Of a DNA stretch of 64,000 nt, positions 1 to 64,000 are shown piece after piece (within the stretch, counting starts at the first letter, position 1; each line of letters starts with the position of its first letter). The position numbers were made by a program, and so were the translations under genes. This DNA comes from Spirosoma radiotolerans (lineage in GTDB: Bacteria > Bacteroidota > Bacteroidia > Cytophagales > Spirosomataceae), in contig NZ_CP010429.1 of assembly GCF_000974425.1 (NCBI RefSeq), positions 3,844,001-3,908,000 on the forward strand, given 5' to 3'. The notes under the pieces are model-generated. The model was not told where the DNA came from and searched no databases. It was given only the letters and a program-made list of their open reading frames with translations.

Positions 1-77
1 AAAACATTTCCAGTATCATTCAATAATTCAATCATTCTATCATCGCACCGGCGACCCGGTCAAAATTAAATTTTATC

Positions 78-644
78 ATGAAAAAAATCGAGATTGTAGG
101 GTATCAACGAGCGAATCTCGGCCGCACGGAATCACAGGCGATTCGGGCCGAGGGCAATGTTCCATGCGTGTTATATGGTGGCGAAGAGCAGGTGCATTTT
201 TACGCCCCAGCGATTCTGTTCCGCGATTTGATTTATTCGCCTAATATTTTTGAAGTAGCGCTCAACATCGAGGGTGCTGAGTACCGGGCGATCCTTCAGG
301 AAGCCCAGTTCCACCCAGTAAGCGATATTCTTTTACACGCCGATTTCCTGCTTATTACGGACAATAAACCCATCAAAATTGCTGTTCCCGTTCGTTTATT
401 GGGCACAGCACCGGGCGTTCAGAAAGGTGGTAAATTGGTGACCCGCGTTCGGAAACTGCGCGTTAAAGGCACCGTTGAAAACATCCCTGACTATATTGAT
501 GTGGATGTATCGGGTCTTGACTTGGGTAAATCGGTTCGTGTTGGTCAGATTTCTGTACAAAACATCGAACTGCTTGAAGAAGCGTCGAACCCAGTTGCCA
601 GCATCGAAATTCCACGTGCGCTGCGTGGTACGGTGGGCAAATAA
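78..644 (+). CDS. rplY: 50S ribosomal protein L25/general stress protein Ctc
   Basis: The 188-residue protein has the layout of the long (CTC) form of L25: an N-terminal 5S rRNA-binding domain (about residues 1-93, with GNVPCVLYG near residue 27 and ILQEAQFHPVSDILLHADF near 72-90) followed by a C-terminal TL5/CTC beta domain. The family binds 5S rRNA in the central protuberance of the large subunit. The ATG at 78 gives the expected MKKIEIVGYQR start. It is a single gene in this window, followed by a strong intrinsic terminator at 691-729. The upstream 77 bases hold no gene. Family assignment is confident; the stress role of the Ctc form is known from other bacteria and only inferred here. Confidence 0.93.
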   Translation: MKKIEIVGYQRANLGRTESQAIRAEGNVPCVLYGGEEQVHFYAPAILFRDLIYSPNIFEVALNIEGAEYRAILQEAQFHPVSDILLHADFLLITDNKPIKIAVPVRLLGTAPGVQKGGKLVTRVRKLRVKGTVENIPDYIDVDVSGLDLGKSVRVGQISVQNIELLEEASNPVASIEIPRALRGTVGK

Positions 645-690
645 GGATAGTTATTTCTGCCAATTTTTTAAGGCTAATAGATTTACAAAC

Positions 691-729
691 AAAGCCCGGT
701 CAGATTTCTGACCGGGCTTTATTGTTTTT
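691..729 (+). terminator. intrinsic terminator after rplY
   Basis: A perfect 14-bp stem (AAAGCCCGGTCAGA at 691-704 with its complement at 707-720) with a tiny loop is followed by ATTGTTTTT. It lies between the convergent ends of rplY and copA. The T-run is on the plus strand, so it mainly serves rplY. Confidence 0.88.
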
Positions 730-766
730 ATCAGGCCGTTTTTCTGCCGACGAAGGCTGGCGCAAC

Positions 767-3070
767 TTATAATTTCATACCCCGCAACCGCAGGCTGTTG
801 CTTACTACCGATACAGAACTTAACGCCATGGCGGCTCCGGCAATCATCGGATTTAGCAGGAAGCCAAAGGCAGGAAACAGCACACCCGCAGCGATAGGAA
901 TTCCGATCAGGTTGTAAATAAAGGCCCAGAACAGATTCTGGCGAACAACGCGAACCGTTTGCCTCGATAGGTTAAACGCCCTGGAAAGGCTGGTCAGATC
1001 GGAGGTGATCAGGGTCATTCGGGCTACATCCATCGCGATATCAGAGCCCTTTCCCATGGCAATACTCACGTCGGCCTGAGCCAGTGCCTGCGAATCGTTG
1101 ATACCATCGCCCACCATCGCTACAACCTTGCCCGACGCCTGTAGAGCGCTCACAAAATCAGCTTTATCGCCCGGCATTACGTCAGCTTTGAAGTGGTGAA
1201 TACCTACTTGCTCGGCCACCGCAGCCGCCGTTTGCCCATTATCGCCGGTTAACATATATACTTCAATACCCCGATTCTGCAAGGTGTCAATCGCTTGCTT
1301 CGAACTCGGTTTCACAGGATCGGCAATGGCAAGCAGGGCGAGCACCTGTCCATTAACTTCGTTTTTCCGGGCAAAATAAATCAGCGTTTTAGCCTGACTC
1401 TGCAAGCCCGCAGCATACTGTTCCAGTTCCGCAGGTATTGTGATCTGGTTCTCACGCAGCAGGCTTTTGTTACCAGTGAAGTAAACGATATGCTGATAGG
1501 TCGCCCTGACGCCCCGGCCCGTTACACTGTCGAATGAATCCAGCGGCAGCGACTCATGGGTTGGCAAAAAAGCGGTTACCGCTTCTGCCAGCGGATGCTC
1601 CGACTGTTTTTCCAACGAGTACAGAATGGACGTTAGTGGCGCCTGCTCATTGGCCGGAACAGCCCAATGCATGTCTGTGACGAATGGCTTACCCTCCGTA
1701 ATTGTCCCGGTTTTGTCGAGTACAACGGCATTGACCGTATGCGCCATTTCCAGACTTTCGGCATCTTTTATCAGGATGTTATTTTCAGCCCCTTTGCCAA
1801 CGCCAACCATAATAGCTGTGGGCGTTGCCAGGCCGAGTGCGCACGGACAGGCAATAACCAGCACGGCCACAGACGTCAGGAGAGCGGTTGTAAACGGGTC
1901 GCTGTTCGGGGCTAGATAATACCCAAACACCATCCAGACCGCGAACGTCAACACCGCAATACCCAGCACCACAGGAACGAAAACGCCGGCAATTCGATCC
2001 ACAAGCTGCTGTACGGGGGCTTTGCTCCCCTGCGCTTCCTGAACCATACGAATGATTTGCGCCAGCAGGGTATTGGAGCCAACTTTTTCGGCATAGAACC
2101 GAAAGCTGCCTTTCTGGTTGATCGTACCCGCGAAGACGCCCCCCCCCGACTGTTTTAATACAGGTACGGGCTCTCCGCTAATCATGCTCTCATCGACGTA
2201 CGATTCTCCCGACGCAACACGTCCGTCTACCGGAACCCGCTCTCCCGGCCGCACGAGTAGCAACTGGCCAACCTGAACGGCAGAAATTGGAATCTCGCGT
2301 TCGGTATCCCCCTCAACCACCCAAACGGTTTTAGGTTGTAATCCAATCAGTTTTTTGATGGCCGACGACGTATTCTGTTTGGCTCGCTCTTCCAGAAGCT
2401 TACCCAGCAGAATGAAGGTAACAACGACGGCAGCTGCTTCAAAATAAACATGTGGGTGAACGCCACTTCGGCGATACCAGAATTCGGGATAAAGCGTATT
2501 GAAAGCGCTAAACAGAAACGCAATGCCTGTGCTCAACGCCACCAGCGTATCCATATTGGCTTTACCATGACGGGCCTGTTTCCAGGCGTTGGCAAAAAAC
2601 GGCCGGCCTAAGCCAAACACAACCGGTGCCGCCAGGGCCATCATGATGTAGTTGCCGTTGGGAAAAGACATGAAAAACATGCCAATGACAACAATGGGCA
2701 ACGATAGAATCACCGCCCAGATAGTCCGTTGCTTAAGGCGCTGAAACCGCTTTTGATTCGCGTCTTCCTGCACTTGCCGGGCGTCGGGCCCCGACTCTTC
2801 CGTTTCAATGACAATATCATACCCCATTTCCCGTACCGCCTGTTGCAGCTCTGCTGGGCTAACGATGCCCGGATTGAACTGGACCCAGGCCGACTGGTTG
2901 GCGTAATTCACCCCTGCATCGCTGACACCCGGCGTATGTTTCAGGATCGATTCGACGCTGACGGCACAGGCTGCACAGCTCATTTCCAGCACAGGATACG
3001 TTTGCCGGATTTCGGACGCAGCCCCATGCTTAACAGCTCCCGTTCCTGAATCGGCAATGGTCGTAGTCAT
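767..3070 (-). CDS. copA: copper-translocating P1B-type ATPase
   Basis: Inner-membrane heavy-metal pump of 767 residues, expected to export Cu(I) from the cytoplasm at the cost of ATP. In order: one HMA domain with MSCAAC (Cys32/Cys35), membrane segments, the actuator SGEPVPV near 298, the ion-binding CPC at 408-410 inside [12 protein letters not shown], the phosphorylation site DKTGT (Asp452), the P1B signature HP near 492, and the hinge GDGIND. The CPC motif and the HMA CxxC point to copper or silver. An ATG at 3115 is in frame but would overlap the upstream HMA gene's stop, so the ATG at 3070, 7 nt after that stop, is preferred. It forms a two-gene copper operon with the HMA protein. Symbol by family; metal specificity is inferred. 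Confidence 0.92.
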
Positions 3071-3077
3071 CGTTTTG

Positions 3078-3284
3078 TTAGTTAAGCGGCTCAGCCTTGT
3101 AACCAGCTTTTTCAATAGCCTGTCTGACTTCCTCGGCCGTTGCGTTTTTGGCGGTCAGCACTTTTTTGGGATCTGTTGTATCCACCTGCCAGTTGCCCTC
3201 CCCCACGGCTTCATTCAGAAACGGAGTTACGGTAGCAATGCAGTTACCGCATTTTATATTGGTTTTGAATTTTACGGTTTCCAT
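3078..3284 (-). CDS. heavy-metal-associated (HMA) domain copper chaperone
   Basis: Small single-domain HMA protein (68 residues from this start) with the metal-binding loop KCGNC and the ferredoxin-like pattern ending in [10 protein letters not shown]. Such proteins hand Cu(I) to the N-terminal domain of CopA, which is the next gene. Longer starts exist (ATG at 3314, TTG at 3320), but an exact TAnnTTTG promoter box lies at 3318-3325, so transcription should begin around 3311-3314. The [15 protein letters not shown] start at 3284 then leaves a leader of about 28 nt and agrees with how this family normally begins. Function by family and context. Confidence 0.83.
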
Positions 3285-3317
3285 AATTTTAGCGTTTAGC
3301 GCTGTAGTTTTCATTGA

Positions 3318-3325
3318 CAAATGTA
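3318..3325 (-). promoter_or_regulatory. Bacteroidota-type -7 promoter box for HMA-copA
   Basis: Reading the minus strand, the sequence is TACATTTG, an exact match to the Bacteroidota -7 consensus TAnnTTTG. It sits about 35 nt upstream of the preferred HMA start. I do not see a clear -33 TTG at the usual distance. Confidence 0.5.
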
Positions 3326-3431
3326 GGATCTGCTTTTCCCTTAATGCTTACAGAATTAATGATGACTCGTGTAAAATTGCGCATCGGGCACGGTATTACC
3401 CCTTGCAGATATCCCCCCTACCAGAATAACA

Positions 3432-3476
3432 GCAGATACCCGCAGAAAATGCCTTCAGGCCTCTGCGAATATCTGC
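3432..3476. repeat. inverted repeat downstream of the GH2 gene
   Basis: GCAGATA at 3432-3438 pairs with TATCTGC at 3470-3476. Inside it CGCAGA pairs with TCTGCG, and a GCCT/AGGC tip closes the loop. It lies in the gap between the 3' end of the GH2 gene (minus strand) and the copper operon promoter. There is no T-run on either side, so it is more likely a REP-like hairpin or mRNA 3'-end stabiliser than a classic terminator. Confidence 0.5.
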
Positions 3477-3516
3477 TGGAATGGTGATTCGATAAAGATT
3501 CCGGCTAAAGCCTTAC

Positions 3517-5376
3517 TTATGCAGGCATGGCAGCCACTTCGCTGTAGCCACCCGACGCCAATAATCTGGCTGGTACGGTCAGTTCGCCGGTATGTGGTTC
3601 GATCAGGCCATTGCGCTCATCTTCGATATTGGTTGCCTGGGTATAGACATCGCCCGCAATGGAGCGTTTGCGCATTTCCTGCTTGAACTGACGAATGCGC
3701 TCCGTGCGTTCTTCTGCATCCTGGGGTCCGCCGTAGTTGGAAAAGCCGAAGCCGCCCCACTCGCTGACTACCAGGGGAACCTGTCGCCGATAGAAAAATG
3801 GATCGCCCACGACCAATGGGAAGGCCGCAACCGTATCCAGATCCCCCGCCACCAGCCGGTCGAGAAGCGACTGCCACTGACCCAGATCAGGCGTGTATAA
3901 ATGGGCTGTCAGCAGATCTGATTTAAGGCGTCCTTCGTAGGAAATATGTTGCCAGCCATCGTTATCAACCACCAGAAACTGCGGATAGGCGAGCTGCATA
4001 AAATAGTACATATTGGTAATGTACTCGCGGGTTTCCGGATTTGTGGCAATGTCCTGTGCGCCCCAGTCCTCATTATACAGGCTCCAGATCACCACCGATG
4101 GGTGTGTACCAATGAGAGCCAGCATGCGCATCAATTCAGCCTGATGGTTATGCCGACTACGAGACGTCGAACTGTGTGGGCTCGGCACTTCGACCCAGAG
4201 CAACAGCCCTAATTTATCGGCCAGGTTATAAATGCGCGGATCGATACCGGCAATATGAACCCGGACTAAGTTACAGCCCAGTTCTTTCATGGCCAGCATG
4301 TGTCGTTTCATTTCCTCATACGTTGCCGTGCCGGGTTGATACAGAATGCCGTCCAGATATATAGGCTTGTTGTTCAGGTAAACGAACCGCCCACGTGCTT
4401 CAATTTTACGCAAGCCAAACTGCGATTCGATTTGTGCGACATAACCATTTTCATCAATAAGCTGGGCAATGAGCCGATACCGAACCGGGTTCTCGGGCGA
4501 CCAGAGCTGCGCCCCTGGTACTTCGATGACTACTCGTTGCTGTTTTTGCCCGGCTTCCAGCATCAAGGGAAAATCAGAGGTGGCCATCGGCGTCGATGAC
4601 AACGGCGCTTTTCGCTCAAATATCTGTAGGCGCAATGTGTAGTTGCCGGGGTCGTGAATCCGGGTGGTCAGGGTAAATCGAACCAGTTCGTCTTCAACGG
4701 TACTCACCACACCCACCCGCGAGCGTAGCCGGTTTCGCTCAACGGTTTCGAGCCAGACAGAGCGCACAGCCCCCGTATAAGTCTGGTACCAGATACCACC
4801 CCGCTTATAAACGTGTGATTCCTGCTTGCCGCGTGGGGTCTCGGCATCCATCGTGTCGGCAATACGTACCGTCAATCGGTTGTTGGGCCGCAGCAATTCA
4901 TCGGCCAATTCGTAGGAAAAAGACGTATATTCCCCATAGTGAATAGCCTCTCCTTCAACGGTGCTCAGCGGATGCCCGTTTAGCCATACGCGGGTTTCGT
5001 AGCCGCAGGCACCAAACGTTAGCTGGATGATTGAATTGGCAAGTGGCTCGGTCCGATCAGGCAGGGCGAACTCGCGTTCATACCATGCAATGACCTTATC
5101 CTGCCAGATGACGGGCCCAGCCTGGCCTTTTGTGTGCGCCATATGCTCTTCGATTGAACCAGGCCACTCGGCCACTCCTTCGTACGAATGGCCCAGAAAC
5201 CAGCGATCCTGTAAACCGGTATCATTGGCGTCAATCGAAAACTTCCACTCCCCATCCAGCAGCCAGTGTGAGTTGGAGCGAAGGACCGCTCTCGGGAGTG
5301 GATTAATGGGTTCATCGACGGCAGCGCCCTCTTCTTTACTATCAGTAAGACCAAAATTTGATTGGATTTCGGACAT
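3517..5376 (-). CDS. glycoside hydrolase family 2 protein (beta-glucuronidase/galactosidase-like)
   Basis: A 619-residue GH2-type enzyme that should hydrolyse a terminal beta-linked sugar. The N-terminal sugar-binding jelly roll (about 30-210, with RGGIWYQTYTGAVRSVWLE at 192-210), an immunoglobulin-like middle domain (about 215-325) and a TIM barrel (about 330-600) are all recognisable. The acid/base is Glu436 in YNEDW and the likely nucleophile is Glu539 in VVSEWGG. Length fits the beta-glucuronidase-like subgroup rather than the 1000-residue LacZ group. No signal peptide is visible, so it may be cytoplasmic. It stands alone, divergent from the RND pump gene. Substrate cannot be read from the sequence. 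Confidence 0.87.
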   Translation of the reverse strand: MSEIQSNFGLTDSKEEGAAVDEPINPLPRAVLRSNSHWLLDGEWKFSIDANDTGLQDRWFLGHSYEGVAEWPGSIEEHMAHTKGQAGPVIWQDKVIAWYEREFALPDRTEPLANSIIQLTFGACGYETRVWLNGHPLSTVEGEAIHYGEYTSFSYELADELLRPNNRLTVRIADTMDAETPRGKQESHVYKRGGIWYQTYTGAVRSVWLETVERNRLRSRVGVVSTVEDELVRFTLTTRIHDPGNYTLRLQIFERKAPLSSTPMATSDFPLMLEAGQKQQRVVIEVPGAQLWSPENPVRYRLIAQLIDENGYVAQIESQFGLRKIEARGRFVYLNNKPIYLDGILYQPGTATYEEMKRHMLAMKELGCNLVRVHIAGIDPRIYNLADKLGLLLWVEVPSPHSSTSRSRHNHQAELMRMLALIGTHPSVVIWSLYNEDWGAQDIATNPETREYITNMYYFMQLAYPQFLVVDNDGWQHISYEGRLKSDLLTAHLYTPDLGQWQSLLDRLVAGDLDTVAAFPLVVGDPFFYRRQVPLVVSEWGGFGFSNYGGPQDAEERTERIRQFKQEMRKRSIAGDVYTQATNIEDERNGLIEPHTGELTVPARLLASGGYSEVAAMPA

Positions 5377-5529
5377 AATCTGTAAGACAATTAACGGCTA
5401 TACATTGGTTGAGTACCTAGTAAACCCATCAAACGGAATAAAGGCTCAAAAAATTAGAATTCATTTATTAACCGCTAATCCGCACCAGCGTTTACGGCCA
5501 CAAAATCAACGTACTTATTTAACACTCTT

Positions 5530-5574
5530 TTAACCGCGGGTTAAGGCCGATTTAAGTTCAGACCAGCACTTTTG
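5530..5574 (+). promoter_or_regulatory. possible promoter/operator before the RND pump
   Basis: A short inverted repeat TTAACC-GCG-GGTTAA at 5530-5544 is followed by CACTTTTG at 5567-5574, one base off the TAnnTTTG box. A start site about 7 nt downstream would leave a leader of about 25 nt before the ATG at 5607. The repeat could be an operator for the metal-responsive regulator encoded downstream, but this is a guess from position. Confidence 0.3.
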
Positions 5575-5606
5575 TAGACCTAAATGACGTACACGCCGTA
5601 ATCGGT

Positions 5607-8600
5607 ATGAATAAATTCATAAAAAGTATCTTATCATTCTCGCTGAAGAACAAGTTTTTTATATTTTTTCTGACAGCCTTAGCCGTCGTTGCGGGCGTAA
5701 TCAGTTACCAGAATACGCCCATCGAAGCCTTCCCCGACGTCACCAATACCCAGATTACGCTTATCACGCAATGGCCGGGCCGGTCGGCGGAGGAAGTTGA
5801 GAAGTTTGTAACCATTCCGATTGAAATTGGCCTGAACTCCGTACAGAAGCGGACAGATATCCGCTCGACGTCGCTGTTCGGTCTGTCGGTGGTTAAAATT
5901 CTGTTCGATGATGGCGTCGATGATGCCTTTGCCCGCCAGCAGGTAAATAACTTGCTCAATGGGGTCGAGCTACCCGAAGGCATCAAGCCCGATGTGCAGC
6001 CACCTTATGGCCCAACCGGCGAGATTTTCCGTTATACGCTTCAATCGCCCACCCGCACGGCTCGTGAACTGAAGACCATGCAGGACTGGGTGATCGAACG
6101 ACAGTTGAAAAGCGTACCCGGCGTTGCCGACGTGGTTAGTTTCGGGGGTGAGGTAAAAACGTACGAGATTTCCGTCGATCCCCGTCGACTGATCGACTAT
6201 AACATTACGCCCCTGCAATTGTACCAGGCCGTTGCCAACGCCAACGTCAATGTGGGCGGTGATGTGATCGAGAAAAACTCGGAAGCCTACGTGGTTCGGG
6301 GTATTGGTTTGCTGAAAAACCAGCAGGATATTCAGAATATCATCATCAAGAACATTAAAGGAACGCCCATCACGGTTCACAACGTAGCCCAGGTGTCGGA
6401 GTCGGCCTTGCCCCGGCTCGGGCAGGCGGGCCGCGATAAGCAGGACGATGCGGTTGAGTGTATTGTGGTGATGCGCAAGGGCGAAAACCCGAGTGAAGTA
6501 ATTGATCGGGTGAAAGCCAAAATCAATGAACTGAACACCAGCATTTTACCCAGCGACGTAGAAATCAACACCTTCTACAACCGGGAAACGCTTATCAATT
6601 TTGCCACCCATACGGTTACCCATAACCTCATCGAAGGGATCGTCTTTGTAACGGTCATTGTGTTTATCTTCATGGCCGACTGGCGCACCACCGTTACGGT
6701 ATCCATTGTGATTCCGCTGGCGCTACTGTTTGCCTTTATCTGCCTGCGGCTGAAAGGTATGTCGGCCAATTTGCTGTCCATGGGCGCCATCGACTTCGGG
6801 ATTATCGTAGACGGTGCTGTCGTGATGGTGGAGGGCATTTTCGTGACACTCGATGAACTGGCCCATGAGAAAGGAATGACCAGGTTTAACCGGTTGGCCA
6901 AAATGGGAATCATCCGAAAAACAGGCACCGAGATGGGGAAGGCTATTTTCTTCTCCAAGGCGATCATTATCACCTGTTTAATTCCGATTTTCTCGTTTCA
7001 GAAAGTGGAGGGTAAAATGTTTTCTCCCCTGGCCTGGACGCTTGGCTTTGCGCTCCTCGGTGCGTTGATTTTCACCCTGACGCTTGTGCCGGTCCTGGCG
7101 AGTATTCTGCTCAAGAAAGACGTTCGGGAGAAACACAACCCCTTCGTGAATGTTGTAACCAGCTTTTCGACGAGGCTATTCAACTTCACGTTTGCCCATA
7201 AAAAAATCAGCATGATTCTGACGGGCATTCTGGTCGCTGTTGGGCTGTCGGGCTTCACGTTGTTGGGCACTGAGTTTCTACCCGAACTGAACGAAGGCTC
7301 TATTTACGTCCGGGCAACGATGCCCATGAGTATTTCGCTGCCTGAGTCGGTAAAACAAACGGTGCAAATGCGCCATATTTTCGAGCAGTTTCCGGAAGTC
7401 AAAGGCGTTATTTCGCAAACGGGACGGCCCAATGACGGCACCGACCCAACCGGCTTCTACAACATCGAATTCCTGGTAGATATTTATCCGCAGGACGACT
7501 GGAAAAGTGGCCTGAGCAAAGAGGAATTAATTGAACAGATGCAGGAAAAACTCAGCGTTTTTCCGGGGGTAAACTTTGGATTCTCGCAACCCATCATGGA
7601 TAACGTCGAAGAGGCTGTATCGGGGGTGAAAGGCTCCATTGCGGTCAAAATCTACGGTCCAGATCAGGGGATTCTGGAAACAAAAGCGAATGAGATCCGG
7701 AACCAGTTGGCGACGGTGCAGGGCATCGAAGATCTGGGCGTTATCCGCACGACGGGGCAGCCCGAAATGCGCATCGAACTGGATGAACACAAGCTTGCCG
7801 TATACGGCGTTAATAAGGCAGATGCCGAAGCGGTGATCGAAATGGCTATCGGTGGCAAGGCGGCTACCCAGATTTATGAAGGCGAACGAAAGTTTGATCT
7901 CCGTATCCGATACGACCGTCCGTTCCGCTCCAGCGAGTCACAGATCAGCCAATTGATGGTGCCGACCGAAAATGGCAGCATGATTCCCATCAAAGAAATC
8001 GCCAATGTATATACCCAAACCGGACCGGTGCTCATTTTTCGGGAAGCCAGCCAACGCTACGGAGCGGTCAAGTTTTCGGTGCGGGGCCGCGACATGGGCA
8101 GTGCCGTTGCCGAGGCTCAGCAAAAAGTGCAGGCCAATGTGAAGCTTCCAGCGGGTTATACGGCGAAGTGGGCGGGCGATTTTGAGAATCAGCAACGGGC
8201 CACAGCCCGCTTGGCGCAGGTTGTTCCCATTAGCTTATTGGCTATCTTTTTTATCCTGTTCGTACTCTTCGGGAATGTAAAAGACGCTGGTCTGGTGCTC
8301 TTCAATGTACCTTTTGCGATCATTGGTGGCATAGCCGCGCTGCTGATTACGCACGTCAATTTCAGTATTTCGGCGGGTATTGGGTTCATCGCTCTATTCG
8401 GAATTTGTATCCAAAACGGTGTAATTCTTATATCGGTTTTCAAGAAGAACCTACGCAACAGTATACCCTTGACTGACGCGATACGGGAGGGCGTTATCTC
8501 TCGGATACGGCCTGTAGTTATGACCGCGATGATGGCTGGTATTGGTTTAATTCCGGCGGCTGTTTCGCACGGCATTGGCTCCGAAACGGCCAAGCCTTTG

Positions 8601-8705
8601 GCCATTGTAGTTATTGGTGGCCTGATTACAGCCACCCTGCTGACGTTATTTGTCTTTCCGCTGATATTCTATTCTTTTTATCGGCAGAAGTTCAGTGATA
8701 TTTAA
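5607..8705 (+). CDS. CusA/CzcA-family heavy-metal efflux RND permease
   Basis: A 1032-residue inner-membrane resistance-nodulation-division transporter of the heavy-metal efflux (HME) branch, which uses the proton gradient to move metal cations through a tripartite complex to the outside. The HME hallmark NTPIEAFPDVTNTQI follows the first membrane segment, and the charged TM4 motif DFGIIVDGAVVMVE starts at Asp396. Two large periplasmic loops and the second six-helix half are present (AGIGLIPAA near 975). Unusually, no membrane-fusion protein or TolC-type channel lies beside it, although a two-component system of the kind that controls such pumps follows. Partners are probably encoded elsewhere. 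Metal (Cu, Ag, Zn, Co or Cd) cannot be fixed from sequence. Confidence 0.9.
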   Translation: MNKFIKSILSFSLKNKFFIFFLTALAVVAGVISYQNTPIEAFPDVTNTQITLITQWPGRSAEEVEKFVTIPIEIGLNSVQKRTDIRSTSLFGLSVVKILFDDGVDDAFARQQVNNLLNGVELPEGIKPDVQPPYGPTGEIFRYTLQSPTRTARELKTMQDWVIERQLKSVPGVADVVSFGGEVKTYEISVDPRRLIDYNITPLQLYQAVANANVNVGGDVIEKNSEAYVVRGIGLLKNQQDIQNIIIKNIKGTPITVHNVAQVSESALPRLGQAGRDKQDDAVECIVVMRKGENPSEVIDRVKAKINELNTSILPSDVEINTFYNRETLINFATHTVTHNLIEGIVFVTVIVFIFMADWRTTVTVSIVIPLALLFAFICLRLKGMSANLLSMGAIDFGIIVDGAVVMVEGIFVTLDELAHEKGMTRFNRLAKMGIIRKTGTEMGKAIFFSKAIIITCLIPIFSFQKVEGKMFSPLAWTLGFALLGALIFTLTLVPVLASILLKKDVREKHNPFVNVVTSFSTRLFNFTFAHKKISMILTGILVAVGLSGFTLLGTEFLPELNEGSIYVRATMPMSISLPESVKQTVQMRHIFEQFPEVKGVISQTGRPNDGTDPTGFYNIEFLVDIYPQDDWKSGLSKEELIEQMQEKLSVFPGVNFGFSQPIMDNVEEAVSGVKGSIAVKIYGPDQGILETKANEIRNQLATVQGIEDLGVIRTTGQPEMRIELDEHKLAVYGVNKADAEAVIEMAIGGKAATQIYEGERKFDLRIRYDRPFRSSESQISQLMVPTENGSMIPIKEIANVYTQTGPVLIFREASQRYGAVKFSVRGRDMGSAVAEAQQKVQANVKLPAGYTAKWAGDFENQQRATARLAQVVPISLLAIFFILFVLFGNVKDAGLVLFNVPFAIIGGIAALLITHVNFSISAGIGFIALFGICIQNGVILISVFKKNLRNSIPLTDAIREGVISRIRPVVMTAMMAGIGLIPAAVSHGIGSETAKPLAIVVIGGLITATLLTLFVFPLIFYSFYRQKFSDI

Positions 8706-8847
8706 TCGCACCTATTTTCGGTACGTTAAATAATTTTAGGCTGAATTTTACGTTTTTTTAAAAAAGAAATTGCAACATTGCAGGGTGTTATTAGAGAAAA
8801 GTACTTGCTTTTCTTTATATATAAAAAAATTGCTTACTTTTAGCATA

Positions 8848-8963
8848 ACAATCCTTTACAAAGGGAAGGTTGAACATCAAGATTAGGTGACCACCCGGTC
8901 GCCAGTCTTGAAATGGTGTGGATAGAAGCGGAAAGCCGCCCCGATCTTCGGAGCGGCTTTTTT
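8848..8963 (+). ncRNA. candidate structured small RNA or leader with terminator
   Basis: In the 520-nt gap between the pump and regulator genes, a near-consensus box TACTTTTA at 8835-8842 (7 of 8 to TAnnTTTG) is followed by an RNA-like stretch. A strong hairpin at 8878-8910 has seven outer pairs (one G-U), one bulged A at 8885, then seven inner pairs (one G-U) around an ACCC loop. It is followed by a hairpin with a T-run at 8932-8963. The hairpin is not itself followed by T's, so it looks like an internal fold rather than a terminator. I do not recognise the family. It may be a free sRNA or a leader/riboregulator that ends before the response regulator. The rest of the gap (8706-8834 and 8964-9241) shows no gene. 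Confidence 0.45.
8932..8963 (+). terminator. intrinsic terminator of the candidate small RNA
   Basis: AAAGCCGC at 8932-8939 pairs with GCGGCTTT at 8953-8960, an inner CCGA/TCGG extends the stem, and a TTT run follows. It lies well before the response regulator gene. Confidence 0.7.
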
Positions 8964-9241
8964 GTTGCTGGTTGGAGCCAGTTACTGGTGCAGATTTTCT
9001 GTTAAAGATTCTTTGCTTTTGTAGGGCCTGAACACAACTCCATGCGCCAGACCTAACTTTATTTAACAGCCTTTTAATTTCCTTTTCAACTCCTTTTAAG
9101 GTTACACAGCGAGTTTTAACCACTCAACCAGGTAAACATCTGCCGACACCGATATGGCACTTTTCGCTGGTCTGTGTAATTTTTAACAAATAAATTAATC
9201 TGCCGTTTTTAAATCAGCCGATAGCTATGTATGTTGCCGAC

Positions 9242-9919
9242 ATGAAGATCCTGGTAGTAGAAGACGAACCCAAATTGGCCTCCTTCGTGAAGAAGGGACT
9301 GGAGGAGCAGTCGTGCGAAGTAGATGTGGCCTATGATGGGCAAGTAGGTCGTAATATGGCCCTCAATAACCTCTATGACGTGATTGTACTCGATATCAAC
9401 CTGCCTAAAATGAATGGCTTTGATGTAGTTCAATCCATTAGACAGGAAAAAAACCGGACACCCGTTCTCATGCTGACCGCAATGGGTTCAGTTGATGATA
9501 AACTAACGGGCTTTGAAGCCGGTGCCGACGATTACCTGGTGAAACCCTTTGAGTTTCGTGAGTTGATGGCTCGCTTACGGGCCCTGACCAAACGAAGCAG
9601 TGATGCTGGTATGCAGGCCAATGTGCTGAAAGTAGCCGATCTTGAACTGGACCTGAACGAAAAAATCGCTCGCCGGGGCGACAAACGTATTGAGCTTACG
9701 GCCAAAGAATTTGGCCTCCTCGACTATTTGATGCGAAACCGGGGCCGCGTTGTTTCGCGGGTCGATATTGCCGAAAAAGTTTGGGATATTCACTTCGATA
9801 CAGGCACGAATGTGATTGATGTCTATGTCAATTTTCTTCGCAAAAAAATTGATAAGGATTTCCCAACCAAACTGATTCATACAGTTATTGGTATGGGATA
9901 TATGTTAAAAGAGGAATAA
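9242..9919 (+). CDS. OmpR/CusR-family DNA-binding response regulator
   Basis: Two-component response regulator. An N-terminal receiver domain (KILVVEDEP at the start, phospho-acceptor Asp51 in VLDINLP, Thr in LTAMG, Lys in DDYLVKPFE) is followed by an OmpR/PhoB winged-helix domain with the ELTAKEFGLLDYL and GTNVIDVYVNFLRKKI signatures. The frame opens at 9227, but MKILVVEDEP at 9242 is the family-typical start. It is most like CusR/CopR regulators, and the CusA-type pump lies just upstream, so metal control of that pump is a reasonable inference. The partner kinase follows after 82 nt that hold a strong hairpin. Confidence 0.9.
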   Translation: MKILVVEDEPKLASFVKKGLEEQSCEVDVAYDGQVGRNMALNNLYDVIVLDINLPKMNGFDVVQSIRQEKNRTPVLMLTAMGSVDDKLTGFEAGADDYLVKPFEFRELMARLRALTKRSSDAGMQANVLKVADLELDLNEKIARRGDKRIELTAKEFGLLDYLMRNRGRVVSRVDIAEKVWDIHFDTGTNVIDVYVNFLRKKIDKDFPTKLIHTVIGMGYMLKEE

Positions 9920-9944
9920 ATCGAATACATCAAAAAGTGACAGG

Positions 9945-10001
9945 TCGTACGTTGGTCAGTCGCCAGTCATAACTGGTCACTGACCAACGTACGACTTTTT
10001 T
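9945..10001 (+). repeat. long inverted repeat with T-run abutting the kinase start codon
   Basis: Perfect 16-bp arms (TCGTACGTTGGTCAGT at 9945-9960 and its complement at 9979-9994) enclose a second 5-bp stem (CCAGT at 9963-9967, ACTGG at 9972-9976). C and six T's follow, and the ATG of the kinase is the very next base (10002). By form it is a strong intrinsic terminator or attenuator inside the two-component operon, and it hides any ribosome-binding site. Confidence 0.85.
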
Positions 10002-11420
10002 ATGAACATCCGCACTCGCCTGACCCTGTTATTCGTATTGCTGGTCGCTTCGATAGTCTTGTTATTCACGGTCTCCGTTTATTACCTCTATGACCAGTTC
10101 AGGGAGCAGGAATTTCAGCAGCGGCTCGTTGAGAAAGCGTTCACGACTGTCCGCCTGCGGGAGGACGTAGGCGAAGTGCCGCGGGCCGATCTGCCCGTTA
10201 TGACCGATGAGCAGGTCACAATTTACAATCGTCAGGGCACGGTTTTATACAACCAGGAAACCAAGCGTCCCCGCTTCCCGGTAACACCGGCATTTCTGAG
10301 CAAAGTTGCCTACCAGAAACCCCAGTACAGTCGAATTGGCGATACAGAAGCCATTGCCGTTCTGCATTTGAACGCCCGCAAAGAACCTTTAATTATTGTT
10401 GCTTCCGGAAACGACCGGTATGGATTAAGTAAGCTGGACCGACTGCGGGAAATCCTGTTTTCGGGCTGGTTATTGAGTCTGGTTATTGTTGGTATAGCGG
10501 GCTATCTGTTTGCAACTGATGCGTTGAGGCCTGTGGCCGAACTCATTACGCAGGTAAACGCCATCTCGGCCACCAATATCCACGAACGCTTGCGGGTGGG
10601 CCGTCAGCGCGATGAGCTGGCCGATCTGGCCCGAACGTTCAACGATCTGCTTACCCGACTCGAAGAAGCCTTTGTCTTGCAGAAAAGCTTTGTTTCGCAC
10701 GCATCGCATGAGTTGCGTACTCCGCTCACGGTCATGATGGGCCAAATTGAGGTAACCCGGCTGCACGCCCGCACGACGGAGGAATACGAAGTCGCTTTCG
10801 ATGCGTTGTTGGATGAAGTGAAGAGTATGATTCGGCTCGTAAACGGCCTGCTCGAACTAGCCCGCGCCAGTTCGGATGTAGTAACGCTCAACTACCAGCC
10901 TGTTCGCATTGACGAACTGCTCTGGCAGGCGCAGAGCCAGATTATCAGCAAGAAGCCCGATTATCAGATTGATATTGACTTCGATAACCTTCCTGTCCAT
11001 GAAGAAGAGCTGGTCATTGTTGGGGAAGAGTCACTCCTGCAGACGGCCTTCCAGAACCTGATGGAAAACGGCTGCAAATACTCGCCGGACGGGTGCGTGT
11101 CGGTGCGAATATTTTTTGAACCGGGGCGGCTAAAACTTACCTTCAGCGATCAGGGCTATGGTATTCCAGAAAGCGACCTCCCGCATATTTTTGAGCCTTT
11201 CTTCCGGTCAGAATCAACGATGACCATCATTGGTCATGGCATTGGCCTGGCCCTGACGCGACGCATTATTGAACTACATCAGGGCCATATCCAGGTCGAT
11301 TCAGTTGTCGGGAAAGGAACTACATTCCGCATCACACTTCCTACAACGTATACGCTACCCCAGAACTCTGGCAGTAACATAAACTTGGCGAAAGTAGCTG
11401 CGGCTAAACCGACTGACTAA
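10002..11420 (+). CDS. sensor histidine kinase (CusS-like)
   Basis: Membrane sensor kinase of 472 residues: TM1 about 8-30, a periplasmic sensor of about 120 residues, TM2 about 151-171, a HAMP linker (about 172-225, with RDELADLARTFNDLL), the H-box SHASHELRTPL with phospho-acceptor His236, an N-box ENGCKYSPDG near 352, G1 DQGYGIP and G2 GHGIGLAL. It pairs with the response regulator upstream. The N-box has ENG where NNA is usual, a conservative difference. Its stop overlaps the convergent dioxygenase gene by 4 nt. Ligand is unknown; a metal is inferred from the pump. Confidence 0.9.
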   Translation: MNIRTRLTLLFVLLVASIVLLFTVSVYYLYDQFREQEFQQRLVEKAFTTVRLREDVGEVPRADLPVMTDEQVTIYNRQGTVLYNQETKRPRFPVTPAFLSKVAYQKPQYSRIGDTEAIAVLHLNARKEPLIIVASGNDRYGLSKLDRLREILFSGWLLSLVIVGIAGYLFATDALRPVAELITQVNAISATNIHERLRVGRQRDELADLARTFNDLLTRLEEAFVLQKSFVSHASHELRTPLTVMMGQIEVTRLHARTTEEYEVAFDALLDEVKSMIRLVNGLLELARASSDVVTLNYQPVRIDELLWQAQSQIISKKPDYQIDIDFDNLPVHEEELVIVGEESLLQTAFQNLMENGCKYSPDGCVSVRIFFEPGRLKLTFSDQGYGIPESDLPHIFEPFFRSESTMTIIGHGIGLALTRRIIELHQGHIQVDSVVGKGTTFRITLPTTYTLPQNSGSNINLAKVAAAKPTD

Positions 11421-12220
11421 ACCAATTTCTTCACATCCAGCACTTTCACTTTATTCTGTTCAGCTTTTTTAAGCGTTTCGGGCGAGTATGTGGACAGACG
11501 CACGTTTTCCTGCATATCGGCCCGTTTCTGAATATGCTGTTCGAGGTAGCGGTCGAGGTGTTTTCCTTCGAGGCCGTAGCTAAAAAACAGCGATACGCGT
11601 TCGCCCTGCTGCTCACGGAACAGAAAATTGGGCAGGCGGTTCTCCAGACCCACATGCAGGGGTAAATTGGTCAGCACTTTCATCCGGCGGGCATTACCGC
11701 TGTGGAGTGTTCGCATGTTCCAGACCACAATATCACCCGCCCGCGTGTCGGCAAAGACATCAGCCCCGTCGGCAGCTTCATGGCTCCCGGCCTTAAACCG
11801 GATGCCTCCGCTATAGCTGTCGTGGTTCTGTAAATAAATACCGAAGCGAATGAGCGGGTATGGCCCCTCCCAGTCGGCTCCCTGGCCAAACTGATAGCGG
11901 TCGATGTTATCGCGGTGGAAACCACGTGTACCCGTTCCAATCTGATAGGTACTGTCGGAGAAGTAAACGGGGGTATCTCCCAGAATCTCGGTAGCAATGG
12001 CCACAATTCTCGGGTCGTAAATCACCCAGCCAAGGCCATCTTTACTCAACAGATCCCCTTTCACCGAAGCCGCCTGTTTCACCTGCGCAACCTGCCCAAG
12101 TTTTTGCTGCCGATCCCGGTGTTCATATGCCGACTGCCGTAATTTCGCAACCTCGTCGGGCGTAAACACGTTACGGACAATGAGATAGCCCTGCTGTTCG
12201 AATTGCTCCCGATGTGACAT
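11417..12220 (-). CDS. phytanoyl-CoA dioxygenase (PhyH) family protein
   Basis: A 267-residue protein with the Fe(II)/2-oxoglutarate dioxygenase double-stranded beta-helix pattern of the PhyH family. The N-terminus FEQQGYLIVRNVFTPDEV is typical. The likely iron ligands are His and Asp of GFHRDNIDR and the later His in TLHSGNARRM, with an Arg close by for 2-oxoglutarate. Family members hydroxylate diverse small molecules, so the substrate is unknown. It lies downstream of aroA on the same strand, but a 306-nt gap with a huge palindrome separates them, so a shared transcript is unlikely. Its end overlaps the histidine kinase gene by 4 nt. Confidence 0.85.
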   Translation of the reverse strand: MSHREQFEQQGYLIVRNVFTPDEVAKLRQSAYEHRDRQQKLGQVAQVKQAASVKGDLLSKDGLGWVIYDPRIVAIATEILGDTPVYFSDSTYQIGTGTRGFHRDNIDRYQFGQGADWEGPYPLIRFGIYLQNHDSYSGGIRFKAGSHEAADGADVFADTRAGDIVVWNMRTLHSGNARRMKVLTNLPLHVGLENRLPNFLFREQQGERVSLFFSYGLEGKHLDRYLEQHIQKRADMQENVRLSTYSPETLKKAEQNKVKVLDVKKLV

Positions 12221-12315
12221 AATTGGGTGAAGATTTATGGTTCTCGATTTAACTCAGGTAAAGTCCTGGTGGCTTTACCTACAACTATTTTGAGTGATGT
12301 CAGATTCTTAAATCT

Positions 12316-12443
12316 GGCAGGTGAGGTTACTTAAAACCTTGGACTGTTCGGTTTTGAGAAACCTCACCTGTCAGATTCTTAAATCTGACAGGTGAGGTTT
12401 CTCAAAACCGAACAGTCCAAGGTTTTAAGTAACCTCACCTGCC
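12316..12443. repeat. 128-bp palindrome with 62-bp perfect arms
   Basis: Bases 12316-12377 are the exact reverse complement of 12382-12443, leaving only a 4-base centre (CTTA). Flanking it, GATGTC at 12296-12301 pairs with GACATC at 12458-12463, each separated from the main arms by a small self-complementary block. The arms are built of repeated words (a GGTGAGGTT/AACCTCACC word appears at both ends of each arm, and the CAGATT-TTA-AATCTG core also occurs at 12301-12316). The rest of the 306-nt gap between aroA and the dioxygenase gene (12221-12526) shows no gene. Confidence 0.95.
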
Positions 12444-12526
12444 GGTTTTAAGTAACCGACATCACAAGTAGGCGCTACTGCTGAAAAACCCAGACGGAAC
12501 CCTTTCCTAACTACAAAATTAACGGT

Positions 12527-13849
12527 TCAGTGCGTAACGTCGGTACTTGCTTCGGTAAACTTAACCGTTGCTACCCGCGCCATATCGTCCCAGAATGACG
12601 GGTATGACTTAGCCACAACACCGGGTTCGTCGATAATGATTTCGTGTTGCATGGCTACCGGCGCAAACGCCATGGCCATCCGGTGATCATCGTAGGTCGC
12701 GATGGTGGGCGGGCCCGAAGGCCTTACCGCCAATTGATGAACTTCGTATAAATGATTTGGCTCGATCTCGACTAGTTCAGCGCCGATTTTCTGCAACTCA
12801 GCCTGCAATGCCGCGACACGATCGGTTTCTTTTATTTTCAGACTTTCGATACCCGTAAGTCGGAGCACGACCCCTTTCATAGCTGCGCAAACGGCTACTG
12901 TCTGGGCCAGATCGGGGCAATCCGTAAAGTCCCAAGCCAACGATGTAGCGGCTGGGCCTTTAGTTAACCGAACACCCGAATCGGTAAATGTACTTTCGAC
13001 ACCCAGCGAGCGCATGATGTCGGCAATTGCGCTGTCGCCCTGCAGCGATTTCGCTTTCAGACCCAACAAGTTGATTTCGGCGGTCTCATCGTTGGCCAAA
13101 GCCGCAACACTATACCAATAACTTGCTCCCGACCAATCGGATTCAATGGAATATGGTTTCGGGGTGTAGGGTTTTGGGGCTACGGTGATCGTTTTTGCTT
13201 CCCAATCGTCCTGAACATCGGCCCCGAAATACCGCATTTGTTCGAGCGTCATCTCGATATACGGTCGGGAACCAATGGCGCCCGTCAGTTCCAGGGTCAA
13301 CCCATTAGGAAGCAGCGGGGCAATCATCACGAGTGCCGATATGTATTGACTGCTCACATCCCCACGAATGCTTAGTCGATTGCTGGATTCCGTTGACGAA
13401 GAAAACCCCTTGATTTGCAGGGGCGGATAACCTTCCTGTTTCAGATACGTAATATTGGCACCCAGCGCCCGCAAGGCATCCACAAGAATCCCGATGGGGC
13501 GTTCGCACATCCGGGGTGTGCCCGTCATTATTTTTTCCTGACCCGTGGCCGCAAAATAAGCGGTTAGAAAACGCATGGTTGTCCCGGCATCCAGCACATC
13601 GGCCGTCGGGTCGGTTGATTTCAGCAACCGAATCATCGTTTGCGTATCCCGGGCGGTCGACAGATTTTGTAAGTCGCAGCGAAATCCGGTGAGTGCGTCG
13701 ATAATCAACGCGCGGTTACTTTCACTTTTCGACGAAGCCAGAGGAATCGTGGCCTGGACAAGGCCCGGTTGCGTGAGCGTGGCGGGGGGAGTTAAACGAA
13801 CAGCGTTCAAGAGATAAACAGGTTGGTACTGACACGAAATAGTTCGCAA
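12527..13849 (-). CDS. aroA: 3-phosphoshikimate 1-carboxyvinyltransferase (EPSP synthase)
   Basis: Shikimate-pathway enzyme that joins shikimate-3-phosphate and phosphoenolpyruvate to form EPSP, the precursor of chorismate and aromatic amino acids. The 440-residue protein shows the substrate-binding SKSESNRALII near 39, the DAGTTMRFLTAYF loop near 91, GTPRMCERPIG, the RGDVSSQYISALVM segment and the C-terminal catalytic DDHRMAMAFAP. These follow the usual order of the two inside-out alpha/beta domains. It is monocistronic here, and its 3' end faces the large palindrome. The start at 13849 is the only ATG before the conserved part, but a start a few codons later cannot be excluded. Confidence 0.94.
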   Translation of the reverse strand: MRTISCQYQPVYLLNAVRLTPPATLTQPGLVQATIPLASSKSESNRALIIDALTGFRCDLQNLSTARDTQTMIRLLKSTDPTADVLDAGTTMRFLTAYFAATGQEKIMTGTPRMCERPIGILVDALRALGANITYLKQEGYPPLQIKGFSSSTESSNRLSIRGDVSSQYISALVMIAPLLPNGLTLELTGAIGSRPYIEMTLEQMRYFGADVQDDWEAKTITVAPKPYTPKPYSIESDWSGASYWYSVAALANDETAEINLLGLKAKSLQGDSAIADIMRSLGVESTFTDSGVRLTKGPAATSLAWDFTDCPDLAQTVAVCAAMKGVVLRLTGIESLKIKETDRVAALQAELQKIGAELVEIEPNHLYEVHQLAVRPSGPPTIATYDDHRMAMAFAPVAMQHEIIIDEPGVVAKSYPSFWDDMARVATVKFTEASTDVTH

Positions 13850-14005
13850 AAAAACGAAAAATCGACTACATTCCGGCCATTATCTGCGTTAGGGTATCAG
13901 ACAAGTTATTTTCTCACTGGTTAAAGAAAGACTAATCAACGTTAGGAAATCGACTTTACTGTAGCGAAAACAAATTAACTCAACTCACATACAGGCTGAA
14001 CAGGC

Positions 14006-15265
14006 ATGCCAATTCTTTTCACAAACGCCCATTTATTTACCGGAACCGAGTGGTTACCAAATGCATCCGTCCGCATAGCAGACGATCGTATCCAGGAAAT
14101 TAACCCCGCAACGCCCGTCCCAAGTGACGATGAAACGACCACCGTCATTGACCTCAAGGGGGATTACCTGATTCCGGGTCTTGTCGATCTGCAACTATAT
14201 GGCGGCTCCGATTTATTCCTGAACGATCAGCCAACCCCCGAAACGGTTCGCCACATTTACGACTCCCACTCCCGAAACGGCACTACTACCCTACTGCCTA
14301 CCATCCATTCGACGTCGCTTGCAATCATGCAGGAGTCGATGGCGGCCGTGCAGGTTGTACGAACAGAAAACCCGTTTGGCGTACCGGGTATCCACGTTGA
14401 AGGCCCGTATTTCAACCCAATCAAACGGGGAGCGCACAGCACAGCCTACGTTCGGACACCGGCCGATGGCGAGCTGGAAACGCTGTTCAGCACCAACGCC
14501 GACGTTATTCGGATACTAACGCTGGCCCCCGAAATCCTGACTCCCGATCAGCTTGATACCATCAAAAGGCTAAAGCACACGAATACGCTCCTGTCGCTCG
14601 GCCATAGTAATGCAACCTACCAGCAGGCTACCGCAGCGTTCAACGAGGGCATTCCGCTGGCGACGCACCTCTACAACGCCATGCGCGGCTTCGAAAGCCG
14701 GGAGCCAGGGGTGGTGGGTGCCGTTTTCGATCATCCTACTGTTCGGGCCAGTATCATTGCCGATGGGTATCACTGCGACCCAACCACGATTCGCATTGCC
14801 TACCGGCTTCTGTGTCAGGAGGGTAAACCCGAACGTCTTTTTCTGATTTCAGACGCGCTCTTTGCCAATCCGCCCCGACCGAACTTTGAGTTGGGTCAGT
14901 TTATCGTGCATTTTGAGCCGGACCCATCCAGGCCGGGCCCATCCAGGCCGGGCCCATCCAGGCCGGGCCCATCCAGGCCGGGCCCATCCAGGCCGGGCCC
15001 ATCCAGGCCGGGCCGCTATGTGAATAACGAAGGTAACCTGGCAGGTTCGGCCATCACGTTGATCGACTGCGTCAAGATTGCCGTTGAGCAAGCCGGTATT
15101 CCGCTGACAAATGCCCTCCGGATGGCCTCGGTTATTCCCGCTGAAATCATTGGCATGGGTGACCAACTGGGCAAAATTCAGCCTGATTACATAGCCAATC
15201 TGGTGCGACTGGATCAGTCCATGAACGTGAACGGTGTCTGGGCATTAGGCAAGCCGATAGCATAA
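14006..15265 (+). CDS. nagA: N-acetylglucosamine-6-phosphate deacetylase with in-frame repeat insert
   Basis: Amidohydrolase-fold enzyme (419 residues) that removes acetate from GlcNAc-6-phosphate during amino-sugar and cell-wall recycling. Seen: the beta-sandwich plus TIM-barrel start ([16 protein letters not shown]), metal ligand region HVEGPYFNP near 130, SLGHSNATY near 197, HLYNAMRGF near 219 and the catalytic Asp in LISDALFA near 283. Residues about 306-336 are six GPSRP repeats encoded by a 15-bp tandem repeat, placed just before the conserved [13 protein letters not shown] strand. Typical family members lack this insert and are about 380-390 long. The frame is intact and all active-site motifs are present, so the enzyme is probably functional with a flexible loop. 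Confidence 0.92.
14923..15012. repeat. 15-bp GC-rich tandem repeat, six perfect copies
   Basis: The unit CCCATCCAGGCCGGG is repeated six times without a mismatch inside nagA. Because the unit is 15 bp, it adds five residues (GPSRP) per copy and never shifts the frame. The same unit appears in ribD at 21350-21379 on the same chromosome strand. There are no spacers, so this is not a CRISPR array. Confidence 0.97.
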
Positions 15266-15272
15266 ACCCGGT

Positions 15273-16700
15273 TTATCGTGCGTCTCTGGCGATGGCTTTC
15301 TCGTAATTTTGGTTCAGCGTTTCCAGGAATTTACCCGTTACCCAACTGATATCGGAGTCCCTGATAAACACAAACCGTTTTGGTATCGACGTGTCGGCAT
15401 ACGCCCGAATAACCGCTTCCAACAGCAGTGAGCCAGCAATAAGCTGTTTTTCGTTGAATTGATTCTGCACATTAACCAGGTCGGCCTCGGCTTTCCTGCG
15501 AACGACCGGATCGGTCAGGTCAGATAGGTCGGGATGAATCAGGCTTTGGTAGTCTGTCATGGCTAACCGGGCAAAGTGTTCGGCATCGGCCAGCGTGAGG
15601 GGCACGGCCGTCGTACCTGCTTTTTCAGGATGCAGGTAAGCGGCCATAGCCCACACTATGCCACCGCCCAGCGCCACCGTTCTGCGTTGGTGCAGACCGG
15701 GGCTTGTCGTGTTAAACTCCACATTGATAGCTGTATCGGCCATCATTTTAATAACTCGCTGCGCTTCTTTTTTGTAGTCTTCAATGGGCAATGAACGATT
15801 ATTATCAATCAGATTAGCCATTGTTTTGGTGCCAACTGGCAAGCTAACGGAATGAAAGCGATGGCCGCTGTCATAGTAGCCACCTTTGGTATTCCCACTA
15901 CCGATATCGACACAAGAAGCTGTAAGCCACAGCTTTCGGGGAATCGAGCCGATCATGAACAGTTCGGCTTCACGGGCCGCCGTCAGCGTCGAGTCAATAA
16001 ACAGGCTGTCGCTTCCGGGCAGGCTGTTTGTCACCAGCGCCGAAAATAATTCGTAGAGTTTCTTTTTCTTTTCGGGCGTTTTGCCGAGCGTTTCATTGAC
16101 CCCACTACTAAAGGCGACATAAATATGATCGGCCGGAATGTTGTAGCGCCGGATCGAATCCAGATAGGCTTTCATCACCTCCTGACCGTCCTTAAACGAC
16201 TGAGCAGTACCTGAAACAAGGGTTACGTTGGGTGCAATGGGCTTCACCTTAACATCCTTGTTGTAAAACCCATTTTCGTAAATTGTTCGGAAGATAGCCA
16301 GCTTCACCCCCGACGCTCCCACATCGATACCGGCATACAAGTCTTTGGATGCCGTTTCACTGATCAATTGCCGCATGGCCGCTTCACTGGCTCCAAAGTT
16401 CAATTTTTTGTAGAGAGTTTGGGCTTTATGAAAATAGCCCAACGCCGTTTGGCTATTCTCCTGGTCGCGGTAGGCAAAGCCTAAATTTTCATACGCAACC
16501 GCTTCCAGGTAGGGATCTTTCGCCTTCACGGCGGGCAACGACCTCAGTAGTAGATCAATCGCCTGCTCCGGCCGATCAACCATCCGTAAGGTATTACCCA
16601 GTTTAATAAAATGTTGAGCCTCCACGGCGTCGCGTGCGTTTTGCGCCAGGGCAGAAAGTGAACAAGCGAACAGGAGAATAATTGAGAAGAGGTAGTTCAT
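15273..16700 (-). CDS. exported TPR protein fused to an actin-fold (Ppx/GppA-like) ATPase domain
   Basis: A 475-residue protein with a signal peptide (MNYLFSIILLFACSLSALA, cut after Ala), two to three TPR-like repeats (about 25-120) and a C-terminal ASKHA (sugar kinase/Hsp70/actin) fold. The fold shows the phosphate-1 motif GIDVGASGVKLAIF, the phosphate-2 motif VDIGSGNTKGGYY and the adenosine motif VALGGGIVWAM, in a pattern closest to Ppx/GppA exopolyphosphatases. An ATP- or polyphosphate-binding fold behind a signal peptide is unusual, because the periplasm has no ATP. The ATG at 16700 is chosen because the longer start at 16778 would bury the signal peptide. It is convergent with nagA (7-nt gap). 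Function unknown. Confidence 0.7.
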   Translation of the reverse strand: MNYLFSIILLFACSLSALAQNARDAVEAQHFIKLGNTLRMVDRPEQAIDLLLRSLPAVKAKDPYLEAVAYENLGFAYRDQENSQTALGYFHKAQTLYKKLNFGASEAAMRQLISETASKDLYAGIDVGASGVKLAIFRTIYENGFYNKDVKVKPIAPNVTLVSGTAQSFKDGQEVMKAYLDSIRRYNIPADHIYVAFSSGVNETLGKTPEKKKKLYELFSALVTNSLPGSDSLFIDSTLTAAREAELFMIGSIPRKLWLTASCVDIGSGNTKGGYYDSGHRFHSVSLPVGTKTMANLIDNNRSLPIEDYKKEAQRVIKMMADTAINVEFNTTSPGLHQRRTVALGGGIVWAMAAYLHPEKAGTTAVPLTLADAEHFARLAMTDYQSLIHPDLSDLTDPVVRRKAEADLVNVQNQFNEKQLIAGSLLLEAVIRAYADTSIPKRFVFIRDSDISWVTGKFLETLNQNYEKAIARDAR

Positions 16701-17283
16701 ATATATGTAATCATTTGTTGGACAGAGGTCTATACCATAAAATAGAGAACCAGTTAGAACAGCAAGATAACAGTTCAAATTTGCCGGAACGGTGATTGTG
16801 AGGGAAAGGGTCCGTGCTCATCCAAAGTGCTGAATTTTTCCATAACCAAACGAAGAGCAATAAGTACTAACTACTCACTGACCAAGCTAATCTGATTTCA
16901 GAAAATAGACCGTAAATAATTATCTATTGTATTTATTCTATATTTCAGAATTATATTTTAATTTATTATTGGAAAGCAATATTATAATATTAATATTTGA
17001 TTAATAACAACAGTTTACCACACTCTAACCGTGCGCACGGGCAAATTCCAGAGAGTTATTTGGTCAGGAGGATTATAGCGCATAGAACTAGCTATAGCTG
17101 AACTGATTACAGCAAGCGTTTAAGCCACCTTTCATTTTTGTTTGACAGCCGAAAAAAAGCGGTTTCCGATTTCCTATTGCCCAAATTTTATACATGCGTT
17201 TGCGTAAAAATCAACTTATACAGAATCCTGAAATGCATGAATTACTTAGTGAATCATTTGTTCAACTCTATTAAATACAAACC
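16701..17283. other. 583-nt gene-free AT-rich intergenic region
   Basis: Divergent gap between the exported ASKHA-fold gene and the TonB-dependent receptor. The middle (about 16910-17010) is very AT-rich, with runs like TATAATATTAATATTTGATTAA, and a small AGCTATAGCT palindrome lies near 17091. It should contain both promoters, but no exact TAnnTTTG box is seen and no conserved frame or RNA fold was recognised. Confidence 0.6.
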
Positions 17284-20238
17284 ATGAAAAGAAAACTACG
17301 TAAGCACCACCTGTTGCCCGCCCTGGTCGCCCTGTTCATCATGGTCGCCTTGTTCCCGGTAGAGACGCTGGCCCAAAGCCGGAAAATAACCGGCAAAGTT
17401 TCTACCAGCGGGAGCACCGAAGTCTTGCAGGGAGTCAACGTATTAGTGAAAGGCAACACGAGAAAAGGAGCCGTCACCGATGGTCAGGGCATGTTTGCGC
17501 TGGAAGCGTCTCCAACCGATGTCCTGGTGATTAGCTTTATTGGTTTCAAATCAAAAGAAATAAAAGTAGGCAATGAGACCACCTTCAATATATCGTTGGA
17601 TGAAGACGCCACGCAACTTACGGAACTGATCGTAACGGGGTCGCGCAATACGGGCCGTACTATTCTGGAAACGCCCGTTCCCGTCGATGTGATCTCGATC
17701 AAGGATATTATGGGCGAGCTTCCACAAATGGATCTGGCCCAGATGCTCGCCTTTGTAGCACCGAGTTTCAATGCAGTCCGTTCTCAAGGAGGAGACCTCA
17801 ATTCTCACGTTGATCCCGTTCAACTACGAAATATGGCGCCCAACCAGATCCTGGTGCTTGTGAATGGAAAAAGACGGCACACGTCTGCTTTGCTCATCAC
17901 GGAAACCGCCGTTGGTAGCCCATCGACCACCGTCGATTTGATGACCATTCCCGTTTCGGCCATTGACCGGGTCGAAATACTTCGTGATGGGGCAGCCGCG
18001 CAGTATGGGTCCGACGCCGTTGCCGGTGTGGTTAATATTATTCTGAAGAAAGGCACGAACAAATTAACAGGTAGCCTTACCGGTGGCGGTTACGCGAATA
18101 CGGGCGGACAGGCCGGAGCGCTGACCAAGTCGGGAAAGCCAGACGGTTTCAATTATCAGTTCGATGCAAACTACGGTTTCAAAATCAGCGACAAAGGCTA
18201 TTTCAACGTTTCAGGCCAGATTACCCAACGTCGGCCTACGCTGCGTCCTTTTGTGAATGACTGGGGCTTCTTTGACAATACCTACCTGAACAACCTGCGA
18301 ACCGATAAAAACGGCAACCCGGTGATCACGAATCCAGAACTGATCAATGCACAGGTGGCCGGCAACACCTCGCAGATTGCCGCCCTGAAAACGGAAACGG
18401 GCCTGATGAGTGCCCGTGGATTGACCAAAGCTGATTTTGCCGTATACGCGGGTATGCCTGCCATTACACTGGGAAGCACCTTTTACAATGCTGGTTACGA
18501 AATAAACCCAACGACAACCATTTACAGCTTTGGCGGTGCGTCGTACAAATACCTGGAAGGTTTCTCGTGTTATTTCCGCCGGCCAGCTCAGACAGACCGG
18601 TTCAACTACTTGCTTTATCCAAACGGATTCAGACCTCAAATGACGTCGAACACCTCGGATATGTCAAATACCATTGGCCTAAAAAGTAAAATCGGTGATT
18701 TCAGCGTTGACTTCAGCAACACATTTGGCAGGAACACAATGCGCCTGGGTATGGTCAATACCTTCAATGCCTCCCTTGGTTCCAATTCGCCAGTGAACAT
18801 GAATCTGGGTACACACCAGTTTTCGCAGAACTCAACGAACCTCGACTTATCCCGCTATTTCAAAGGCGTGATGAATGGCCTGAATATCGCCTTTGGCGCC
18901 GAAATGCGGATTGAAAATTATAAAATTATCAAAGGACAGGAAGAAAGCTATGCCTACGGAAATGCAGGCGTACTTACCGCCGTTAAAGATGGGCTTCTTG
19001 TTGGTCCGGACGGAAAACCGCTGGAAGATGCCAACAGTATACCAATCGTTGATGCCAGCGGCAACCCGTTATCTGTATTTGCCGGACAGCAGGTAACCGT
19101 CAAATCACTATCATCCAACTGTCAGTGCTTTGCGGGCTTTGGTCCTAAGAATGAGCGAAACGAATTCCGAACCACAATGGCCGCCTATTTGGATGCTGAA
19201 CTGGAACTTACGCGGAAATTTTTGCTGGCGGGCGCTTTCCGTCTGGAAAACTACTCTGATTTTGGCGGGGTAACCATCGGTAAACTGGCGGCCCGCTATT
19301 CATTGACCAAAACCCTTTCTATCCGTGGCTCTATTGCTACCGGCTTCCGGGCACCCTCGCTGCAGGAGCTGAACTATACCCATACGGCGACCGCTTTCGT
19401 ACCTGATGCAAACGGTATTCCACAACCGCTGGACGTGACGACCTACCCAACCAATAGCACGGCGGCCCGGGTGTTGGGTATCAAAGGCTTGAAGCAGGAA
19501 CAGTCTCGTACATACGGTTTCGGCCTTACGTATCAACCAGCGCCAGGCTTTGAAGTAACGCTGGACGCTTACCAGATCGATGTTGACAACCGTATTTTCA
19601 GAACCAGTTATTTCAACGCTGCCGAAGTCGGCAATAACTACCAGGAAGTAATCGGCGATGGAGAAGCTCAATTTTTCGTCAACGGAGCCGATGTGCGTTC
19701 GAAAGGCCTCGAAGCCGTTGGAAATTATACGCTTAATCTGCAAAAAGGCAGTAGCATCACGTTCAGTCTGGCCGCCATTTTCAGCAAGAATACGGTACTC
19801 AACAGAAAGACACTTGACCTGAACGTAGCCAATCTTACCTCTGAACAGATTGTCGGTAAATACCTCAGCCGCGACGTTATTGGACAGTTTGAAACGGGCA
19901 CACCCCGAACAAAGCTGATCGGTTCTGTTAGCTACCGTGTAAACAAATTTAATACGATGCTGAGAGGCACCTATTTTGGAACGGTTACTGAGCGGTCGGT
20001 ATCTTCAGACAACGACGGCAATTTTTACGACCAAACATTTTCAGGTCAGGCAGTTTTTGACCTGAGTTTTGGGTACGATCTGAATCGGAATGTGAAAGTA
20101 TCTATTGGTGGCAGCAACATCTTCGATAAATATCCTCAGATACTCCGGCCTGAGAACCAGGGCTTCTATTTGTACTCCAACAATCAGCAAGGGTCTAATG
20201 GTGCTTACTACTATGGCCGCTTAATGTTCAACTTCTAA
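17284..20238 (+). CDS. TonB-dependent outer-membrane receptor
   Basis: A 984-residue outer-membrane receptor that takes up a substrate using TonB/ExbBD energy. It has a signal peptide (ends near residue 30, VETLAQ), a carboxypeptidase-regulatory-like domain (about 34-112, GVNVLVKGNTRKGAVTDGQG), a TonB-box-like segment, a plug domain (about 125-250, with VLVNGKRRHTS and VEILRDGAAAQYGSDAVAGV) and a C-terminal 22-strand barrel ending YYYGRLMFNF. It is of the FhuA/iron-complex-like type rather than SusC, since no SusD gene follows. Instead a small lipoprotein follows, nearly overlapping. Ligand is not readable from sequence. Confidence 0.9.
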   Translation: MKRKLRKHHLLPALVALFIMVALFPVETLAQSRKITGKVSTSGSTEVLQGVNVLVKGNTRKGAVTDGQGMFALEASPTDVLVISFIGFKSKEIKVGNETTFNISLDEDATQLTELIVTGSRNTGRTILETPVPVDVISIKDIMGELPQMDLAQMLAFVAPSFNAVRSQGGDLNSHVDPVQLRNMAPNQILVLVNGKRRHTSALLITETAVGSPSTTVDLMTIPVSAIDRVEILRDGAAAQYGSDAVAGVVNIILKKGTNKLTGSLTGGGYANTGGQAGALTKSGKPDGFNYQFDANYGFKISDKGYFNVSGQITQRRPTLRPFVNDWGFFDNTYLNNLRTDKNGNPVITNPELINAQVAGNTSQIAALKTETGLMSARGLTKADFAVYAGMPAITLGSTFYNAGYEINPTTTIYSFGGASYKYLEGFSCYFRRPAQTDRFNYLLYPNGFRPQMTSNTSDMSNTIGLKSKIGDFSVDFSNTFGRNTMRLGMVNTFNASLGSNSPVNMNLGTHQFSQNSTNLDLSRYFKGVMNGLNIAFGAEMRIENYKIIKGQEESYAYGNAGVLTAVKDGLLVGPDGKPLEDANSIPIVDASGNPLSVFAGQQVTVKSLSSNCQCFAGFGPKNERNEFRTTMAAYLDAELELTRKFLLAGAFRLENYSDFGGVTIGKLAARYSLTKTLSIRGSIATGFRAPSLQELNYTHTATAFVPDANGIPQPLDVTTYPTNSTAARVLGIKGLKQEQSRTYGFGLTYQPAPGFEVTLDAYQIDVDNRIFRTSYFNAAEVGNNYQEVIGDGEAQFFVNGADVRSKGLEAVGNYTLNLQKGSSITFSLAAIFSKNTVLNRKTLDLNVANLTSEQIVGKYLSRDVIGQFETGTPRTKLIGSVSYRVNKFNTMLRGTYFGTVTERSVSSDNDGNFYDQTFSGQAVFDLSFGYDLNRNVKVSIGGSNIFDKYPQILRPENQGFYLYSNNQQGSNGAYYYGRLMFNF

Positions 20239-20252
20239 TGGTAACGCCAGCT

Positions 20253-20762
20253 ATGAACCGATTTTTCAACAGACGAAACAGTATCGCCGTACTGGGCATC
20301 TTTTTCTCACTCGTTGCTTTCCTTAGCTCCTGTGAACAGGAAAAGTTCGAACCCAACACAAGTGTCGCGCCGGGTGGTGGTACAATAACGACCTTTAAGT
20401 CATATACCCTTACGTCGGCCCCAGGAACGACCGTGTATGGACGGGTGGTTTTTTATAAGTACAATTCGACGGTTACTCTCATCGAAGTAGGCCTTTACAA
20501 TACGGCAACCGGAACACCCTATACCGCGTCTATTTACGAAGGTAAAGCTACCGATAGCGCTGCCAAAGCGCTCAAACCCCTCGATACAATTAGTGGAGCT
20601 ACCGGCGAGTTCTCGACCAACAAATATTATACCATAAGCGAAGCGGGCTTCTATGATAAGTTGAATGCCTACAACGCCAACGTCAAAATTATGGCAGGCT
20701 CCAGTCTGGTGGCGAGCGGTAATATTGGCAGTAATGCGACACCCGTTGCCCAATCGCAGTAA
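20253..20762 (+). CDS. small lipoprotein coupled to the TonB-dependent receptor
   Basis: A 169-residue lipoprotein with a clear SPII signal (NRRNSIAVLGIFF then LSSC, lipidated Cys about 28). The mature part is a beta-rich domain of unknown family, with a middle that reads like a repeated Thr/Tyr-rich beta structure. An ATG at 20238 overlaps the receptor stop as TAATG and could be used with translational coupling, giving five extra residues. The ATG at 20253 gives the more usual lipoprotein N-terminus. Close coupling suggests it works with the receptor at the outer membrane, perhaps as a surface or periplasmic accessory. No function can be named. Confidence 0.7.
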   Translation: MNRFFNRRNSIAVLGIFFSLVAFLSSCEQEKFEPNTSVAPGGGTITTFKSYTLTSAPGTTVYGRVVFYKYNSTVTLIEVGLYNTATGTPYTASIYEGKATDSAAKALKPLDTISGATGEFSTNKYYTISEAGFYDKLNAYNANVKIMAGSSLVASGNIGSNATPVAQSQ

Positions 20763-20818
20763 ACAAGGCGCTCAGGCTTACTGCCTGAAATGATAAAAAT
20801 CTTCCTCTTCCACACCCT

Positions 20819-20852
20819 AAACGCTCCGGCTACAATCGGAGCGTTTTCTTTT
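20819..20852 (+). terminator. intrinsic terminator after the receptor-lipoprotein operon
   Basis: AAACGCTCCG at 20819-20828 pairs with CGGAGCGTTT at 20837-20846 around an 8-base loop and is followed by TCTTTTT. It lies between the convergent lipoprotein and ribD genes. Confidence 0.88.
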
Positions 20853-20935
20853 TAACAGAGTCCTGCAGACAAGACAATCAGATGCCACAAAAATACGATG
20901 TCCTAACAGTTACCGATGTAGTGAATAACGTGTCT

Positions 20936-22042
20936 TCATGCGTTCACGTAGATAGTCAATTCATCCTTACCTATTGTTTCCCGACTACTTAATTTACCCC
21001 GAACCTGGGGAGCGGCTATGCCCGTACCCAGCATGGCCTGACTCCGAAACACGCGCATTTCGTCCCAGAGGCCAGCCTCGATAAACGATGTGAGTAAGCG
21101 TGTTCCGCCTTCTACCAGTACTGACTGAATTTTTCGCTGGTAGAGATCATCCAGTACATGACTGAGCGACGATCCGGCATTTTCAGGCACGAATGAATAC
21201 GTGACATTGGGAAGCCCTGATTCGTTTTTATCCTCGACACGATGGTACACCATCGTGAGCTGGGAACCATCGAATAAGTGTAATGAATGATCTAGCGATA
21301 GCTGGCTATCCAACACAATACGTGTCGGATTTTGGCTGGATTTGCTGGGCCCATCCAGGCTGGGCCCATCCAGGCCGGGCCAAAGGCGAACATTCAGACG
21401 CGGGTTATCCAGTCGGGCGGTGTTGGCTCCCACCATAATAGCCGGTTCTTCACTGCGCCAGCGATGCACCAGCCGATGCGCCAGCTCACCGCTTATGCTA
21501 ACTTGTCGGCCCTGCTCACCGGCAATAAATCCGTCGGAGGTTTCAGCCCATTTCAACACAATGTAGGGACGCTTACGCTCAAAAAACGTAAAGAACCGGG
21601 CATTTACCTGGCGGCCCTGCTCGGCAAGAAGACCCGTTTCTACGGAAATACCGGCCGCCCGCAGTTTGGCAAACCCCTGCCCCGATACCAGTGGATTCGG
21701 ATCATCATTGCAACAAATAACCCGTTTCACCCGGTTTTCAATGAGCAAATCCGCACAGGGGGGCGTTTTACCCCAGTGCGAACAGGGCTCCAGCGTCACA
21801 TAAACGGTCGCTTCGGGCAACAGATGCCTATCTTCGGGCCTTACCGAGCGAACCGCATTCACTTCAGCATGCCAATCACCATAACGCTGGTGCCAGCCCT
21901 CTCCAATAATACGCGGCTCTGTGGCCCCCGACTCATGCGTGATTACACAGCCGACCATCGGGTTCGGGCTAACCTGCCCCCGACCGAGGGTTGCCAGTTC
22001 GAGCGCGCGGAGCATAAATCGTTCATCTATCCCAGTTGACAT
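20936..22042 (-). CDS. ribD: bifunctional riboflavin biosynthesis deaminase/reductase with repeat insert
   Basis: Second and third steps of riboflavin synthesis in one protein. The N-terminal cytidine-deaminase-like domain shows zinc ligands in WHAEVNAV and in TLEPCSHWGKTPPCADLL, and the start VSPNPMVGCV is typical. The C-terminal reductase domain (from about residue 160, RPYIVLKWAETSDGFIA) ends with LVEGGTRLLTSF. Between RLWP and PTRIVLD the protein carries a GPSLD-type repeat encoded by two copies of the same 15-bp unit found in nagA. The ATG at 22042 (MSTGIDERFMLRAL) is preferred over 22087, which adds 15 unlikely residues. Both active sites look intact. Confidence 0.92.
   Translation of the reverse strand: MSTGIDERFMLRALELATLGRGQVSPNPMVGCVITHESGATEPRIIGEGWHQRYGDWHAEVNAVRSVRPEDRHLLPEATVYVTLEPCSHWGKTPPCADLLIENRVKRVICCNDDPNPLVSGQGFAKLRAAGISVETGLLAEQGRQVNARFFTFFERKRPYIVLKWAETSDGFIAGEQGRQVSISGELAHRLVHRWRSEEPAIMVGANTARLDNPRLNVRLWPGLDGPSLDGPSKSSQNPTRIVLDSQLSLDHSLHLFDGSQLTMVYHRVEDKNESGLPNVTYSFVPENAGSSLSHVLDDLYQRKIQSVLVEGGTRLLTSFIEAGLWDEMRVFRSQAMLGTGIAAPQVRGKLSSRETIGKDELTIYVNA
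21350..21379. repeat. two copies of the nagA-type 15-bp repeat inside ribD
   Basis: CCCATCCAGGCTGGG at 21350-21364 is followed by CCCATCCAGGCCGGG at 21365-21379, with a partial unit (GCTGGG) just before. It is the same unit and same chromosome strand as the nagA array, but ribD is on the other strand, so it is translated as GPSLD instead of GPSRP. Confidence 0.95.
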
Positions 22043-22171
22043 ACTTTCCTTGTGGTTTAACGAACAATAAGAAGGCACGCTGTTCATTACTAATTGTGCT
22101 ATTTACGTAAGAAAGGGGCTACCTGATCATCCAATGCCACAAATCCCCGTACGGAACCGCCTAAACTTTCC

Positions 22172-22179
22172 TATTTTTG
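22172..22179 (+). promoter_or_regulatory. Bacteroidota-type -7 box before prmC
   Basis: TATTTTTG is an exact TAnnTTTG match 25 nt before the prmC ATG at 22204, leaving a short leader of about 18 nt. No clear -33 TTG is seen. It argues against the TTG start at 22177. Confidence 0.5.
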
Positions 22180-22203
22180 GCAAAATTACTCGTCCCGAAT
22201 CAA

Positions 22204-23052
22204 ATGGCTACTGCCAAACCCTTATACGAACGCCTTAGCAAGAACATTACGGCTTATGCTCCTGAAGAAGCTCGGGAAATGGCCTTCATGCTGCTTGATC
22301 ATTATTTCGGTCTACGCAAAACCGATGTACTCACCGATAAACCGCTCCCACCGAACCGTACGGAGCCCGATTGGTTTAAGATTCTCGAACGGCTGAACAG
22401 ACAGGAGCCCATTCAGCACGTTATAGGTACGACAATTTTTTGTGGTTTAGAGTTTGAGGTATCGCCCGATGTGCTGATTCCCCGCCCCGAAACCGAAGAT
22501 CTGGTCCGGCTGATCATGCATGACTTTGCCGACCGCGTCGATGATGTTCCCATTCTGGATATTGGTACCGGCAGTGGTTGCATTGCCATCACGCTGGCAA
22601 GGTTCCTGCCTCAGTCGGTTGTAACGGGCTGGGATGTCTCGTCCGAAGCCCTGACACTGGCTCGCCAAAATGCCGAGAATCTCCATGCCGATGTGGAGTT
22701 TGCCATTCAGGATATTCTGAACATACCTGCCGATTTCAGTCGTCAGTTTGATTGCGTTGTCAGCAACCCGCCTTATGTGACGCGCTCTGAGGCTGCGGAT
22801 ATGGACCGCAACGTGCTGGATTATGAACCTGACTTGGCTCTTTTCGTAGAAGATAATGATCCATTGGTTTTCTATAAAGCCGTAGCTGATTTCTGCGTTC
22901 GACACTTGACAAAAGACGGAGCTTGCTATGTTGAAATCAACGAGCGCTTTGGTGAAGCGACCCGGCAGGTTTTTGCCGATCGGGGATTCACCAAAATTAA
23001 CGTCTACAAAGATATTCACGGCAAAGACCGCAGTATTCGTATAACGTTTTAA
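22204..23052 (+). CDS. prmC: release factor N5-glutamine methyltransferase
   Basis: S-adenosylmethionine-dependent enzyme (282 residues) that methylates the Gln of the GGQ motif in peptide release factors RF1 and RF2. An N-terminal helical domain (about 1-80) precedes the Rossmann methyltransferase core with VLIPRPETEDLV, the SAM motif ILDIGTGSGCIAITLA and the catalytic NPPYV at Asn188. Length and motif order match the family. The start at 22204 is chosen because the frame upstream begins with TTG inside the promoter box. moxR follows after 139 nt that are filled by an inverted repeat. Confidence 0.92.
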   Translation: MATAKPLYERLSKNITAYAPEEAREMAFMLLDHYFGLRKTDVLTDKPLPPNRTEPDWFKILERLNRQEPIQHVIGTTIFCGLEFEVSPDVLIPRPETEDLVRLIMHDFADRVDDVPILDIGTGSGCIAITLARFLPQSVVTGWDVSSEALTLARQNAENLHADVEFAIQDILNIPADFSRQFDCVVSNPPYVTRSEAADMDRNVLDYEPDLALFVEDNDPLVFYKAVADFCVRHLTKDGACYVEINERFGEATRQVFADRGFTKINVYKDIHGKDRSIRITF

Positions 23053-23059
23053 GGGAGTT

Positions 23060-23182
23060 GGTTTACAGTTTGTAGTTTGTGATTTATGGTTTGTGGTTTT
23101 TAGTGGCCAGCCATGACGGTGATTGCCCACAACCTGTAAACTACAAACCACACACTATAAACCACAAACCGTAAACCGTAAA
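23060..23182. repeat. imperfect inverted repeat of AAACC-type words between prmC and moxR
   Basis: The left part is made of GTTT-rich words (GTTTACAG at 23061-23068, GGTTTGTGGTTT at 23088-23099) and the right part of their complements (CTGTAAAC near 23134, AAACCACAAACC at 23159-23170). The words recur in slipped register, so several pairings are possible. It fills nearly the whole gap and ends about 10 nt before the moxR ATG. A related half-word run (GTAAACCACAAACC) occurs at about 37669-37682. Confidence 0.75.
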
Positions 23183-23191
23183 TGGATTATT

Positions 23192-24169
23192 ATGCAATCA
23201 ACAACCTCTTTCACGTACCATACTAAAATCCGCGAGGTATTCAATGAAATGAGCCAGGTTGTGGTCGGGCAGGATCGATTGCTCAACCGGTTGCTCATTG
23301 GCCTGTTTACGGGCGGGCATATTTTGCTTGAAGGTGTACCGGGCCTGGCCAAGACCCTGACTATCAACACACTGGCAAAGGTTCTGGAACTGGATTTCCA
23401 GCGCATTCAGTTTACCCCCGATCTACTACCCGCCGACCTGATCGGCACCATGATCTTTAATCAGAAAACGGCCGAATTCGAAGTAAAGCAGGGACCCATC
23501 TTTGCCAACCTGATTCTGGCCGATGAGGTGAATCGCTCGCCGGCTAAAGTACAGGCTGCCCTGCTCGAAGCGATGCAGGAAAAGCAGGTCACGATTGGCG
23601 AAGAAACCTTTGTCCTGGACCGTCCTTTTCTGGTACTGGCTACCCAAAATCCAGTTGAACAGGAAGGTACCTATCCGCTTCCCGAAGCGCAGGTAGACCG
23701 CTTTATGATGAAGGTATTCGTGGATTATCTCAATAAAGAAGACGAGTTGGCCGTCATGCGTCGGATGTCGAACATGAATTTCGATTATGAAGTGCAGCCG
23801 GTATTGGGCAAGGAAGAACTGGCTGCTATTCGCGATGAGATCAATGGCATTACCATTTCCGAAACCTTGGAGCGTTACATTATCGAGCTGGTCTTTGCGA
23901 CGCGTCGGCCTATGGAATTTAACCTCCGCGACGAGGCCCGTTATATTCAGTTTGGCGTGTCGCCACGGGCCAGTATCAACCTGAATCTGGCCGCCAAAGC
24001 CCTTGCCTACTTCGACCGCCGGGATTATGTCCTGCCAGAAGATATTAAAGAAGTTGCCCCGGATGTGTTCAACCACCGCATCATGCTCAATTACGAAGCC
24101 GAAGCCGACGGTGTCACAACCTTACAGGTAATTGATTCCATCTTGCGGAAAGTAGCCATTGGCCGGTAA
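23192..24169 (+). CDS. MoxR-family AAA+ ATPase
   Basis: A 325-residue AAA+ ATPase of the MoxR family, chaperone-like proteins that mature or regulate partner complexes. Seen: Walker A GVPGLAKT near residue 48, Walker B LILADEVNRSP near 110, sensor 1 LATQNPVEQEGTYPLPEAQ (the MoxR signature) and a C-terminal lid domain. The ATG at 23192 (MQSTTSFTYHTKIREVF) is preferred, because the longer frame from 23123 would translate the inverted repeat. moxR genes are usually followed by DUF58 and VWA-domain genes; here msrB follows instead, so the usual partners are absent. Confidence 0.9.
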   Translation: MQSTTSFTYHTKIREVFNEMSQVVVGQDRLLNRLLIGLFTGGHILLEGVPGLAKTLTINTLAKVLELDFQRIQFTPDLLPADLIGTMIFNQKTAEFEVKQGPIFANLILADEVNRSPAKVQAALLEAMQEKQVTIGEETFVLDRPFLVLATQNPVEQEGTYPLPEAQVDRFMMKVFVDYLNKEDELAVMRRMSNMNFDYEVQPVLGKEELAAIRDEINGITISETLERYIIELVFATRRPMEFNLRDEARYIQFGVSPRASINLNLAAKALAYFDRRDYVLPEDIKEVAPDVFNHRIMLNYEAEADGVTTLQVIDSILRKVAIGR

Positions 24170-24231
24170 GCATCGGTGAACGGTGAACACCCTATTTTGT
24201 GTTTTAGCCGAAAGCCTTCGGGCCTCGACCT

Positions 24232-24744
24232 ATGCCACAAAACAGGATTTTCATCTTGATAGCGGTGCTGCTCATTGCCGGTTTATGGATATACGGCACC
24301 TTTATTGCCAAGCCCAGACCACCGCACCAACGCCCTGCAGGCACGACATCGCCCGGTAACCGCCGGGTTGAGAAGACAGATGCCGACTGGAAAAACCAAT
24401 TGACCCGCTCGCAGTATAACGTTGCCCGCGACCGGGGTACCGAGTGGCCCAATAGCAGCCAACTGACCCACGAGCATCGACAAGGCGTGTACGCCTGCGT
24501 ATGCTGCCATAATCCGCTTTTTACATCAGCGACCAAGTTTGATTCCCACACCGGTTGGCCCAGTTTCTACGCTCCCATTGTCGCCAATGCGGTCTACAAT
24601 GAACCCGACGGTGGCCGGACAGAAGTTCGCTGTTCTGTTTGCGACGCCCACCTCGGACACGTCTTTGCCGATGGCCCCGAACCTACCGGCCTGCGCTATT
24701 GCATGAACGGCGTAGCGATGGTGTTTGAGGAGCGTACCAATTGA
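24232..24744 (+). CDS. msrB: membrane-anchored methionine (R)-sulfoxide reductase
   Basis: A 170-residue enzyme that reduces methionine-(R)-sulfoxide in proteins. An N-terminal hydrophobic segment (about 6-25) acts as signal anchor or signal peptide, so the enzyme should repair envelope proteins. The catalytic domain has zinc ligands CVCC (Cys89, Cys92) and CSVC (Cys134, Cys137), HTGWPSF, and the catalytic Cys157 in RYCMNG. It is co-directional with moxR with a 62-nt gap and may share its transcript. Confidence 0.92.
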   Translation: MPQNRIFILIAVLLIAGLWIYGTFIAKPRPPHQRPAGTTSPGNRRVEKTDADWKNQLTRSQYNVARDRGTEWPNSSQLTHEHRQGVYACVCCHNPLFTSATKFDSHTGWPSFYAPIVANAVYNEPDGGRTEVRCSVCDAHLGHVFADGPEPTGLRYCMNGVAMVFEERTN

Positions 24745-24750
24745 CAAACG

Positions 24751-24809
24751 GAAGCCTCCTCTATGGCTTTAAACATAACTACCCTGCTAAAGTCATTAAG
24801 GAGGCCTTC
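24751..24809. repeat. inverted repeat at a convergent gene junction
   Basis: GAAGCCTCCT at 24751-24760 pairs with AGGAGGCCTTC at 24799-24809 (one bulge), with weaker inner pairing of GGCTTTA and TAAAGTC. It lies just after msrB, facing the convergent lipoprotein gene. No T-run follows, so terminator function is uncertain. Confidence 0.45.
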
Positions 24810-24882
24810 GCCAATCTTAGCGTAATTTAGTTGCGATCCAGACTTAGTAAGACCAAAAACATTGTCCAGCGATTCAGCTTTC

Positions 24883-26517
24883 TTAATTATTACACGTCGG
24901 GGAATTTGCTTTGAGTATGTAATCCAGCGTGCGCTCAGAGCTTGCGTCTGTCATTGTAAACTCCACGCAGTACTCCCCTTCGTAATGAATACAAGCCTGG
25001 TATTTTGCATTCGGTTTCAATCCTTTCAGTACGCCTTTTCCGTTCACGAATGAAGCAGACCCTCCTGAGTAGGCTTTGCCAACTTCGCCATAAAATATAG
25101 TGACGGTTGGGTACACTTCGATATTATTTCCATTTTCGCATTTAGCCCGAACTGTAAAGCTGGCATCTACCCGTGCTGGAGGAGTGACATTCAGCGAAAT
25201 AGCGCCACACGGGTTGGTTGCTTTTGTGCTACTCATCACGTCGTTGTTCGACACAGGGTCAAGTATAGAAAATTCGTAATTCCCAGCAGGGACATCAAAC
25301 TCAAAAACACGATCAGCTGTATTATCCGAGCTGTTTCCGGAACTGACGACCACGCTGGAGCCACTTAGCCCCTGATCAAATTTCCGAAGCGTGTAGTTGA
25401 CGGAATACCCTTCGGGAAGCCCACGAACGGTATAGGTAACGCGACAGGTCGTAGACGTACGGGGAATGGTCAGAGCGTAATACGATAAGTGATTAATGGG
25501 CACATTGGCCATCAGATCGTTTCCTTTGCGCTCGGCCAAAACCTCTCGTTCGAAGGTCCAGACACCCGTAGTTTCGCTATAGCTGTACACTTCCAGCCTG
25601 TCGCCTTCTTTTACTGGCTGCCCCGTTGAGCTATTAAAGCGATTGGCCGGGATACTCATTTGAAGGGTAACTGGTTTACTGAATGCCGACACCGCTTGAT
25701 TCGTTGACTTTTTCATGTCAATGGCCACAAAACCAATCGGATCAAAAATACCCTTTATGTCGGTTCTGCCCTGAACATCCTTCGCTACTGGCGCATTCAA
25801 ACCACCCGGAAAAGCCTGCAAAGCTTCCTGACTCTGGCCTGAATAAGCGACAAGCGAGGTGGGTATCTTACCCGTTACAGGTTGCCCTTTACTGTCCTTA
25901 ACAACTGTACCGGCGGAAAAAAAGACGGACATAGCCATCGAAGCGACCGAAGCACTGGCCGGCGTAGTTACCTGAATCAGTTTATCGACCGTTAAGACGC
26001 CGGCAGCCGAAGCCGTTACCTCATCAACTTTAGCCGCCACCCCAGCTGGTGTTGCCATGATCTTTACCAAACGAATGATAAATGCGTCGTTTAGCGCTCG
26101 CTTTAGGGTCAGATTGACACCGGACGCAACATACCCAGCGGCATTGACTACGACTCTCAGTTCGGCAGGCGCTGTGGCGGTGGGTACCTCCCCTTTTAAA
26201 CCAATAAATAAATCGCCTTTCGGAGCCGTATAGGTTGTCAGGGCCTTACCATCAAACGTAACTGTACGACCGGCATCTTTACCCTGAATAGATACCTGAA
26301 TCGGAATGTCCAGGGGCATACCCGTTTTGGCATCAACCACCAGTCCTTGAACCTGAGCTTTAGCGGGTTGGTAATTCAGTTTAAAAACGACCCCCTTTAA
26401 CGGATCGATGTTCTTGATATCGGATATTTCCTGGCAGCCAACAGCTAACCCAACTGTAGTCAGGATAAATAGCGCTTTCAGGAATGACCATGAGGATGCA
26501 GATGCAAAATGATTCAT
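24883..26517 (-). CDS. large lipoprotein with carboxypeptidase-regulatory-like repeats, function unknown
   Basis: A 544-residue predicted lipoprotein: basic-poor N-terminus, hydrophobic stretch and lipobox ending VGC (Cys about 28). The part after it (about 50-150, KAQVQGLVVDAKTGMPLDI) reads like a carboxypeptidase-regulatory/SdrD-B-like beta domain. A Ser/Thr/Ala-rich middle follows, with several beta-sandwich stretches, and the C-terminal region has cysteines in CRVTY, NPCGAIS, ARCENG-like and CIHYEGEYC contexts. It is followed 17 nt upstream on the chromosome by a barrel protein gene on the same strand, so the two are probably one transcript and may form an outer-membrane pair. I do not recognise the family. 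Confidence 0.7.
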   Translation of the reverse strand: MNHFASASSWSFLKALFILTTVGLAVGCQEISDIKNIDPLKGVVFKLNYQPAKAQVQGLVVDAKTGMPLDIPIQVSIQGKDAGRTVTFDGKALTTYTAPKGDLFIGLKGEVPTATAPAELRVVVNAAGYVASGVNLTLKRALNDAFIIRLVKIMATPAGVAAKVDEVTASAAGVLTVDKLIQVTTPASASVASMAMSVFFSAGTVVKDSKGQPVTGKIPTSLVAYSGQSQEALQAFPGGLNAPVAKDVQGRTDIKGIFDPIGFVAIDMKKSTNQAVSAFSKPVTLQMSIPANRFNSSTGQPVKEGDRLEVYSYSETTGVWTFEREVLAERKGNDLMANVPINHLSYYALTIPRTSTTCRVTYTVRGLPEGYSVNYTLRKFDQGLSGSSVVVSSGNSSDNTADRVFEFDVPAGNYEFSILDPVSNNDVMSSTKATNPCGAISLNVTPPARVDASFTVRAKCENGNNIEVYPTVTIFYGEVGKAYSGGSASFVNGKGVLKGLKPNAKYQACIHYEGEYCVEFTMTDASSERTLDYILKANSPTCNN

Positions 26518-26534
26518 AACGCTAGATGATATAG

Positions 26535-27248
26535 TTACAGCTTATAGGAAAGACCGAAGTTGAGAATCGGGTAAAATTTAAGCGGCTTCAGGTTATCCTG
26601 AATGATGGGCCCCTGATCGGAGGAGGGCTCCAGAAGCCCAGTTGTTTTAAACGTAATTTGAGGAGACTGTTGATAGAAGAAACCCAGGTCGAACATGAAC
26701 TTCAGTCGACGACGGGTGTAGGGATTTCCAAAGCCTAGCCCTATGTAGGGTGCCACTTTAGTAAACGTAGCTTGCCCACTCAGTGTACCCACTTCGTCAA
26801 TGGTGAATGTCACGTCGTTCAGCTTAACATCTTTAGTGGGTTTGCCGAAAAAATCAATCTGGTTCAGATTGTAAAAAGCGCCCCCAGTTAGCCGAATGCC
26901 CGTTTGATCAAAAGGGTAATAATCGATTAAAGCGTTAACTGTCTGTAGCTTAATTTTATAGTTAAACCCAATTTGAAGCTCATCGGAATCCAGGCCACTG
27001 GTCAATGTACCTGAATAACGGAATACATTCGCACCCAGTCGGGCGGCAAACCGTCGGTTAATGGAATAGCCCACGGCCAATCCTCCACCAGTTGATCCTG
27101 CTGACGCCATAATGGCAAAGCCTGGTCGATAGGCGGGCAGATCGCGCGACGAAAAAAAAGCGTTTTCCGACGCTTTTTTGGACAGCTTAGCCTGAGCGTA
27201 AAGCGTAAACGGAAAACATAACGCGAAGGCGAAAAGAATTTGTTTCAT
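26535..27248 (-). CDS. outer-membrane beta-barrel protein
   Basis: A 237-residue protein with a signal peptide (MKQILFAFALCFPFTLYAQA) and alternating beta strands such as GGLAVGYSINRRFAARLGANVFRYSG, ending in the aromatic terminal strand FGLSYKL typical of outer-membrane barrels. The ATG at 27248 starts the signal peptide; a start at 27278 adds ten residues that do not fit. It is the first gene of a pair with the large lipoprotein. The upstream 27249-27476 is AT-rich with no exact promoter box recognised. Specific role unknown. Confidence 0.72.
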   Translation of the reverse strand: MKQILFAFALCFPFTLYAQAKLSKKASENAFFSSRDLPAYRPGFAIMASAGSTGGGLAVGYSINRRFAARLGANVFRYSGTLTSGLDSDELQIGFNYKIKLQTVNALIDYYPFDQTGIRLTGGAFYNLNQIDFFGKPTKDVKLNDVTFTIDEVGTLSGQATFTKVAPYIGLGFGNPYTRRRLKFMFDLGFFYQQSPQITFKTTGLLEPSSDQGPIIQDNLKPLKFYPILNFGLSYKL

Positions 27249-27476
27249 AACATTTGGGTTGAGTTGGCACAAGCACATAAGTATAAAATATCAATATTCT
27301 ATAAACAAATAATTATCTAAATTGTCTTTTAATTAATTTAAGATGTATTAGACGGTCATACATCACTTGCACCGTCGTATTCAACCCCTGTTGGCAGCAA
27401 AATGAACAGGCTGAGCAGGCCGATGAAAACAAATTTTGCTGATTGAACTAGCCGGTCTTCCGCAAGTCTAGCCCTA

Positions 27477-27781
27477 CTAGGCGGCCATGACGTATCTGTC
27501 GAGCCTGATGCTCAACCCAATGTAGATTTTAGGGAGGTTGGGGAAAAATTGCGGATCGTCGCCTTGGCCCTGTCGCACTCGGTTATAGTCTCCTGGTGCA
27601 CACAACGTGTTCGGGCAACGTCTGGCAGTCGAGTGCACCCATCCAGTGATCGAGGAACCAAAAGCTTGACCAGGGGCTGCGCTTTCATTCCAGATATCCA
27701 CTCGCACTTTCAGTTCTGAATTTCTTAACCCAGTATCGTTCCTCAGTTCTGGGTATACGAAGGTCTGGTTTCTGGCTAAAA
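27477..27781 (-). pseudogene. possible 3' remnant of a membrane or barrel gene
   Basis: Downstream of the MBOAT gene the minus strand keeps an open frame for about 100 codons to a TAG at 27477. It reads plausibly as protein (DIWNESAAPGQAFGSS, CPNTLCAPGDYNRV, then PNLPKIYIGLSIRLDR). The last part resembles a barrel's final beta strand. The only start codons for this frame lie inside the MBOAT gene in another frame, so no complete gene is possible. It may be a 5'-truncated leftover. Could also be chance. Confidence 0.3.
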
Positions 27782-29311
27782 TTAGAACTGAAAATAAATG
27801 AACTGATTCGAGGAGAAAACGCCGAAGAGATACGTAACGAATGTGATCAATACAAACAAAGCCGCAAAGCGAACGGTGCTGCGGGTTGGAATGGTGAGAT
27901 AAAACTGCTCTTTCAGCAACAGAAATACAATCAGAAAAACACTGAACCACATCTCGGTTGTATTCATTGGGCTGTCGAGGTGATCGCTGAACGATAACGT
28001 TGGAATTCGTTTCAGGATCAGGAAGGCGTCACTCAGGCTACGGGCGCGGAAAAACACCCAGGTCAGCATGATGAGCACGAACGTGAGCAGCGTGTTGACG
28101 ACCACCCGAATTGGCGAATGTGATTTGGGCTCACTGGCAGGCGAGTGGATCTGTTTAGCCGGTGTGGTAATGAAACCTAGTCGAGCCAATGCTTTATCGC
28201 GAATGACAGCCATAATCTGGTACAGGCCATTCAATCCTCCCCAGATAACATAGGTCCAGTTTGGGCCGTGCCAAAGGCCGCTGGCCAGAAAAACGATTAG
28301 CATATTGAGGTACTGCCGAAACTCCCCTTTTCGGTTACCACCCAGTGGAATGTATAAATAATCGCGGAACCAGGTCGAGAGCGAAATGTGCCAGCGTCGC
28401 CAGAATTCCGAGATAGACTGGGCAATGTAGGGTGTTCGAAAGTTTTCCATGAGCGTAAAGCCCATGACCCGGGCAGCGCCAATGGCGACATCGGAATAGC
28501 CCGAAAAGTCGCAGTAGATCTGGAAGGTGTAGAAAAACGTAGCGGCCAGTAACGTCAGGCCGTTTTGCTGAGCAGGGTCGGCATAGGCATGATCAACGAG
28601 CATCGCCAGCCGGTCGGCAATGACTAGTTTCTTGAACAAGCCAAATGCCATCTGCATCAGGCCCGCTTTGACGTTCTCTTTATCGTACTTAAAATAGTCG
28701 TGAAACTGCCAGAGCACATTTTGCGGTCGTTCAATTGGGCCGGCCACCAGCTGCGGGTAAAACATGACGTAGAGCGCATAAATACCGAAATGCCGCTCCG
28801 CCTTCTGGTTACCCCGATAGACCTCAATCGTATAGCTCATGGCTTGAAACGTATGGAACGAAAGGCCAATAGGCAGAATACTCATGTTGTCTTTATACGA
28901 CGAGATACCACTTTGCCCGAACACGTGCAGCACCTTGACAAAAACTCGATTTACCAGTTCCGTAACGGATTCGGCCACACCGGGCATACTCAGCTTTTCA
29001 AACAACAAGGACAGGTTTTCGGCAAAGAAGCCAAGGTATTTAAAAAAGGCCAGGATACCCAGGTTCGAAATAAGCGATAGGATGAGCAACCATCGTCGGG
29101 ATTTGCCACTTGTTTTTTCGATCCAGATTCCAGCAATGTAATCGATGACAATGGTTAAGAGCAGGATAAGAATGTACGCTGGCTGGAAAACCATGTAGAA
29201 ATAGCAGCTGGCTATCAATAACAGTATCCACCGCCCCTGCCATTTCAGACTGAAATAGCTAAGCGTAACGACAATAAAGAATAGTAAAAATTGTAGTGAA
29301 TTAAATAGCAT
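27782..29311 (-). CDS. MBOAT-family O-acyltransferase (AlgI-like)
   Basis: A 509-residue polytopic inner-membrane enzyme of the AlgI/DltB type, which moves acyl groups across the membrane for transfer to extracellular polysaccharide. Typical motifs: LPIGLSFHTFQAMSYTIEV, LVAGPIERP, FWRRWHISLSTWFRDYLY and the catalytic His in ASGLWHGPNW. The usual SGNH/AlgJ-type partner is not adjacent. It lies downstream of a GT2 gene on the same strand, with a 70-nt gap filled by an inverted repeat, in a block of envelope-glycan genes. Acceptor polymer is unknown. Confidence 0.9.
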   Translation of the reverse strand: MLFNSLQFLLFFIVVTLSYFSLKWQGRWILLLIASCYFYMVFQPAYILILLLTIVIDYIAGIWIEKTSGKSRRWLLILSLISNLGILAFFKYLGFFAENLSLLFEKLSMPGVAESVTELVNRVFVKVLHVFGQSGISSYKDNMSILPIGLSFHTFQAMSYTIEVYRGNQKAERHFGIYALYVMFYPQLVAGPIERPQNVLWQFHDYFKYDKENVKAGLMQMAFGLFKKLVIADRLAMLVDHAYADPAQQNGLTLLAATFFYTFQIYCDFSGYSDVAIGAARVMGFTLMENFRTPYIAQSISEFWRRWHISLSTWFRDYLYIPLGGNRKGEFRQYLNMLIVFLASGLWHGPNWTYVIWGGLNGLYQIMAVIRDKALARLGFITTPAKQIHSPASEPKSHSPIRVVVNTLLTFVLIMLTWVFFRARSLSDAFLILKRIPTLSFSDHLDSPMNTTEMWFSVFLIVFLLLKEQFYLTIPTRSTVRFAALFVLITFVTYLFGVFSSNQFIYFQF

Positions 29312-29322
29312 CGTTCAGTCAT

Positions 29323-29376
29323 TCAGGGTGTATGGTTGACGGCTGGCAGCAGTCCATCGTCAACCATAAACCCTGA
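29323..29376. repeat. 19-bp-arm inverted repeat between GT2 and MBOAT genes
   Basis: The 19-base arm at 29323-29341 pairs with 29358-29376 with a single mismatch around a 16-base loop. It fills the 70-nt gap between two co-directional genes and ends 11 nt before the MBOAT start codon. Confidence 0.85.
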
Positions 29377-29381
29377 ACTTG

Positions 29382-30356
29382 TTAATATACCTTCTCGACC
29401 TTTTCGACAAAATCGCCAAATTGCCGCGCCGGAATAAATTGGGGCTGCGTTCGATAGGACAGCACCATAAAAACGAGTAGTAGCGAAATCAGGAAAGCCT
29501 GCAGGATAACGATCAGGAATGAAAAAACCAGGTAGGTGGCCCATCCCGGCACAGCCGTATCGGTAAACAAACGCAGGGATACGACCACACCAATGCCGAA
29601 CACCGACGCGGCCACCATCATTACGCAAAATAAAGTGAGCCGCACGGCGGTCGTATCCATCAGTACCGATACGGCACTCAGCCCATGTAACACCAGCGAC
29701 ACAAAGTTCATTTTGGACTCTCCGGCCAGTCGGCGGCCACGCTCCAGAGGCACTGCTGTGTAGGGCAATCGAGACCGGATCACGCCACCAGGGTAATTAT
29801 TCCATATTTCTGACACATACGCCAGTTTACGTAACTGCTTGGCGGGTACAAGACTAAAATTCCCAAAGGTGATCACCTTACCCGTCAATAGGCGAAAGAC
29901 ACTTTTATACACCTCATAGAATAGACGGAATATAAAACTTTCATGCCGTTTGGCACGATGCGCAAACACAACGCGGGACGGATTGGCAGCACCGGTTTGT
30001 AACAACAGCGGAATATCTTCGGGTCTGTCTTCGCCATCGGCATCCATCACAATAGTCGGATACTGATCGGGTAAAGAGGCCAGGTAGGATAAACCTAGGG
30101 CTATGGCTTTCTGGTGACCGACATTCCGGAAAAGGCGCAGCACCGATAACGACTGTCCGATGCCGGTAGGTAACGTATCGAAGTTGATTGACGAGCAGTC
30201 ATCGACGATCAAAAAAGTCAGTCGGTCTGTTAGCGATGCTCCATTTACGTCCCGAATACGTTCCAGTAATAGCCCCAGCGCCTGCCAGTCATTAAATAAA
30301 GGAATGACGATATTGATACGGTCAGGATAGGCGGTTAAGGTATTATCTAAGGCCAT
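29382..30356 (-). CDS. GT2 glycosyltransferase with C-terminal membrane helices
   Basis: A 324-residue family 2 glycosyltransferase. The GT-A fold begins with INIVIPLFNDW, shows the first aspartates in FLIVDDCSS, the NVGHQKAIALG helix and a DADGEDRP metal-binding motif near 122. Two membrane helices follow at about 230-255 and 267-300. This layout is that of enzymes acting on polyprenyl-phosphate carriers (GtrB/DPM1-like). It is followed by the MBOAT gene and preceded by another GT2 gene, so it belongs to the glycan block. Sugar and acceptor are unknown. Confidence 0.88.
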   Translation of the reverse strand: MALDNTLTAYPDRINIVIPLFNDWQALGLLLERIRDVNGASLTDRLTFLIVDDCSSINFDTLPTGIGQSLSVLRLFRNVGHQKAIALGLSYLASLPDQYPTIVMDADGEDRPEDIPLLLQTGAANPSRVVFAHRAKRHESFIFRLFYEVYKSVFRLLTGKVITFGNFSLVPAKQLRKLAYVSEIWNNYPGGVIRSRLPYTAVPLERGRRLAGESKMNFVSLVLHGLSAVSVLMDTTAVRLTLFCVMMVAASVFGIGVVVSLRLFTDTAVPGWATYLVFSFLIVILQAFLISLLLVFMVLSYRTQPQFIPARQFGDFVEKVEKVY

Positions 30357-30401
30357 CGTAGTTCTTTATAAGAAGAAAAAGTTTGTTGAGCGTGTATTCA
30401 T

Positions 30402-31388
30402 TTAAGCAGTCGTTGTAAGGTCTGGATTTCGTATAGTTGGCAAAGGCTGACGCTGCTGGTGTCGGATAATCTCCCGAACGACATACAACGGACGCCCTTT
30501 GGCCTGAAAAAAAATGCGCAATACATATTCACCAATCAAACCCAGCGCGATTAGCTGTACCCCACTAAATAAAACAATAACGAACAGCAACGCCGTAAAG
30601 CCCTGGGGCACGTCATGGTAAATAAACCGTTTTATCAGCGTCTGAATCAGGTAAATCACTGCAACCCCAATCGTGAACATGCCCATTCGGGTGATCAGCT
30701 TCACAGGGTATTCGCTAAAGTTAAAGATGCCGTTGTACGCCAGGCGTTGCAGCATACTGAATGAGTATTTCGACTCGCCCTCCAGCCGGGCGTCACGCTC
30801 ATATTCAACGCCGATCTGGCGAAACCCAATCCAGCTCCGCATCCCCCGGATAAACCGGCTCTCTTCGGGCATTTGTTTGAGTACATCGGCAACCCGGCGG
30901 CTAATGAGCGAGAAATCACCACTATCCAACGGCAAGTCGACATACGAAATTGACCGCATCAGCCGATAAAACAGGGAGTAAGCTGTTCGTTTGAACCAGT
31001 TTTCTTTTCGCTTCTTCCGAATGGCATATACGACATCGTACCCTTCCTGGTATTTCTGATAAAACTCCGTCAGCAATTCGGGCGGGTCCTGCAAATCGCC
31101 ATCGATGATAAATAGCGCTTCTGTGCCGCTAGCCGAGGCTATACCCGCCGTGAGCGCAATCTGATGCCCGTAATTACGGGACAAGAATACGCATTGATAG
31201 CGACTGTCGGTGAGGGCCAGCTGCTGCATCAGCACGGCCGTCGTATCGCGGCTCCCATCATCAACCAATACAACTTCAATGTGCAGGGGCGACGCATCCA
31301 TTACGGCATTCAGCCGAGCGACAAGACGCGGTAACGATTCCGTTTCGTTGTATAATGGAGCGACAATAGAAATCTGTGGATTCGGCAA
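30402..31388 (-). CDS. GtrB/ArnC-like polyprenyl-phosphate glycosyltransferase (GT2)
   Basis: A 328-residue GT2 enzyme of the GtrB/ArnC/DPM1 type: SIVAPLYNETESLPRLV, VVLVDDGSRD, SRNYGHQIALTAG, the DxD-type IDGDLQDPPELL and the juxtamembrane DARLEGESKYSFSMLQRLA, then two C-terminal helices (about 231-255 and 265-290). Such enzymes load a sugar onto undecaprenyl phosphate on the cytoplasmic face. The sugar is then flipped and used by a GT-C enzyme. The next gene on the same strand encodes a polytopic protein that could fill that role. Confidence 0.9.
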   Translation of the reverse strand: MPNPQISIVAPLYNETESLPRLVARLNAVMDASPLHIEVVLVDDGSRDTTAVLMQQLALTDSRYQCVFLSRNYGHQIALTAGIASASGTEALFIIDGDLQDPPELLTEFYQKYQEGYDVVYAIRKKRKENWFKRTAYSLFYRLMRSISYVDLPLDSGDFSLISRRVADVLKQMPEESRFIRGMRSWIGFRQIGVEYERDARLEGESKYSFSMLQRLAYNGIFNFSEYPVKLITRMGMFTIGVAVIYLIQTLIKRFIYHDVPQGFTALLFVIVLFSGVQLIALGLIGEYVLRIFFQAKGRPLYVVREIIRHQQRQPLPTIRNPDLTTTA

Positions 31389-31466
31389 AACAATGAAGAT
31401 TGAGTCAGTACAGACTTGACAAAAGTAAACTTTTTGACGTTGCAGATCGTGAATGCCGTTCTTTTC

Positions 31467-33191
31467 TTAAGGAACGGCCACCGTCTGACAACTAAACTGC
31501 ACCGGGCGATTCGACTCCGACGGCGTTAATACACCCACTTTATAGCGACCCGGTTCCAGCATAATATTAATGATTTCGGCCTTTACCGACGTGACAGGCC
31601 TATTTAGCCAGAAGTTCCGCAACGTGAAGGGTATCTCCGACGCGTACAGGAGCGTGCGCTTGTCAGACTGAACCAGGATAGCCGCCTGCCCCAGGGCGTT
31701 TTTATAGGCTAGAGGCTCCGTTTGGGCCACGTAACTGTATCCGCCCCCCTGCACCTGCATGGTCAGGCAGGAATCGTTCGGTGTACTCGTTGTTGCTGTC
31801 AGAAGTGACTCAACCGGCGTAACATAACTGGTTGGGTAGTGATAGATTCCCCGTTTGGCCGATTCGCGCATGACCGAGCGGGCCATATTGGCAAACGGTG
31901 TTCCCCAGGTGGCACCGAGCCCGATGTCGTTGTGCTTCTGATTCATGGCGCTGGTCAGCAGCATCTGTTTCCGGTAGGCTGCCTTAGGCCAATAGATGCC
32001 ATAGGCGAATACCCAAATCAGGATGCTCACCAATGCACCCACCTTCAGACACCGTTGCTGCGCCCGCCAATTCAGGCATTCACTCAGCACGTTAAGGTAG
32101 ATCAATGTAGCCATCACCGCCGGATAGATCATGTAATTACTAACCACCATCACCTCATACCCGTAGCGAAGACGAAGCAGAGCAATAATCGCGACATTCC
32201 CGAACAGGAAGACATACCCACCGATAAAGAATAGCCGCCGTTTTTGGCGCTCATCGTCAGGTTTCTCGCTGGAAGCGGGCAAAAACCCACGTACCATTCG
32301 ATACACCAGGCTTAAAACCAGTGCCGCCAGCACTATGCCCGCCAGCGTGGGTGGTGCATAGCGCCAGCTCCCCTGAACGGTCGGAATCAGATCGAACATA
32401 GCGCCCGTAAACGTGAAAAAGGCACCGATGGCCTGCACGGGGTGCGAAAGGCTGTAGCCTAAACTGTCGCTGGTCCGGCCAGCACTCTGAAAATTGTAGA
32501 AATAGAGCCAGATAGCGATCACGCTCCCAGCAACCCACCCGCCCAGCCGATACCAATTTCGGCTCAGGGCCAGAATAATCCCTCCGGCAATCAGGCCCAT
32601 CAGGCCATTACTCATAGAGAGCGCAGCCAATATCTGCAAAGTAATCGCGAGCGCAAAGTTGCTGCGTCCCGACTGGGTAAGCATATACTGTGAAGACAGC
32701 GTCAGGCAAATGACAACGGAGTGCTGCAAACCCGGGATGGACCACAGGCTCGTCAGGTAGTACTCGGGCTGCAGCAGCAGGAAGGGCACCGGCAAAAAAG
32801 CCAGCCAGGGCAACTGCATAGACCGGAATAGCCGGGCAAGTAATACAAGCGTACCGAGTATAAACAACAACGCAATCAGGATGAGCCACCGAAAATTGAC
32901 CTCACCCGTCAGGTAATACATAGCCAGCGTAATCAATTTGGCGATCACGATCCGGTGTTCGTTGTTGGGGACCAGAACGTTATAAATTTTTTCGGAGAGC
33001 GTCGTGGCATCCGTATACGCCAGCGTAAACCCCAGAAACGCATCGATATCGTCGAACCAGGGGACATTCACCGCATACGTAAATACGAACAGGATAAAGC
33101 AACCAACTGGCAAGGCTATCAATACAGGGGCAAGGCTTTGTAGCCGAGAAACAAGGCGGCCCTGGGCTGGTACGGCAATAACAGTAGACAT
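31467..33191 (-). CDS. polytopic membrane protein, possible GT-C-type glycosyltransferase
   Basis: A 574-residue protein with about ten to twelve membrane helices and a final periplasmic domain of about 150 residues. The first periplasmic loop contains FDDIDAFLGFTLA, an acidic pair after the first helix as in GT-C enzymes, followed by NNEHRIVIAKLI. The layout and the GtrB-like and DPM1-like GT2 genes on both sides suggest a GtrC/ArnT-like enzyme that transfers lipid-linked sugar to an envelope polymer. I do not recognise the exact family, so this is inference from topology and context. Confidence 0.65.
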   Translation of the reverse strand: MSTVIAVPAQGRLVSRLQSLAPVLIALPVGCFILFVFTYAVNVPWFDDIDAFLGFTLAYTDATTLSEKIYNVLVPNNEHRIVIAKLITLAMYYLTGEVNFRWLILIALLFILGTLVLLARLFRSMQLPWLAFLPVPFLLLQPEYYLTSLWSIPGLQHSVVICLTLSSQYMLTQSGRSNFALAITLQILAALSMSNGLMGLIAGGIILALSRNWYRLGGWVAGSVIAIWLYFYNFQSAGRTSDSLGYSLSHPVQAIGAFFTFTGAMFDLIPTVQGSWRYAPPTLAGIVLAALVLSLVYRMVRGFLPASSEKPDDERQKRRLFFIGGYVFLFGNVAIIALLRLRYGYEVMVVSNYMIYPAVMATLIYLNVLSECLNWRAQQRCLKVGALVSILIWVFAYGIYWPKAAYRKQMLLTSAMNQKHNDIGLGATWGTPFANMARSVMRESAKRGIYHYPTSYVTPVESLLTATTSTPNDSCLTMQVQGGGYSYVAQTEPLAYKNALGQAAILVQSDKRTLLYASEIPFTLRNFWLNRPVTSVKAEIINIMLEPGRYKVGVLTPSESNRPVQFSCQTVAVP

Positions 33192-33267
33192 AATGCAGAA
33201 CTTAATTTTTCAGATTCATTCTTAGAAGCACCACGCTTGGCGCTACCAGAGGTTGATTACCAGCCGA

Positions 33268-34005
33268 TTATACATTTCTGTATTTTTGCTGAATCCGGTA
33301 TAGCTCATACCACATTCTAAACACATACCCCGAGCTGATGCGTGAATCACTTTGCTCGATCCACTGCCGCAGGGGTTGCTCCGCAAGGTGACTGAGTACA
33401 GCCGGCCGACCATAGTGCTGGGTAAGCCGGGCCAGTAATTCGACATCAAATAGCCAGGGACTAATGAACGGTTCCTGAAACAGCTTCACGACGATACCCG
33501 ACCGGAATAGTTTGGCACCACACTGCGAATCGTAAACGGGCAATTTCAGAATCGTACTGATGACGGTAGCAATGATTCGACCCACATAATGCCGAAACGC
33601 ATCCCGCCGAATATCGACGCCCAGGAACTTAATGCGCGAGCCCATGACCAGATCAAGCGCCGTGTTGGCATCCAGGACGGCGGTCAAATCAGCAATGGCC
33701 GTGAGCGGGGTGGCCAGGTCGGCATCCAGAAAACCGAGGTAATCGAAGGATTTATCGGCACAATGCAGCATGCCCGCCCGCACGGCACCCGATTTACCCT
33801 GATTCCGGGGTAAAATTAAAGCACTGATGCGATTCGGGTACTGCGCCTGCATCCCTTCCAGTACCGCTTTGGTCCCATCGGTGCTACCGTCGTCTACAAA
33901 ACAGAAATTCACGTTTGTACCCTGTTGCATAAACGCTAGAAATACCTCGGTCCGAAGGCGGGTAGCCTCGTTGTAACAGGGAATAATGATGCAGGCAGAC
34001 GACAT
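33268..34005 (-). CDS. DPM1/Alg5-like GT2 glycosyltransferase
   Basis: A 245-residue soluble-looking GT2 enzyme: CIIIPCYNEATRL, FCFVDDGSTDGT, PRNQGKSGAVRAGM, LDADLATPL and the conserved VYDSQCGAKLFR. These match the dolichyl-phosphate-glucose/mannose synthase branch. Its ATG (34005) directly follows the stop of the upstream polytopic gene, so the two are translationally coupled. It probably makes the lipid-linked sugar used by one of the adjacent membrane proteins. Confidence 0.88.
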   Translation of the reverse strand: MSSACIIIPCYNEATRLRTEVFLAFMQQGTNVNFCFVDDGSTDGTKAVLEGMQAQYPNRISALILPRNQGKSGAVRAGMLHCADKSFDYLGFLDADLATPLTAIADLTAVLDANTALDLVMGSRIKFLGVDIRRDAFRHYVGRIIATVISTILKLPVYDSQCGAKLFRSGIVVKLFQEPFISPWLFDVELLARLTQHYGRPAVLSHLAEQPLRQWIEQSDSRISSGYVFRMWYELYRIQQKYRNV

Positions 34006-35442
34006 TTATGGCTGGGCGGTGGCGGTGAATGTAGAGTCGAGAACAATTACTTTATGTCCATAATAACCTGATTGGCAACGGTTCCACCAGTGCATCCGGT
34101 CCGGTTTAATATCTTCGACAAAGATACTGGGTGGGTATACACTAATGGGTCGCAAGCGAACCGTATCCGCTGATGCCATCAATTGGCGATGCCGCTCGGT
34201 CATCTCACGGTCGTAGGTGGCGGCATTGCCACTAATCAGGTCAATACCCATCTGCTTAACGGATTTACTGACAACAATACTGCCGATCAACCAGATAGCA
34301 GTCAGCATCCACACGGGTGCAGGCCATTTTTGAACGAGCGTCAGGCTGCGACCAAGCCGTTCCAGCCAGCCTACCCAGACCGTTAAGACATAAAACCAGC
34401 CGAGCGCAAAGAAAACAAACAGGACGTTCATCGTTCGGGCAAAAGGCGGAATGCCTAATCCATAGTAGGACGGAAAAATAGTGGCAGCCAGCAAGCCAAG
34501 ATACACAACCGCGACTAAACCTGCCGGTAATAAAAACAACTCCCGAACCGGGCTGCCATGCCGAACCAGCCGACGGGCGATAGGGATGAAAAGCAACGAA
34601 AAAGGAATAACCGGCGTTTTCAGCAACCACAACCCCATCGACCGAGCCAGCCAGCCAAACGAAAGTACCATTGACTTGACCAGCTCGCCCGCCTTCGTCT
34701 GATTGCTGCCCATCCGGATAGCGTTGCCCGGAGCCCGGAACAATAGCCAGGCTGATACAAAGGCAACCAGCACCAGCCAGACCAGCAAGGGATCGAACCG
34801 CCGGAGAAACACCAGCCGATAGCCCAGAATGGCCAGCAATAATAAAATCAATAACACAAGGTTTGTTTCGCCGGAGCCAATGCTAGCAAATACCAGAAAC
34901 CCTGCCCAGACGGCGGTCAATCCTTTCAGGACGCCTTCCGGTAAACGATACCATCGGATGATAACCGCCAGCAGATAAATGGTGAGTATGGTTGGGACAG
35001 TGTAGGTCGCCATGGCAGCTGTCCAGAAAAACGCTTCGACGGTACTTTGCAGCGCCAGCACGATCATAAAAAACAGCAAGGCCGTAACCTGAAGGCGGTT
35101 TTTTAGCGACTCGCCCCGTAATAACTCATTGACCAGCGCGTAGATAGCACCAACCAGAGCAGTTGTCAGTAACGCCGGAATAAACCGGTAGCCATCATAC
35201 CAGCCCCACACCAGAGGGCTTCCATGAACCAGCATATTGGAGAAATAACGCCCGGTCCAGCCATTGTAATAAAATTTCTGGCCCTGCCAGAACCCGTACC
35301 GCACAGCCGTATCGGCAAAACAGTAGTCGTCGGCAGCCGATGGATGGTTGTGAAACGAGAGCAGTAGTAAGGGCAGATAGGCCAGTAAAAACAGGAGAAT
35401 GACGGTTATGGTCGCCAACCGATCAATAAGCGGGTGTTTCAT
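34006..35442 (-). CDS. DUF6056-like polytopic membrane protein
   Basis: A 478-residue protein with about eleven membrane helices. After the first helix comes a loop with SAADDYCFADTAVRYG and WTGRYFSNMLVHGS, the pattern I associate with the DUF6056 family, which resembles GT-C glycosyltransferases with an acidic pair in the first periplasmic loop. It is coupled to the DPM1-like GT2 gene that follows without a gap. Together they look like a lipid-linked-sugar synthase plus transferase. Family name is from memory of the motif. Confidence 0.65.
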   Translation of the reverse strand: MKHPLIDRLATITVILLFLLAYLPLLLLSFHNHPSAADDYCFADTAVRYGFWQGQKFYYNGWTGRYFSNMLVHGSPLVWGWYDGYRFIPALLTTALVGAIYALVNELLRGESLKNRLQVTALLFFMIVLALQSTVEAFFWTAAMATYTVPTILTIYLLAVIIRWYRLPEGVLKGLTAVWAGFLVFASIGSGETNLVLLILLLLAILGYRLVFLRRFDPLLVWLVLVAFVSAWLLFRAPGNAIRMGSNQTKAGELVKSMVLSFGWLARSMGLWLLKTPVIPFSLLFIPIARRLVRHGSPVRELFLLPAGLVAVVYLGLLAATIFPSYYGLGIPPFARTMNVLFVFFALGWFYVLTVWVGWLERLGRSLTLVQKWPAPVWMLTAIWLIGSIVVSKSVKQMGIDLISGNAATYDREMTERHRQLMASADTVRLRPISVYPPSIFVEDIKPDRMHWWNRCQSGYYGHKVIVLDSTFTATAQP

Positions 35443-35495
35443 GCAAAAATTCGTACAGGCGTATGACAGAGCAAAAGCGATGCCCTTTATTCGCT

Positions 35496-36446
35496 TTATG
35501 GTTGAACATCTATTTCCAGGTCACCTCCGGTAGGTGTGGTATTTGTCGGTTTCTGTCCGCCCAAGAATGGGTAAGCCAGGACGGCAATCAGAATAACAAG
35601 TGTACCGATGTAGAAGCCCGATGTCATGTGTTCGGTATCGCCAAAAATCAATAGGGCCAGTAGTATACCATATACCGGCTCCAAATTTACAGTTAATATG
35701 GCCAGATATGGTGAAAACTTTCGTAAGAGGCTAACCCCAATGGTGTAGGCATACACGGTGCAAACCATCGAAAGCACGAACAGCCAGAGCCATTGCATGC
35801 CTGTTTGGGGTACATACTGGACCACAACGCCGGTTTCGTGAGCATTAAGCTGCCGCACCAGCAACCAGAGTACAATAGCGCCCAGCAAGGCACCGGCCAT
35901 CTCATAAAACGAAATGACCAGCGCATCGTACCGGTGCGTGAATCGGCTATTGATGATGGTAAACAGCGATGATAACATGGCTGACCCAACGGCAACTGCC
36001 AGCCCCACCACCTTGTCGAACTCGAAGCGAAAGATCAGGTAAAGCCCCGCCATAACAGCCGCGCCAAGCCCTACCTCAACAGGGCGTACCCGCCGACGCA
36101 ACAGCAACGGTTCCAGCACACTTGCCCAAAGCGAACTGGTTGCCATACCAGCCAGGCATACCGACACATTGGACAACCGGGCCGCCAGAAAAAACAAGAC
36201 CCAGTGCAAACCAATGAGCCCACCCGTTCCCAGCAATCCCCAGGCATCAGCGGTCGATACGCGCAGGTTCTGTCGACGAATGGTCAGCACAACGCCAACC
36301 CCGATAACAGCCAGCAAGGTCCGAAACAAAACGACCGCCGACGGGTCGAGCGGTTGCAGTAATTTGCCCAGAATAGCGGTAAAACCCCAGATCAGAACAA
36401 TGAAATGAAGTTGAAAATAGTCAGTGAGTGAAGCCTTTTTTTGCAT
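35496..36446 (-). CDS. EamA/DMT-family transporter
   Basis: A 316-residue inner-membrane protein with ten predicted helices arranged as two five-helix EamA repeats (first repeat starting FIVLIWGFTAILGKLL, second starting near VVGLAVAVGSAMLSSL), ending in a basic tail. The family exports amino acids, nucleotides or other metabolites. The ATG at 36446 (MQKKASLTDYF) is preferred. The longer frame from 36485 would translate one arm of the inverted repeat at 36453-36519. It lies in the same strand block as the glycan genes, but a role there is not shown. Confidence 0.87.
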   Translation of the reverse strand: MQKKASLTDYFQLHFIVLIWGFTAILGKLLQPLDPSAVVLFRTLLAVIGVGVVLTIRRQNLRVSTADAWGLLGTGGLIGLHWVLFFLAARLSNVSVCLAGMATSSLWASVLEPLLLRRRVRPVEVGLGAAVMAGLYLIFRFEFDKVVGLAVAVGSAMLSSLFTIINSRFTHRYDALVISFYEMAGALLGAIVLWLLVRQLNAHETGVVVQYVPQTGMQWLWLFVLSMVCTVYAYTIGVSLLRKFSPYLAILTVNLEPVYGILLALLIFGDTEHMTSGFYIGTLVILIAVLAYPFLGGQKPTNTTPTGGDLEIDVQP

Positions 36447-36452
36447 AACGAT

Positions 36453-36519
36453 AAATGATGAATCAGGAGTGATGAATGACGGCAATTACTCATCATTCAT
36501 CACTCCTGATTCATCATTT
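36453..36519. repeat. 27-bp perfect-arm inverted repeat between lptF/G and eamA
   Basis: Bases 36453-36479 are the exact reverse complement of 36493-36519 around a 13-base loop, followed on the plus strand by a short T-run. It fills the 81-nt gap between two co-directional genes and ends 6 nt before the eamA ATG. The arms consist of ATGATGAAT-type words. Confidence 0.93.
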
Positions 36520-36527
36520 TTTACAAC

Positions 36528-37604
36528 TTACCTTGGAATGGTATTGTACAAAAGTACGCCAATAGCTGCAAAAATAGCGTTTGGCAACCAGACCGCCACT
36601 ATGGGATTAAGGTTGCCCGACTCGGCAATGCCTTTGGCCAGCATAAAGAACAGGAGATACGTAAAGGCCAGAATAAATCCCAACGCCACTTGCCAGCCCA
36701 CGCCCCGGCGGCTCTTCCGGGCCGACATAATGACGCCGATCACCGTCAGGATGATAATGGCGAACGGACGGGTATCCCGGCTGTATTTTTCGAGCAGATA
36801 AGTCTCAACGCCATCGGCGCCACGGCTTTGCAAGAGGTCAATGTGGCGGTTCAGCTCCGGGCGCGTGAGGGTTTCATACAGGTTAAAATCCGAACTAAAG
36901 TCATCGGGTTTCAGATTCAGGGTTGTATCGATGCGGGGGCCTGGCGTGAGCGTTTCCTGTAACCCATTGATTGTCCGTATCTTATAGTCGTATACGGTCC
37001 ATTTCTTCTTCTTGGCATCCCACTCGATATGGTCAGCGGAGAGTTTTTGTTTGAGCTGGTTGCCCTCTACGCGCTCCATCGTAAACTTATAGCCGGTATT
37101 GCTCTGGTTGTTGTAACTTTCCAGATAAGCATACGTGTTTGGAGCGATCTTCAGATGCACGTTCCGGCCGGAGTAGTTGTAGGCATCGTTGATGTACTTT
37201 ATTTCGAATGCGATCCGGGTTTTGTTGGCCTTGGGAATCACATAGTTGACCATAAAATACGTAGCTACTGCCAACACCGACGCCCCCAGCACATAGGGAA
37301 AAAGCAGGCGAATAAAGCTAACGCCACTACTCAAAATGGCAATAATCTCCGTGCGGGCAGCTAACCGCGAGGTTAAAAACACGGTGGCGATGAAGACCAT
37401 CAGCGGGCTAATGTAGTTGGCCCAGTACGGAATGAAATTGAGGTAATAACTGAACAGGATTTCATTGCCGGGGGCATGGGTTTTATGAAAGTTGTCCACC
37501 TTTTCGGTGTAATCGATCATAACGACCACCAGCACAATCACCATCACCACAAAGATGTAGGTTTGTAAAAAGCGCTTAAGTATATAGGCGTCTAAAAGCT
37601 TCAT
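36528..37604 (-). CDS. LptF/LptG-family permease
   Basis: A 358-residue YjgP/YjgQ-family inner-membrane component of the lipopolysaccharide exporter LptBFG, which extracts LPS from the inner membrane. Membrane helices at about 12-35, 55-80 and 100-120 precede a periplasmic beta-jellyroll domain (about 130-270), and three more helices follow (about 275-355). The start MKLLDAYILKRFLQTY is typical. Whether it is LptF or LptG cannot be decided by eye, so no symbol is given. It sits between mntR and the transport/glycan block. Confidence 0.9.
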   Translation of the reverse strand: MKLLDAYILKRFLQTYIFVVMVIVLVVVMIDYTEKVDNFHKTHAPGNEILFSYYLNFIPYWANYISPLMVFIATVFLTSRLAARTEIIAILSSGVSFIRLLFPYVLGASVLAVATYFMVNYVIPKANKTRIAFEIKYINDAYNYSGRNVHLKIAPNTYAYLESYNNQSNTGYKFTMERVEGNQLKQKLSADHIEWDAKKKKWTVYDYKIRTINGLQETLTPGPRIDTTLNLKPDDFSSDFNLYETLTRPELNRHIDLLQSRGADGVETYLLEKYSRDTRPFAIIILTVIGVIMSARKSRRGVGWQVALGFILAFTYLLFFMLAKGIAESGNLNPIVAVWLPNAIFAAIGVLLYNTIPR

Positions 37605-37695
37605 AATTCCGTTTGCGGGGGATATTTAGTTCTTGGCTTACCCTAGACAAATGTGCGTTTTCGTTTACCGTAAACCACAAACCGAATACCTTACC

Positions 37696-38349
37696 CTAAC
37701 TTACTAATAAATTTTTGGCGACTTCGTGGGTGACGAATACCGTACGCCCGGTTTCTACCTGCACCAATACCGATTTATCGAACGTGTTGATTTCATGAAT
37801 GGTAACGGTACTACCCAGGGTAAGGTGCGAATGATCAAGGTGTTTCAAAAACTCGGTCGAGTGTTCAAGCACAGCCATCAGACAAACGTCCTCTCCCATA
37901 GCCACCTCCGATAGTTTTCGATAGCCCATTTCAGGCATCTGTCCGGCGTGGGTAGGAATTGGATCGCCATGCGGATCAAACTGTGGACAGCCTAAATACG
38001 TATCTAACCGCGTCACCAGCTCTTCCGACCGAATGTGTTCCATTTCTTCAGCAATCTCATGTACTTCATCCCAGCCAAAACCGAGTTTCTGCACCAGAAA
38101 AACTTCCCACAGCCGATGCCGCCGGATCACCTGAAGGGCAAGCCTCTCCCCTTCTTCGGTTAGCCGCACGCCCTGGTATTTTTTATAGTGAATAAGCTGT
38201 TTTTCAGCCAGTTTGCGCAACATATCTGTCACCGATGCAGCCTTGGTGGCAGTCATTTCTGCAAGAGCATTTGTACTCACTTCACCCTGCTGCCGATTGG
38301 CGAGGTAATAAATGGTCTTCAGATAGTTCTCTTCAGTGAATGAATGCAT
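37696..38349 (-). CDS. mntR: DtxR/MntR-family metal-dependent repressor
   Basis: A 217-residue regulator: N-terminal winged helix (FTEENYLKTIYYLANRQ, recognition helix region ATKAASVTDMLRKLAEK), a metal-binding and dimerisation domain (HRLWEVFLVQKLGFGWDEVHEIAEEMEH) with LGCPQFDPHGDPIP, and a C-terminal FeoA/SH3-like domain. With Mn(II) (or Fe) bound, such proteins repress metal uptake genes. It is divergent from an Nramp transporter, and a perfect palindrome lies between the two promoters. Symbol given by family and context; Mn versus Fe is inferred. Confidence 0.9.
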   Translation of the reverse strand: MHSFTEENYLKTIYYLANRQQGEVSTNALAEMTATKAASVTDMLRKLAEKQLIHYKKYQGVRLTEEGERLALQVIRRHRLWEVFLVQKLGFGWDEVHEIAEEMEHIRSEELVTRLDTYLGCPQFDPHGDPIPTHAGQMPEMGYRKLSEVAMGEDVCLMAVLEHSTEFLKHLDHSHLTLGSTVTIHEINTFDKSVLVQVETGRTVFVTHEVAKNLLVS

Positions 38350-38403
38350 GGAATGAGCGGCTGCTTATTCATAACGGCTGAATAAACAGAAACAGTTTGC
38401 TGG

Positions 38404-38411
38404 CAAAGGTA
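38404..38411 (-). promoter_or_regulatory. -7 promoter box of mntR
   Basis: On the minus strand this reads TACCTTTG, an exact TAnnTTTG match about 55 nt before the mntR start. The palindromic operator lies about 20-45 nt further upstream, over the expected -33 region. Confidence 0.6.
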
Positions 38412-38431
38412 GTTTTTATGTTAAACTTTCT

Positions 38432-38457
38432 AAAAATTTAGATTAGTCTAAATTTTT
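38432..38457. promoter_or_regulatory. MntR-type operator palindrome
   Basis: AAAAATTTAGA and TCTAAATTTTT form perfect 11-bp arms around TTAG. The TTTAGA-N4-TCTAAA core is of the DtxR/MntR box type. It lies between the divergent -7 boxes of mntR and mntH, about 20 nt from one and 14 nt from the other, so one bound repressor dimer could block both promoters. Confidence 0.85.
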
Positions 38458-38471
38458 ATTTCAACAATCCT

Positions 38472-38479
38472 TACCTTTA
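38472..38479 (+). promoter_or_regulatory. -7 promoter box of mntH
   Basis: TACCTTTA matches TAnnTTTG at seven of eight positions, 14 nt downstream of the operator. A start near 38486 leaves a leader of about 130 nt before the mntH ATG. Confidence 0.45.
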
Positions 38480-38617
38480 GTTCGTTAAGGAGTAAGTTAG
38501 CATAAATAGATGTCTTGATAAAGATAGAAAGACACAGAAGAAAACGCTTGACGAATCAAATTCAAACCAATTCATTGAACAAAACTCTTGTAAGTAGTTA
38601 ACGTTCAATTGTACTAA

Positions 38618-39958
38618 ATGGAAGCAACAAATACATCGATGAACGGCTGGCGGCAGGAGAATAATGCAAACTCACTGGCCGACGTACATAGTTCTGTTCA
38701 GGTACCTGTGGGTGGAGGCTTTTTTAAAACCTTACGAGCCTATGCGGGTCCGGGATTGATGGTTGCGGTGGGTTATATGGATCCAGGCAACTGGGCAACG
38801 GACATTGCGGGCGGGGCGCGTTACGGGTATCGGTTGTTATCGGTCGTACTGATTTCCAACCTCTTTGCTATACTCCTTCAACACTTGGCCCTCAAATTAG
38901 GCATCGCTACGGGCCGCGATCTGGCGCAGGCCTGCCGCGATCATTACAGCAAGCCAGTCTCTATTGGTTTATGGCTACTGGCCGAAATCGCCATTGCCGC
39001 CACAGATCTGGCGGAGGTAATCGGCTCAGCCATTGCGCTTAACCTGCTCTTCGGCCTGCCCCTCACCGTTGGTATTCTAATTACGGCCCTGGATGTATTG
39101 CTGCTGTTATTTTTGCAGAATAAAGGATTTCAACTCATTGAACGGATAGTTGCCAGCCTGATTTTCCTGATTGTGGGTTGCTTTGGCTACGAGTTGCTGG
39201 TATCAAAACCCGATGTCGCCAGTGTCGTTTCCGGATTGATTCCTCGGACCGAGATAATCAGCAATCCGGGTATGCTTTACATTGCCATCGGCATATTAGG
39301 TGCCACGGTGATGCCCCATAATCTATATCTGCATTCCAGCATAGTGCAAACCCGTAATTTCGGGCGCAACGACGAGGGCCGTAAATCGGCTATTAAATAC
39401 GCCACCATCGACTCGACCGTTTCCTTATTTCTGGCCTTTTTCATCAATGCCGCCATCCTCATTTTAGCTGGGGCAGCTTTCCACTTTTCGGGAAACCAGC
39501 AAGTAGCCGACATTACGGATGCCCACCGCTTGCTCGACCCGGTACTTGGGGTTAAAATGGCCGGTATTCTGTTTGCGGTGGCCCTGCTGGCTTCCGGTCA
39601 AAACTCTACTCTTACAGGCACGATGGCTGGGCAAATCGTCATGGAGGGCTTCATCAACCTGCGCGTTAAGCCCTGGATACGCCGGCTCATTACCCGCCTG
39701 GTAGCCATCATTCCGGCCCTGATTGTTGCTGTCCTATATGGCGAGCGTGGCACCAGCGAGTTGCTTGTCCTTAGTCAGGTGGTACTGTCCCTTCAGCTTA
39801 GTTTTGCGGTAGTGCCTCTGGTTTTATTTACGAACAGCAAAGCGAAGATGGGCCGTTTCGCGAATCCGCTCTGGATAAAGGCATTGTCATGGGCAGTGGC
39901 CGTGCTTATCATTGGCCTGAACGGGTATTTATTGTGGGATACGGTTTCGAGTTTGTGA
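38618..39958 (+). CDS. mntH: Nramp-family divalent metal transporter
   Basis: A 446-residue proton-coupled Mn(II)/Fe(II) importer with about eleven helices. The TM1 metal-binding motif MDPGNWATDIAGGARYGY (DPGN) and the TM6 motif GATVMPHNLYLHS (MPH) are both intact, as is the transport signature around LASGQNSTLTGTMAG. The N-terminal 35 residues are hydrophilic. It is divergent from mntR under a shared operator, so it should be induced when manganese is scarce. Confidence 0.93.
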   Translation: MEATNTSMNGWRQENNANSLADVHSSVQVPVGGGFFKTLRAYAGPGLMVAVGYMDPGNWATDIAGGARYGYRLLSVVLISNLFAILLQHLALKLGIATGRDLAQACRDHYSKPVSIGLWLLAEIAIAATDLAEVIGSAIALNLLFGLPLTVGILITALDVLLLLFLQNKGFQLIERIVASLIFLIVGCFGYELLVSKPDVASVVSGLIPRTEIISNPGMLYIAIGILGATVMPHNLYLHSSIVQTRNFGRNDEGRKSAIKYATIDSTVSLFLAFFINAAILILAGAAFHFSGNQQVADITDAHRLLDPVLGVKMAGILFAVALLASGQNSTLTGTMAGQIVMEGFINLRVKPWIRRLITRLVAIIPALIVAVLYGERGTSELLVLSQVVLSLQLSFAVVPLVLFTNSKAKMGRFANPLWIKALSWAVAVLIIGLNGYLLWDTVSSL

Positions 39959-39985
39959 TTGCTATGACAAGATATGCCTACTTCG

Positions 39986-41926
39986 TTAACGAAGGCCAAA
40001 CAAAGTCACCATCCCCGTTTTAGGGTCTAGGCGCCGGTAGACCTTGCCGCCATACTGCAGCGTATCATTTCCTGTGCGCATTGAAATGATGTAGTCAACG
40101 GTCGGCTGTGTATCCAATAATTTGCTGGGCGTTTTGACGCGAATGTGGTAGAGCTGAACAGGCTGTTTTAGCTGATAGTACCACATATAATCGAAATCAT
40201 CTTCCCCCAGAACCAAGCCAATAGCCAACGAATCTGGCCTTTGTTGATTCAACCGCGTCGAAATCTGGTCGAATGCGCTTTGGTATTCACGCCCATTAAC
40301 GAAATAATTCCGCTCCCGACCATTCCAAAACGATACTGGCTGAGTGAGTGGTGGCAACGTGATCAGCGGCCTGAATGGGTTTGTTAACACAAAGCCGCCG
40401 GCCGACAGAACGAATAGCCAGAAGGGCCATTGCACCCCCTTATTAACTGCCGTTAGCAACCCAAGGGCTCCTATCGGAGATGCCAGCAGAAACAGGAAAA
40501 GGTGCAAACGCGCGTGCCAGGGCTGCCACTTCAGGTAGGCACAAAACAGAAGAAAGGTGAAGATAATTACCCCAGCCAGAATGAAGTAAGGCGTTCGATT
40601 TTGTTGCTTCTTCTGGCGGATTAGCCAAATCAGGCTGCCGGTTAGCCACAAAAGATGGATAAACGAAGAGGCATTATCCTCATTATTACTCAGCCTGGGC
40701 AGCTTAAACGAACTACCCGCATAGGTGGTGTTTTTATCGGTTATGTTGAACTCCAGCACCCTGTGAAGGCTTTCGACACCCTGCTGAGCAATCTGATTTA
40801 CGCCCGGAAACCCAAAATGAATCGCCAGATTACGGCTTATGTTCGACACCATCATCGGTACCGAATGGACTTTGTTGGTATAGTTGCCCTCCAGTTGCGT
40901 ATTTGTTAACGGATGCGCATAAACGAGAAAGTTGCGTAAATAATGACCCGTATTCAATCCCAGGCTTATTCCAACGAGAAGCCATGTTGGTACAACCAGT
41001 TTATAAAAAAAACGGTTAGCAACCGCACCGCGCCTGTTTTCTATGAATAGGCGCCTAAGTTCCATAATACCCCACGTTAGCAGCAGGGGAGCGCTAAATA
41101 AGTAGGCCGTACCTTTAGTGAGCAATGCAAAGCCCAGGGCAAGACTGGCCCAAACGATGTTTACAATCTGTCGATGCTGATAGTAACGCAGCAAATAGAG
41201 CGCCACCAGAATTAAATAAAATGATGCGACCAAATCGTTTTGGGTAGACGATGCCTGGAGGATAAACATCGGAATCGTGACTGCCATAAAAACGGTAGCC
41301 ATCTGTAAGGAACGTGAGCCGCCCATTTGCTGCGTTAGCAGAGACAAGCCTACCAGGCAACCAACACCCGCCAGCCATTGCACAGGGTTGGCCCACAGGT
41401 CAGAGTGGCTGAGCAACATCGTATGCATAATCGTCCACTCGGCCAGAGGAGGCTGGTAAATCTGACGTTCGATGTGCGTAGCAAAAGGCTGGATACGTTG
41501 CTGCTGCAACCAGTGCCCAATTCGCCCCATATGATACGTAAGGGAGTCGAAATTGTTGGGAGGATAAAGAAGGGCGGTTAGAAGCGTCAGCCCAAGAATG
41601 GCGCTTGTTACGATCAGGCACTGGCGCTCAAATGTGGACAACCGATTCCATGAAAGTCCGGCGAACTTCCCACCTCGCCGGTGCTGAACGATAGCCCAAG
41701 CGGTAAAGCTGATCGCTACGCCACTCCAGGTCAGGCCTACTTTGGCGTAATTAAGTTGATGAACAAAGCTTAATGTTTCCGTCAGAAAAACGACAGCTCC
41801 CGTATTGACGAGTAGCGAATCGATTAGTCCGTAGCGAATGGGTGCCGGATTCACAAAACGGGCCCGGTACACAGCCTGGCCGTACCAAAGGCTAGTGACT
41901 GCCCAAAACAGTATCCAGATGTTCAT
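39986..41926 (-). CDS. GT-C/GT39-like polytopic glycosyltransferase
   Basis: A 646-residue membrane protein with about twelve helices and a C-terminal periplasmic domain of about 120 residues. The first large loop contains NNFDSLTYHMGRIGHWLQQ followed by HIERQIYQPPLAEW, and a TQNDLVASFYLI segment follows. This is the PMT/ArnT-like layout in which an Asp in the first loop is catalytic. It should transfer a lipid-linked sugar. The ATG at 41926 (MNIWILFW) is used; it overlaps the upstream GT2 gene by 35 nt, indicating coupling with that DPM1-like enzyme. Acceptor unknown. Confidence 0.75.
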   Translation of the reverse strand: MNIWILFWAVTSLWYGQAVYRARFVNPAPIRYGLIDSLLVNTGAVVFLTETLSFVHQLNYAKVGLTWSGVAISFTAWAIVQHRRGGKFAGLSWNRLSTFERQCLIVTSAILGLTLLTALLYPPNNFDSLTYHMGRIGHWLQQQRIQPFATHIERQIYQPPLAEWTIMHTMLLSHSDLWANPVQWLAGVGCLVGLSLLTQQMGGSRSLQMATVFMAVTIPMFILQASSTQNDLVASFYLILVALYLLRYYQHRQIVNIVWASLALGFALLTKGTAYLFSAPLLLTWGIMELRRLFIENRRGAVANRFFYKLVVPTWLLVGISLGLNTGHYLRNFLVYAHPLTNTQLEGNYTNKVHSVPMMVSNISRNLAIHFGFPGVNQIAQQGVESLHRVLEFNITDKNTTYAGSSFKLPRLSNNEDNASSFIHLLWLTGSLIWLIRQKKQQNRTPYFILAGVIIFTFLLFCAYLKWQPWHARLHLFLFLLASPIGALGLLTAVNKGVQWPFWLFVLSAGGFVLTNPFRPLITLPPLTQPVSFWNGRERNYFVNGREYQSAFDQISTRLNQQRPDSLAIGLVLGEDDFDYMWYYQLKQPVQLYHIRVKTPSKLLDTQPTVDYIISMRTGNDTLQYGGKVYRRLDPKTGMVTLFGLR

Positions 41927-42677
41927 ACATCGTAGTCGCGGGTGCAACAGTTTTCAGAGCCTTCGAGGGATGAAACAGGTTGTAATACAAAATGCAGTAG
42001 ATAGCCCGGAAGCCATCGCGCCAACCAATTTTCTTCCCCTCGGCATAGGTTCTGCCAGCGTAGGAAATTCCTACTTCATAAATACGAATGCCGGGTATGC
42101 GAGCAATTTTGGCAACAATTTCGGGCTCGAAGCCAAACCGTTTTTCGCGTAAGTTGATCTGCCTGAGCGTGTCCAGACGGAACATTTTGTAACAGGTTTC
42201 CATGTCCGTCAGATTTAAATCGGTAAACATATTCGATAGCAACGTCAGAAATCTGTTCCCTACTGAATGCCAGAAATACAAGACCCGATGCGGCCGCCCG
42301 CCCAGAAACCGGGAGCCAAAGACCACATCGGCTTTATTATCCAGTATAGGCTGAAGCAACATAGAATATTCGGCCGGGTCATACTCCAGATCAGCATCCT
42401 GCACCACCAGAAAGTCGCCGGTGGCGGCAATTATCCCGGTTATCAGAGCCGCTCCTTTTCCCTGATTTACAGCATGCCGAATGTACCGGATATTGGCCCT
42501 ATCAAATTGATTCGTGAAGTTCTGCACCCAAAAATGGGTCATATCCTGAGAGCAATCATCCACAATAATTATCTCTCGCTCAACGTCTTTGGGGAGCTGA
42601 ACAGTCGTAACCTGCTCCAGAATCGAATATATTGTTCGTTCCTCATTGAAGGCTGGAATCAGAATCGATAGTTTCAT
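41892..42677 (-). CDS. DPM1-like GT2 glycosyltransferase
   Basis: A 261-residue GT2 enzyme: MKLSILIPAFNEERTI, EIIIVDDCSQDMT, HAVNQGKGAALITGI, the metal-binding VQDADLEYDPAEY and the conserved LTDMETCYKMFR. These are hallmarks of the dolichol/polyprenyl-phosphate mannose or glucose synthase branch. It overlaps the start of the GT39-like gene by 35 nt, a strong sign that it makes the carrier-linked donor for that enzyme. Confidence 0.9.
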   Translation of the reverse strand: MKLSILIPAFNEERTIYSILEQVTTVQLPKDVEREIIIVDDCSQDMTHFWVQNFTNQFDRANIRYIRHAVNQGKGAALITGIIAATGDFLVVQDADLEYDPAEYSMLLQPILDNKADVVFGSRFLGGRPHRVLYFWHSVGNRFLTLLSNMFTDLNLTDMETCYKMFRLDTLRQINLREKRFGFEPEIVAKIARIPGIRIYEVGISYAGRTYAEGKKIGWRDGFRAIYCILYYNLFHPSKALKTVAPATTMYEHLDTVLGSH

Positions 42678-42828
42678 TGTGGATGTAGATAATGTAAAAA
42701 GAAGGATTGGACTAATTCGGGTTGTTCATCAACGGCCTATGAATGTTTCTCCATAAATAGCAGGACAAATTCTGTGCCTAACCGTATTCTTCAATTGATT
42801 ATGAGAATTAACAGGCCAAAATCGGGCC

Positions 42829-43080
42829 TCAACTAATCACTTTGTCTGCGTTACTTTCCAGCTTGTATACCCGATGCTGATGTTGTCCTCCCTTCTGGTG
42901 AAAGCTCGTTATGGACAGGTAAAGCGTATTGGATAAGCGTTGTGTGGCACTGGCCAGCCGAACCTCATGTTTGGTACCGTGGGCAAGAAACTGCCCGTTC
43001 CGCAAGCCTGATAGGCTTGCGGAACGGTAGCAGTAAGCAGTGTGATCGTTGCTGTAATATGGCGGGCAGTCAGCTAAGCC
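42829..43080 (-). pseudogene. possible C-terminal remnant of a lost gene
   Basis: The 402-nt gap between the methyltransferase and GT2 genes keeps a minus-strand frame open for about 84 codons to a TGA at 42829. It reads like real protein (DCPPYYSNDHTAYCY, then GTKHEVRLASATQRL, NTLYLSITSFHQKGG, HRVYKLES). There is no usable start codon, and upstream it runs into a stop inside the methyltransferase gene. I do not recognise a family; a secreted protein tail is possible. A 14-bp inverted repeat interrupts it. Could be chance, but the composition looks protein-like. The rest of the gap (42678-42828) shows nothing. Confidence 0.35.
42995..43027. repeat. 14-bp-arm inverted repeat
   Basis: CCGTTCCGCAAGCC at 42995-43008 pairs perfectly with 43014-43027 around a 5-base loop (TGATA). 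It lies in the gap downstream of the methyltransferase gene, without a T-run. Confidence 0.85.
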
Positions 43081-43913
43081 TACTTCATATCCACCGCCCG
43101 CTTGGCAACGATGGTGTACATGAGTTGCGTTTTATTATGCTGGGCAAAGTATTGCTTGTGGTATTTGATCTGAATATCCCCGAAGCCCAATACACCTAAA
43201 GCCTGTTCCAAAAATTCGGGTGTAAAGTGCCACCAGGTTTCTTCGGGGTGCCCCACGGCCGCATTGGGTCGAAAGATCAGGGATGGGCCTAGTAGTTTCT
43301 TCCGGATTTTCCGCACCGCCGATTCACCCATCCACCCAAATAGCTGGTTTACAATTTTCTGTCGACCGGTATCCAGAATCTCCGTGACAATGATGGTTTC
43401 CCGGGTGATCTTCGCAACCTGTTCCAGCGCCAGAAAAGGGTCGCGCACATGGAGTAAAATGCTGCCAAACGTGCTGATATCCACTAAACCAACGGTTTCG
43501 GGAATCGCATAAACGGTACCGTGCACGAGCTGCGCCTTGGACTCAAACAGCGCATGACTCAGGTGGTAGGCGTTGTTGAGCTTGCGGATGTGGTTTTTGC
43601 GTTTGGGCGCCCAGGCAGCCCCGTCTTTATGGGCAAAAGGAACCATATCCCAATCCTGGTCGGGCGATAGATCGTAGCTAACGACCGAGGCCCCTTTCTT
43701 TTCCATGTAGAACGTAAGAAACCCGTTGGCCGCTCCCATTTCGAGTACCCGCTTGTTGCGTAAATCAACATGGCCCAGGTAATCGCCGGCAAACTCCCGC
43801 AAGTCCCATTCGCCCTTCATTTCACCCAGGCCGGGTAAGTCAATCGTGTGATAAAAATAGTGATCGTCGGCGTTAACGGTTGGCGAATCGCCGGAGGGGT
43901 TGGCTGTGTTCAT
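43080..43913 (-). CDS. class I SAM-dependent methyltransferase (CmoB-like)
   Basis: A 277-residue methyltransferase with a Rossmann SAM site (RVLEMGAANGFLTFYMEKKG, acidic end VVSYDLS) and the preceding HYFYHTIDLPGLGEMKGEWDLR segment that resembles the tRNA mo5U34 methyltransferase-like family. The later GLVDISTFGSILLHVRDPF matches the motif IV/post-IV part. The ATG at 43913 is chosen because it gives a compact N-terminus; a longer start at 44048 adds 45 low-complexity residues. Upstream of the GT2/GT39 pair, it may modify a glycan precursor, or it may act alone. Substrate unknown. Confidence 0.8.
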   Translation of the reverse strand: MNTANPSGDSPTVNADDHYFYHTIDLPGLGEMKGEWDLREFAGDYLGHVDLRNKRVLEMGAANGFLTFYMEKKGASVVSYDLSPDQDWDMVPFAHKDGAAWAPKRKNHIRKLNNAYHLSHALFESKAQLVHGTVYAIPETVGLVDISTFGSILLHVRDPFLALEQVAKITRETIIVTEILDTGRQKIVNQLFGWMGESAVRKIRKKLLGPSLIFRPNAAVGHPEETWWHFTPEFLEQALGVLGFGDIQIKYHKQYFAQHNKTQLMYTIVAKRAVDMK

Positions 43914-44188
43914 GCGCTTGTCTGGTTGTGGATTTTGTGAAAAGAAATGTTGGTCCTTGACTTGTTTTGTAGATGTAGATAGGAAGCAGAAAGCGGAAAC
44001 TAGTTTCTTGATAGCTGATTTTCGAGTATGTATAGCTGGAGGTGTCAAAAGGTGAGTGGTCGTGAGGAGAAATTTTTAGAAATATTCTCACTTACCTTTT
44101 TCGTGTATCTCCCATTAACCCATAGTAAGTTCGCTGGCAGATACGATTGTAGGCCATTGGAGTTTATATTCGTCCATTCTACAGCCTT

Positions 44189-44776
44189 ATGTCAACCCGA
44201 CCGCTTCCTATTTACTCAACTGAACTCGAATTTTATACGGCCTTGACCCGTCGCGATGAGCGGGCTTATCAGTTTTTATACGCGGATGTGTTCCCTTCCT
44301 TTCGGTATTGGGTACTGTCCAACAGTGGCTCCGAGATGGACGCCGAAGATTCGTTTCAGAAAGGCTTACTTAATTTTCTGCTGAACGTAGAGACCGGAAA
44401 ATATCAGCTTCAGGCAGAAGCCCGCATCACCACGGTCGTCTTTGAATATTGTAAACGCGTATGGCAGACGGAGTTGAAGTCGGCTCGGTTCCGGACAAAA
44501 GCTACCTTGCCTGATGCAATCGACACCGCCGATACAGCCGATGTAGTTAAGGATCTTGAACGAATGGATGTGGTGGAGGCCGTTCGGAAATCGCTGGACC
44601 AGCTTAAAGGTGAATGCCGGAAATTGATGGAGTGGTTTTATATGGATGATCTCTCCTTAAGGGACATTGCCGAACGACTTGGCATGAAAGAATCTTCGGT
44701 TAAATCGAAGCGCTATGATTGCGCAGAAAAGCTCAAAGCGTTTTACCTGAAAACAGCGACTCAGCAAGGGTTATGA
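44189..44776 (+). CDS. ECF-type RNA polymerase sigma factor
   Basis: A 195-residue sigma-70 family factor lacking regions 1 and 3. Region 2 covers about 15-90 (AYQFLYADVFPSFRYWV, with DAEDSFQKGLLNFL), and region 4 about 125-185 with the helix-turn-helix LRDIAERLGMKESSVKSKRYDCAEKL. Its last bases overlap the next start codon as ATGA, so it is coupled to an anti-sigma-like protein. The N-terminus is slightly more divergent than in typical ECF factors. It is convergent with the kinase/caspase operon, which makes that operon a candidate target, though no shared promoter motif was found. Confidence 0.87.
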   Translation: MSTRPLPIYSTELEFYTALTRRDERAYQFLYADVFPSFRYWVLSNSGSEMDAEDSFQKGLLNFLLNVETGKYQLQAEARITTVVFEYCKRVWQTELKSARFRTKATLPDAIDTADTADVVKDLERMDVVEAVRKSLDQLKGECRKLMEWFYMDDLSLRDIAERLGMKESSVKSKRYDCAEKLKAFYLKTATQQGL

Positions 44777-45564
44777 ATTTATCGGAACAGCAATATGAGC
44801 TTATTGACGCTTATTTAACCAATGAGCTTTCGGCAGCCGACCGGGTTGCCTTTGAGAATGATATGAAAGCGGATGCGGAACTCCGGACAGAGGTCGACCG
44901 GCAACGCGACATCCGGCTGGGTCTGCGGGCATTGGGGATCGAACGGGCACTGCAACAGGCAAAAGCGCAGTACAAAGCAACCTCGGCGCCAATAGAAACC
45001 GCGTCTGCTAGCCAGCTCATTGTTCGGCCGTTGGTTTCCTGGCGGTACTGGGCTGCGGCCGCTTCGGTGGTTGTTGTGCTGGGCGTTGGGTATTTTACGT
45101 ATCAGCAAACGACAAGCCGGCAGGCGGATCTTGCCTATGCCGAGACGTTTTCGTCTGACCCGACGGCTGACTTGATGAAGGACTTCCCAACCGGCAAAGT
45201 AGCGCCTTCCATCCGAGGTCAGTTTCTGGACGCGACGACGAAGTACAAGTCGGGAAAGTATGATGAGGTGATCGACCAGTTAAAAACCCTGCCCGCTGAT
45301 AAACAGACGATGCAGTACCGGAATTATTTTCTGGGCTTAAGTTATCTGGCCAACAAGCAGCCCGTCGAGGCCATTCCATTGCTTACGAAAGCCCAAACGG
45401 CATCGTCTGGTACACTTCGGCAGAAAGCAGAATGGTTTCTGGCGCTGGCCTACGTCAAGAACGAGCAAAAAGAAAAGGCCCTACCCATCCTGAAACGAAT
45501 CAGTACAGATAAGGCCCATCCTTTCCAATCACTGGCAAAGCGAGTGCTCAAAAAGATCGAGTAA
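44773..45564 (+). CDS. anti-sigma-like membrane protein with C-terminal TPR domain
   Basis: A 263-residue protein. The N-terminal part (about 1-60, EQQYELIDAYLTNELSAADRVAFE) looks like a zinc-less anti-sigma domain, one membrane helix follows (about 93-112, RYWAAAASVVVVLGVGYF), and the periplasmic part (about 125-262) is built of TPR-like repeats. The ATG at 44773 overlaps the sigma factor stop (ATGA). It should hold the sigma factor at the membrane and release it on a periplasmic signal read by the TPR part. Its stop is 8 nt from the convergent LamG lipoprotein stop. Confidence 0.82.
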   Translation: MNLSEQQYELIDAYLTNELSAADRVAFENDMKADAELRTEVDRQRDIRLGLRALGIERALQQAKAQYKATSAPIETASASQLIVRPLVSWRYWAAAASVVVVLGVGYFTYQQTTSRQADLAYAETFSSDPTADLMKDFPTGKVAPSIRGQFLDATTKYKSGKYDEVIDQLKTLPADKQTMQYRNYFLGLSYLANKQPVEAIPLLTKAQTASSGTLRQKAEWFLALAYVKNEQKEKALPILKRISTDKAHPFQSLAKRVLKKIE

Positions 45565-45572
45565 GCTGGTTT

Positions 45573-47228
45573 TTATTGCTTGTACAACGCATCCACTTCG
45601 CTGGCTGTCAACGCCCGTTTGTAAATACGAATGTCGTCCATTGCGCCATGGAAGTACCAGTTAAGCCCTTGAATGGCCGCGCCAAATTTCAACTCCGCAC
45701 CCGGACATTTATCCATTTTATCGAGAGGGAGATCAGTGTTTGTATATAAGGGAACGTTGTTCAAATACATTCGAACGGTTCTTCCACTGTAGGTAAATAC
45801 CAAATGGTACCAGGTGTTTACTTCAATTCGGCTGGTAAAGGGAAATTCCAGCCATCCTTTTCCGGGCTGACATCCGCTATTCTGTTTAATATTGGTCATA
45901 ACTGTAGTATTAGGACCAAGATCGTTTTCCAGCTTCAATAAGGCACTATAGGTTTCAAAATTACTATCACTAAAGCGAGACTTATTGTATACCTGCATCC
46001 GGTGCGTGAAGGAAGACATTTTAAACCAGATACTTACGGACAGTGCTTCAGGATTCAGGCTGTTGTTGCTATTCTCAGGCATATAGAAATAATCATTCAC
46101 ACCGTCTAAGAAAATAGCTGAATTAGGTCTACCCTTATGGTCAGTCGTAAAAGTAGGGTTATCGACTAATTGAACATGGTTATTATACCCGCTGACATCC
46201 AAAAGCGATTGGTCTGTGAACGAAACAGAGGCAATGAGGTCCTGAGCGACAGGGTCAATTTGGGTCGTAAAGGACATGATCGGTCCATATATGATCTCTC
46301 CCGATGCCAGCCTGGCAAACGAACGATAATAGTAGGTTTTGTTTGAAGTCAGGTCGTTTAGGTTAACAACGACATTGGCCCCTGCGGTAGGGCTGACGAT
46401 TTTAACCGAAGGGCTGTTTACATCCGGTATATTGGTCGTTGATGAGTAGTAAATTCCATACTCGATGGCGGCTGGATTGCCCAGATGCTGTACGACCAAA
46501 TTAATCGAAGCCGTTGTGACACCTACACTCGCGGTGCCGTTTGTAACAACCACCGGATTTTGGCCCGTCTGGAATGTTTGTACAGCACTATAAACGGTTC
46601 CAGCGGCATTGGTGGCAAAGCTACGAGCGTAGTAGATCACATTTGACTGGAGGCCGGTTAGCGACATAGGGACAGCTGTGCCAGTAGGTGCTGGTAGTGC
46701 GCCCTGAACTACGGTATCGTTCTCTTTATCTGGCGTTTGATTTGTTGCCGAATAGCAAATACCGTACTGGGTAATCGTCGCGTTTCCATTAGAAGTGATG
46801 GTCATTCCGGCCAATGCTGAGGTAGTGGAAACGGTCGTGATTGCCTGCAATGTCACCGTCGGCTTAACGGCATCACTCACAGTAACGGTCTGCTGTATTG
46901 TGGTTTCAAGGCCGCAGGTGTTCGTCAGGGTAGCCTTTACCGTATACGTACCATTGGCGGGGTACGTGTAGCTCACGGTCATTCCTGTAGTAGCCGAAGT
47001 ACTTCCATTACCGAAATCCCAGTTCACTTTATCGATGGTGCCACCGCTGTTACTAATTGAAAAGTCGACTTTCCGCTGCTGTGTCGGGGCATTGAGCGTT
47101 CCCGATGGTTTAACACACTCGCGCTGTGTTTTTTTAGTAGGGACTTCCCAGTTGCCACAACTTAAAAGCAGACTACCGAGGCCACAGACTGAAAAAAGGA
47201 TAAGAAGATACGTACGTGATGTCTGCAT
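45573..47228 (-). CDS. lipoprotein with PKD, FN3-like and LamG domains
   Basis: A 551-residue surface-type lipoprotein: signal ending LLLSC (Cys about 24), a PKD domain (about 50-120, VNWDFGNGSTSATTG and SYTYPANGTYTVKATL), two FN3-like repeats (about 125-325, each with YGICYSAT- or YGIYYSST-type strands and YYARSFA/YYRSFA), then a LamG/concanavalin-like domain (about 335-551, SVSIWFKMSS and the ending MDDIRIYKRALTASEVDALY). Such domains bind glycans or proteins. It is the last gene of the kinase/caspase operon, 29 nt after the TPR membrane protein gene, and could be that system's outer sensor or adhesin. Confidence 0.82.
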   Translation of the reverse strand: MQTSRTYLLILFSVCGLGSLLLSCGNWEVPTKKTQRECVKPSGTLNAPTQQRKVDFSISNSGGTIDKVNWDFGNGSTSATTGMTVSYTYPANGTYTVKATLTNTCGLETTIQQTVTVSDAVKPTVTLQAITTVSTTSALAGMTITSNGNATITQYGICYSATNQTPDKENDTVVQGALPAPTGTAVPMSLTGLQSNVIYYARSFATNAAGTVYSAVQTFQTGQNPVVVTNGTASVGVTTASINLVVQHLGNPAAIEYGIYYSSTTNIPDVNSPSVKIVSPTAGANVVVNLNDLTSNKTYYYRSFARLASGEIIYGPIMSFTTQIDPVAQDLIASVSFTDQSLLDVSGYNNHVQLVDNPTFTTDHKGRPNSAIFLDGVNDYFYMPENSNNSLNPEALSVSIWFKMSSFTHRMQVYNKSRFSDSNFETYSALLKLENDLGPNTTVMTNIKQNSGCQPGKGWLEFPFTSRIEVNTWYHLVFTYSGRTVRMYLNNVPLYTNTDLPLDKMDKCPGAELKFGAAIQGLNWYFHGAMDDIRIYKRALTASEVDALYKQ

Positions 47229-47257
47229 TTTTTACGGAAAAGATGGTGTGAAGTAAA

Positions 47258-48160
47258 TCAAAACGTGTAGCCAATTGCCAGTCCCCAGGACTGGGATGAT
47301 GGTTTCCATTGCAGCCCGCTGACACGGGATTTTGGCTTGTGCAACAGCAAATAAAGCTCGGCTACGGTTGCCACGGCAGCCACGCCCACGCAGGCTTTGA
47401 ACAACCCGTTTTTCTCTTGAGCAGCCTGAGCGGCATTGTAAGCCGCATCATATTGCCGATAGCTATCAGGGTTGGCAATAACGCCACTTCCGGTAGGATC
47501 GACCGTTTGGCTTACCTGGTTTAGTGTGCTCATTTTCGATCGGTAATCGCTACGCAACAGAGCGGCATATGCGCCCGCTCCTACCGCAACCAAACCCGTA
47601 ACGACCTTTATACCAATAAGTTTAGCAGGTTTTAGGCGTTCTTTAACAATTCGGATTTGAATTTGCAGGGATTCACGTTTTGCTAGGGTAGCGTACTTGA
47701 GAGCCTGCTCATAATTGTTTAAAGATTCCAAATACCGTTTCTGATTAAAAAATTTATTACCTTCTCGTTCGTAATAATCGGCGAACTGCCCTTTTGTGAT
47801 CAGGTCATCCGGGTTTAAATTCAGCAGTTGATCCAGGAGCTTGACCGCGTCCAGACCTTTGCCCTGCCGCATGGCGTCGTCGGCCTGCTGGCGTAAAGCA
47901 ATTCCGGTGGTACATTCCTGAATCTGCTCTTTGGCATAAGGGTCATTCTCGAAGCCGGGAACTTCGAGGCAGTTCTGATATTGCCGACGGGCTTCCAGGT
48001 ATTTACCTTCTTTGAACAGGTCATCACCGCGTTTTTTGTACCGGTCGTACTCCTCATCAACCATGACGGCACTAGAGGTCCGGCCCAGCACCTTGGCGGA
48101 GGGTACCATAGCGAATGACAGGAACAGGATAAGGATGAAGAGGTGTAATAGTTTATGCAT
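47258..48160 (-). CDS. TPR membrane protein of the kinase/caspase operon
   Basis: A 300-residue protein with a signal peptide or N-terminal anchor (about 5-25), three TPR-like repeats (about 37-165, RYKKRGDDLFKEGKYLEARRQYQN and later NKFFNQKRYLESLNNYEQAL), a membrane-like helix (about 183-200, IGIKVVTGLVAVGAGAYAAL) and another hydrophobic stretch near 255-272. The extreme C-terminus SWGLAIGYTF resembles a barrel strand. It starts 9 nt after the kinase gene. The kinase also carries TPR repeats, so the two may bind each other across the membrane. No family recognised. Confidence 0.7.
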   Translation of the reverse strand: MHKLLHLFILILFLSFAMVPSAKVLGRTSSAVMVDEEYDRYKKRGDDLFKEGKYLEARRQYQNCLEVPGFENDPYAKEQIQECTTGIALRQQADDAMRQGKGLDAVKLLDQLLNLNPDDLITKGQFADYYEREGNKFFNQKRYLESLNNYEQALKYATLAKRESLQIQIRIVKERLKPAKLIGIKVVTGLVAVGAGAYAALLRSDYRSKMSTLNQVSQTVDPTGSGVIANPDSYRQYDAAYNAAQAAQEKNGLFKACVGVAAVATVAELYLLLHKPKSRVSGLQWKPSSQSWGLAIGYTF

Positions 48161-48169
48161 AAAATTGGG

Positions 48170-50413
48170 TTACTGGTTTGTACATTGTTTAATTTTCCGC
48201 CGAACTTCTTCGGTGTCTTTCAGCGACTTCGCGACCTGATACCAGTCTTTGGCTCCCTCAAACTCATCCCGATCAAAGATTCTATTGGCAGTCGCCATGT
48301 AGGTTGTATAGGCGGCATCGGCTTTAGCCGTGTTGAGTTCCTGTTCTTTTGCCAGCGAACGGGCTTCTGTAAAATCAGCTATCGCTTTAGTCTTGTTATT
48401 TCCCTTCGCTATTGCTTTCTGGCCGCTCTCGATGAGCTGATCATATTTTTCCTGTGCTTCCAGCTTTTCGTTCTTCGGTGATTCTGGAATTGGAGTTGTT
48501 TCCGTCGCTTTTGATTTGTCTGATTCTGGTGTTTCTTTTTTGGGTGATTCTGGTGAACCAGCAACTGGTTCCTCTGTCTTCTTCTCTTCTGGCATTTTAC
48601 CCGGCAATTCTTTCATAGCCGTTATAGCCTCCGTCCGTAAGGCAGCCACATCCCGTCGTTCAGAATCAAGACGCAACGCGCTGTTGGTCATCGTAACAAC
48701 AGCCATGTAATCTTTCTGCAGGTACGACCGTTTCGCTTTACCCAAGGCTATGTCTATTCGAGCTTTCAGCGCTTCTTTTGATTCACCCAGCAATGGCTTT
48801 ATCACTTCCGGAGTTTTCTCTGGTACAGGCTTTGACCCGATCGTTGGACTCACGGCCGCCTTTGAATGACGCTCCGTTTTTCCTGTAGGCTTTGACGGGT
48901 CAGGTGTAGTACTTCCTAGATTAACATACAGCACAATGCCCCCGACAACGAGGGCGATGGGCGCCACAACCCGCCAGGGAAACACTCGCCCCGTTGGGTT
49001 GACGAGAACGGGTTGACTAATCGGTGGTAGAACAGGCGGCTGGCTAGCGGGTTTGGTCGACGATTTAGCTGGTGCCGCAAAAGCAGGCTTTGTCGCCTTT
49101 GCCGACTCGCGCTTTACACCCCTGACAGCCAACGGCTTGTCAGGCTTTACAATAGGGGCTGGCGTCGGTACATAAACATCGGTACGCTCCTCCTGATACA
49201 CATCGGTCAACTCTGGCTCAGGCACCAGTGATTTTGGCCGAAGAGCCTCGATGCACAGCGCCAAGCCACGAATGGCGGTTTCCTCAACCGCATTCAGTCG
49301 CAATACTTGCTCATACAGTACCTTTGCTTGAGCGAAACGCTGTTGACTCATCAGATTTTGTGCTTCCTGCAGCAAACTTACCTGGTGCTGCTGTTGCAAG
49401 CGGGCTACACACTGTTCCAGCCCTTTTTGAGCCTCACTATGGTGTTCGCGCTTAGCGAGTACCTGCTCATATAAGGTACTCGCTAATTTATATTCTTGCT
49501 TGTTTAGTAATTCATGCGCTTCAGCAATCAGTTGCGGAATCGCGTCCAGCAAATCCAGCAATTCCTGTTCCTTGCGAACGCGCTCATGGATGTCCCGAAC
49601 CAGACACCGACGAATGATCGCCCGGTATGGCTCGGCAACCTGGTCAAGGCGAGCGGGGAGGTCGACCGTTACGATCTTCTTTTCAATTTCGCGTCGAACG
49701 GATTGTTCACTGCTGTTGCGCGCGTCGGACCGGAAGGGCTTCTCTCCGGTCATCATCTCATACAGAATAACCCCAAACGCCCATAAGTCGAGGTTAAAAC
49801 TAACCCGACTCCCTTCGATCTGCTCCGGTGCTTTATAGGATGGTGTTCCGCGACCATCGCTTAGGTCAAAATCAGAGCTGTCCAGTTCCTCATCGCTCAC
49901 CAGCTTGCTCAGGCCAAAATCCGCAATTTTGGGAATAAATCGGCCCGCATTATCGCGTGAGATCAGAATGTTGGCCGGTTTGAAATCACGGTGAACGATC
50001 CGGTGGCGATGCAGATGCTGAAGACCCAGCAAAATGCCCTGCGTAATGTCATAAATCTGCGAGGGAGTTAGCGCCACCCGTCGGATCAGGTCAGCCAGAT
50101 TGCCATCCGGATAGTACTTCATAATCGCGAAGTCACTAACACTGGTATCTGTTTCGAGCCGATAGCAGGCATCATATCGGGCAATATTAGTTTGCCGGGG
50201 CACCCGCTGCGCCAGTTCAACCTCTGCCTTGAGGGATTTCGTATCGTTTCCTTTAAACTCACTTATTTTAACGGCAACCCATTCTGTTTCAAGCTGGTCT
50301 TCAACCTTAATAACCCGACCGTATGAACCACTGCCCAGCAAAGCCCCTTCGTCGTTGGGGCGAATGGGGTACCGTTGTTTGAAGTCTTTAAACGATGTAA
50401 ACGTTTGATTCAT
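48170..50413 (-). CDS. transmembrane Ser/Thr protein kinase with TPR repeats
   Basis: A 747-residue Hanks-type kinase. The N-terminal catalytic domain (about 20-290) has the Gly loop GSGSYGRV at about 27-34, Lys49 in VAVK, the RD catalytic loop HRDFKPAN (Asp143), DFG at 165-167 and APE at 195-197, so all key residues are present. Two TPR-like repeats follow in the cytosol (about 300-380), then a Pro-rich linker, one membrane helix (about 481-499) and a periplasmic part with more TPR-like repeats. The start ATG at 50413 is preferred over 50428. It lies between the caspase and TPR genes and faces its expected antagonist PP2C in the same operon. Confidence 0.92.
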   Translation of the reverse strand: MNQTFTSFKDFKQRYPIRPNDEGALLGSGSYGRVIKVEDQLETEWVAVKISEFKGNDTKSLKAEVELAQRVPRQTNIARYDACYRLETDTSVSDFAIMKYYPDGNLADLIRRVALTPSQIYDITQGILLGLQHLHRHRIVHRDFKPANILISRDNAGRFIPKIADFGLSKLVSDEELDSSDFDLSDGRGTPSYKAPEQIEGSRVSFNLDLWAFGVILYEMMTGEKPFRSDARNSSEQSVRREIEKKIVTVDLPARLDQVAEPYRAIIRRCLVRDIHERVRKEQELLDLLDAIPQLIAEAHELLNKQEYKLASTLYEQVLAKREHHSEAQKGLEQCVARLQQQHQVSLLQEAQNLMSQQRFAQAKVLYEQVLRLNAVEETAIRGLALCIEALRPKSLVPEPELTDVYQEERTDVYVPTPAPIVKPDKPLAVRGVKRESAKATKPAFAAPAKSSTKPASQPPVLPPISQPVLVNPTGRVFPWRVVAPIALVVGGIVLYVNLGSTTPDPSKPTGKTERHSKAAVSPTIGSKPVPEKTPEVIKPLLGESKEALKARIDIALGKAKRSYLQKDYMAVVTMTNSALRLDSERRDVAALRTEAITAMKELPGKMPEEKKTEEPVAGSPESPKKETPESDKSKATETTPIPESPKNEKLEAQEKYDQLIESGQKAIAKGNNKTKAIADFTEARSLAKEQELNTAKADAAYTTYMATANRIFDRDEFEGAKDWYQVAKSLKDTEEVRRKIKQCTNQ

Positions 50414-50445
50414 ATACCTGACTAACAAGTCAATAACTAATAGGC

Positions 50446-51219
50446 CTATCGATACGACAAAGGCAAGCTGTCGGAAAAACGCCCATAAAACATGGGCGTT
50501 TGACGGCCTCGGGTTCGCTTCCTGACCGCCGGCCCTACATACTGGTGTAACTCTCGTATCGTTACAATTCCGTTGCCATCCAGATCACCCTGTCCCGTCA
50601 GGCCCTTGATCAGGAAATGCGTAAACGCCCCACCCGCTAACTGGCCATCTTCAACGGCATACTGCGTAGATCGACTGGCCAATATCATGGCCACATTGCG
50701 GCCGTCATTTACCTTACTTTCTATAGCAGTTCGACTGATTTTCTGCTGGGTCATTCCACCAGACAGGCAGGCATCGGCGATACACAGCTTTGTTATGGCT
50801 GAAGACTCATGAAAAGCGGCTTTGATGGCTTGATACGATAACATCTTCCCTTGATTGCCCGGTCGGGCGTCGTAGGGGACAAAGCTGCCAGGCAAGCCAT
50901 GCCCCGAAAAATAGAGGATAACCCGGTCATTGGTGCCTGCCTTTCGGAAAAGCTGTAAGGCTTGCTGAACCGCTGACAACGTAGCCTGCCGGTTGGTCAG
51001 GAGCCGAATATTTGCCATCGGCACATTGCCGCCAGACTTACTCTGCAAAAAGGTAACGACCTGTCGGGCATCCCGATCGGCAAATCGCAAATCGCCCGCT
51101 GCATATGAGAGAGCTTTATAATCGGAAATACCGACCACCACCGCATAGGTAGTTCCGGGGGTGGCAGTGGGCAGGTAACCCAAAAACGAGCTTACCCAGA
51201 TCAGTAAATTAGTCAGCAT
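50446..51219 (-). CDS. caspase-family (peptidase C14) protease
   Basis: A 257-residue metacaspase/caspase-fold protease: the start of the fold TYAVVVGISDYKAL, the catalytic His107 in YFSGHG and the catalytic Cys151 in IADACLSGG. A C-terminal extension carries an EF-hand-like DLDGNGIVT loop, which may bind calcium. The first 20 residues are hydrophobic (NLLIWVSSFLGYL), so it may be exported or membrane-bound. Its start overlaps the PP2C gene by 11 nt and the kinase gene follows after 32 nt. Caspase-like proteases with signalling partners often execute cell death or proteolytic signalling; here that is inference from context. Confidence 0.9.
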   Translation of the reverse strand: MLTNLLIWVSSFLGYLPTATPGTTYAVVVGISDYKALSYAAGDLRFADRDARQVVTFLQSKSGGNVPMANIRLLTNRQATLSAVQQALQLFRKAGTNDRVILYFSGHGLPGSFVPYDARPGNQGKMLSYQAIKAAFHESSAITKLCIADACLSGGMTQQKISRTAIESKVNDGRNVAMILASRSTQYAVEDGQLAGGAFTHFLIKGLTGQGDLDGNGIVTIRELHQYVGPAVRKRTRGRQTPMFYGRFSDSLPLSYR

Positions 51220-52030
51220 ACTTTTGGGAAGAATCGGGCAGATGAACGGATTCTGCTTGTTTTACGTAGCTAATGCCAATCAGATAGCCAGAATAATTAT
51301 CCTTCGTTTGCTCACCACACATGGCCTGCAGCGACTGTATTTTGGTCAGATCGGGCAAGTTGCTGGCGAGCACAGTTTCCAGTACATAGTCATCCATTTG
51401 CTCCAGCACACCATCTGTACACATAAAAAAATAATCTCCGGCCTGAATGTCGGTTAAGGTGACCATATCAGGGACAGAGCGGGACGTATGGCCTTTTTTA
51501 TCGGTAGAGCTAGCGACCACCGCCCGGCTCAAGCGATTGCGCCAGGGATGCGACAAAGCCTGGGTAGCCGTGATGATGCCCGATTCGACCATGTCATTCA
51601 CCTGTCGATGATCTTGGGTTTGAAAGACGATTTTACCCGCCCGAATCTGGTAAACGCGGCTATCGCCTACATGAGCCACCGTAACACCGTTTTGATGAAT
51701 TTGTAGCAAAGCAAGCGTAGAGCCCATGCGATTTACAAACGGATGCTGCTCAAAATAAGCCTCATACGCGTCGTACGCTTGGTCTAGAGCAGCGTTCAGA
51801 TGCACCTGATCAAAAACAGGATCATTCATCGCCAAGGCATAATCGCTTATAGCTGTGCATAATAACTGGCTGGCAATCTCGCCCTTGTCGGCGCCACCCA
51901 TACCATCGCAAAGAATAAACAGCTGGGTCTTGTCCGTTGCCATACCGACAGCCGGATACAGGGCATCCTGATTGATACTGCGCTGCCCAATGTGCGTAAA
52001 GGCGAAGGGCAAAGCGGATTGGATATACAT
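51209..52030 (-). CDS. PP2C-family Ser/Thr protein phosphatase
   Basis: A 273-residue metal-dependent phosphatase of the PPM/PP2C family. Conserved motifs: SINQDALYP (first metal Asp), LCDGMGGADKGEIAS, VAHVGDSRVYQI, HPWRNRLSRAV and FFMCTDGVLEQMDD. It should reverse phosphorylation by the kinase encoded two genes downstream. It starts 3 nt after the FHA gene and overlaps the caspase gene by 11 nt, so phosphatase and caspase are translationally coupled. No membrane segment is seen. Confidence 0.93.
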   Translation of the reverse strand: MYIQSALPFAFTHIGQRSINQDALYPAVGMATDKTQLFILCDGMGGADKGEIASQLLCTAISDYALAMNDPVFDQVHLNAALDQAYDAYEAYFEQHPFVNRMGSTLALLQIHQNGVTVAHVGDSRVYQIRAGKIVFQTQDHRQVNDMVESGIITATQALSHPWRNRLSRAVVASSTDKKGHTSRSVPDMVTLTDIQAGDYFFMCTDGVLEQMDDYVLETVLASNLPDLTKIQSLQAMCGEQTKDNYSGYLIGISYVKQAESVHLPDSSQKYAD

Positions 52031-52033
52031 AGG

Positions 52034-52636
52034 TTACTCGGTGCGGTCGGGGTTATAATCTAGTGAAACCTTATAGGTTTCGAGCATCGTGGCTGGTATG
52101 GAGTAGTGCGTCAGACGAAACCGATCCAGACCTCCCAGTGTAACGATCGACTGATCATTCACATCAATAATTTCTGTTTTCAGCAAGAGCATGCCGTCAA
52201 CCATTGTCCCGTTCAGGCTGGGTTGACTGGATTGAGAGCCGGGGTCGACAGCTCCATCCTGAAGATGATACCGAAGCTGACCTGTCCACTTGTCGAATGT
52301 GATCGTCAATGTGCAATGCCGACGGCTGATAAAGCAGCGACCATTGTGAACGAACCGATTTACCTGAATGGTACTCGTGTCGGATGTGCCAATCACATTG
52401 CGGCCAAACTCAAGCGGGTAGGTCGCGCCAGAATCACCTAGATAAGCCAGTTGGCCAAATGAAGGCAGGCCCTGCACGATAGCTTCGTCGTACTGAAACG
52501 CTGTTTGTACTACGTTAACAGCCCCACAGCCAACATGAGAACAGACAATAGAGCCGCGCTCAGCGTCGGCCGCACGCACCATAATTCGCCGACCACATTG
52601 CTGACAGACAATAAGCGTTGTTTTAAATCCAGCCAT
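52034..52636 (-). CDS. FHA-domain protein with N-terminal zinc ribbon
   Basis: A 200-residue cytosolic protein. Four cysteines (CQQC near 11-14 and CSHVGC near 32-37) form a zinc ribbon, followed by an FHA domain (about 75-190) with the usual core FGRNVIG, the HN/RRH region FISRRHCTL and LNGTMVDG. FHA domains bind phosphothreonine, so this is a likely reader of the kinase in the same operon. It lies 3 nt before the PP2C gene. Confidence 0.85.
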   Translation of the reverse strand: MAGFKTTLIVCQQCGRRIMVRAADAERGSIVCSHVGCGAVNVVQTAFQYDEAIVQGLPSFGQLAYLGDSGATYPLEFGRNVIGTSDTSTIQVNRFVHNGRCFISRRHCTLTITFDKWTGQLRYHLQDGAVDPGSQSSQPSLNGTMVDGMLLLKTEIIDVNDQSIVTLGGLDRFRLTHYSIPATMLETYKVSLDYNPDRTE

Positions 52637-52641
52637 GTTTT

Positions 52642-53631
52642 CTATTCGTCCATGTCACGCACATCCCCATTATTGACATAGGTATCGTCGGGCTCGTGTG
52701 AATCAGCGAGGTATTGCTGTTCGTCGGCTTCATCATCATCCAGACCGTGCTCATGCGAACCCTGCACATCGGGCGTTTCCACGGCGTCAGCGTTGGGTGT
52801 CTCAACGAGTACATCGACATCCGGCTCAAGAATCGAATCCACTACTTCTTTCGACATACTCGCTTCGAGTCCCTGGTTAAAATCGTCATTGGACAGAACG
52901 AATGGTTCGTCAATTCGCTCAACTTCTACCAATTCACCGTTGAGCGAGTCATAGCGATAGAGCGTATCCAGACCATCGTCGCCACGGGCATCGACGACGC
53001 GGTAGGTATAGCCATCTGCGCCATCCAATACGATCGTATCAATCACACCATCCCGATCAAAATCCAGGCCCATTACCCGTTGGCCATTGAGGTGGCCTTC
53101 AATAATCGTTGGCTCCACGTCCGCTGTCGGGGCCGAAGCAACGTTCTGAGCATTTGGCACCGGCGAGCCATAGGGTTTCACGGGCAATTTTTCGCCCAGG
53201 ATGTTTTCCGTATACTCCTGCCGTTGCTCCAGCGAAAGGCTATTCCACTCCTCTTTTTCGAAGGTATTGTACCAGTGCCCGTGCCAGCTAAACACCCCCC
53301 CCATACCAACCTCCTGGCGAGCAGTTGTAAAGGCCTGCTCAAACGACATATTGTCCGTTACTTTTCCGGCAACGTCAACATCGTCGGGTAATTCTACAGT
53401 CGGTGAGTCTGGCGTACCTGGTTCAGCAGTCGGAGTATCTGTTACTTTTCCATACTCCTTTGTTCTTTGGGCAACCGCCCAGGCGGCTCCGCCTAATAGC
53501 ATTGTGGCGGCAGAAATGCCCAGCACTTTCTTTTGACTGGCGTTGATGCCTGATTTAGATAAGGAAGGCGTTGATGGTATCATGGAATAGGTATCGGTTG
53601 GCAAATCGGACTGGTTGGCAAGTTGCGACAT
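52642..53631 (-). CDS. acidic membrane-anchored protein, possible phospho-substrate
   Basis: A 329-residue protein of unknown family. A Ser/Thr-rich N-terminus (about 1-30) precedes a membrane helix (about 36-52, VLGISAATMLLGGAAWAVA), a Pro/Thr/Asp linker, a middle domain with WHGHWYNTFEKEEWNSL, then a calcium-type repeat-like LDFDRDGVIDTIVLDG and a long very acidic tail (about 265-329). The N-terminal Thr/Ser residues face the cytosol and would be natural targets of the kinase and ligands of the two flanking FHA proteins, but this is inference. The ATG at 53631 is preferred; the frame from 53772 would overlap the upstream FHA gene. It is 5 nt from the second FHA gene. Confidence 0.7.
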   Translation of the reverse strand: MSQLANQSDLPTDTYSMIPSTPSLSKSGINASQKKVLGISAATMLLGGAAWAVAQRTKEYGKVTDTPTAEPGTPDSPTVELPDDVDVAGKVTDNMSFEQAFTTARQEVGMGGVFSWHGHWYNTFEKEEWNSLSLEQRQEYTENILGEKLPVKPYGSPVPNAQNVASAPTADVEPTIIEGHLNGQRVMGLDFDRDGVIDTIVLDGADGYTYRVVDARGDDGLDTLYRYDSLNGELVEVERIDEPFVLSNDDFNQGLEASMSKEVVDSILEPDVDVLVETPNADAVETPDVQGSHEHGLDDDEADEQQYLADSHEPDDTYVNNGDVRDMDE

Positions 53632-53711
53632 GGCTGATAGGAGAATAAATCTTGATTGATGTGGATGAATAAAGCTTATCCCAAAAAGGTAAGTGTAAAG
53701 GGAAGACTTTT

Positions 53712-54467
53712 TTAGTTGACCCAAATAGCCTGACAACGTCGGCAGCTCTTTTGCTGGACGAGCAGTTCCCACTCGCGCGTCCCGAATGGATCACGACAGG
53801 CTGGATTAGGGCACCGGTATTTCTCACGGTATTCTTTCTCAATGACTTCCAGCTTCTCTTCGGTTGACAACAGCGTCGAGCATAAGGTGGGGACCAACAT
53901 ACTTAATCCTGCTCCTGACATAATGTGAAGCAGGGGTAAAGCCGCCCCTCCTGTCGACAGAACCGAGCTAATCCCGACAATCGATGAGAGAATTACGCTA
54001 CCCGTCCGAATCATTTTTTCGCGATTTCGGCATTCTTTTCGAAGTATCGGGTATTGTTGATAAACCTGTTGCAGGTCGGCAAAGGCATGGGTAAAGTCAA
54101 GCGGATTTGCGTCTGCGTTGGGAGATTTTTTTGTGGCAACTGGCGCTGACTGTACGGTGGATTTGACGGGCTCGTTTTTTATTAGAGCCAGAATTTCATC
54201 AACTGTAAGAACGGTGTCGGCAAAGCGAAGCGTATCCTGTTTGTCAACTACTTTGCGCGTAACACGCACGTCATTCACAAACGAGCCATTTTTACTGGAA
54301 AGGTCCTCAACGATGAAGCTCGTTGACGTGCATTGAATCAGCCGGGCATGATGCCCACTCACTTTACTCTGGGGGAGAACCAGTTGATTGTCGACACTTC
54401 GTCCAATTGTATAAGCAGTCAATTGGCTTAAAGTATCAATCAGTTGGTAAAACTGACTATCGTTCAT
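53712..54467 (-). CDS. FHA-domain membrane protein with C-terminal zinc ribbon
   Basis: A 251-residue protein and the first gene of the kinase/caspase operon. The N-terminal FHA domain (about 8-95) has GRSVDNQLVLPQSKVSGHHARL and the SSKNGSFVND strand. A charged linker and a hydrophobic hairpin (about 158-205, VILSSIVGISSVLSTGGAALP) suggest two membrane helices, and four cysteines at the end (CPNPACRDPF and CRRCQAIW) form a zinc ribbon. It probably brings phosphothreonine-bearing partners to the membrane. A weak -7-like box (TATCTTCG on the minus strand, 54520-54527) lies 53 nt upstream. Confidence 0.85.
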   Translation of the reverse strand: MNDSQFYQLIDTLSQLTAYTIGRSVDNQLVLPQSKVSGHHARLIQCTSTSFIVEDLSSKNGSFVNDVRVTRKVVDKQDTLRFADTVLTVDEILALIKNEPVKSTVQSAPVATKKSPNADANPLDFTHAFADLQQVYQQYPILRKECRNREKMIRTGSVILSSIVGISSVLSTGGAALPLLHIMSGAGLSMLVPTLCSTLLSTEEKLEVIEKEYREKYRCPNPACRDPFGTREWELLVQQKSCRRCQAIWVN

Positions 54468-54579
54468 GGGTGTGGAAGCTATAGAATCTGCTAGCTGACA
54501 GCGACTCTACTATATGAAGCGAAGATAATTTATTTCCTTTATATAATGTCGACTTCTGTATACTATTTATTTACCCATC

Positions 54580-54614
54580 AAAAAAGAGATGGCCCGTTAA
54601 GCTAACGGGCCATC
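54580..54614 (-). terminator. orphan minus-strand intrinsic terminator
   Basis: GATGGCCCGTTA at 54588-54599 pairs perfectly with 54603-54614 around a 3-base loop. Read on the minus strand it is followed by TCTTTTTTG, a textbook terminator. No minus-strand gene lies between it and the kup start region, so it must end an unseen transcript starting in 54615-55040, or be a leftover. The rest of this 574-nt gap shows only the kup promoter stem-loop. Confidence 0.75.
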
Positions 54615-54957
54615 TGCAAAACACACCTAATTAAACAGAACCAAAAAATCCGCACTAAAACTATATACATACTTACGTTTTAAAGCAGACTTTAGTTTTA
54701 TCGGTATAAAGTTACTGATTACTTTCTCCACACTTATCTTTCCGGGTTCCGTTACCCCTAAAAGCACGTTTCGTTCAGAAAAACCCATTTGCCCTTATTT
54801 TCTCAACTTAACATAAGTCACCTGTGGGCATCTGATTCCAACTGATTTTTAAGGGGGTATTGTGGTTAATGCATCATTTTTCGCGTTGAATCCGTCTAAA
54901 CAGCTAGTTGCCTGTCTTTATACGGCTCAATTGAGCGTAACTTTCAACCCAATACAC

Positions 54958-55000
54958 GTCAAAACGGTGCAAACATCGGTTATCTTTGCGCCGTTTTGAC
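54958..55000 (+). promoter_or_regulatory. kup promoter box embedded in a 16-bp stem-loop
   Basis: The 16-base arm at 54958-54973 pairs with 54985-55000 with a single G-T wobble around an 11-base loop. The exact -7 box TATCTTTG (54981-54988) overlaps the loop and the right arm. A start near 54995 leaves a leader of about 47 nt before the kup ATG. The overlap suggests either an operator or a supercoiling-sensitive cruciform at the promoter. Confidence 0.65.
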
Positions 55001-55041
55001 TCGCTACCCGCTCGTAAGACAAGAAGGCGCTAGCCTATTTT

Positions 55042-56994
55042 ATGGAAGATAAGAAACATATAGACACCGTTACGGCTGCCGGTCTGTTAGTGGCCATGGG
55101 CATCATTTACGGTGATATTGGTACATCGCCCCTGTACACGCTCCGGGCAATAATTGGAGCCGGAAATGTTATTCGACCTGATGTGGTCCGTGGCGCCCTC
55201 TCCTGCGTTCTCTGGACACTGACCCTGCAAACAACCGTCAAATATGTCATTCTGATTTTGAGGGCCGACAACCGGGGTGAAGGGGGTATTTTTGCGCTGT
55301 ATGCACTGGTCAGGCGACATGCCCGCTGGCTTACGCTCCCGGCCATTATTGGGGGGTCAGCACTGCTGGCCGATGGTATCATCACCCCCCCTATTTCGGT
55401 ATCGTCGGCGGTAGAAGGATTGCGCCTGCTTTATCCGGCCATCACGCCCACCGAAATTATTGAGATTGTTATCGCGATTTTAACCATCCTGTTTCTGATT
55501 CAGGCGTTTGGGACGAATGTAGTCGGAACGGCCTTTGGGCCGATCATGCTCGTGTGGTTTGTAATGCTCGGTACCCTCGGCGCCATTCAGATCGCTCAGG
55601 CACCGGGCATTCTGGCGGCTATTAATCCTTACTACGCCTGGTGGTTACTCGTTGAATACCCCGGTGGTTTCTGGCTGTTAGGGTCTGTTTTCCTCTGTAC
55701 AACGGGGGCCGAAGCACTCTATTCGGACATGGGTCACTGCGGCCGGTCAAACATCCGGGTGAGCTGGGTATTTGTAAAGTCCTGCCTGATCCTCAATTAC
55801 TTCGGCCAGGGAGCGTGGCTCCTGGGCATCCAGGGACAAGTTCTGAAAGATCGAATTCCTTTTTACGAGGTAATGCCCCCCTGGTTCCTGACCATCGGTA
55901 TTGTCATTGCAACGGCGGCTACCGTCATTGCCAGTCAGGCACTTATCAGCGGCTCGTTTACGCTCATCAGTGAGGCCATCCGCCTTAATTTCTGGCCCAA
56001 AGTTCAGCTGCGGTACCCGAGTGTTCAGAAAGGCCAGCTTTACGTGCCCAGTGTGAACATGCTCCTTTGGGCGGGTTGCGTCGGGGTGGTTCTTTATTTC
56101 CGCGAGTCGTCGAATATGGAAGCAGCCTACGGCCTTGCTATTACGCTGACCATGCTGATGACCACCTTGCTCATGTCCTATTACCTCTATACACACAAGT
56201 ACCAGGCGTGGTGGGTGGTGTTGTTCCTGACCGTTTATCTGGGTATCGAAGGGTCTTTTCTCGTCGCCAACCTCATTAAGTTCCCGCATGGTGGCTGGGT
56301 ATCGGTGATGATTGGTGCGGCCATAGCCGGGGTGATGTACATCTGGCTACAAGCCTTCCAGATTAAACTTCGCCTGACCGAATACGTCCGCATCGACCAG
56401 TACACCCAGGCGATCAAAGAGTTAAGCCGCGACATCAGTATTCCTAAATACGCCACGCACATTGTGTTCATGAGCAATGCTGCCCGGCAATCGGAAATTG
56501 AATCGAAAATTATTTACTCCATTTTCCAGAAACGGCCCAAACGCGCCGATATCTACTGGTTTGTTCACGTCGATACGACGGATGATCCGTATACGATGGA
56601 GTACAAAGTAAACACCATTGCCCCGGACGACGCCTATAAAGTGACCTTTAAATTAGGCTTTCGGGTTGAACAACGCATCAATCTGTTCTTCCGGAAGGTA
56701 ATCGAGGACATGGTTAAAAACAAAGAAGTGGACATTACCAGCCGCTACGAATCCCTTAGCCGGCAGAATGTGATTGGTGATTTCCGTTTCGTTGTTCTGG
56801 AGAAATTCCTCTCGTTCGAAAACGAATTACCCGCTCGTGAACGGTTTATCATGAACCTATACTTCACCATAAAAGGATTTACTACACCCGAAGATCGGTG
56901 GTTCGGTCTCGACAGTAGTTCGGTAAAAGTCGAAAAAGTACCGCTGGTTATCCGCCCTGTCGAAAACGTCCAACTCAAACGTATTACAAGTTAA
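55042..56994 (+). CDS. kup: KUP/HAK-family potassium uptake permease
   Basis: A 650-residue inner-membrane K+/H+ symporter with about twelve helices. The family start AAGLLVAMGIIYGDIGTSPLYTLR is clear (quoted in part: YGDIGTSPLYT), followed by LRADNRGEGGIFALYAL, GGSALLADGIITPPIS and a C-terminal cytosolic domain from about residue 450 (HIVFMSNAARQSEIES, then the Kup-type end). Length is typical. It has its own promoter and is followed after 93 nt, all inverted repeat, by an epimerase gene. Confidence 0.93.
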   Translation: MEDKKHIDTVTAAGLLVAMGIIYGDIGTSPLYTLRAIIGAGNVIRPDVVRGALSCVLWTLTLQTTVKYVILILRADNRGEGGIFALYALVRRHARWLTLPAIIGGSALLADGIITPPISVSSAVEGLRLLYPAITPTEIIEIVIAILTILFLIQAFGTNVVGTAFGPIMLVWFVMLGTLGAIQIAQAPGILAAINPYYAWWLLVEYPGGFWLLGSVFLCTTGAEALYSDMGHCGRSNIRVSWVFVKSCLILNYFGQGAWLLGIQGQVLKDRIPFYEVMPPWFLTIGIVIATAATVIASQALISGSFTLISEAIRLNFWPKVQLRYPSVQKGQLYVPSVNMLLWAGCVGVVLYFRESSNMEAAYGLAITLTMLMTTLLMSYYLYTHKYQAWWVVLFLTVYLGIEGSFLVANLIKFPHGGWVSVMIGAAIAGVMYIWLQAFQIKLRLTEYVRIDQYTQAIKELSRDISIPKYATHIVFMSNAARQSEIESKIIYSIFQKRPKRADIYWFVHVDTTDDPYTMEYKVNTIAPDDAYKVTFKLGFRVEQRINLFFRKVIEDMVKNKEVDITSRYESLSRQNVIGDFRFVVLEKFLSFENELPARERFIMNLYFTIKGFTTPEDRWFGLDSSSVKVEKVPLVIRPVENVQLKRITS

Positions 56995-56998
56995 TAAA

Positions 56999-57087
56999 AG
57001 AGCGAAAGAATGAAAGAGTGAAAGAGCGTTAAACAATAGTACCGCTTCATTCGCTCTTTCATTCTTTCGCTCTTTCACTCTTTCATT
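56999..57087. repeat. inverted repeat built from an 8-bp word, abutting the epimerase start
   Basis: The left part (56999-57028) consists of GAAAG-type octamers and the right part (57052-57087) of CTTTC-type octamers. At least two different 20-bp perfect pairings are possible (57009-57028 with 57068-57087, and 56999-57018 with 57054-57073), so the hairpin can slip. The ATG of the next gene is the very next base after the right arm. It fills the gap between kup and the epimerase. Confidence 0.92.
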
Positions 57088-58149
57088 ATGAAGCTATTAA
57101 TCACAGGTGGAGCCGGGTTTGTGGGCTCATCGCTGGCGATCTCGCTGAAGCAGAATTATCCACAGTATCAAATCTTTGCCCTCGATAACCTGAAACGGCG
57201 GGGGTCAGAATTAAGCCTGGCCCGGTTGAAAGCCGCTGGCATCGAGTTTCTGCATGGCGATATCCGAAATAAAGAAGATTTTGATGCCTTGCCTGCCGTA
57301 GATACCGTGATTGAAGCTTCGGCCGAACCGTCGGTATTGGCTGGTCTGGATGGTACTCCCGACTATCTGATCAATACCAATCTCTTCGGCACTGTCAATT
57401 GCCTCAATTACGCCCTGAAGCACAAAGCCAACTTTATCTTTCTGTCGACGAGCCGGGTGTATCCCATCAAGACCATCGAAACCCTAAATTTCGAGGAAGC
57501 CGATACCCGTTTTATGCTGACCGACGACCAACCCGTACCGGGCGTATCATCCAAAGGGATTGCGGAGAATTTCCCGCTCGACGGTGCCCGGTCGCTGTAT
57601 GGTACCACCAAGCTGGCGTCCGAATTGCTGATTCAGGAGTACAACGAATTCTACGGTCTCAAGACGGTCATCAACCGCTGTGGCGTCATTACGGGTCCCT
57701 GGCAAATGGGCAAGGTCGATCAGGGCGTTATGGTGCTCTGGATCGCCAAGCACTATTTCGAGCAAAAATTAGCCTACATCGGGTACGGTGGCACAGGCAA
57801 ACAAACCCGCGATATGCTTCACATTGCGGACCTATACCGGCTCATCGACTGGGAACTGCATCATCTGGATGCCGTCAATGGCCAGATCCTGAACGCCGGT
57901 GGTGGTCAGCAGAGCAGCGCTTCGTTGCAGGAGCTGACCAAAATTTGCCAGGAAGTAACGGGCAAAACCATCCCGATCACCCAGGTCGCCGAGAATCGGG
58001 CTGCGGATATTCGGCTCTACATTACGGACAACACCAACGTGACGAACCTGACGGGCTGGAAACCTGAGCTGGGCATCCGCGAAATCGTGACCGACATTCA
58101 CGACTGGCTCAACGAAAACCGGGCCGCCCTGGAGCCCATTCTGAAGTAA
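57088..58149 (+). CDS. NAD-dependent sugar-nucleotide epimerase/dehydratase
   Basis: A 353-residue extended short-chain dehydrogenase. The N-terminal Rossmann fold has TGGAGFVGSSLA, the catalytic Ser-Tyr-Lys set appears as FLSTSRVYP and SLYGTTKLA (Tyr-x-x-x-Lys), and the later RCGVITGPWQMGKVDQGV and the ending GWKPELGIREIV resemble the CDP-paratose/tyvelose epimerase-like group. It should interconvert a nucleotide sugar for envelope glycan. No other nucleotide-sugar genes are adjacent. Its start follows directly on the inverted repeat. Confidence 0.87.
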   Translation: MKLLITGGAGFVGSSLAISLKQNYPQYQIFALDNLKRRGSELSLARLKAAGIEFLHGDIRNKEDFDALPAVDTVIEASAEPSVLAGLDGTPDYLINTNLFGTVNCLNYALKHKANFIFLSTSRVYPIKTIETLNFEEADTRFMLTDDQPVPGVSSKGIAENFPLDGARSLYGTTKLASELLIQEYNEFYGLKTVINRCGVITGPWQMGKVDQGVMVLWIAKHYFEQKLAYIGYGGTGKQTRDMLHIADLYRLIDWELHHLDAVNGQILNAGGGQQSSASLQELTKICQEVTGKTIPITQVAENRAADIRLYITDNTNVTNLTGWKPELGIREIVTDIHDWLNENRAALEPILK

Positions 58150-58176
58150 ATCAGCACTTTATAAATAACCCAACTG

Positions 58177-58225
58177 TATCCACGGTTCGTGCGGTCGGTG
58201 CTCCGATCCTCACGGACCGTGGATA
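58177..58225. repeat. inverted repeat at the convergent epimerase/GH3 junction
   Basis: The 15-base arm at 58177-58191 pairs with 58211-58225 with one mismatch around a 19-base loop. It lies in the 85-nt gap between the two converging genes. No T-run follows on either strand, so it may act as a rho-independent barrier only weakly. Confidence 0.75.
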
Positions 58226-58234
58226 TAGAAAACT

Positions 58235-60565
58235 CTACTGACCTGACTTTTTATAAGTAGTCGTGCGGGCATCCTTGATGACGCCTTTCCAATTCAGGCC
58301 AAAGCCAAAATCATACACATTCCCAAGTGCATCTTTGTAAGGAGTCATATCCCGGGGAATGTCTTCAGCTTGTGCTTCAACGGTTTTCATATCGGCCGGA
58401 AACTGCATGGGCAGCAGCGCCGAAGGCTCATGTGCGCCTGTCAAAATATCCATCAACGCCTGATCCTGCACCCCGAAATGAGCCAGAATAGCGTTTGACT
58501 GGCCCTCAAATTCGCGAACAACCGTGGGGTTGGATACCAACAAGGACACGATCACCGGCTTGCCCTTCATCCGAGCAAAGGACTCAGTCACCATGGCTAA
58601 ATCAGAGCTATTGATGGTTTTAGCGGTTTTACCGTTATAGGTCCGGTTGGTGAATTTCTCCAGCGGATCGCCACCGGCAATACTCGGATCACGGCTCCCC
58701 TGGGCTTTGTAATCCGCATATTGCAGACTGACTGGCACGTAGCCCGTACCACCCGCTTTGGCATCGTCGGAGTCGTAGCCCCCGCCCGAATTTGGACTCT
58801 GAATGAACACCAGCGCGTAATCTGCCTCGGCAGGATTGTCGGTCACGGTAAAGTACTTTTTGACAACAGCCAGGTTGACCGGGTAATCCAGCTTTTCGGG
58901 GATTTGCATCCCCAGGAAGTTGCGGCCCGCCGGCGTAAATCGTTTGGGGATATAAACGGTCTTGCCTTTGGTCAATGGCAGTGTTTTTTCATTGTTTTTC
59001 AGCATCACCACCGACTCCAGCTGCGCCTGGTAACCGGCTTTCATAAACTCGGCCGTACCTACTGAGTTCTGCGATACCTGCGGCTCTAAATACGGGTTTT
59101 CAAAAAGCCCCACCCGGAAGATATTTTTCAACAACCGAACGGCCGATTGCTCAAATCGATTCCGCATGAACGCAACCCCGTGCTCTTTAACACCCATTTG
59201 ATACGCGTCAATGACGGGTTTGGATTCGTTGTTGCCCCCGAACTGATCGACCCCGTTCATAAGGATTTTATAGTGTCGTTCAGCCACGGATAGCTTCTCC
59301 ACGCCCCAGGATTTACCCGTCAGGAATACGTCGACGGCGGTCTCATCGGCGGTAATCAGCCAATCCGTGCACACGACTCCATCATACTTGTATTTTGTCC
59401 GCAGCAAATCGTGGATGATGTATTTGTTGTAGCTATTACCCACATTCTCACCGTACTTTTTATCCTGATCGAAGGAGATCGTGTAGTACGGCATGACGGC
59501 CGATGCCATACCCGTTTTCCCTTTCAGCTTGAAAGCGCCGTTGAGGAAAGGCTGAAAATGCGTTTCAAAATTCTTACCCGGATAAACCGCATACTTACCG
59601 TAGCCGTAGTGCGCATCGCGGCCACCCTCCCCCGAGCCACCGCCCGGCCAGTGTTTGACCATCGCATTCACACTGTGGTATCCCCAGCCACCTGTAATCT
59701 CGTTGGCACCCGTTGAGGTTTGAAAACCGTCGATGTAGGCCCGTGCCATATCGGTAGCCAGTTTAGGATCTTCCCCAAATGTACCACTAACCCGGTTCCA
59801 GCGGGGGTCTGTTGCCAGATCGACTTGCGGAGAAAGCGCCGTAGCAATACCCAGCGCCCGGTATTCCGTAGCGGCAATTTGCCCGAATCGATGCACCAGT
59901 TCAGGGTTGAAGGTGGCGGCCAGCCCCAGCGAGCCCGGCCACATGGAAATGGCACCGCCCGCCCCGGCGTTGAACTCGGCATCGGCACGGGTACCATGCC
60001 GGGGATCGGAACTACTGTTGATAGGAATACCCAGACCAAGGCCTTCGACCAGCGCCTGGGCATTGTTGTTCCATTCGGCGGCTGCTTCAGGGCTTTGCAC
60101 CGACGTAATCAGGACGTGTCGGAGGTTATCCTTCGTTAAAAATTCCTTTTGCTGATCGGAGAGATCCGCCACTTTAGCGCCACTTTGGGCAAATATTTTT
60201 CCATTATAGGTACCTGCAAACGGGCCACCGGCTGCGGCCGGAATGGGCTGGTGTTTGCTGTAAAGCATTAGTCCGGCAATCTGCTCAACCGTTAATTTAG
60301 AGGCCAGGTCTTTAGCCCGTACGTCAACGGACAAACGCCAGTCTTCGTATTTATCCAGTTTGCCGTTTTTGTTCAGATCTTTGAACGCAAAGCCTTTTTC
60401 CGTGATCAGTTTTACACCCGAGCTGGTCGAGTAACCCAATGTTTTGCCTCCTTTATTGGTCACCTTCGTCCAGCTCCCCAGTTGGGCTTCGGTCCAGTTC
60501 TGACCAAACGCAACGGACGCCGAGAACAAGCTCAGCAAACCGATACAAATACGTTGTCTTTTCAT
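58235..60565 (-). CDS. secreted glycoside hydrolase family 3 (beta-glucosidase/xylosidase-like)
   Basis: A 776-residue GH3 enzyme with a signal peptide (about 1-21, ending VAFG) and an EF-hand-like DLNKNGKLDKYED near 62. The (beta/alpha)8 domain has the substrate-binding WPGGGSGEGGRDAHYG and the nucleophile Asp in VVCTDWLIT at about 400 (TDW here, where SDW is usual). The second domain and the fibronectin-type C-terminal part follow. It removes terminal glucose or xylose from plant-type oligosaccharides in the periplasm. It begins a same-strand run of four hydrolase genes. Confidence 0.88.
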   Translation of the reverse strand: MKRQRICIGLLSLFSASVAFGQNWTEAQLGSWTKVTNKGGKTLGYSTSSGVKLITEKGFAFKDLNKNGKLDKYEDWRLSVDVRAKDLASKLTVEQIAGLMLYSKHQPIPAAAGGPFAGTYNGKIFAQSGAKVADLSDQQKEFLTKDNLRHVLITSVQSPEAAAEWNNNAQALVEGLGLGIPINSSSDPRHGTRADAEFNAGAGGAISMWPGSLGLAATFNPELVHRFGQIAATEYRALGIATALSPQVDLATDPRWNRVSGTFGEDPKLATDMARAYIDGFQTSTGANEITGGWGYHSVNAMVKHWPGGGSGEGGRDAHYGYGKYAVYPGKNFETHFQPFLNGAFKLKGKTGMASAVMPYYTISFDQDKKYGENVGNSYNKYIIHDLLRTKYKYDGVVCTDWLITADETAVDVFLTGKSWGVEKLSVAERHYKILMNGVDQFGGNNESKPVIDAYQMGVKEHGVAFMRNRFEQSAVRLLKNIFRVGLFENPYLEPQVSQNSVGTAEFMKAGYQAQLESVVMLKNNEKTLPLTKGKTVYIPKRFTPAGRNFLGMQIPEKLDYPVNLAVVKKYFTVTDNPAEADYALVFIQSPNSGGGYDSDDAKAGGTGYVPVSLQYADYKAQGSRDPSIAGGDPLEKFTNRTYNGKTAKTINSSDLAMVTESFARMKGKPVIVSLLVSNPTVVREFEGQSNAILAHFGVQDQALMDILTGAHEPSALLPMQFPADMKTVEAQAEDIPRDMTPYKDALGNVYDFGFGLNWKGVIKDARTTTYKKSGQ

Positions 60566-60623
60566 TTTCTTAGGTTAAAATCTCTTTATGTTTACGGCTG
60601 GTGGACCGGCTCTTCTCATTCAC

Positions 60624-62165
60624 TTACTTCTTAACCCCATAATACATTTCCCAGAAGGCGAGTTGGGGTTTTGTTGGCAAGGGAGCACTATTGATAGTTT
60701 TGTCGATAATGATGACCTGTTCAGTGGCTGGCGTATACGTTGGCCAGTTGGGCAAATTCCCTCCATTTGGATTGCCAGTCTTGGCAAAATTGACCCAATA
60801 AGATGACATCACATCGGCAATGTGCTGATCGATGGGTTCCCACGGCCGGTTGAGCGTATGCAGGTTGTTGTAGGCATATACGATCTCGCCGGAGTGAAAC
60901 GCACCAAACTCCGACGCGGGTGTGGCGGCAGGCACCTGGCGGTTAAAATTATACATGTACACGGGCGCTTTACCCGTTTTGGCCTGCATGTTCGCCCAGG
61001 TATAGTCCTGAATACCAAAAGATTCGTCCCGATTACTATTTCCCTGCGCCTGGGCCGCTTCGGCGTCGTTCTGAGCGGGGTAAGCCGCCAGAAAGGCATC
61101 ACGTTTATCCCCGAAGCGTTTCTTTACCTGTTCCTGAAAGGCATCGGCTTTGGCCGGAGGTCCCATTAATTTATCGTCCTTGTTCCAGCCAACGATGAGT
61201 GGTACATCACGCTGATGAGCCTTTGCGTAGCTATCCATAATGGGCTCAGGTGTAACGTATCCATCGACAATGGGAGAACTTGGTCCACCTTTCGCCTGCT
61301 GAATGGCATCGGCGGATAACGCCCGAAGTTCGGCCAGTGAACTCGCATTCAACGCTTTGGCAAACGACACGCCCTGTTGCTCGGCGCCTTGCAACGTCAG
61401 GTTGGGCCGGATAGGACTGGTCACAAAACTACCGCCACTCTCGGCAATTGCCTTCTGAAAAAGTCCTTTGGCGAGGGGTGATGCCGTCAGGAAATTGACC
61501 GCAAACGCACCCGCCGATTGCCCGGCGATGGTGACGTTGTTGGGATCGCCACCCAGGGTAGCTATATTTTTCCGAACCCATTGCAGTGCGGCAATCATGT
61601 CGAGCAGGGCATAGTTGCCCGATGCATGGTATCCTGACTCATCCGACAGTTCGGGGTGGGCCAGGAAGCCAAACACGCCAAGCCGGTAGTTAATATTGAC
61701 AAACACGACGCCTTTTTTGGCCATAGACTCCCCGTCATAAATTGGGCAGGCACCTCCCCCGCTTCGGAAACCACCGCCGGGAATGAAGACGATCACCGGA
61801 CGTTTTTCAGTAGCCGATTTTGCCCCCGTCCACACATTCAGGTACAGGCAATCTTCACTGATAGGCTGTTCGGGAATCAGGAATTCCGACGACCAGTACA
61901 TAAATGGCGCCGGTTTCGCCTGCATGGGGCTAGGCCCGAATGCCTGACATTTCCGAACATCATTCCAGTTCGTAACAGGCTGCGGAGCTTTCCACCGCAA
62001 ATTCGCCACCGGAGGAGCTGCGAACGGAATACCTTTATAAATCCGTACATCGCCCGATTTATTGGTCGTTCCCTCGATCCGTCCGTTGGCGGTTTTGACA
62101 ACCAGCGATTGGCCGACAGCAGATAACGAGAGGATTATGAGGAGAAGAAAAATGACTTGTTTCAT
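60624..62165 (-). CDS. type-B carboxylesterase/lipase family protein
   Basis: A 513-residue alpha/beta hydrolase with a signal peptide (about 1-18, LLLIILSLSAVGQS). Carboxylesterase-type signatures: SEDCLYLNVWTG, the oxyanion region VFIPGGGF, NYRLGVFGF and the nucleophile Ser217 in GQSAGAFAV. The catalytic acid and His (near AFHSGEIVYAYNN) fall in the expected region. It lies 59 nt from the GH3 gene, in the same direction, and may remove acetyl or other ester groups from hemicellulose. Confidence 0.86.
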   Translation of the reverse strand: MKQVIFLLLIILSLSAVGQSLVVKTANGRIEGTTNKSGDVRIYKGIPFAAPPVANLRWKAPQPVTNWNDVRKCQAFGPSPMQAKPAPFMYWSSEFLIPEQPISEDCLYLNVWTGAKSATEKRPVIVFIPGGGFRSGGGACPIYDGESMAKKGVVFVNINYRLGVFGFLAHPELSDESGYHASGNYALLDMIAALQWVRKNIATLGGDPNNVTIAGQSAGAFAVNFLTASPLAKGLFQKAIAESGGSFVTSPIRPNLTLQGAEQQGVSFAKALNASSLAELRALSADAIQQAKGGPSSPIVDGYVTPEPIMDSYAKAHQRDVPLIVGWNKDDKLMGPPAKADAFQEQVKKRFGDKRDAFLAAYPAQNDAEAAQAQGNSNRDESFGIQDYTWANMQAKTGKAPVYMYNFNRQVPAATPASEFGAFHSGEIVYAYNNLHTLNRPWEPIDQHIADVMSSYWVNFAKTGNPNGGNLPNWPTYTPATEQVIIIDKTINSAPLPTKPQLAFWEMYYGVKK

Positions 62166-62207
62166 AGACTAACGAGTTTACCGGGCATCAGAATTATGGC
62201 CTACCGA

Positions 62208-63104
62208 TTAAGGCATAACAGCCCCATTCTCCTTCAGGATTTTATGGAAAAACAGTAGGTGAGACGGCAGTGAATTCTCCCAGTAATCCCAGGTATGCCC
62301 GCCCGGATGTTCGGTATAGTCGTGGGGCGTCTGGTTGTAAACGAGCCGCCGGTGCAACTCCCGATTGGGTTCAATCAGGAAATCATCCACACCACAATCA
62401 ATAATGATTTTCAGGCCGTTGGCTTTGATCTTATCGACCATATTCACCACCGAATTAGCCGCGTACAAATCGGGAGTTGCACCAGCCGGGCCAAGAATCC
62501 GTTCAAACTGCGGGGTAATCTGTTTGGCAAATTCGGGCGTAAGTTTCCAGTTCTTCCGGTCCAGATCGACGGCGCCACTCATGCTCCCAGCCGCGCAATA
62601 TAAGTCCGGATGGCGCGCCGAAAGGTATAGAGCCCCGTGCCCTCCCATACTTAAGCCGCTGATTACCCGTCCTTTCCGATCTTTAATGGTGCGGTACGTA
62701 TTATCAATTTTCTCAATAACTTCCTTTGTAATGTATGTCTCGAACTGGTTGTCTTTCCGAATGGGGCTGTCCAGATAACCGCTCAACGTTTCGCCTTCCG
62801 GTGTTACAATAATGAGGTTATATTGATCGGACAGCTTCTGCAACAACTGTTTGTCAGGCGTTTTCGATAGCCAGTCGCTGAACCGCCCTCCTCCCCCGTG
62901 CAACAGATACAATACGGGATAGGTCGCCTTGCCCTTCGCATAGGAATTAGGCAAAACAACGGCCGCCCGCAGGTTCTTCTGCATAGCCGCCGAGGGAATA
63001 TCCAGCGAGTCGACTTTAGCGCCGATCGACAGAATGGGAGCACCGATCAGGCTTAGCAGGAATACCAATACCGTTCCTTTCATAAAGATGAATCGCTTCT
63101 TCAA
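62208..63104 (-). CDS. secreted esterase (Esterase-D/feruloyl-type alpha/beta hydrolase)
   Basis: A 298-residue alpha/beta hydrolase of the putative-esterase family (feruloyl esterase, S-formylglutathione hydrolase, antigen 85 relatives). A signal peptide (about 9-28) is followed by YPVLYLLHGGGG, the nucleophile in GLSMGGHGAL at about Ser150, an Asp in CGVDDFL and the His in PGGHTWDYW. It sits 42 nt from the carboxylesterase gene and 18 nt from the next esterase, so the three are probably co-transcribed. The pair of esterases with GH3 points to removal of aromatic or acetyl groups from xylan. Confidence 0.85.
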   Translation of the reverse strand: MKKRFIFMKGTVLVFLLSLIGAPILSIGAKVDSLDIPSAAMQKNLRAAVVLPNSYAKGKATYPVLYLLHGGGGRFSDWLSKTPDKQLLQKLSDQYNLIIVTPEGETLSGYLDSPIRKDNQFETYITKEVIEKIDNTYRTIKDRKGRVISGLSMGGHGALYLSARHPDLYCAAGSMSGAVDLDRKNWKLTPEFAKQITPQFERILGPAGATPDLYAANSVVNMVDKIKANGLKIIIDCGVDDFLIEPNRELHRRLVYNQTPHDYTEHPGGHTWDYWENSLPSHLLFFHKILKENGAVMP

Positions 63105-63122
63105 AGCTGTGATAAGGTTGTC

Positions 63123-64000
63123 TTACTTAAATAACTGGGGAACATACTCATTGAGGTACTGCCGCCAGTTGATCCAGGTATGGCCGCCAGTGGTTTCTTT
63201 ATACTGGTACTTGATCTTGTGCTTGTCGAGGAGCGCCAGCGTTTTCTTGTTGGCATCCATCACAAAATCATCTTTCCCAATCTCTACCCAAAACAGTTTC
63301 TTGTTTTTGTTGAACGAAGCGTCGTTCAGAGCTTTGCTATATTTAGTCTCCGCTTCGTCGATCGACGGGCCAAAAAAGCCTGAGCTGAACACGCCAACGT
63401 AATTGAATAAGTCGGGACGGGTCAGGCTCACGTCCAGTGTCTGAAATCCACCCATCGACAACCCGGCCAGCGCCCGGTTTTCCCGATTTGGCAACGTGCG
63501 ATACGTCTTCTCGACATAGGGCATGACGTCTTTTAGGAATTCATTGGCAAACATATCGCGCATGGTACTCAATCCCTGCATGGGGTTGGCCTGTCCCGTT
63601 GCGGGTGGCATCGGCATGCTGCCATTGGGCATCACCACGATCATGGGTTTAGCCTGTCCGGCGGCCAGTAAATTATCCAGGATAAAGCCAGCCCGGCCAA
63701 CGGTGTTCCAGCCCGAATCATCGTCGCCTGCCCCGTGCAGCAAATAGAAGACTGGGTATTTTCCATTTCCCTGCTCGTAGCCAGGTGGTGTATAGACGTG
63801 CATTCGGCGCATCATATTCAGCGAACCCGACGAGTACCAGACCTCTCTGACCTGGCCATGGGGCACAGCCCGGTTGTCCTCGAAAGCAGTTTCGGCACCG
63901 GGCACGGCCATCACATTTTCCAAACTGCTGATACCCTGCTTGATGACCGGATTCTTCGGATCCATCGTCCGTACGCCATCAACCATCAAGGTGTAGGTGT
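63123..64000 (-). CDS. esterase with N-terminal carbohydrate-binding-like domain (partial)
   Basis: The 5' end of this gene runs off the window; about 290 C-terminal residues are visible. The readable N-terminal part (TYTLMVDGVRTMDPKNP) resembles the glycogen-binding/E-set domain that precedes many Bacteroidota feruloyl-esterase-like proteins. The esterase domain has YPVFYLLHGAGDDDSGW, the nucleophile in AGLSMGGFQTL, an Asp in GKDDFV and the His in GGHTWINW. Close relative of the next gene, 18 nt away. The frame stays open to the window edge. Confidence 0.85.
   Translation of the reverse strand, partial: TYTLMVDGVRTMDPKNPVIKQGISSLENVMAVPGAETAFEDNRAVPHGQVREVWYSSGSLNMMRRMHVYTPPGYEQGNGKYPVFYLLHGAGDDDSGWNTVGRAGFILDNLLAAGQAKPMIVVMPNGSMPMPPATGQANPMQGLSTMRDMFANEFLKDVMPYVEKTYRTLPNRENRALAGLSMGGFQTLDVSLTRPDLFNYVGVFSSGFFGPSIDEAETKYSKALNDASFNKNKKLFWVEIGKDDFVMDANKKTLALLDKHKIKYQYKETTGGHTWINWRQYLNEYVPQLFK

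Follow-up and report, generated by a model that had tools for sequence, protein, structure and literature searches.

The stretch of Spirosoma radiotolerans DNA analyzed here (64,000 nt, hereafter the window) carries a run of genes in which a caspase-like protease is encoded beside a Ser/Thr kinase, a phosphatase and two FHA proteins. The question it raises is whether these genes constitute one system, how the protease would be controlled and on which side of the inner membrane it would act.

Gene content and conservation of the locus

The eight-gene operon is real. Its ORFs are all co-directional, as a preliminary description had stated, and lie on the minus strand (45573-54467); Pfam matched the families claimed for them (kinase, PP2C, two FHA, caspase, TPR and PKD/LamG proteins). 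From the coordinates, FHA1 and AC are separated by 80 nt (AC ATG at 53631), AC and FHA2 by 5 and FHA2 and PP2C by 3; PP2C and the caspase overlap by 11 nt, and gaps of 17 nt (caspase/kinase, TTG start), 9 nt (kinase/TPR) and 29 nt (TPR/PKD-LamG) follow. Neither tRNAs nor Rfam families were found in the window, and the neighbours of the operon look like housekeeping genes. The gene set first listed was correct for these eight but incomplete, omitting an adjoining convergent pair on the plus strand, an ECF sigma factor gene (44189-44776) and an anti-sigma/TPR gene (44719-45564), which is probably part of the unit.

The supposition of one conserved set, more than a chance cluster, was borne out when the gene order was searched for in relatives. 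FHA1, AC, FHA2, PP2C and the caspase follow one another in this order on one strand in 50 of the 57 homologous loci of the family set (L041-L097), a locus being counted as ordered if all five families lie in order on one strand with ORFs of at least 100 aa, a definition that tolerates broken or weak genes. The remaining seven comprise two PP2C-caspase fusions (L068, L071), two loci cut by contig ends (L073, L074) and three in which AC was not recognised (L082, L086, L091). Within the ordered loci, AC is in pieces in L087, PP2C is split in L070 and AC gives a weak match (19 bits) in L090; another two contigs with a small caspase, G025 and G026, fell short of the length needed for the family set, but do carry core genes (as L156 and L144). 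Of the 36 genus genomes, 26 have both AC and the small caspase and the other 10 have neither. At class level AC was found in at least 5 of 395 genomes, the whole-AC and domain profiles giving the same five, in a search that scores few candidates per genome and may undercount. A caspase-led scan found AC in many MAGs, and partial or full sets are present in scattered other Bacteroidota lineages, including rumen Bacteroidales MAGs.

These distributions also bear on another reading, in which FHA1-AC-FHA2-PP2C (with the kinase) would be an all-purpose phospho-module of the envelope, with the caspase as one interchangeable output that serves, for example, maturation or trimming of surface proteins; we consider it possible though on balance doubtful. 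FHA1-AC-FHA2 loci without a caspase do exist, L127 with two exported WG-like-repeat proteins, L128 with a 1032-aa exported protein, and L129, and accessory genes vary among type-2 loci. Every core family is absent from 21 of 80 loci of wider caspase relatives (the best 80 of 371, a set overlapping the 57 family loci). A caspase match at E<=1e-15 was present in 29 of 395 class-level genomes, and 10 of the 11 best places outside the order lack any core gene, the exception (L133) having caspase, PP2C and FHA1 without AC. However, 50 of the 57 family loci have the small caspase at its place in the core and two more have it fused to PP2C, and the distances among caspases correlate with those among core proteins (matrices compared, r 0.90-0.95), much of which is expected from shared descent alone. 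Caspases found regularly apart from kinase, PP2C and FHA genes had been named beforehand as evidence against a system; this is the case for many of the wider relatives but not for the small caspases of the close family. Among large fused caspases taken as controls (3 of 11 listed), L099 and L100 have no core gene, and in L098 a PP2C and a kinase are encoded on the opposite strand.

The sigma factor scores 49 bits with NCBIfam sigma70-ECF, over the cut-off of 42.9, and a homologue above 200 bits accompanies 43 of the 57 family loci (29 of 33 type-1 and 14 of 24 type-2 loci), with none above 200 bits in the other 14. The window protein recovers itself at 426.1 bits versus 66.9 for the next best in its own genome. 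Its partner is an anti-sigma-like TM protein with a C-terminal TPR (NCBIfam anti-sigma 7.4e-08, under the cut-off), placed in the probable extension of the system by its linkage. Upstream of the sigma gene, at 44047-44123, lies an inverted repeat (AAAAGGTGAGT / ACTTACCTTTT) with a CC-ATTAA element, a combination seen by eye in many of 23 sigma upstream regions; it has one match in the 7.03-Mb genome with up to 2 mismatches, so that no regulon can be read from it. A promoter shared by sigma and FHA1 genes was considered and rejected, no dyad being common to both sides beyond one locus (26 FHA1 and 23 sigma upstream regions).

Two further minus-strand genes complete the operon. The TPR/membrane protein (300 aa, 47258-48160; Pfam TPR_2) is probably exported, and its homologues have a hydrophobic N-terminus in 31 of 31 cases scored. 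The PKD/FN3-like/LamG protein (551 aa, 45573-47228; Laminin_G_3 5.9e-21, PKD_4 5.4e-12) has a lipoprotein-like N-terminus, and 30 of its 32 scored homologues begin with a hydrophobic segment.

Phosphorylation proteins and the adaptor AC

Writer, eraser and reader of an FHA/PP2C/Hanks-kinase module are encoded together, all on the minus strand. The TM Ser/Thr kinase (752 aa, 48170-50428; Pkinase 2e-49) carries TDVY twice (T408, T416), both times in the linker that joins the kinase domain to the TM. The PP2C Ser/Thr phosphatase (273 aa, 51209-52030) matches PP2C_2 in Pfam (2.1e-13) and Stp1_PP2C_phos at 1.7e-42, the latter under NCBI's cut-off. FHA1 (251 aa, 53712-54467) consists of an N-terminal FHA domain (Pfam 2.8e-15), a hydrophobic stretch and a C-terminal zinc ribbon, a feature proposed earlier and now backed by C219, C224, C242 and C245, which are invariant in 18 sequences. 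In FHA2 (200 aa, 52034-52636) the zinc ribbon is N-terminal, followed by the FHA domain (Pfam 3.7e-07) and a C-terminal tail with Thr.

AC (329 aa from the ATG, 52642-53631, minus strand) is recognised as a single-TM acidic adaptor by alignments, topology and motif. Its layout is an N-terminal TDTY (Thr12), the TM, a conserved domain, DxDxDG segments and an acidic C-terminus, with a positive-inside pattern in most members. The 66-aa signature domain (53173-53370, minus strand) follows the pattern MSF-EAF-AR-EVG-GG-F-WHG-Y-T-EW, and A13, R18, G22, G24, F27, T36 and E41 (domain numbering) are invariant in 21 sequences. The window AC matched no family of Pfam or NCBIfam at E<=0.1; weak FG-GAP, EF-hand and other matches in some members (FG-GAP_3 in 2 of 17) were tried as an identity and set aside. 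Nor did fold comparison provide one: searched against the PDB, the AF2 model (mean pLDDT 63.5, with better values in the beta part and the signature domain) had no match at E<=0.001.

Kinase linker and AC N-terminus share a motif, TDx[Y/F], which all 34 type-1 kinase linkers and 28 of the 33 type-1 AC N-termini contain (L073 left out at a contig end), as against 2.3% and 1.4%, respectively, expected by shuffling, a test that overstates significance because related sequences are not independent. In kinase linkers it reaches 66 motifs per 5850 residues versus 8 per 18292 elsewhere. The motif is absent from five type-1 AC proteins and is limited to type 1, type-2 loci carrying other Thr motifs. 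Its recurrence marks it as a likely candidate phosphothreonine site for the FHA proteins, and lends support to the earlier suggestion that the acidic membrane protein is the phospho-substrate.

A known arrangement of this kind is the T6SS threonine phosphorylation pathway, PpkA, PppA and Fha. A T6SS Fha protein reportedly interacts with phosphothreonine of TssL (PMC3953482). Both systems have a TM Ser/Thr kinase, a PP2C and an FHA reader at the envelope; what sets the window system apart is a caspase, the adaptor AC, a second FHA protein separate from the first, and linkage to a sigma gene. That it is a diverged form of this pathway, controlling a T6SS-like secretion machine, we regard as highly improbable despite the common logic of kinase, phosphatase and reader. 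Neither linkage to nor co-occurrence with T6SS genes was found: Pfam scans of ten proteins revealed no secretion component, and VipB was matched in 0 of 36 genus genomes, a search in which E. coli alone of 14 controls matched, so that a divergent T6SS could escape. The absence of secretion genes noted at the outset is consistent with both results.

Concerning KKP, Hanks-type kinases, one with a CSD and one with a fused FHA, are described together with a PP2C (PMC11341870), and the likeness lies in kinase, PP2C and FHA sharing one operon, as presented in that article. The window operon, in contrast, has one kinase, carries FHA on separate proteins and gave no CSD match in Pfam, and the word caspase is absent from the main text of the KKP article.

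The caspase and its location

The small caspase (C14; 257 aa, 50446-51219, minus strand) matches Peptidase_C14 at 2.3e-17 (Pfam), and its identity and intact His107/Cys151 dyad, as initially read, are upheld by the invariance of both residues across 18 aligned sequences. No solved structure was matched by sequence at E<=0.01; the fold comparison is clear, the AF2 model (pLDDT 87.0) giving a predicted fold that superimposes on metacaspase 4 with Z 24.4 (2.3 A over 208 residues). C14 fold and His-Cys dyad place it with prokaryotic metacaspases and orthocaspases, some of which are reported in operons (PMC3501461, PMC6426788). PMC3501461 describes 46 sequences with one N-terminal TM helix that may be a signal peptide, and considers extracellular roles; neither FHA nor phosphatase appears in its main text, the operon table apart. 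Orthocaspases are reported to cleave after basic residues (PMC6426788). The window enzyme also has an EF-hand-like loop (D212-E223).

What the first reading missed is the hydrophobic, signal-like N-terminus. A hydrophobic segment, which reads as signal peptide, lipoprotein signal or anchor, precedes the caspase fold in 55 of 56 family caspases (L085 and L086, missed by the pattern, being judged by eye). The control proteins, for which residues 1-40 of the longest ORF were scored, gave 0/57 for PP2C, 1/56 for FHA2, 2/55 for FHA1 and 1/55 for the kinase. Many homologues look signal-peptide-like and some have a lipobox; [AGS]Q, the pattern of the Bacteroidetes Q-rule (PMC5837995), occurs in 35 of 58 caspases, and export-like N-termini with A-Q or lipobox sites extend to distant Bacteroidales. 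In two genomes (L068, L071) PP2C is fused to the caspase as PP2C-KK-TM-AQ-caspase, with Gln after the TM, suggesting that the two domains lie on opposite sides of the membrane. Because of the signal-like N-termini and these fusions, the caspase probably acts outside the inner membrane, and a release in the cytoplasm was not borne out. The alternative that the anchor keeps it cytoplasmic, with readers, phosphatase and protease in one compartment, appears quite improbable against these export-type N-termini and fusions, although the window caspase itself lacks a charged n-region, any basic residue ahead of its hydrophobic stretch and an [AGS]Q site, and in five Dyadobacter/Runella-type caspases (L092, L094-L097) the anchor is immediately followed by basic residues, as could be the case if the caspase were cytoplasmic.

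Location matters for a cell-fate or anti-phage role, in which an invader or envelope signal would free a lethal caspase, either cytoplasmic or lytic from the periplasm. Caspases are peptidase or effector parts of bacterial conflict systems as described in the text of PMC7159879, the kinase resembles defence-associated kinases (mad6 5.7e-58, PD-T4-6), AC is sparse in the class, a caspase relative (40% identity) is encoded on a 75,895-bp plasmid of Runella rosea, and module L083 lies on a contig of that length. We nevertheless find this role unlikely: an exported-looking caspase suits intracellular abortive infection poorly, the kinase scores far under the NCBIfam cut-off for MAD6, the methylation-associated defence kinase (116.8 bits versus 460), the window neighbours resemble housekeeping genes and the system persists in 26 of the 36 genus genomes. 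A PADLOC scan covered 136 of 175 neighbour proteins at 32 loci (excluding kinase-like and core-like ORFs and ORFs >900 aa) and matched 93 families at E<=1e-8. The 25 listed include Cas1-type models, HEAT-ARM_XIII (2), MzaA (1) and kinases (1), and no listed family is found in more than 2 of the 136 neighbours, as a raw count. Gene context gives no support for defence; of the preliminary interpretation, the single conserved set is supported, whereas a caspase released in the cytoplasm is not and the defence role found little support.

A two-gene system, EACC1-caspase, sets a caspase beside a single-TM protein proposed to activate it, and is presented as prevalent in actinobacteria and sporadic in proteobacteria (PMC7159879). 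The likeness is the caspase adjoining a single-TM protein. The window caspase, however, reached 84.9 bits with the NCBIfam model 'caspase, EACC1-associated type' (cut-off 140), and AC gave no EACC1 match at E<=0.1; a Pfam model for EACC1 exists (PF19953), the search with which matched no control. The window caspase is also small, exported-looking and without a C-terminal effector, and kinase, PP2C and FHA are present.

Proposed mechanism and its meaning

Gene conservation, co-occurrence, catalytic residues, export-type N-termini, the shared motif and the fusions computed here lead us to a model, to which we give about an even chance of being correct, in which a membrane-spanning phospho-switch on AC controls extracytoplasmic proteolysis. 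Phosphorylation, FHA binding, the direction of the signal, substrate and trigger are what we infer. In the cytoplasm the kinase would phosphorylate the Thr of TDx[Y/F] in its own linker and in the N-terminal tail of AC; FHA1 and FHA2 would bind the phosphorylated residues, gathering AC, kinase and phosphatase at the membrane, and PP2C would reset the switch. AC would relay its phospho-state across the inner membrane to its own extracytoplasmic domain, where the exported, possibly Ca2+-dependent caspase may be held or activated. Likely sensors or partners are the TPR and PKD/LamG proteins, together with the portion of the kinase that lies outside. The ECF sigma/anti-sigma pair would form a transcriptional arm, and a natural candidate target of the caspase would be the periplasmic linker of the anti-sigma factor. 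Position K154 of the anti-sigma factor, which lies between TM and TPR, holds K or R in 87% of 30 sequences. A bolder proposal, to which we assign a rather low probability, is a new class of Bacteroidota transmembrane signalling in which cytoplasmic Thr phosphorylation acts through AC to switch on an exported caspase that cuts the extracytoplasmic part of the anti-sigma factor (or surface proteins), coupling proteolysis and transcription.

Most discussion of bacterial caspases treats them as effectors of cell death or conflict, and to our knowledge few have a known trigger. In the literature searched, no caspase was described as wired to a writer, eraser and reader set across a membrane, and no named system has the full gene set, in agreement with the original claim; a conserved gene set linking intracellular phosphorylation to a caspase-like protease is apparently undescribed. 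The small caspases of this lineage seem to be exported and coupled to a full circuit of Thr phosphorylation. With them come a Pfam-less adaptor family (AC), a short motif that is a candidate for phosphorylation and the sigma factor linked to the operon, each of them a direct handle, in a non-pathogen such as Spirosoma, on the control and the targets of a bacterial caspase.

Gene content and conservation of the operon

All eight genes of the operon (45573-54467, minus strand) were confirmed, and the domains claimed for them in the preliminary description were found by Pfam/NCBIfam: FHA1, the single-TM acidic adaptor AC, FHA2, PP2C, a small caspase, a TM kinase, a TPR protein and a PKD/LamG protein. 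The likely start codon of AC is the ATG at 53631, giving a protein of 329 aa. The S. radiotolerans genome is a single contig of 7.03 Mb and, judged from translations, the genes flanking the operon resemble those of a potassium transporter, an epimerase, a glycosidase, a methyltransferase and glycosyltransferases. These flanks do not look like a defence island, and we consider a role in cell fate or defence improbable. The same genome (G000) also encodes a second, large protein of 1023 aa with a caspase-like domain (L131:8687-11758; G000:C1:5128948-5129646), and no core family was found within its 19-kb stretch.

Many genus and family genomes encode full-length relatives of the small caspase. 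We compared 57 family loci carrying such relatives, with three of the 11 large fused caspases as controls. The gene order proposed for checking in relatives was largely kept, as FHA1, AC, FHA2, PP2C and caspase follow one another in that order on one strand in 50 of the 57 loci, a count that takes in a few with broken or weak genes. The remaining seven comprise two PP2C-caspase fusions (L068, L071), two loci cut off by a contig end and three with AC unrecognised. No core gene was found at controls L099 and L100, and control L098 has PP2C and kinase, both on the opposite strand. AC and the small caspase share the same 26 of 36 genus genomes, the other 10 having neither. In type 1 (L041-L073, 33 loci) the core is followed by the kinase (33/33), the TPR protein (32/33), usually a PKD/LamG protein and then a convergent anti-sigma/sigma pair, while type 2 (L074-L097, 24 loci) combines the same core with different accessory genes. 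A type-2 core module is carried on the 75,895-bp contig of L083, and the caspase search matched the Runella rosea plasmid NZ_CP030851.1. PKD-type exported proteins recur near the core (L066, L067, L069, L083 and 45573-47228 of the window); their C-terminal parts vary (LamG, propeller-like repeats, vWA-like), which gives the impression of an exchanged binding part.

The sigma/anti-sigma pair at 44189-45564 is probably part of the system, because sigma factors of the same subfamily (>200 bits) are present in 29/33 type-1 and 14/24 type-2 loci (0/3 controls) and, in the window genome, the next relative of the sigma factor scores 66.9 bits vs a self-score of 426.1. Residue K154 of the anti-sigma protein, in the linker from TM to TPR, is K/R in 87% of 30; a metacaspase-like enzyme might cleave at a residue of this type, and a link between caspase and anti-sigma is speculative. 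Upstream of the ECF sigma gene, at 44047-44123, lies the inverted repeat AAAAGGTGAGT/ACTTACCTTTT, which by eye recurs in many relatives and has one genome match allowing up to 2 mismatches.

Candidate phosphorylation sites and location of the caspase

AC begins with a short N-terminus that probably lies in the cytoplasm, and a single TM follows. Its extracytoplasmic part combines a strongly conserved domain of 66 residues with DxDxDG segments and an acidic C-terminus. The motif TDx[Y/F] is found in the N-terminus of 28/33 type-1 AC proteins (window and 32 loci) and in the linker of 34/34 type-1 kinases (window and 33), with at least two copies in 30; shuffling predicts 1.4 and 2.3%, respectively, statistics that are inflated by common ancestry of the sequences. 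Kinase linkers hold 66 copies in 5850 residues vs 8 in 18292 elsewhere. By eye, other Thr sites, e.g., T-[VI]-L-F, are seen in type-2 AC N-termini and FHA2 tails, and E-T-[IR]-[FV] motifs stand at the start of several distant AC proteins. The simplest reading of these sequences is that TDx[Y/F] and the other Thr motifs are candidate phosphothreonine sites for both FHA proteins.

The caspase itself looks exported. A strongly hydrophobic stretch (mean Kyte-Doolittle ≥1.6 over 12 residues) directly precedes the fold in 55/56 family members, which disfavors release of the caspase in the cytoplasm; in their first 40 residues, PP2C (0/57), FHA2 (1/56), FHA1 (2/55) and kinase (1/55) rarely reach this cut-off. 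Many caspase N-termini resemble signal peptides ending A-Q, some resemble lipoprotein signals, and [AGS]Q occurs among the last eight residues preceding the fold in 35/58. According to PMC5837995, signal peptidase I of Bacteroidetes exposes Gln in most substrates (Q-rule). For the window caspase, with neither charged n-region nor Q, the picture is less clear, and the anchors of L092 and L094-L097 can be read either way. PP2C and caspase are fused in single reading frames at L068:9072-10637 (-) and L071:8295-9899 (+), and a KK-TM-AQ stretch resembling a signal-peptidase site parts the two domains, as would fit a phosphatase on the inner and a protease on the outer side. The predicted caspase structure has the fold of metacaspases and MALT1 paracaspase, with conserved catalytic dyad and EF-hand-like loop, so that protease activity and Ca2+ dependence are plausible.

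Occurrence outside the family and modules without caspase

Named-species genomes were scanned with the caspase alignment. Among the best 80 of 371 relatives, the four other core families are all present in 43 loci, two or three in 13, one in 3 and none in 21; at least two occur in 48/52 of these loci with a caspase of ≤330 aa vs 8/28 with a longer one. Two or more of these families are present in loci from Bacteroidales (rumen MAGs), Tannerella, Dysgonamonadaceae, Prolixibacteraceae, Flavobacteriales, Saprospiraceae, Bernardetiaceae and Cyclobacteriaceae. Across 395 evenly drawn class genomes, 29 have a caspase match at E ≤ 1e-15 and five have AC; the 11 best places beyond the order comprise one with core genes and 10 without any. 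Given these 10, the rarity of AC and the 21 named loci, the system is sporadic outside its home family, and the majority of the wider caspases, which are usually longer, lack it. The proposed tie of caspase to kinase, PP2C and FHA genes thus holds for the small caspases of the family, but not for many wider relatives. The one class-level place with core genes (L133:6498-8770, genome of another family) has adjoining caspase, PP2C and FHA1-like genes, without AC and FHA2. As an exception to the rule, Dyadobacter psychrotolerans (L164, ~9001-9702) has a small caspase accompanied by kinase and sigma/anti-sigma genes, and no FHA, AC or PP2C was found. The longer caspases of L176, L187, L199, L203 and L210 have N-terminal repeats resembling MORN repeats and A-Q type signal peptides, some being isolated and some adjoining FHA and PP2C genes; distant caspases, these included, start with such signals in the examples viewed.

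No caspase was found at three AC loci. L127 (2730-10832) has an FHA1-AC-FHA2 module in which two exported proteins, with WG-like repeats by eye, lie between FHA2 and PP2C, L128 (6429-11326) such a module with a 1032-aa exported protein nearby, and L129 (9089-11574) AC, FHA1 and FHA2 alone. The exported proteins of L127 and L128 are possible alternative outputs, and these loci favor a general module with interchangeable outputs, a reading that we regard as doubtful overall.

Proposed mechanism and relation to known systems

We give about an even chance to a membrane-crossing phospho-switch on AC that would govern the exported caspase. The kinase would phosphorylate AC and its own linker, the FHA proteins would collect the marked tails, PP2C would remove the marks and AC would relay the state through the membrane to the caspase. 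The TPR protein, the PKD/LamG protein and the outer portion of the kinase may serve in sensing or docking, with the sigma/anti-sigma pair as transcriptional arm.

Type VI secretion phospho-pathways, KKP and EACC1-caspase systems have parts in common with the operon, but for each a defining feature was looked for and not found here (for type VI secretion by a VipB search of limited control sensitivity). No description of this gene set was found in the accessible literature, including the available parts of PMC7159879, PMC11341870, PMC8195603, PMC3501461, PMC6426788 and PMC3355149; an earlier sighting is possible, since this coverage is mostly without subscription journals and supplementary tables. 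We rate the system as kinase-PP2C-FHA envelope signaling, a known kind, in which the adaptor AC, the exported-looking caspase and the linked sigma pair are new.
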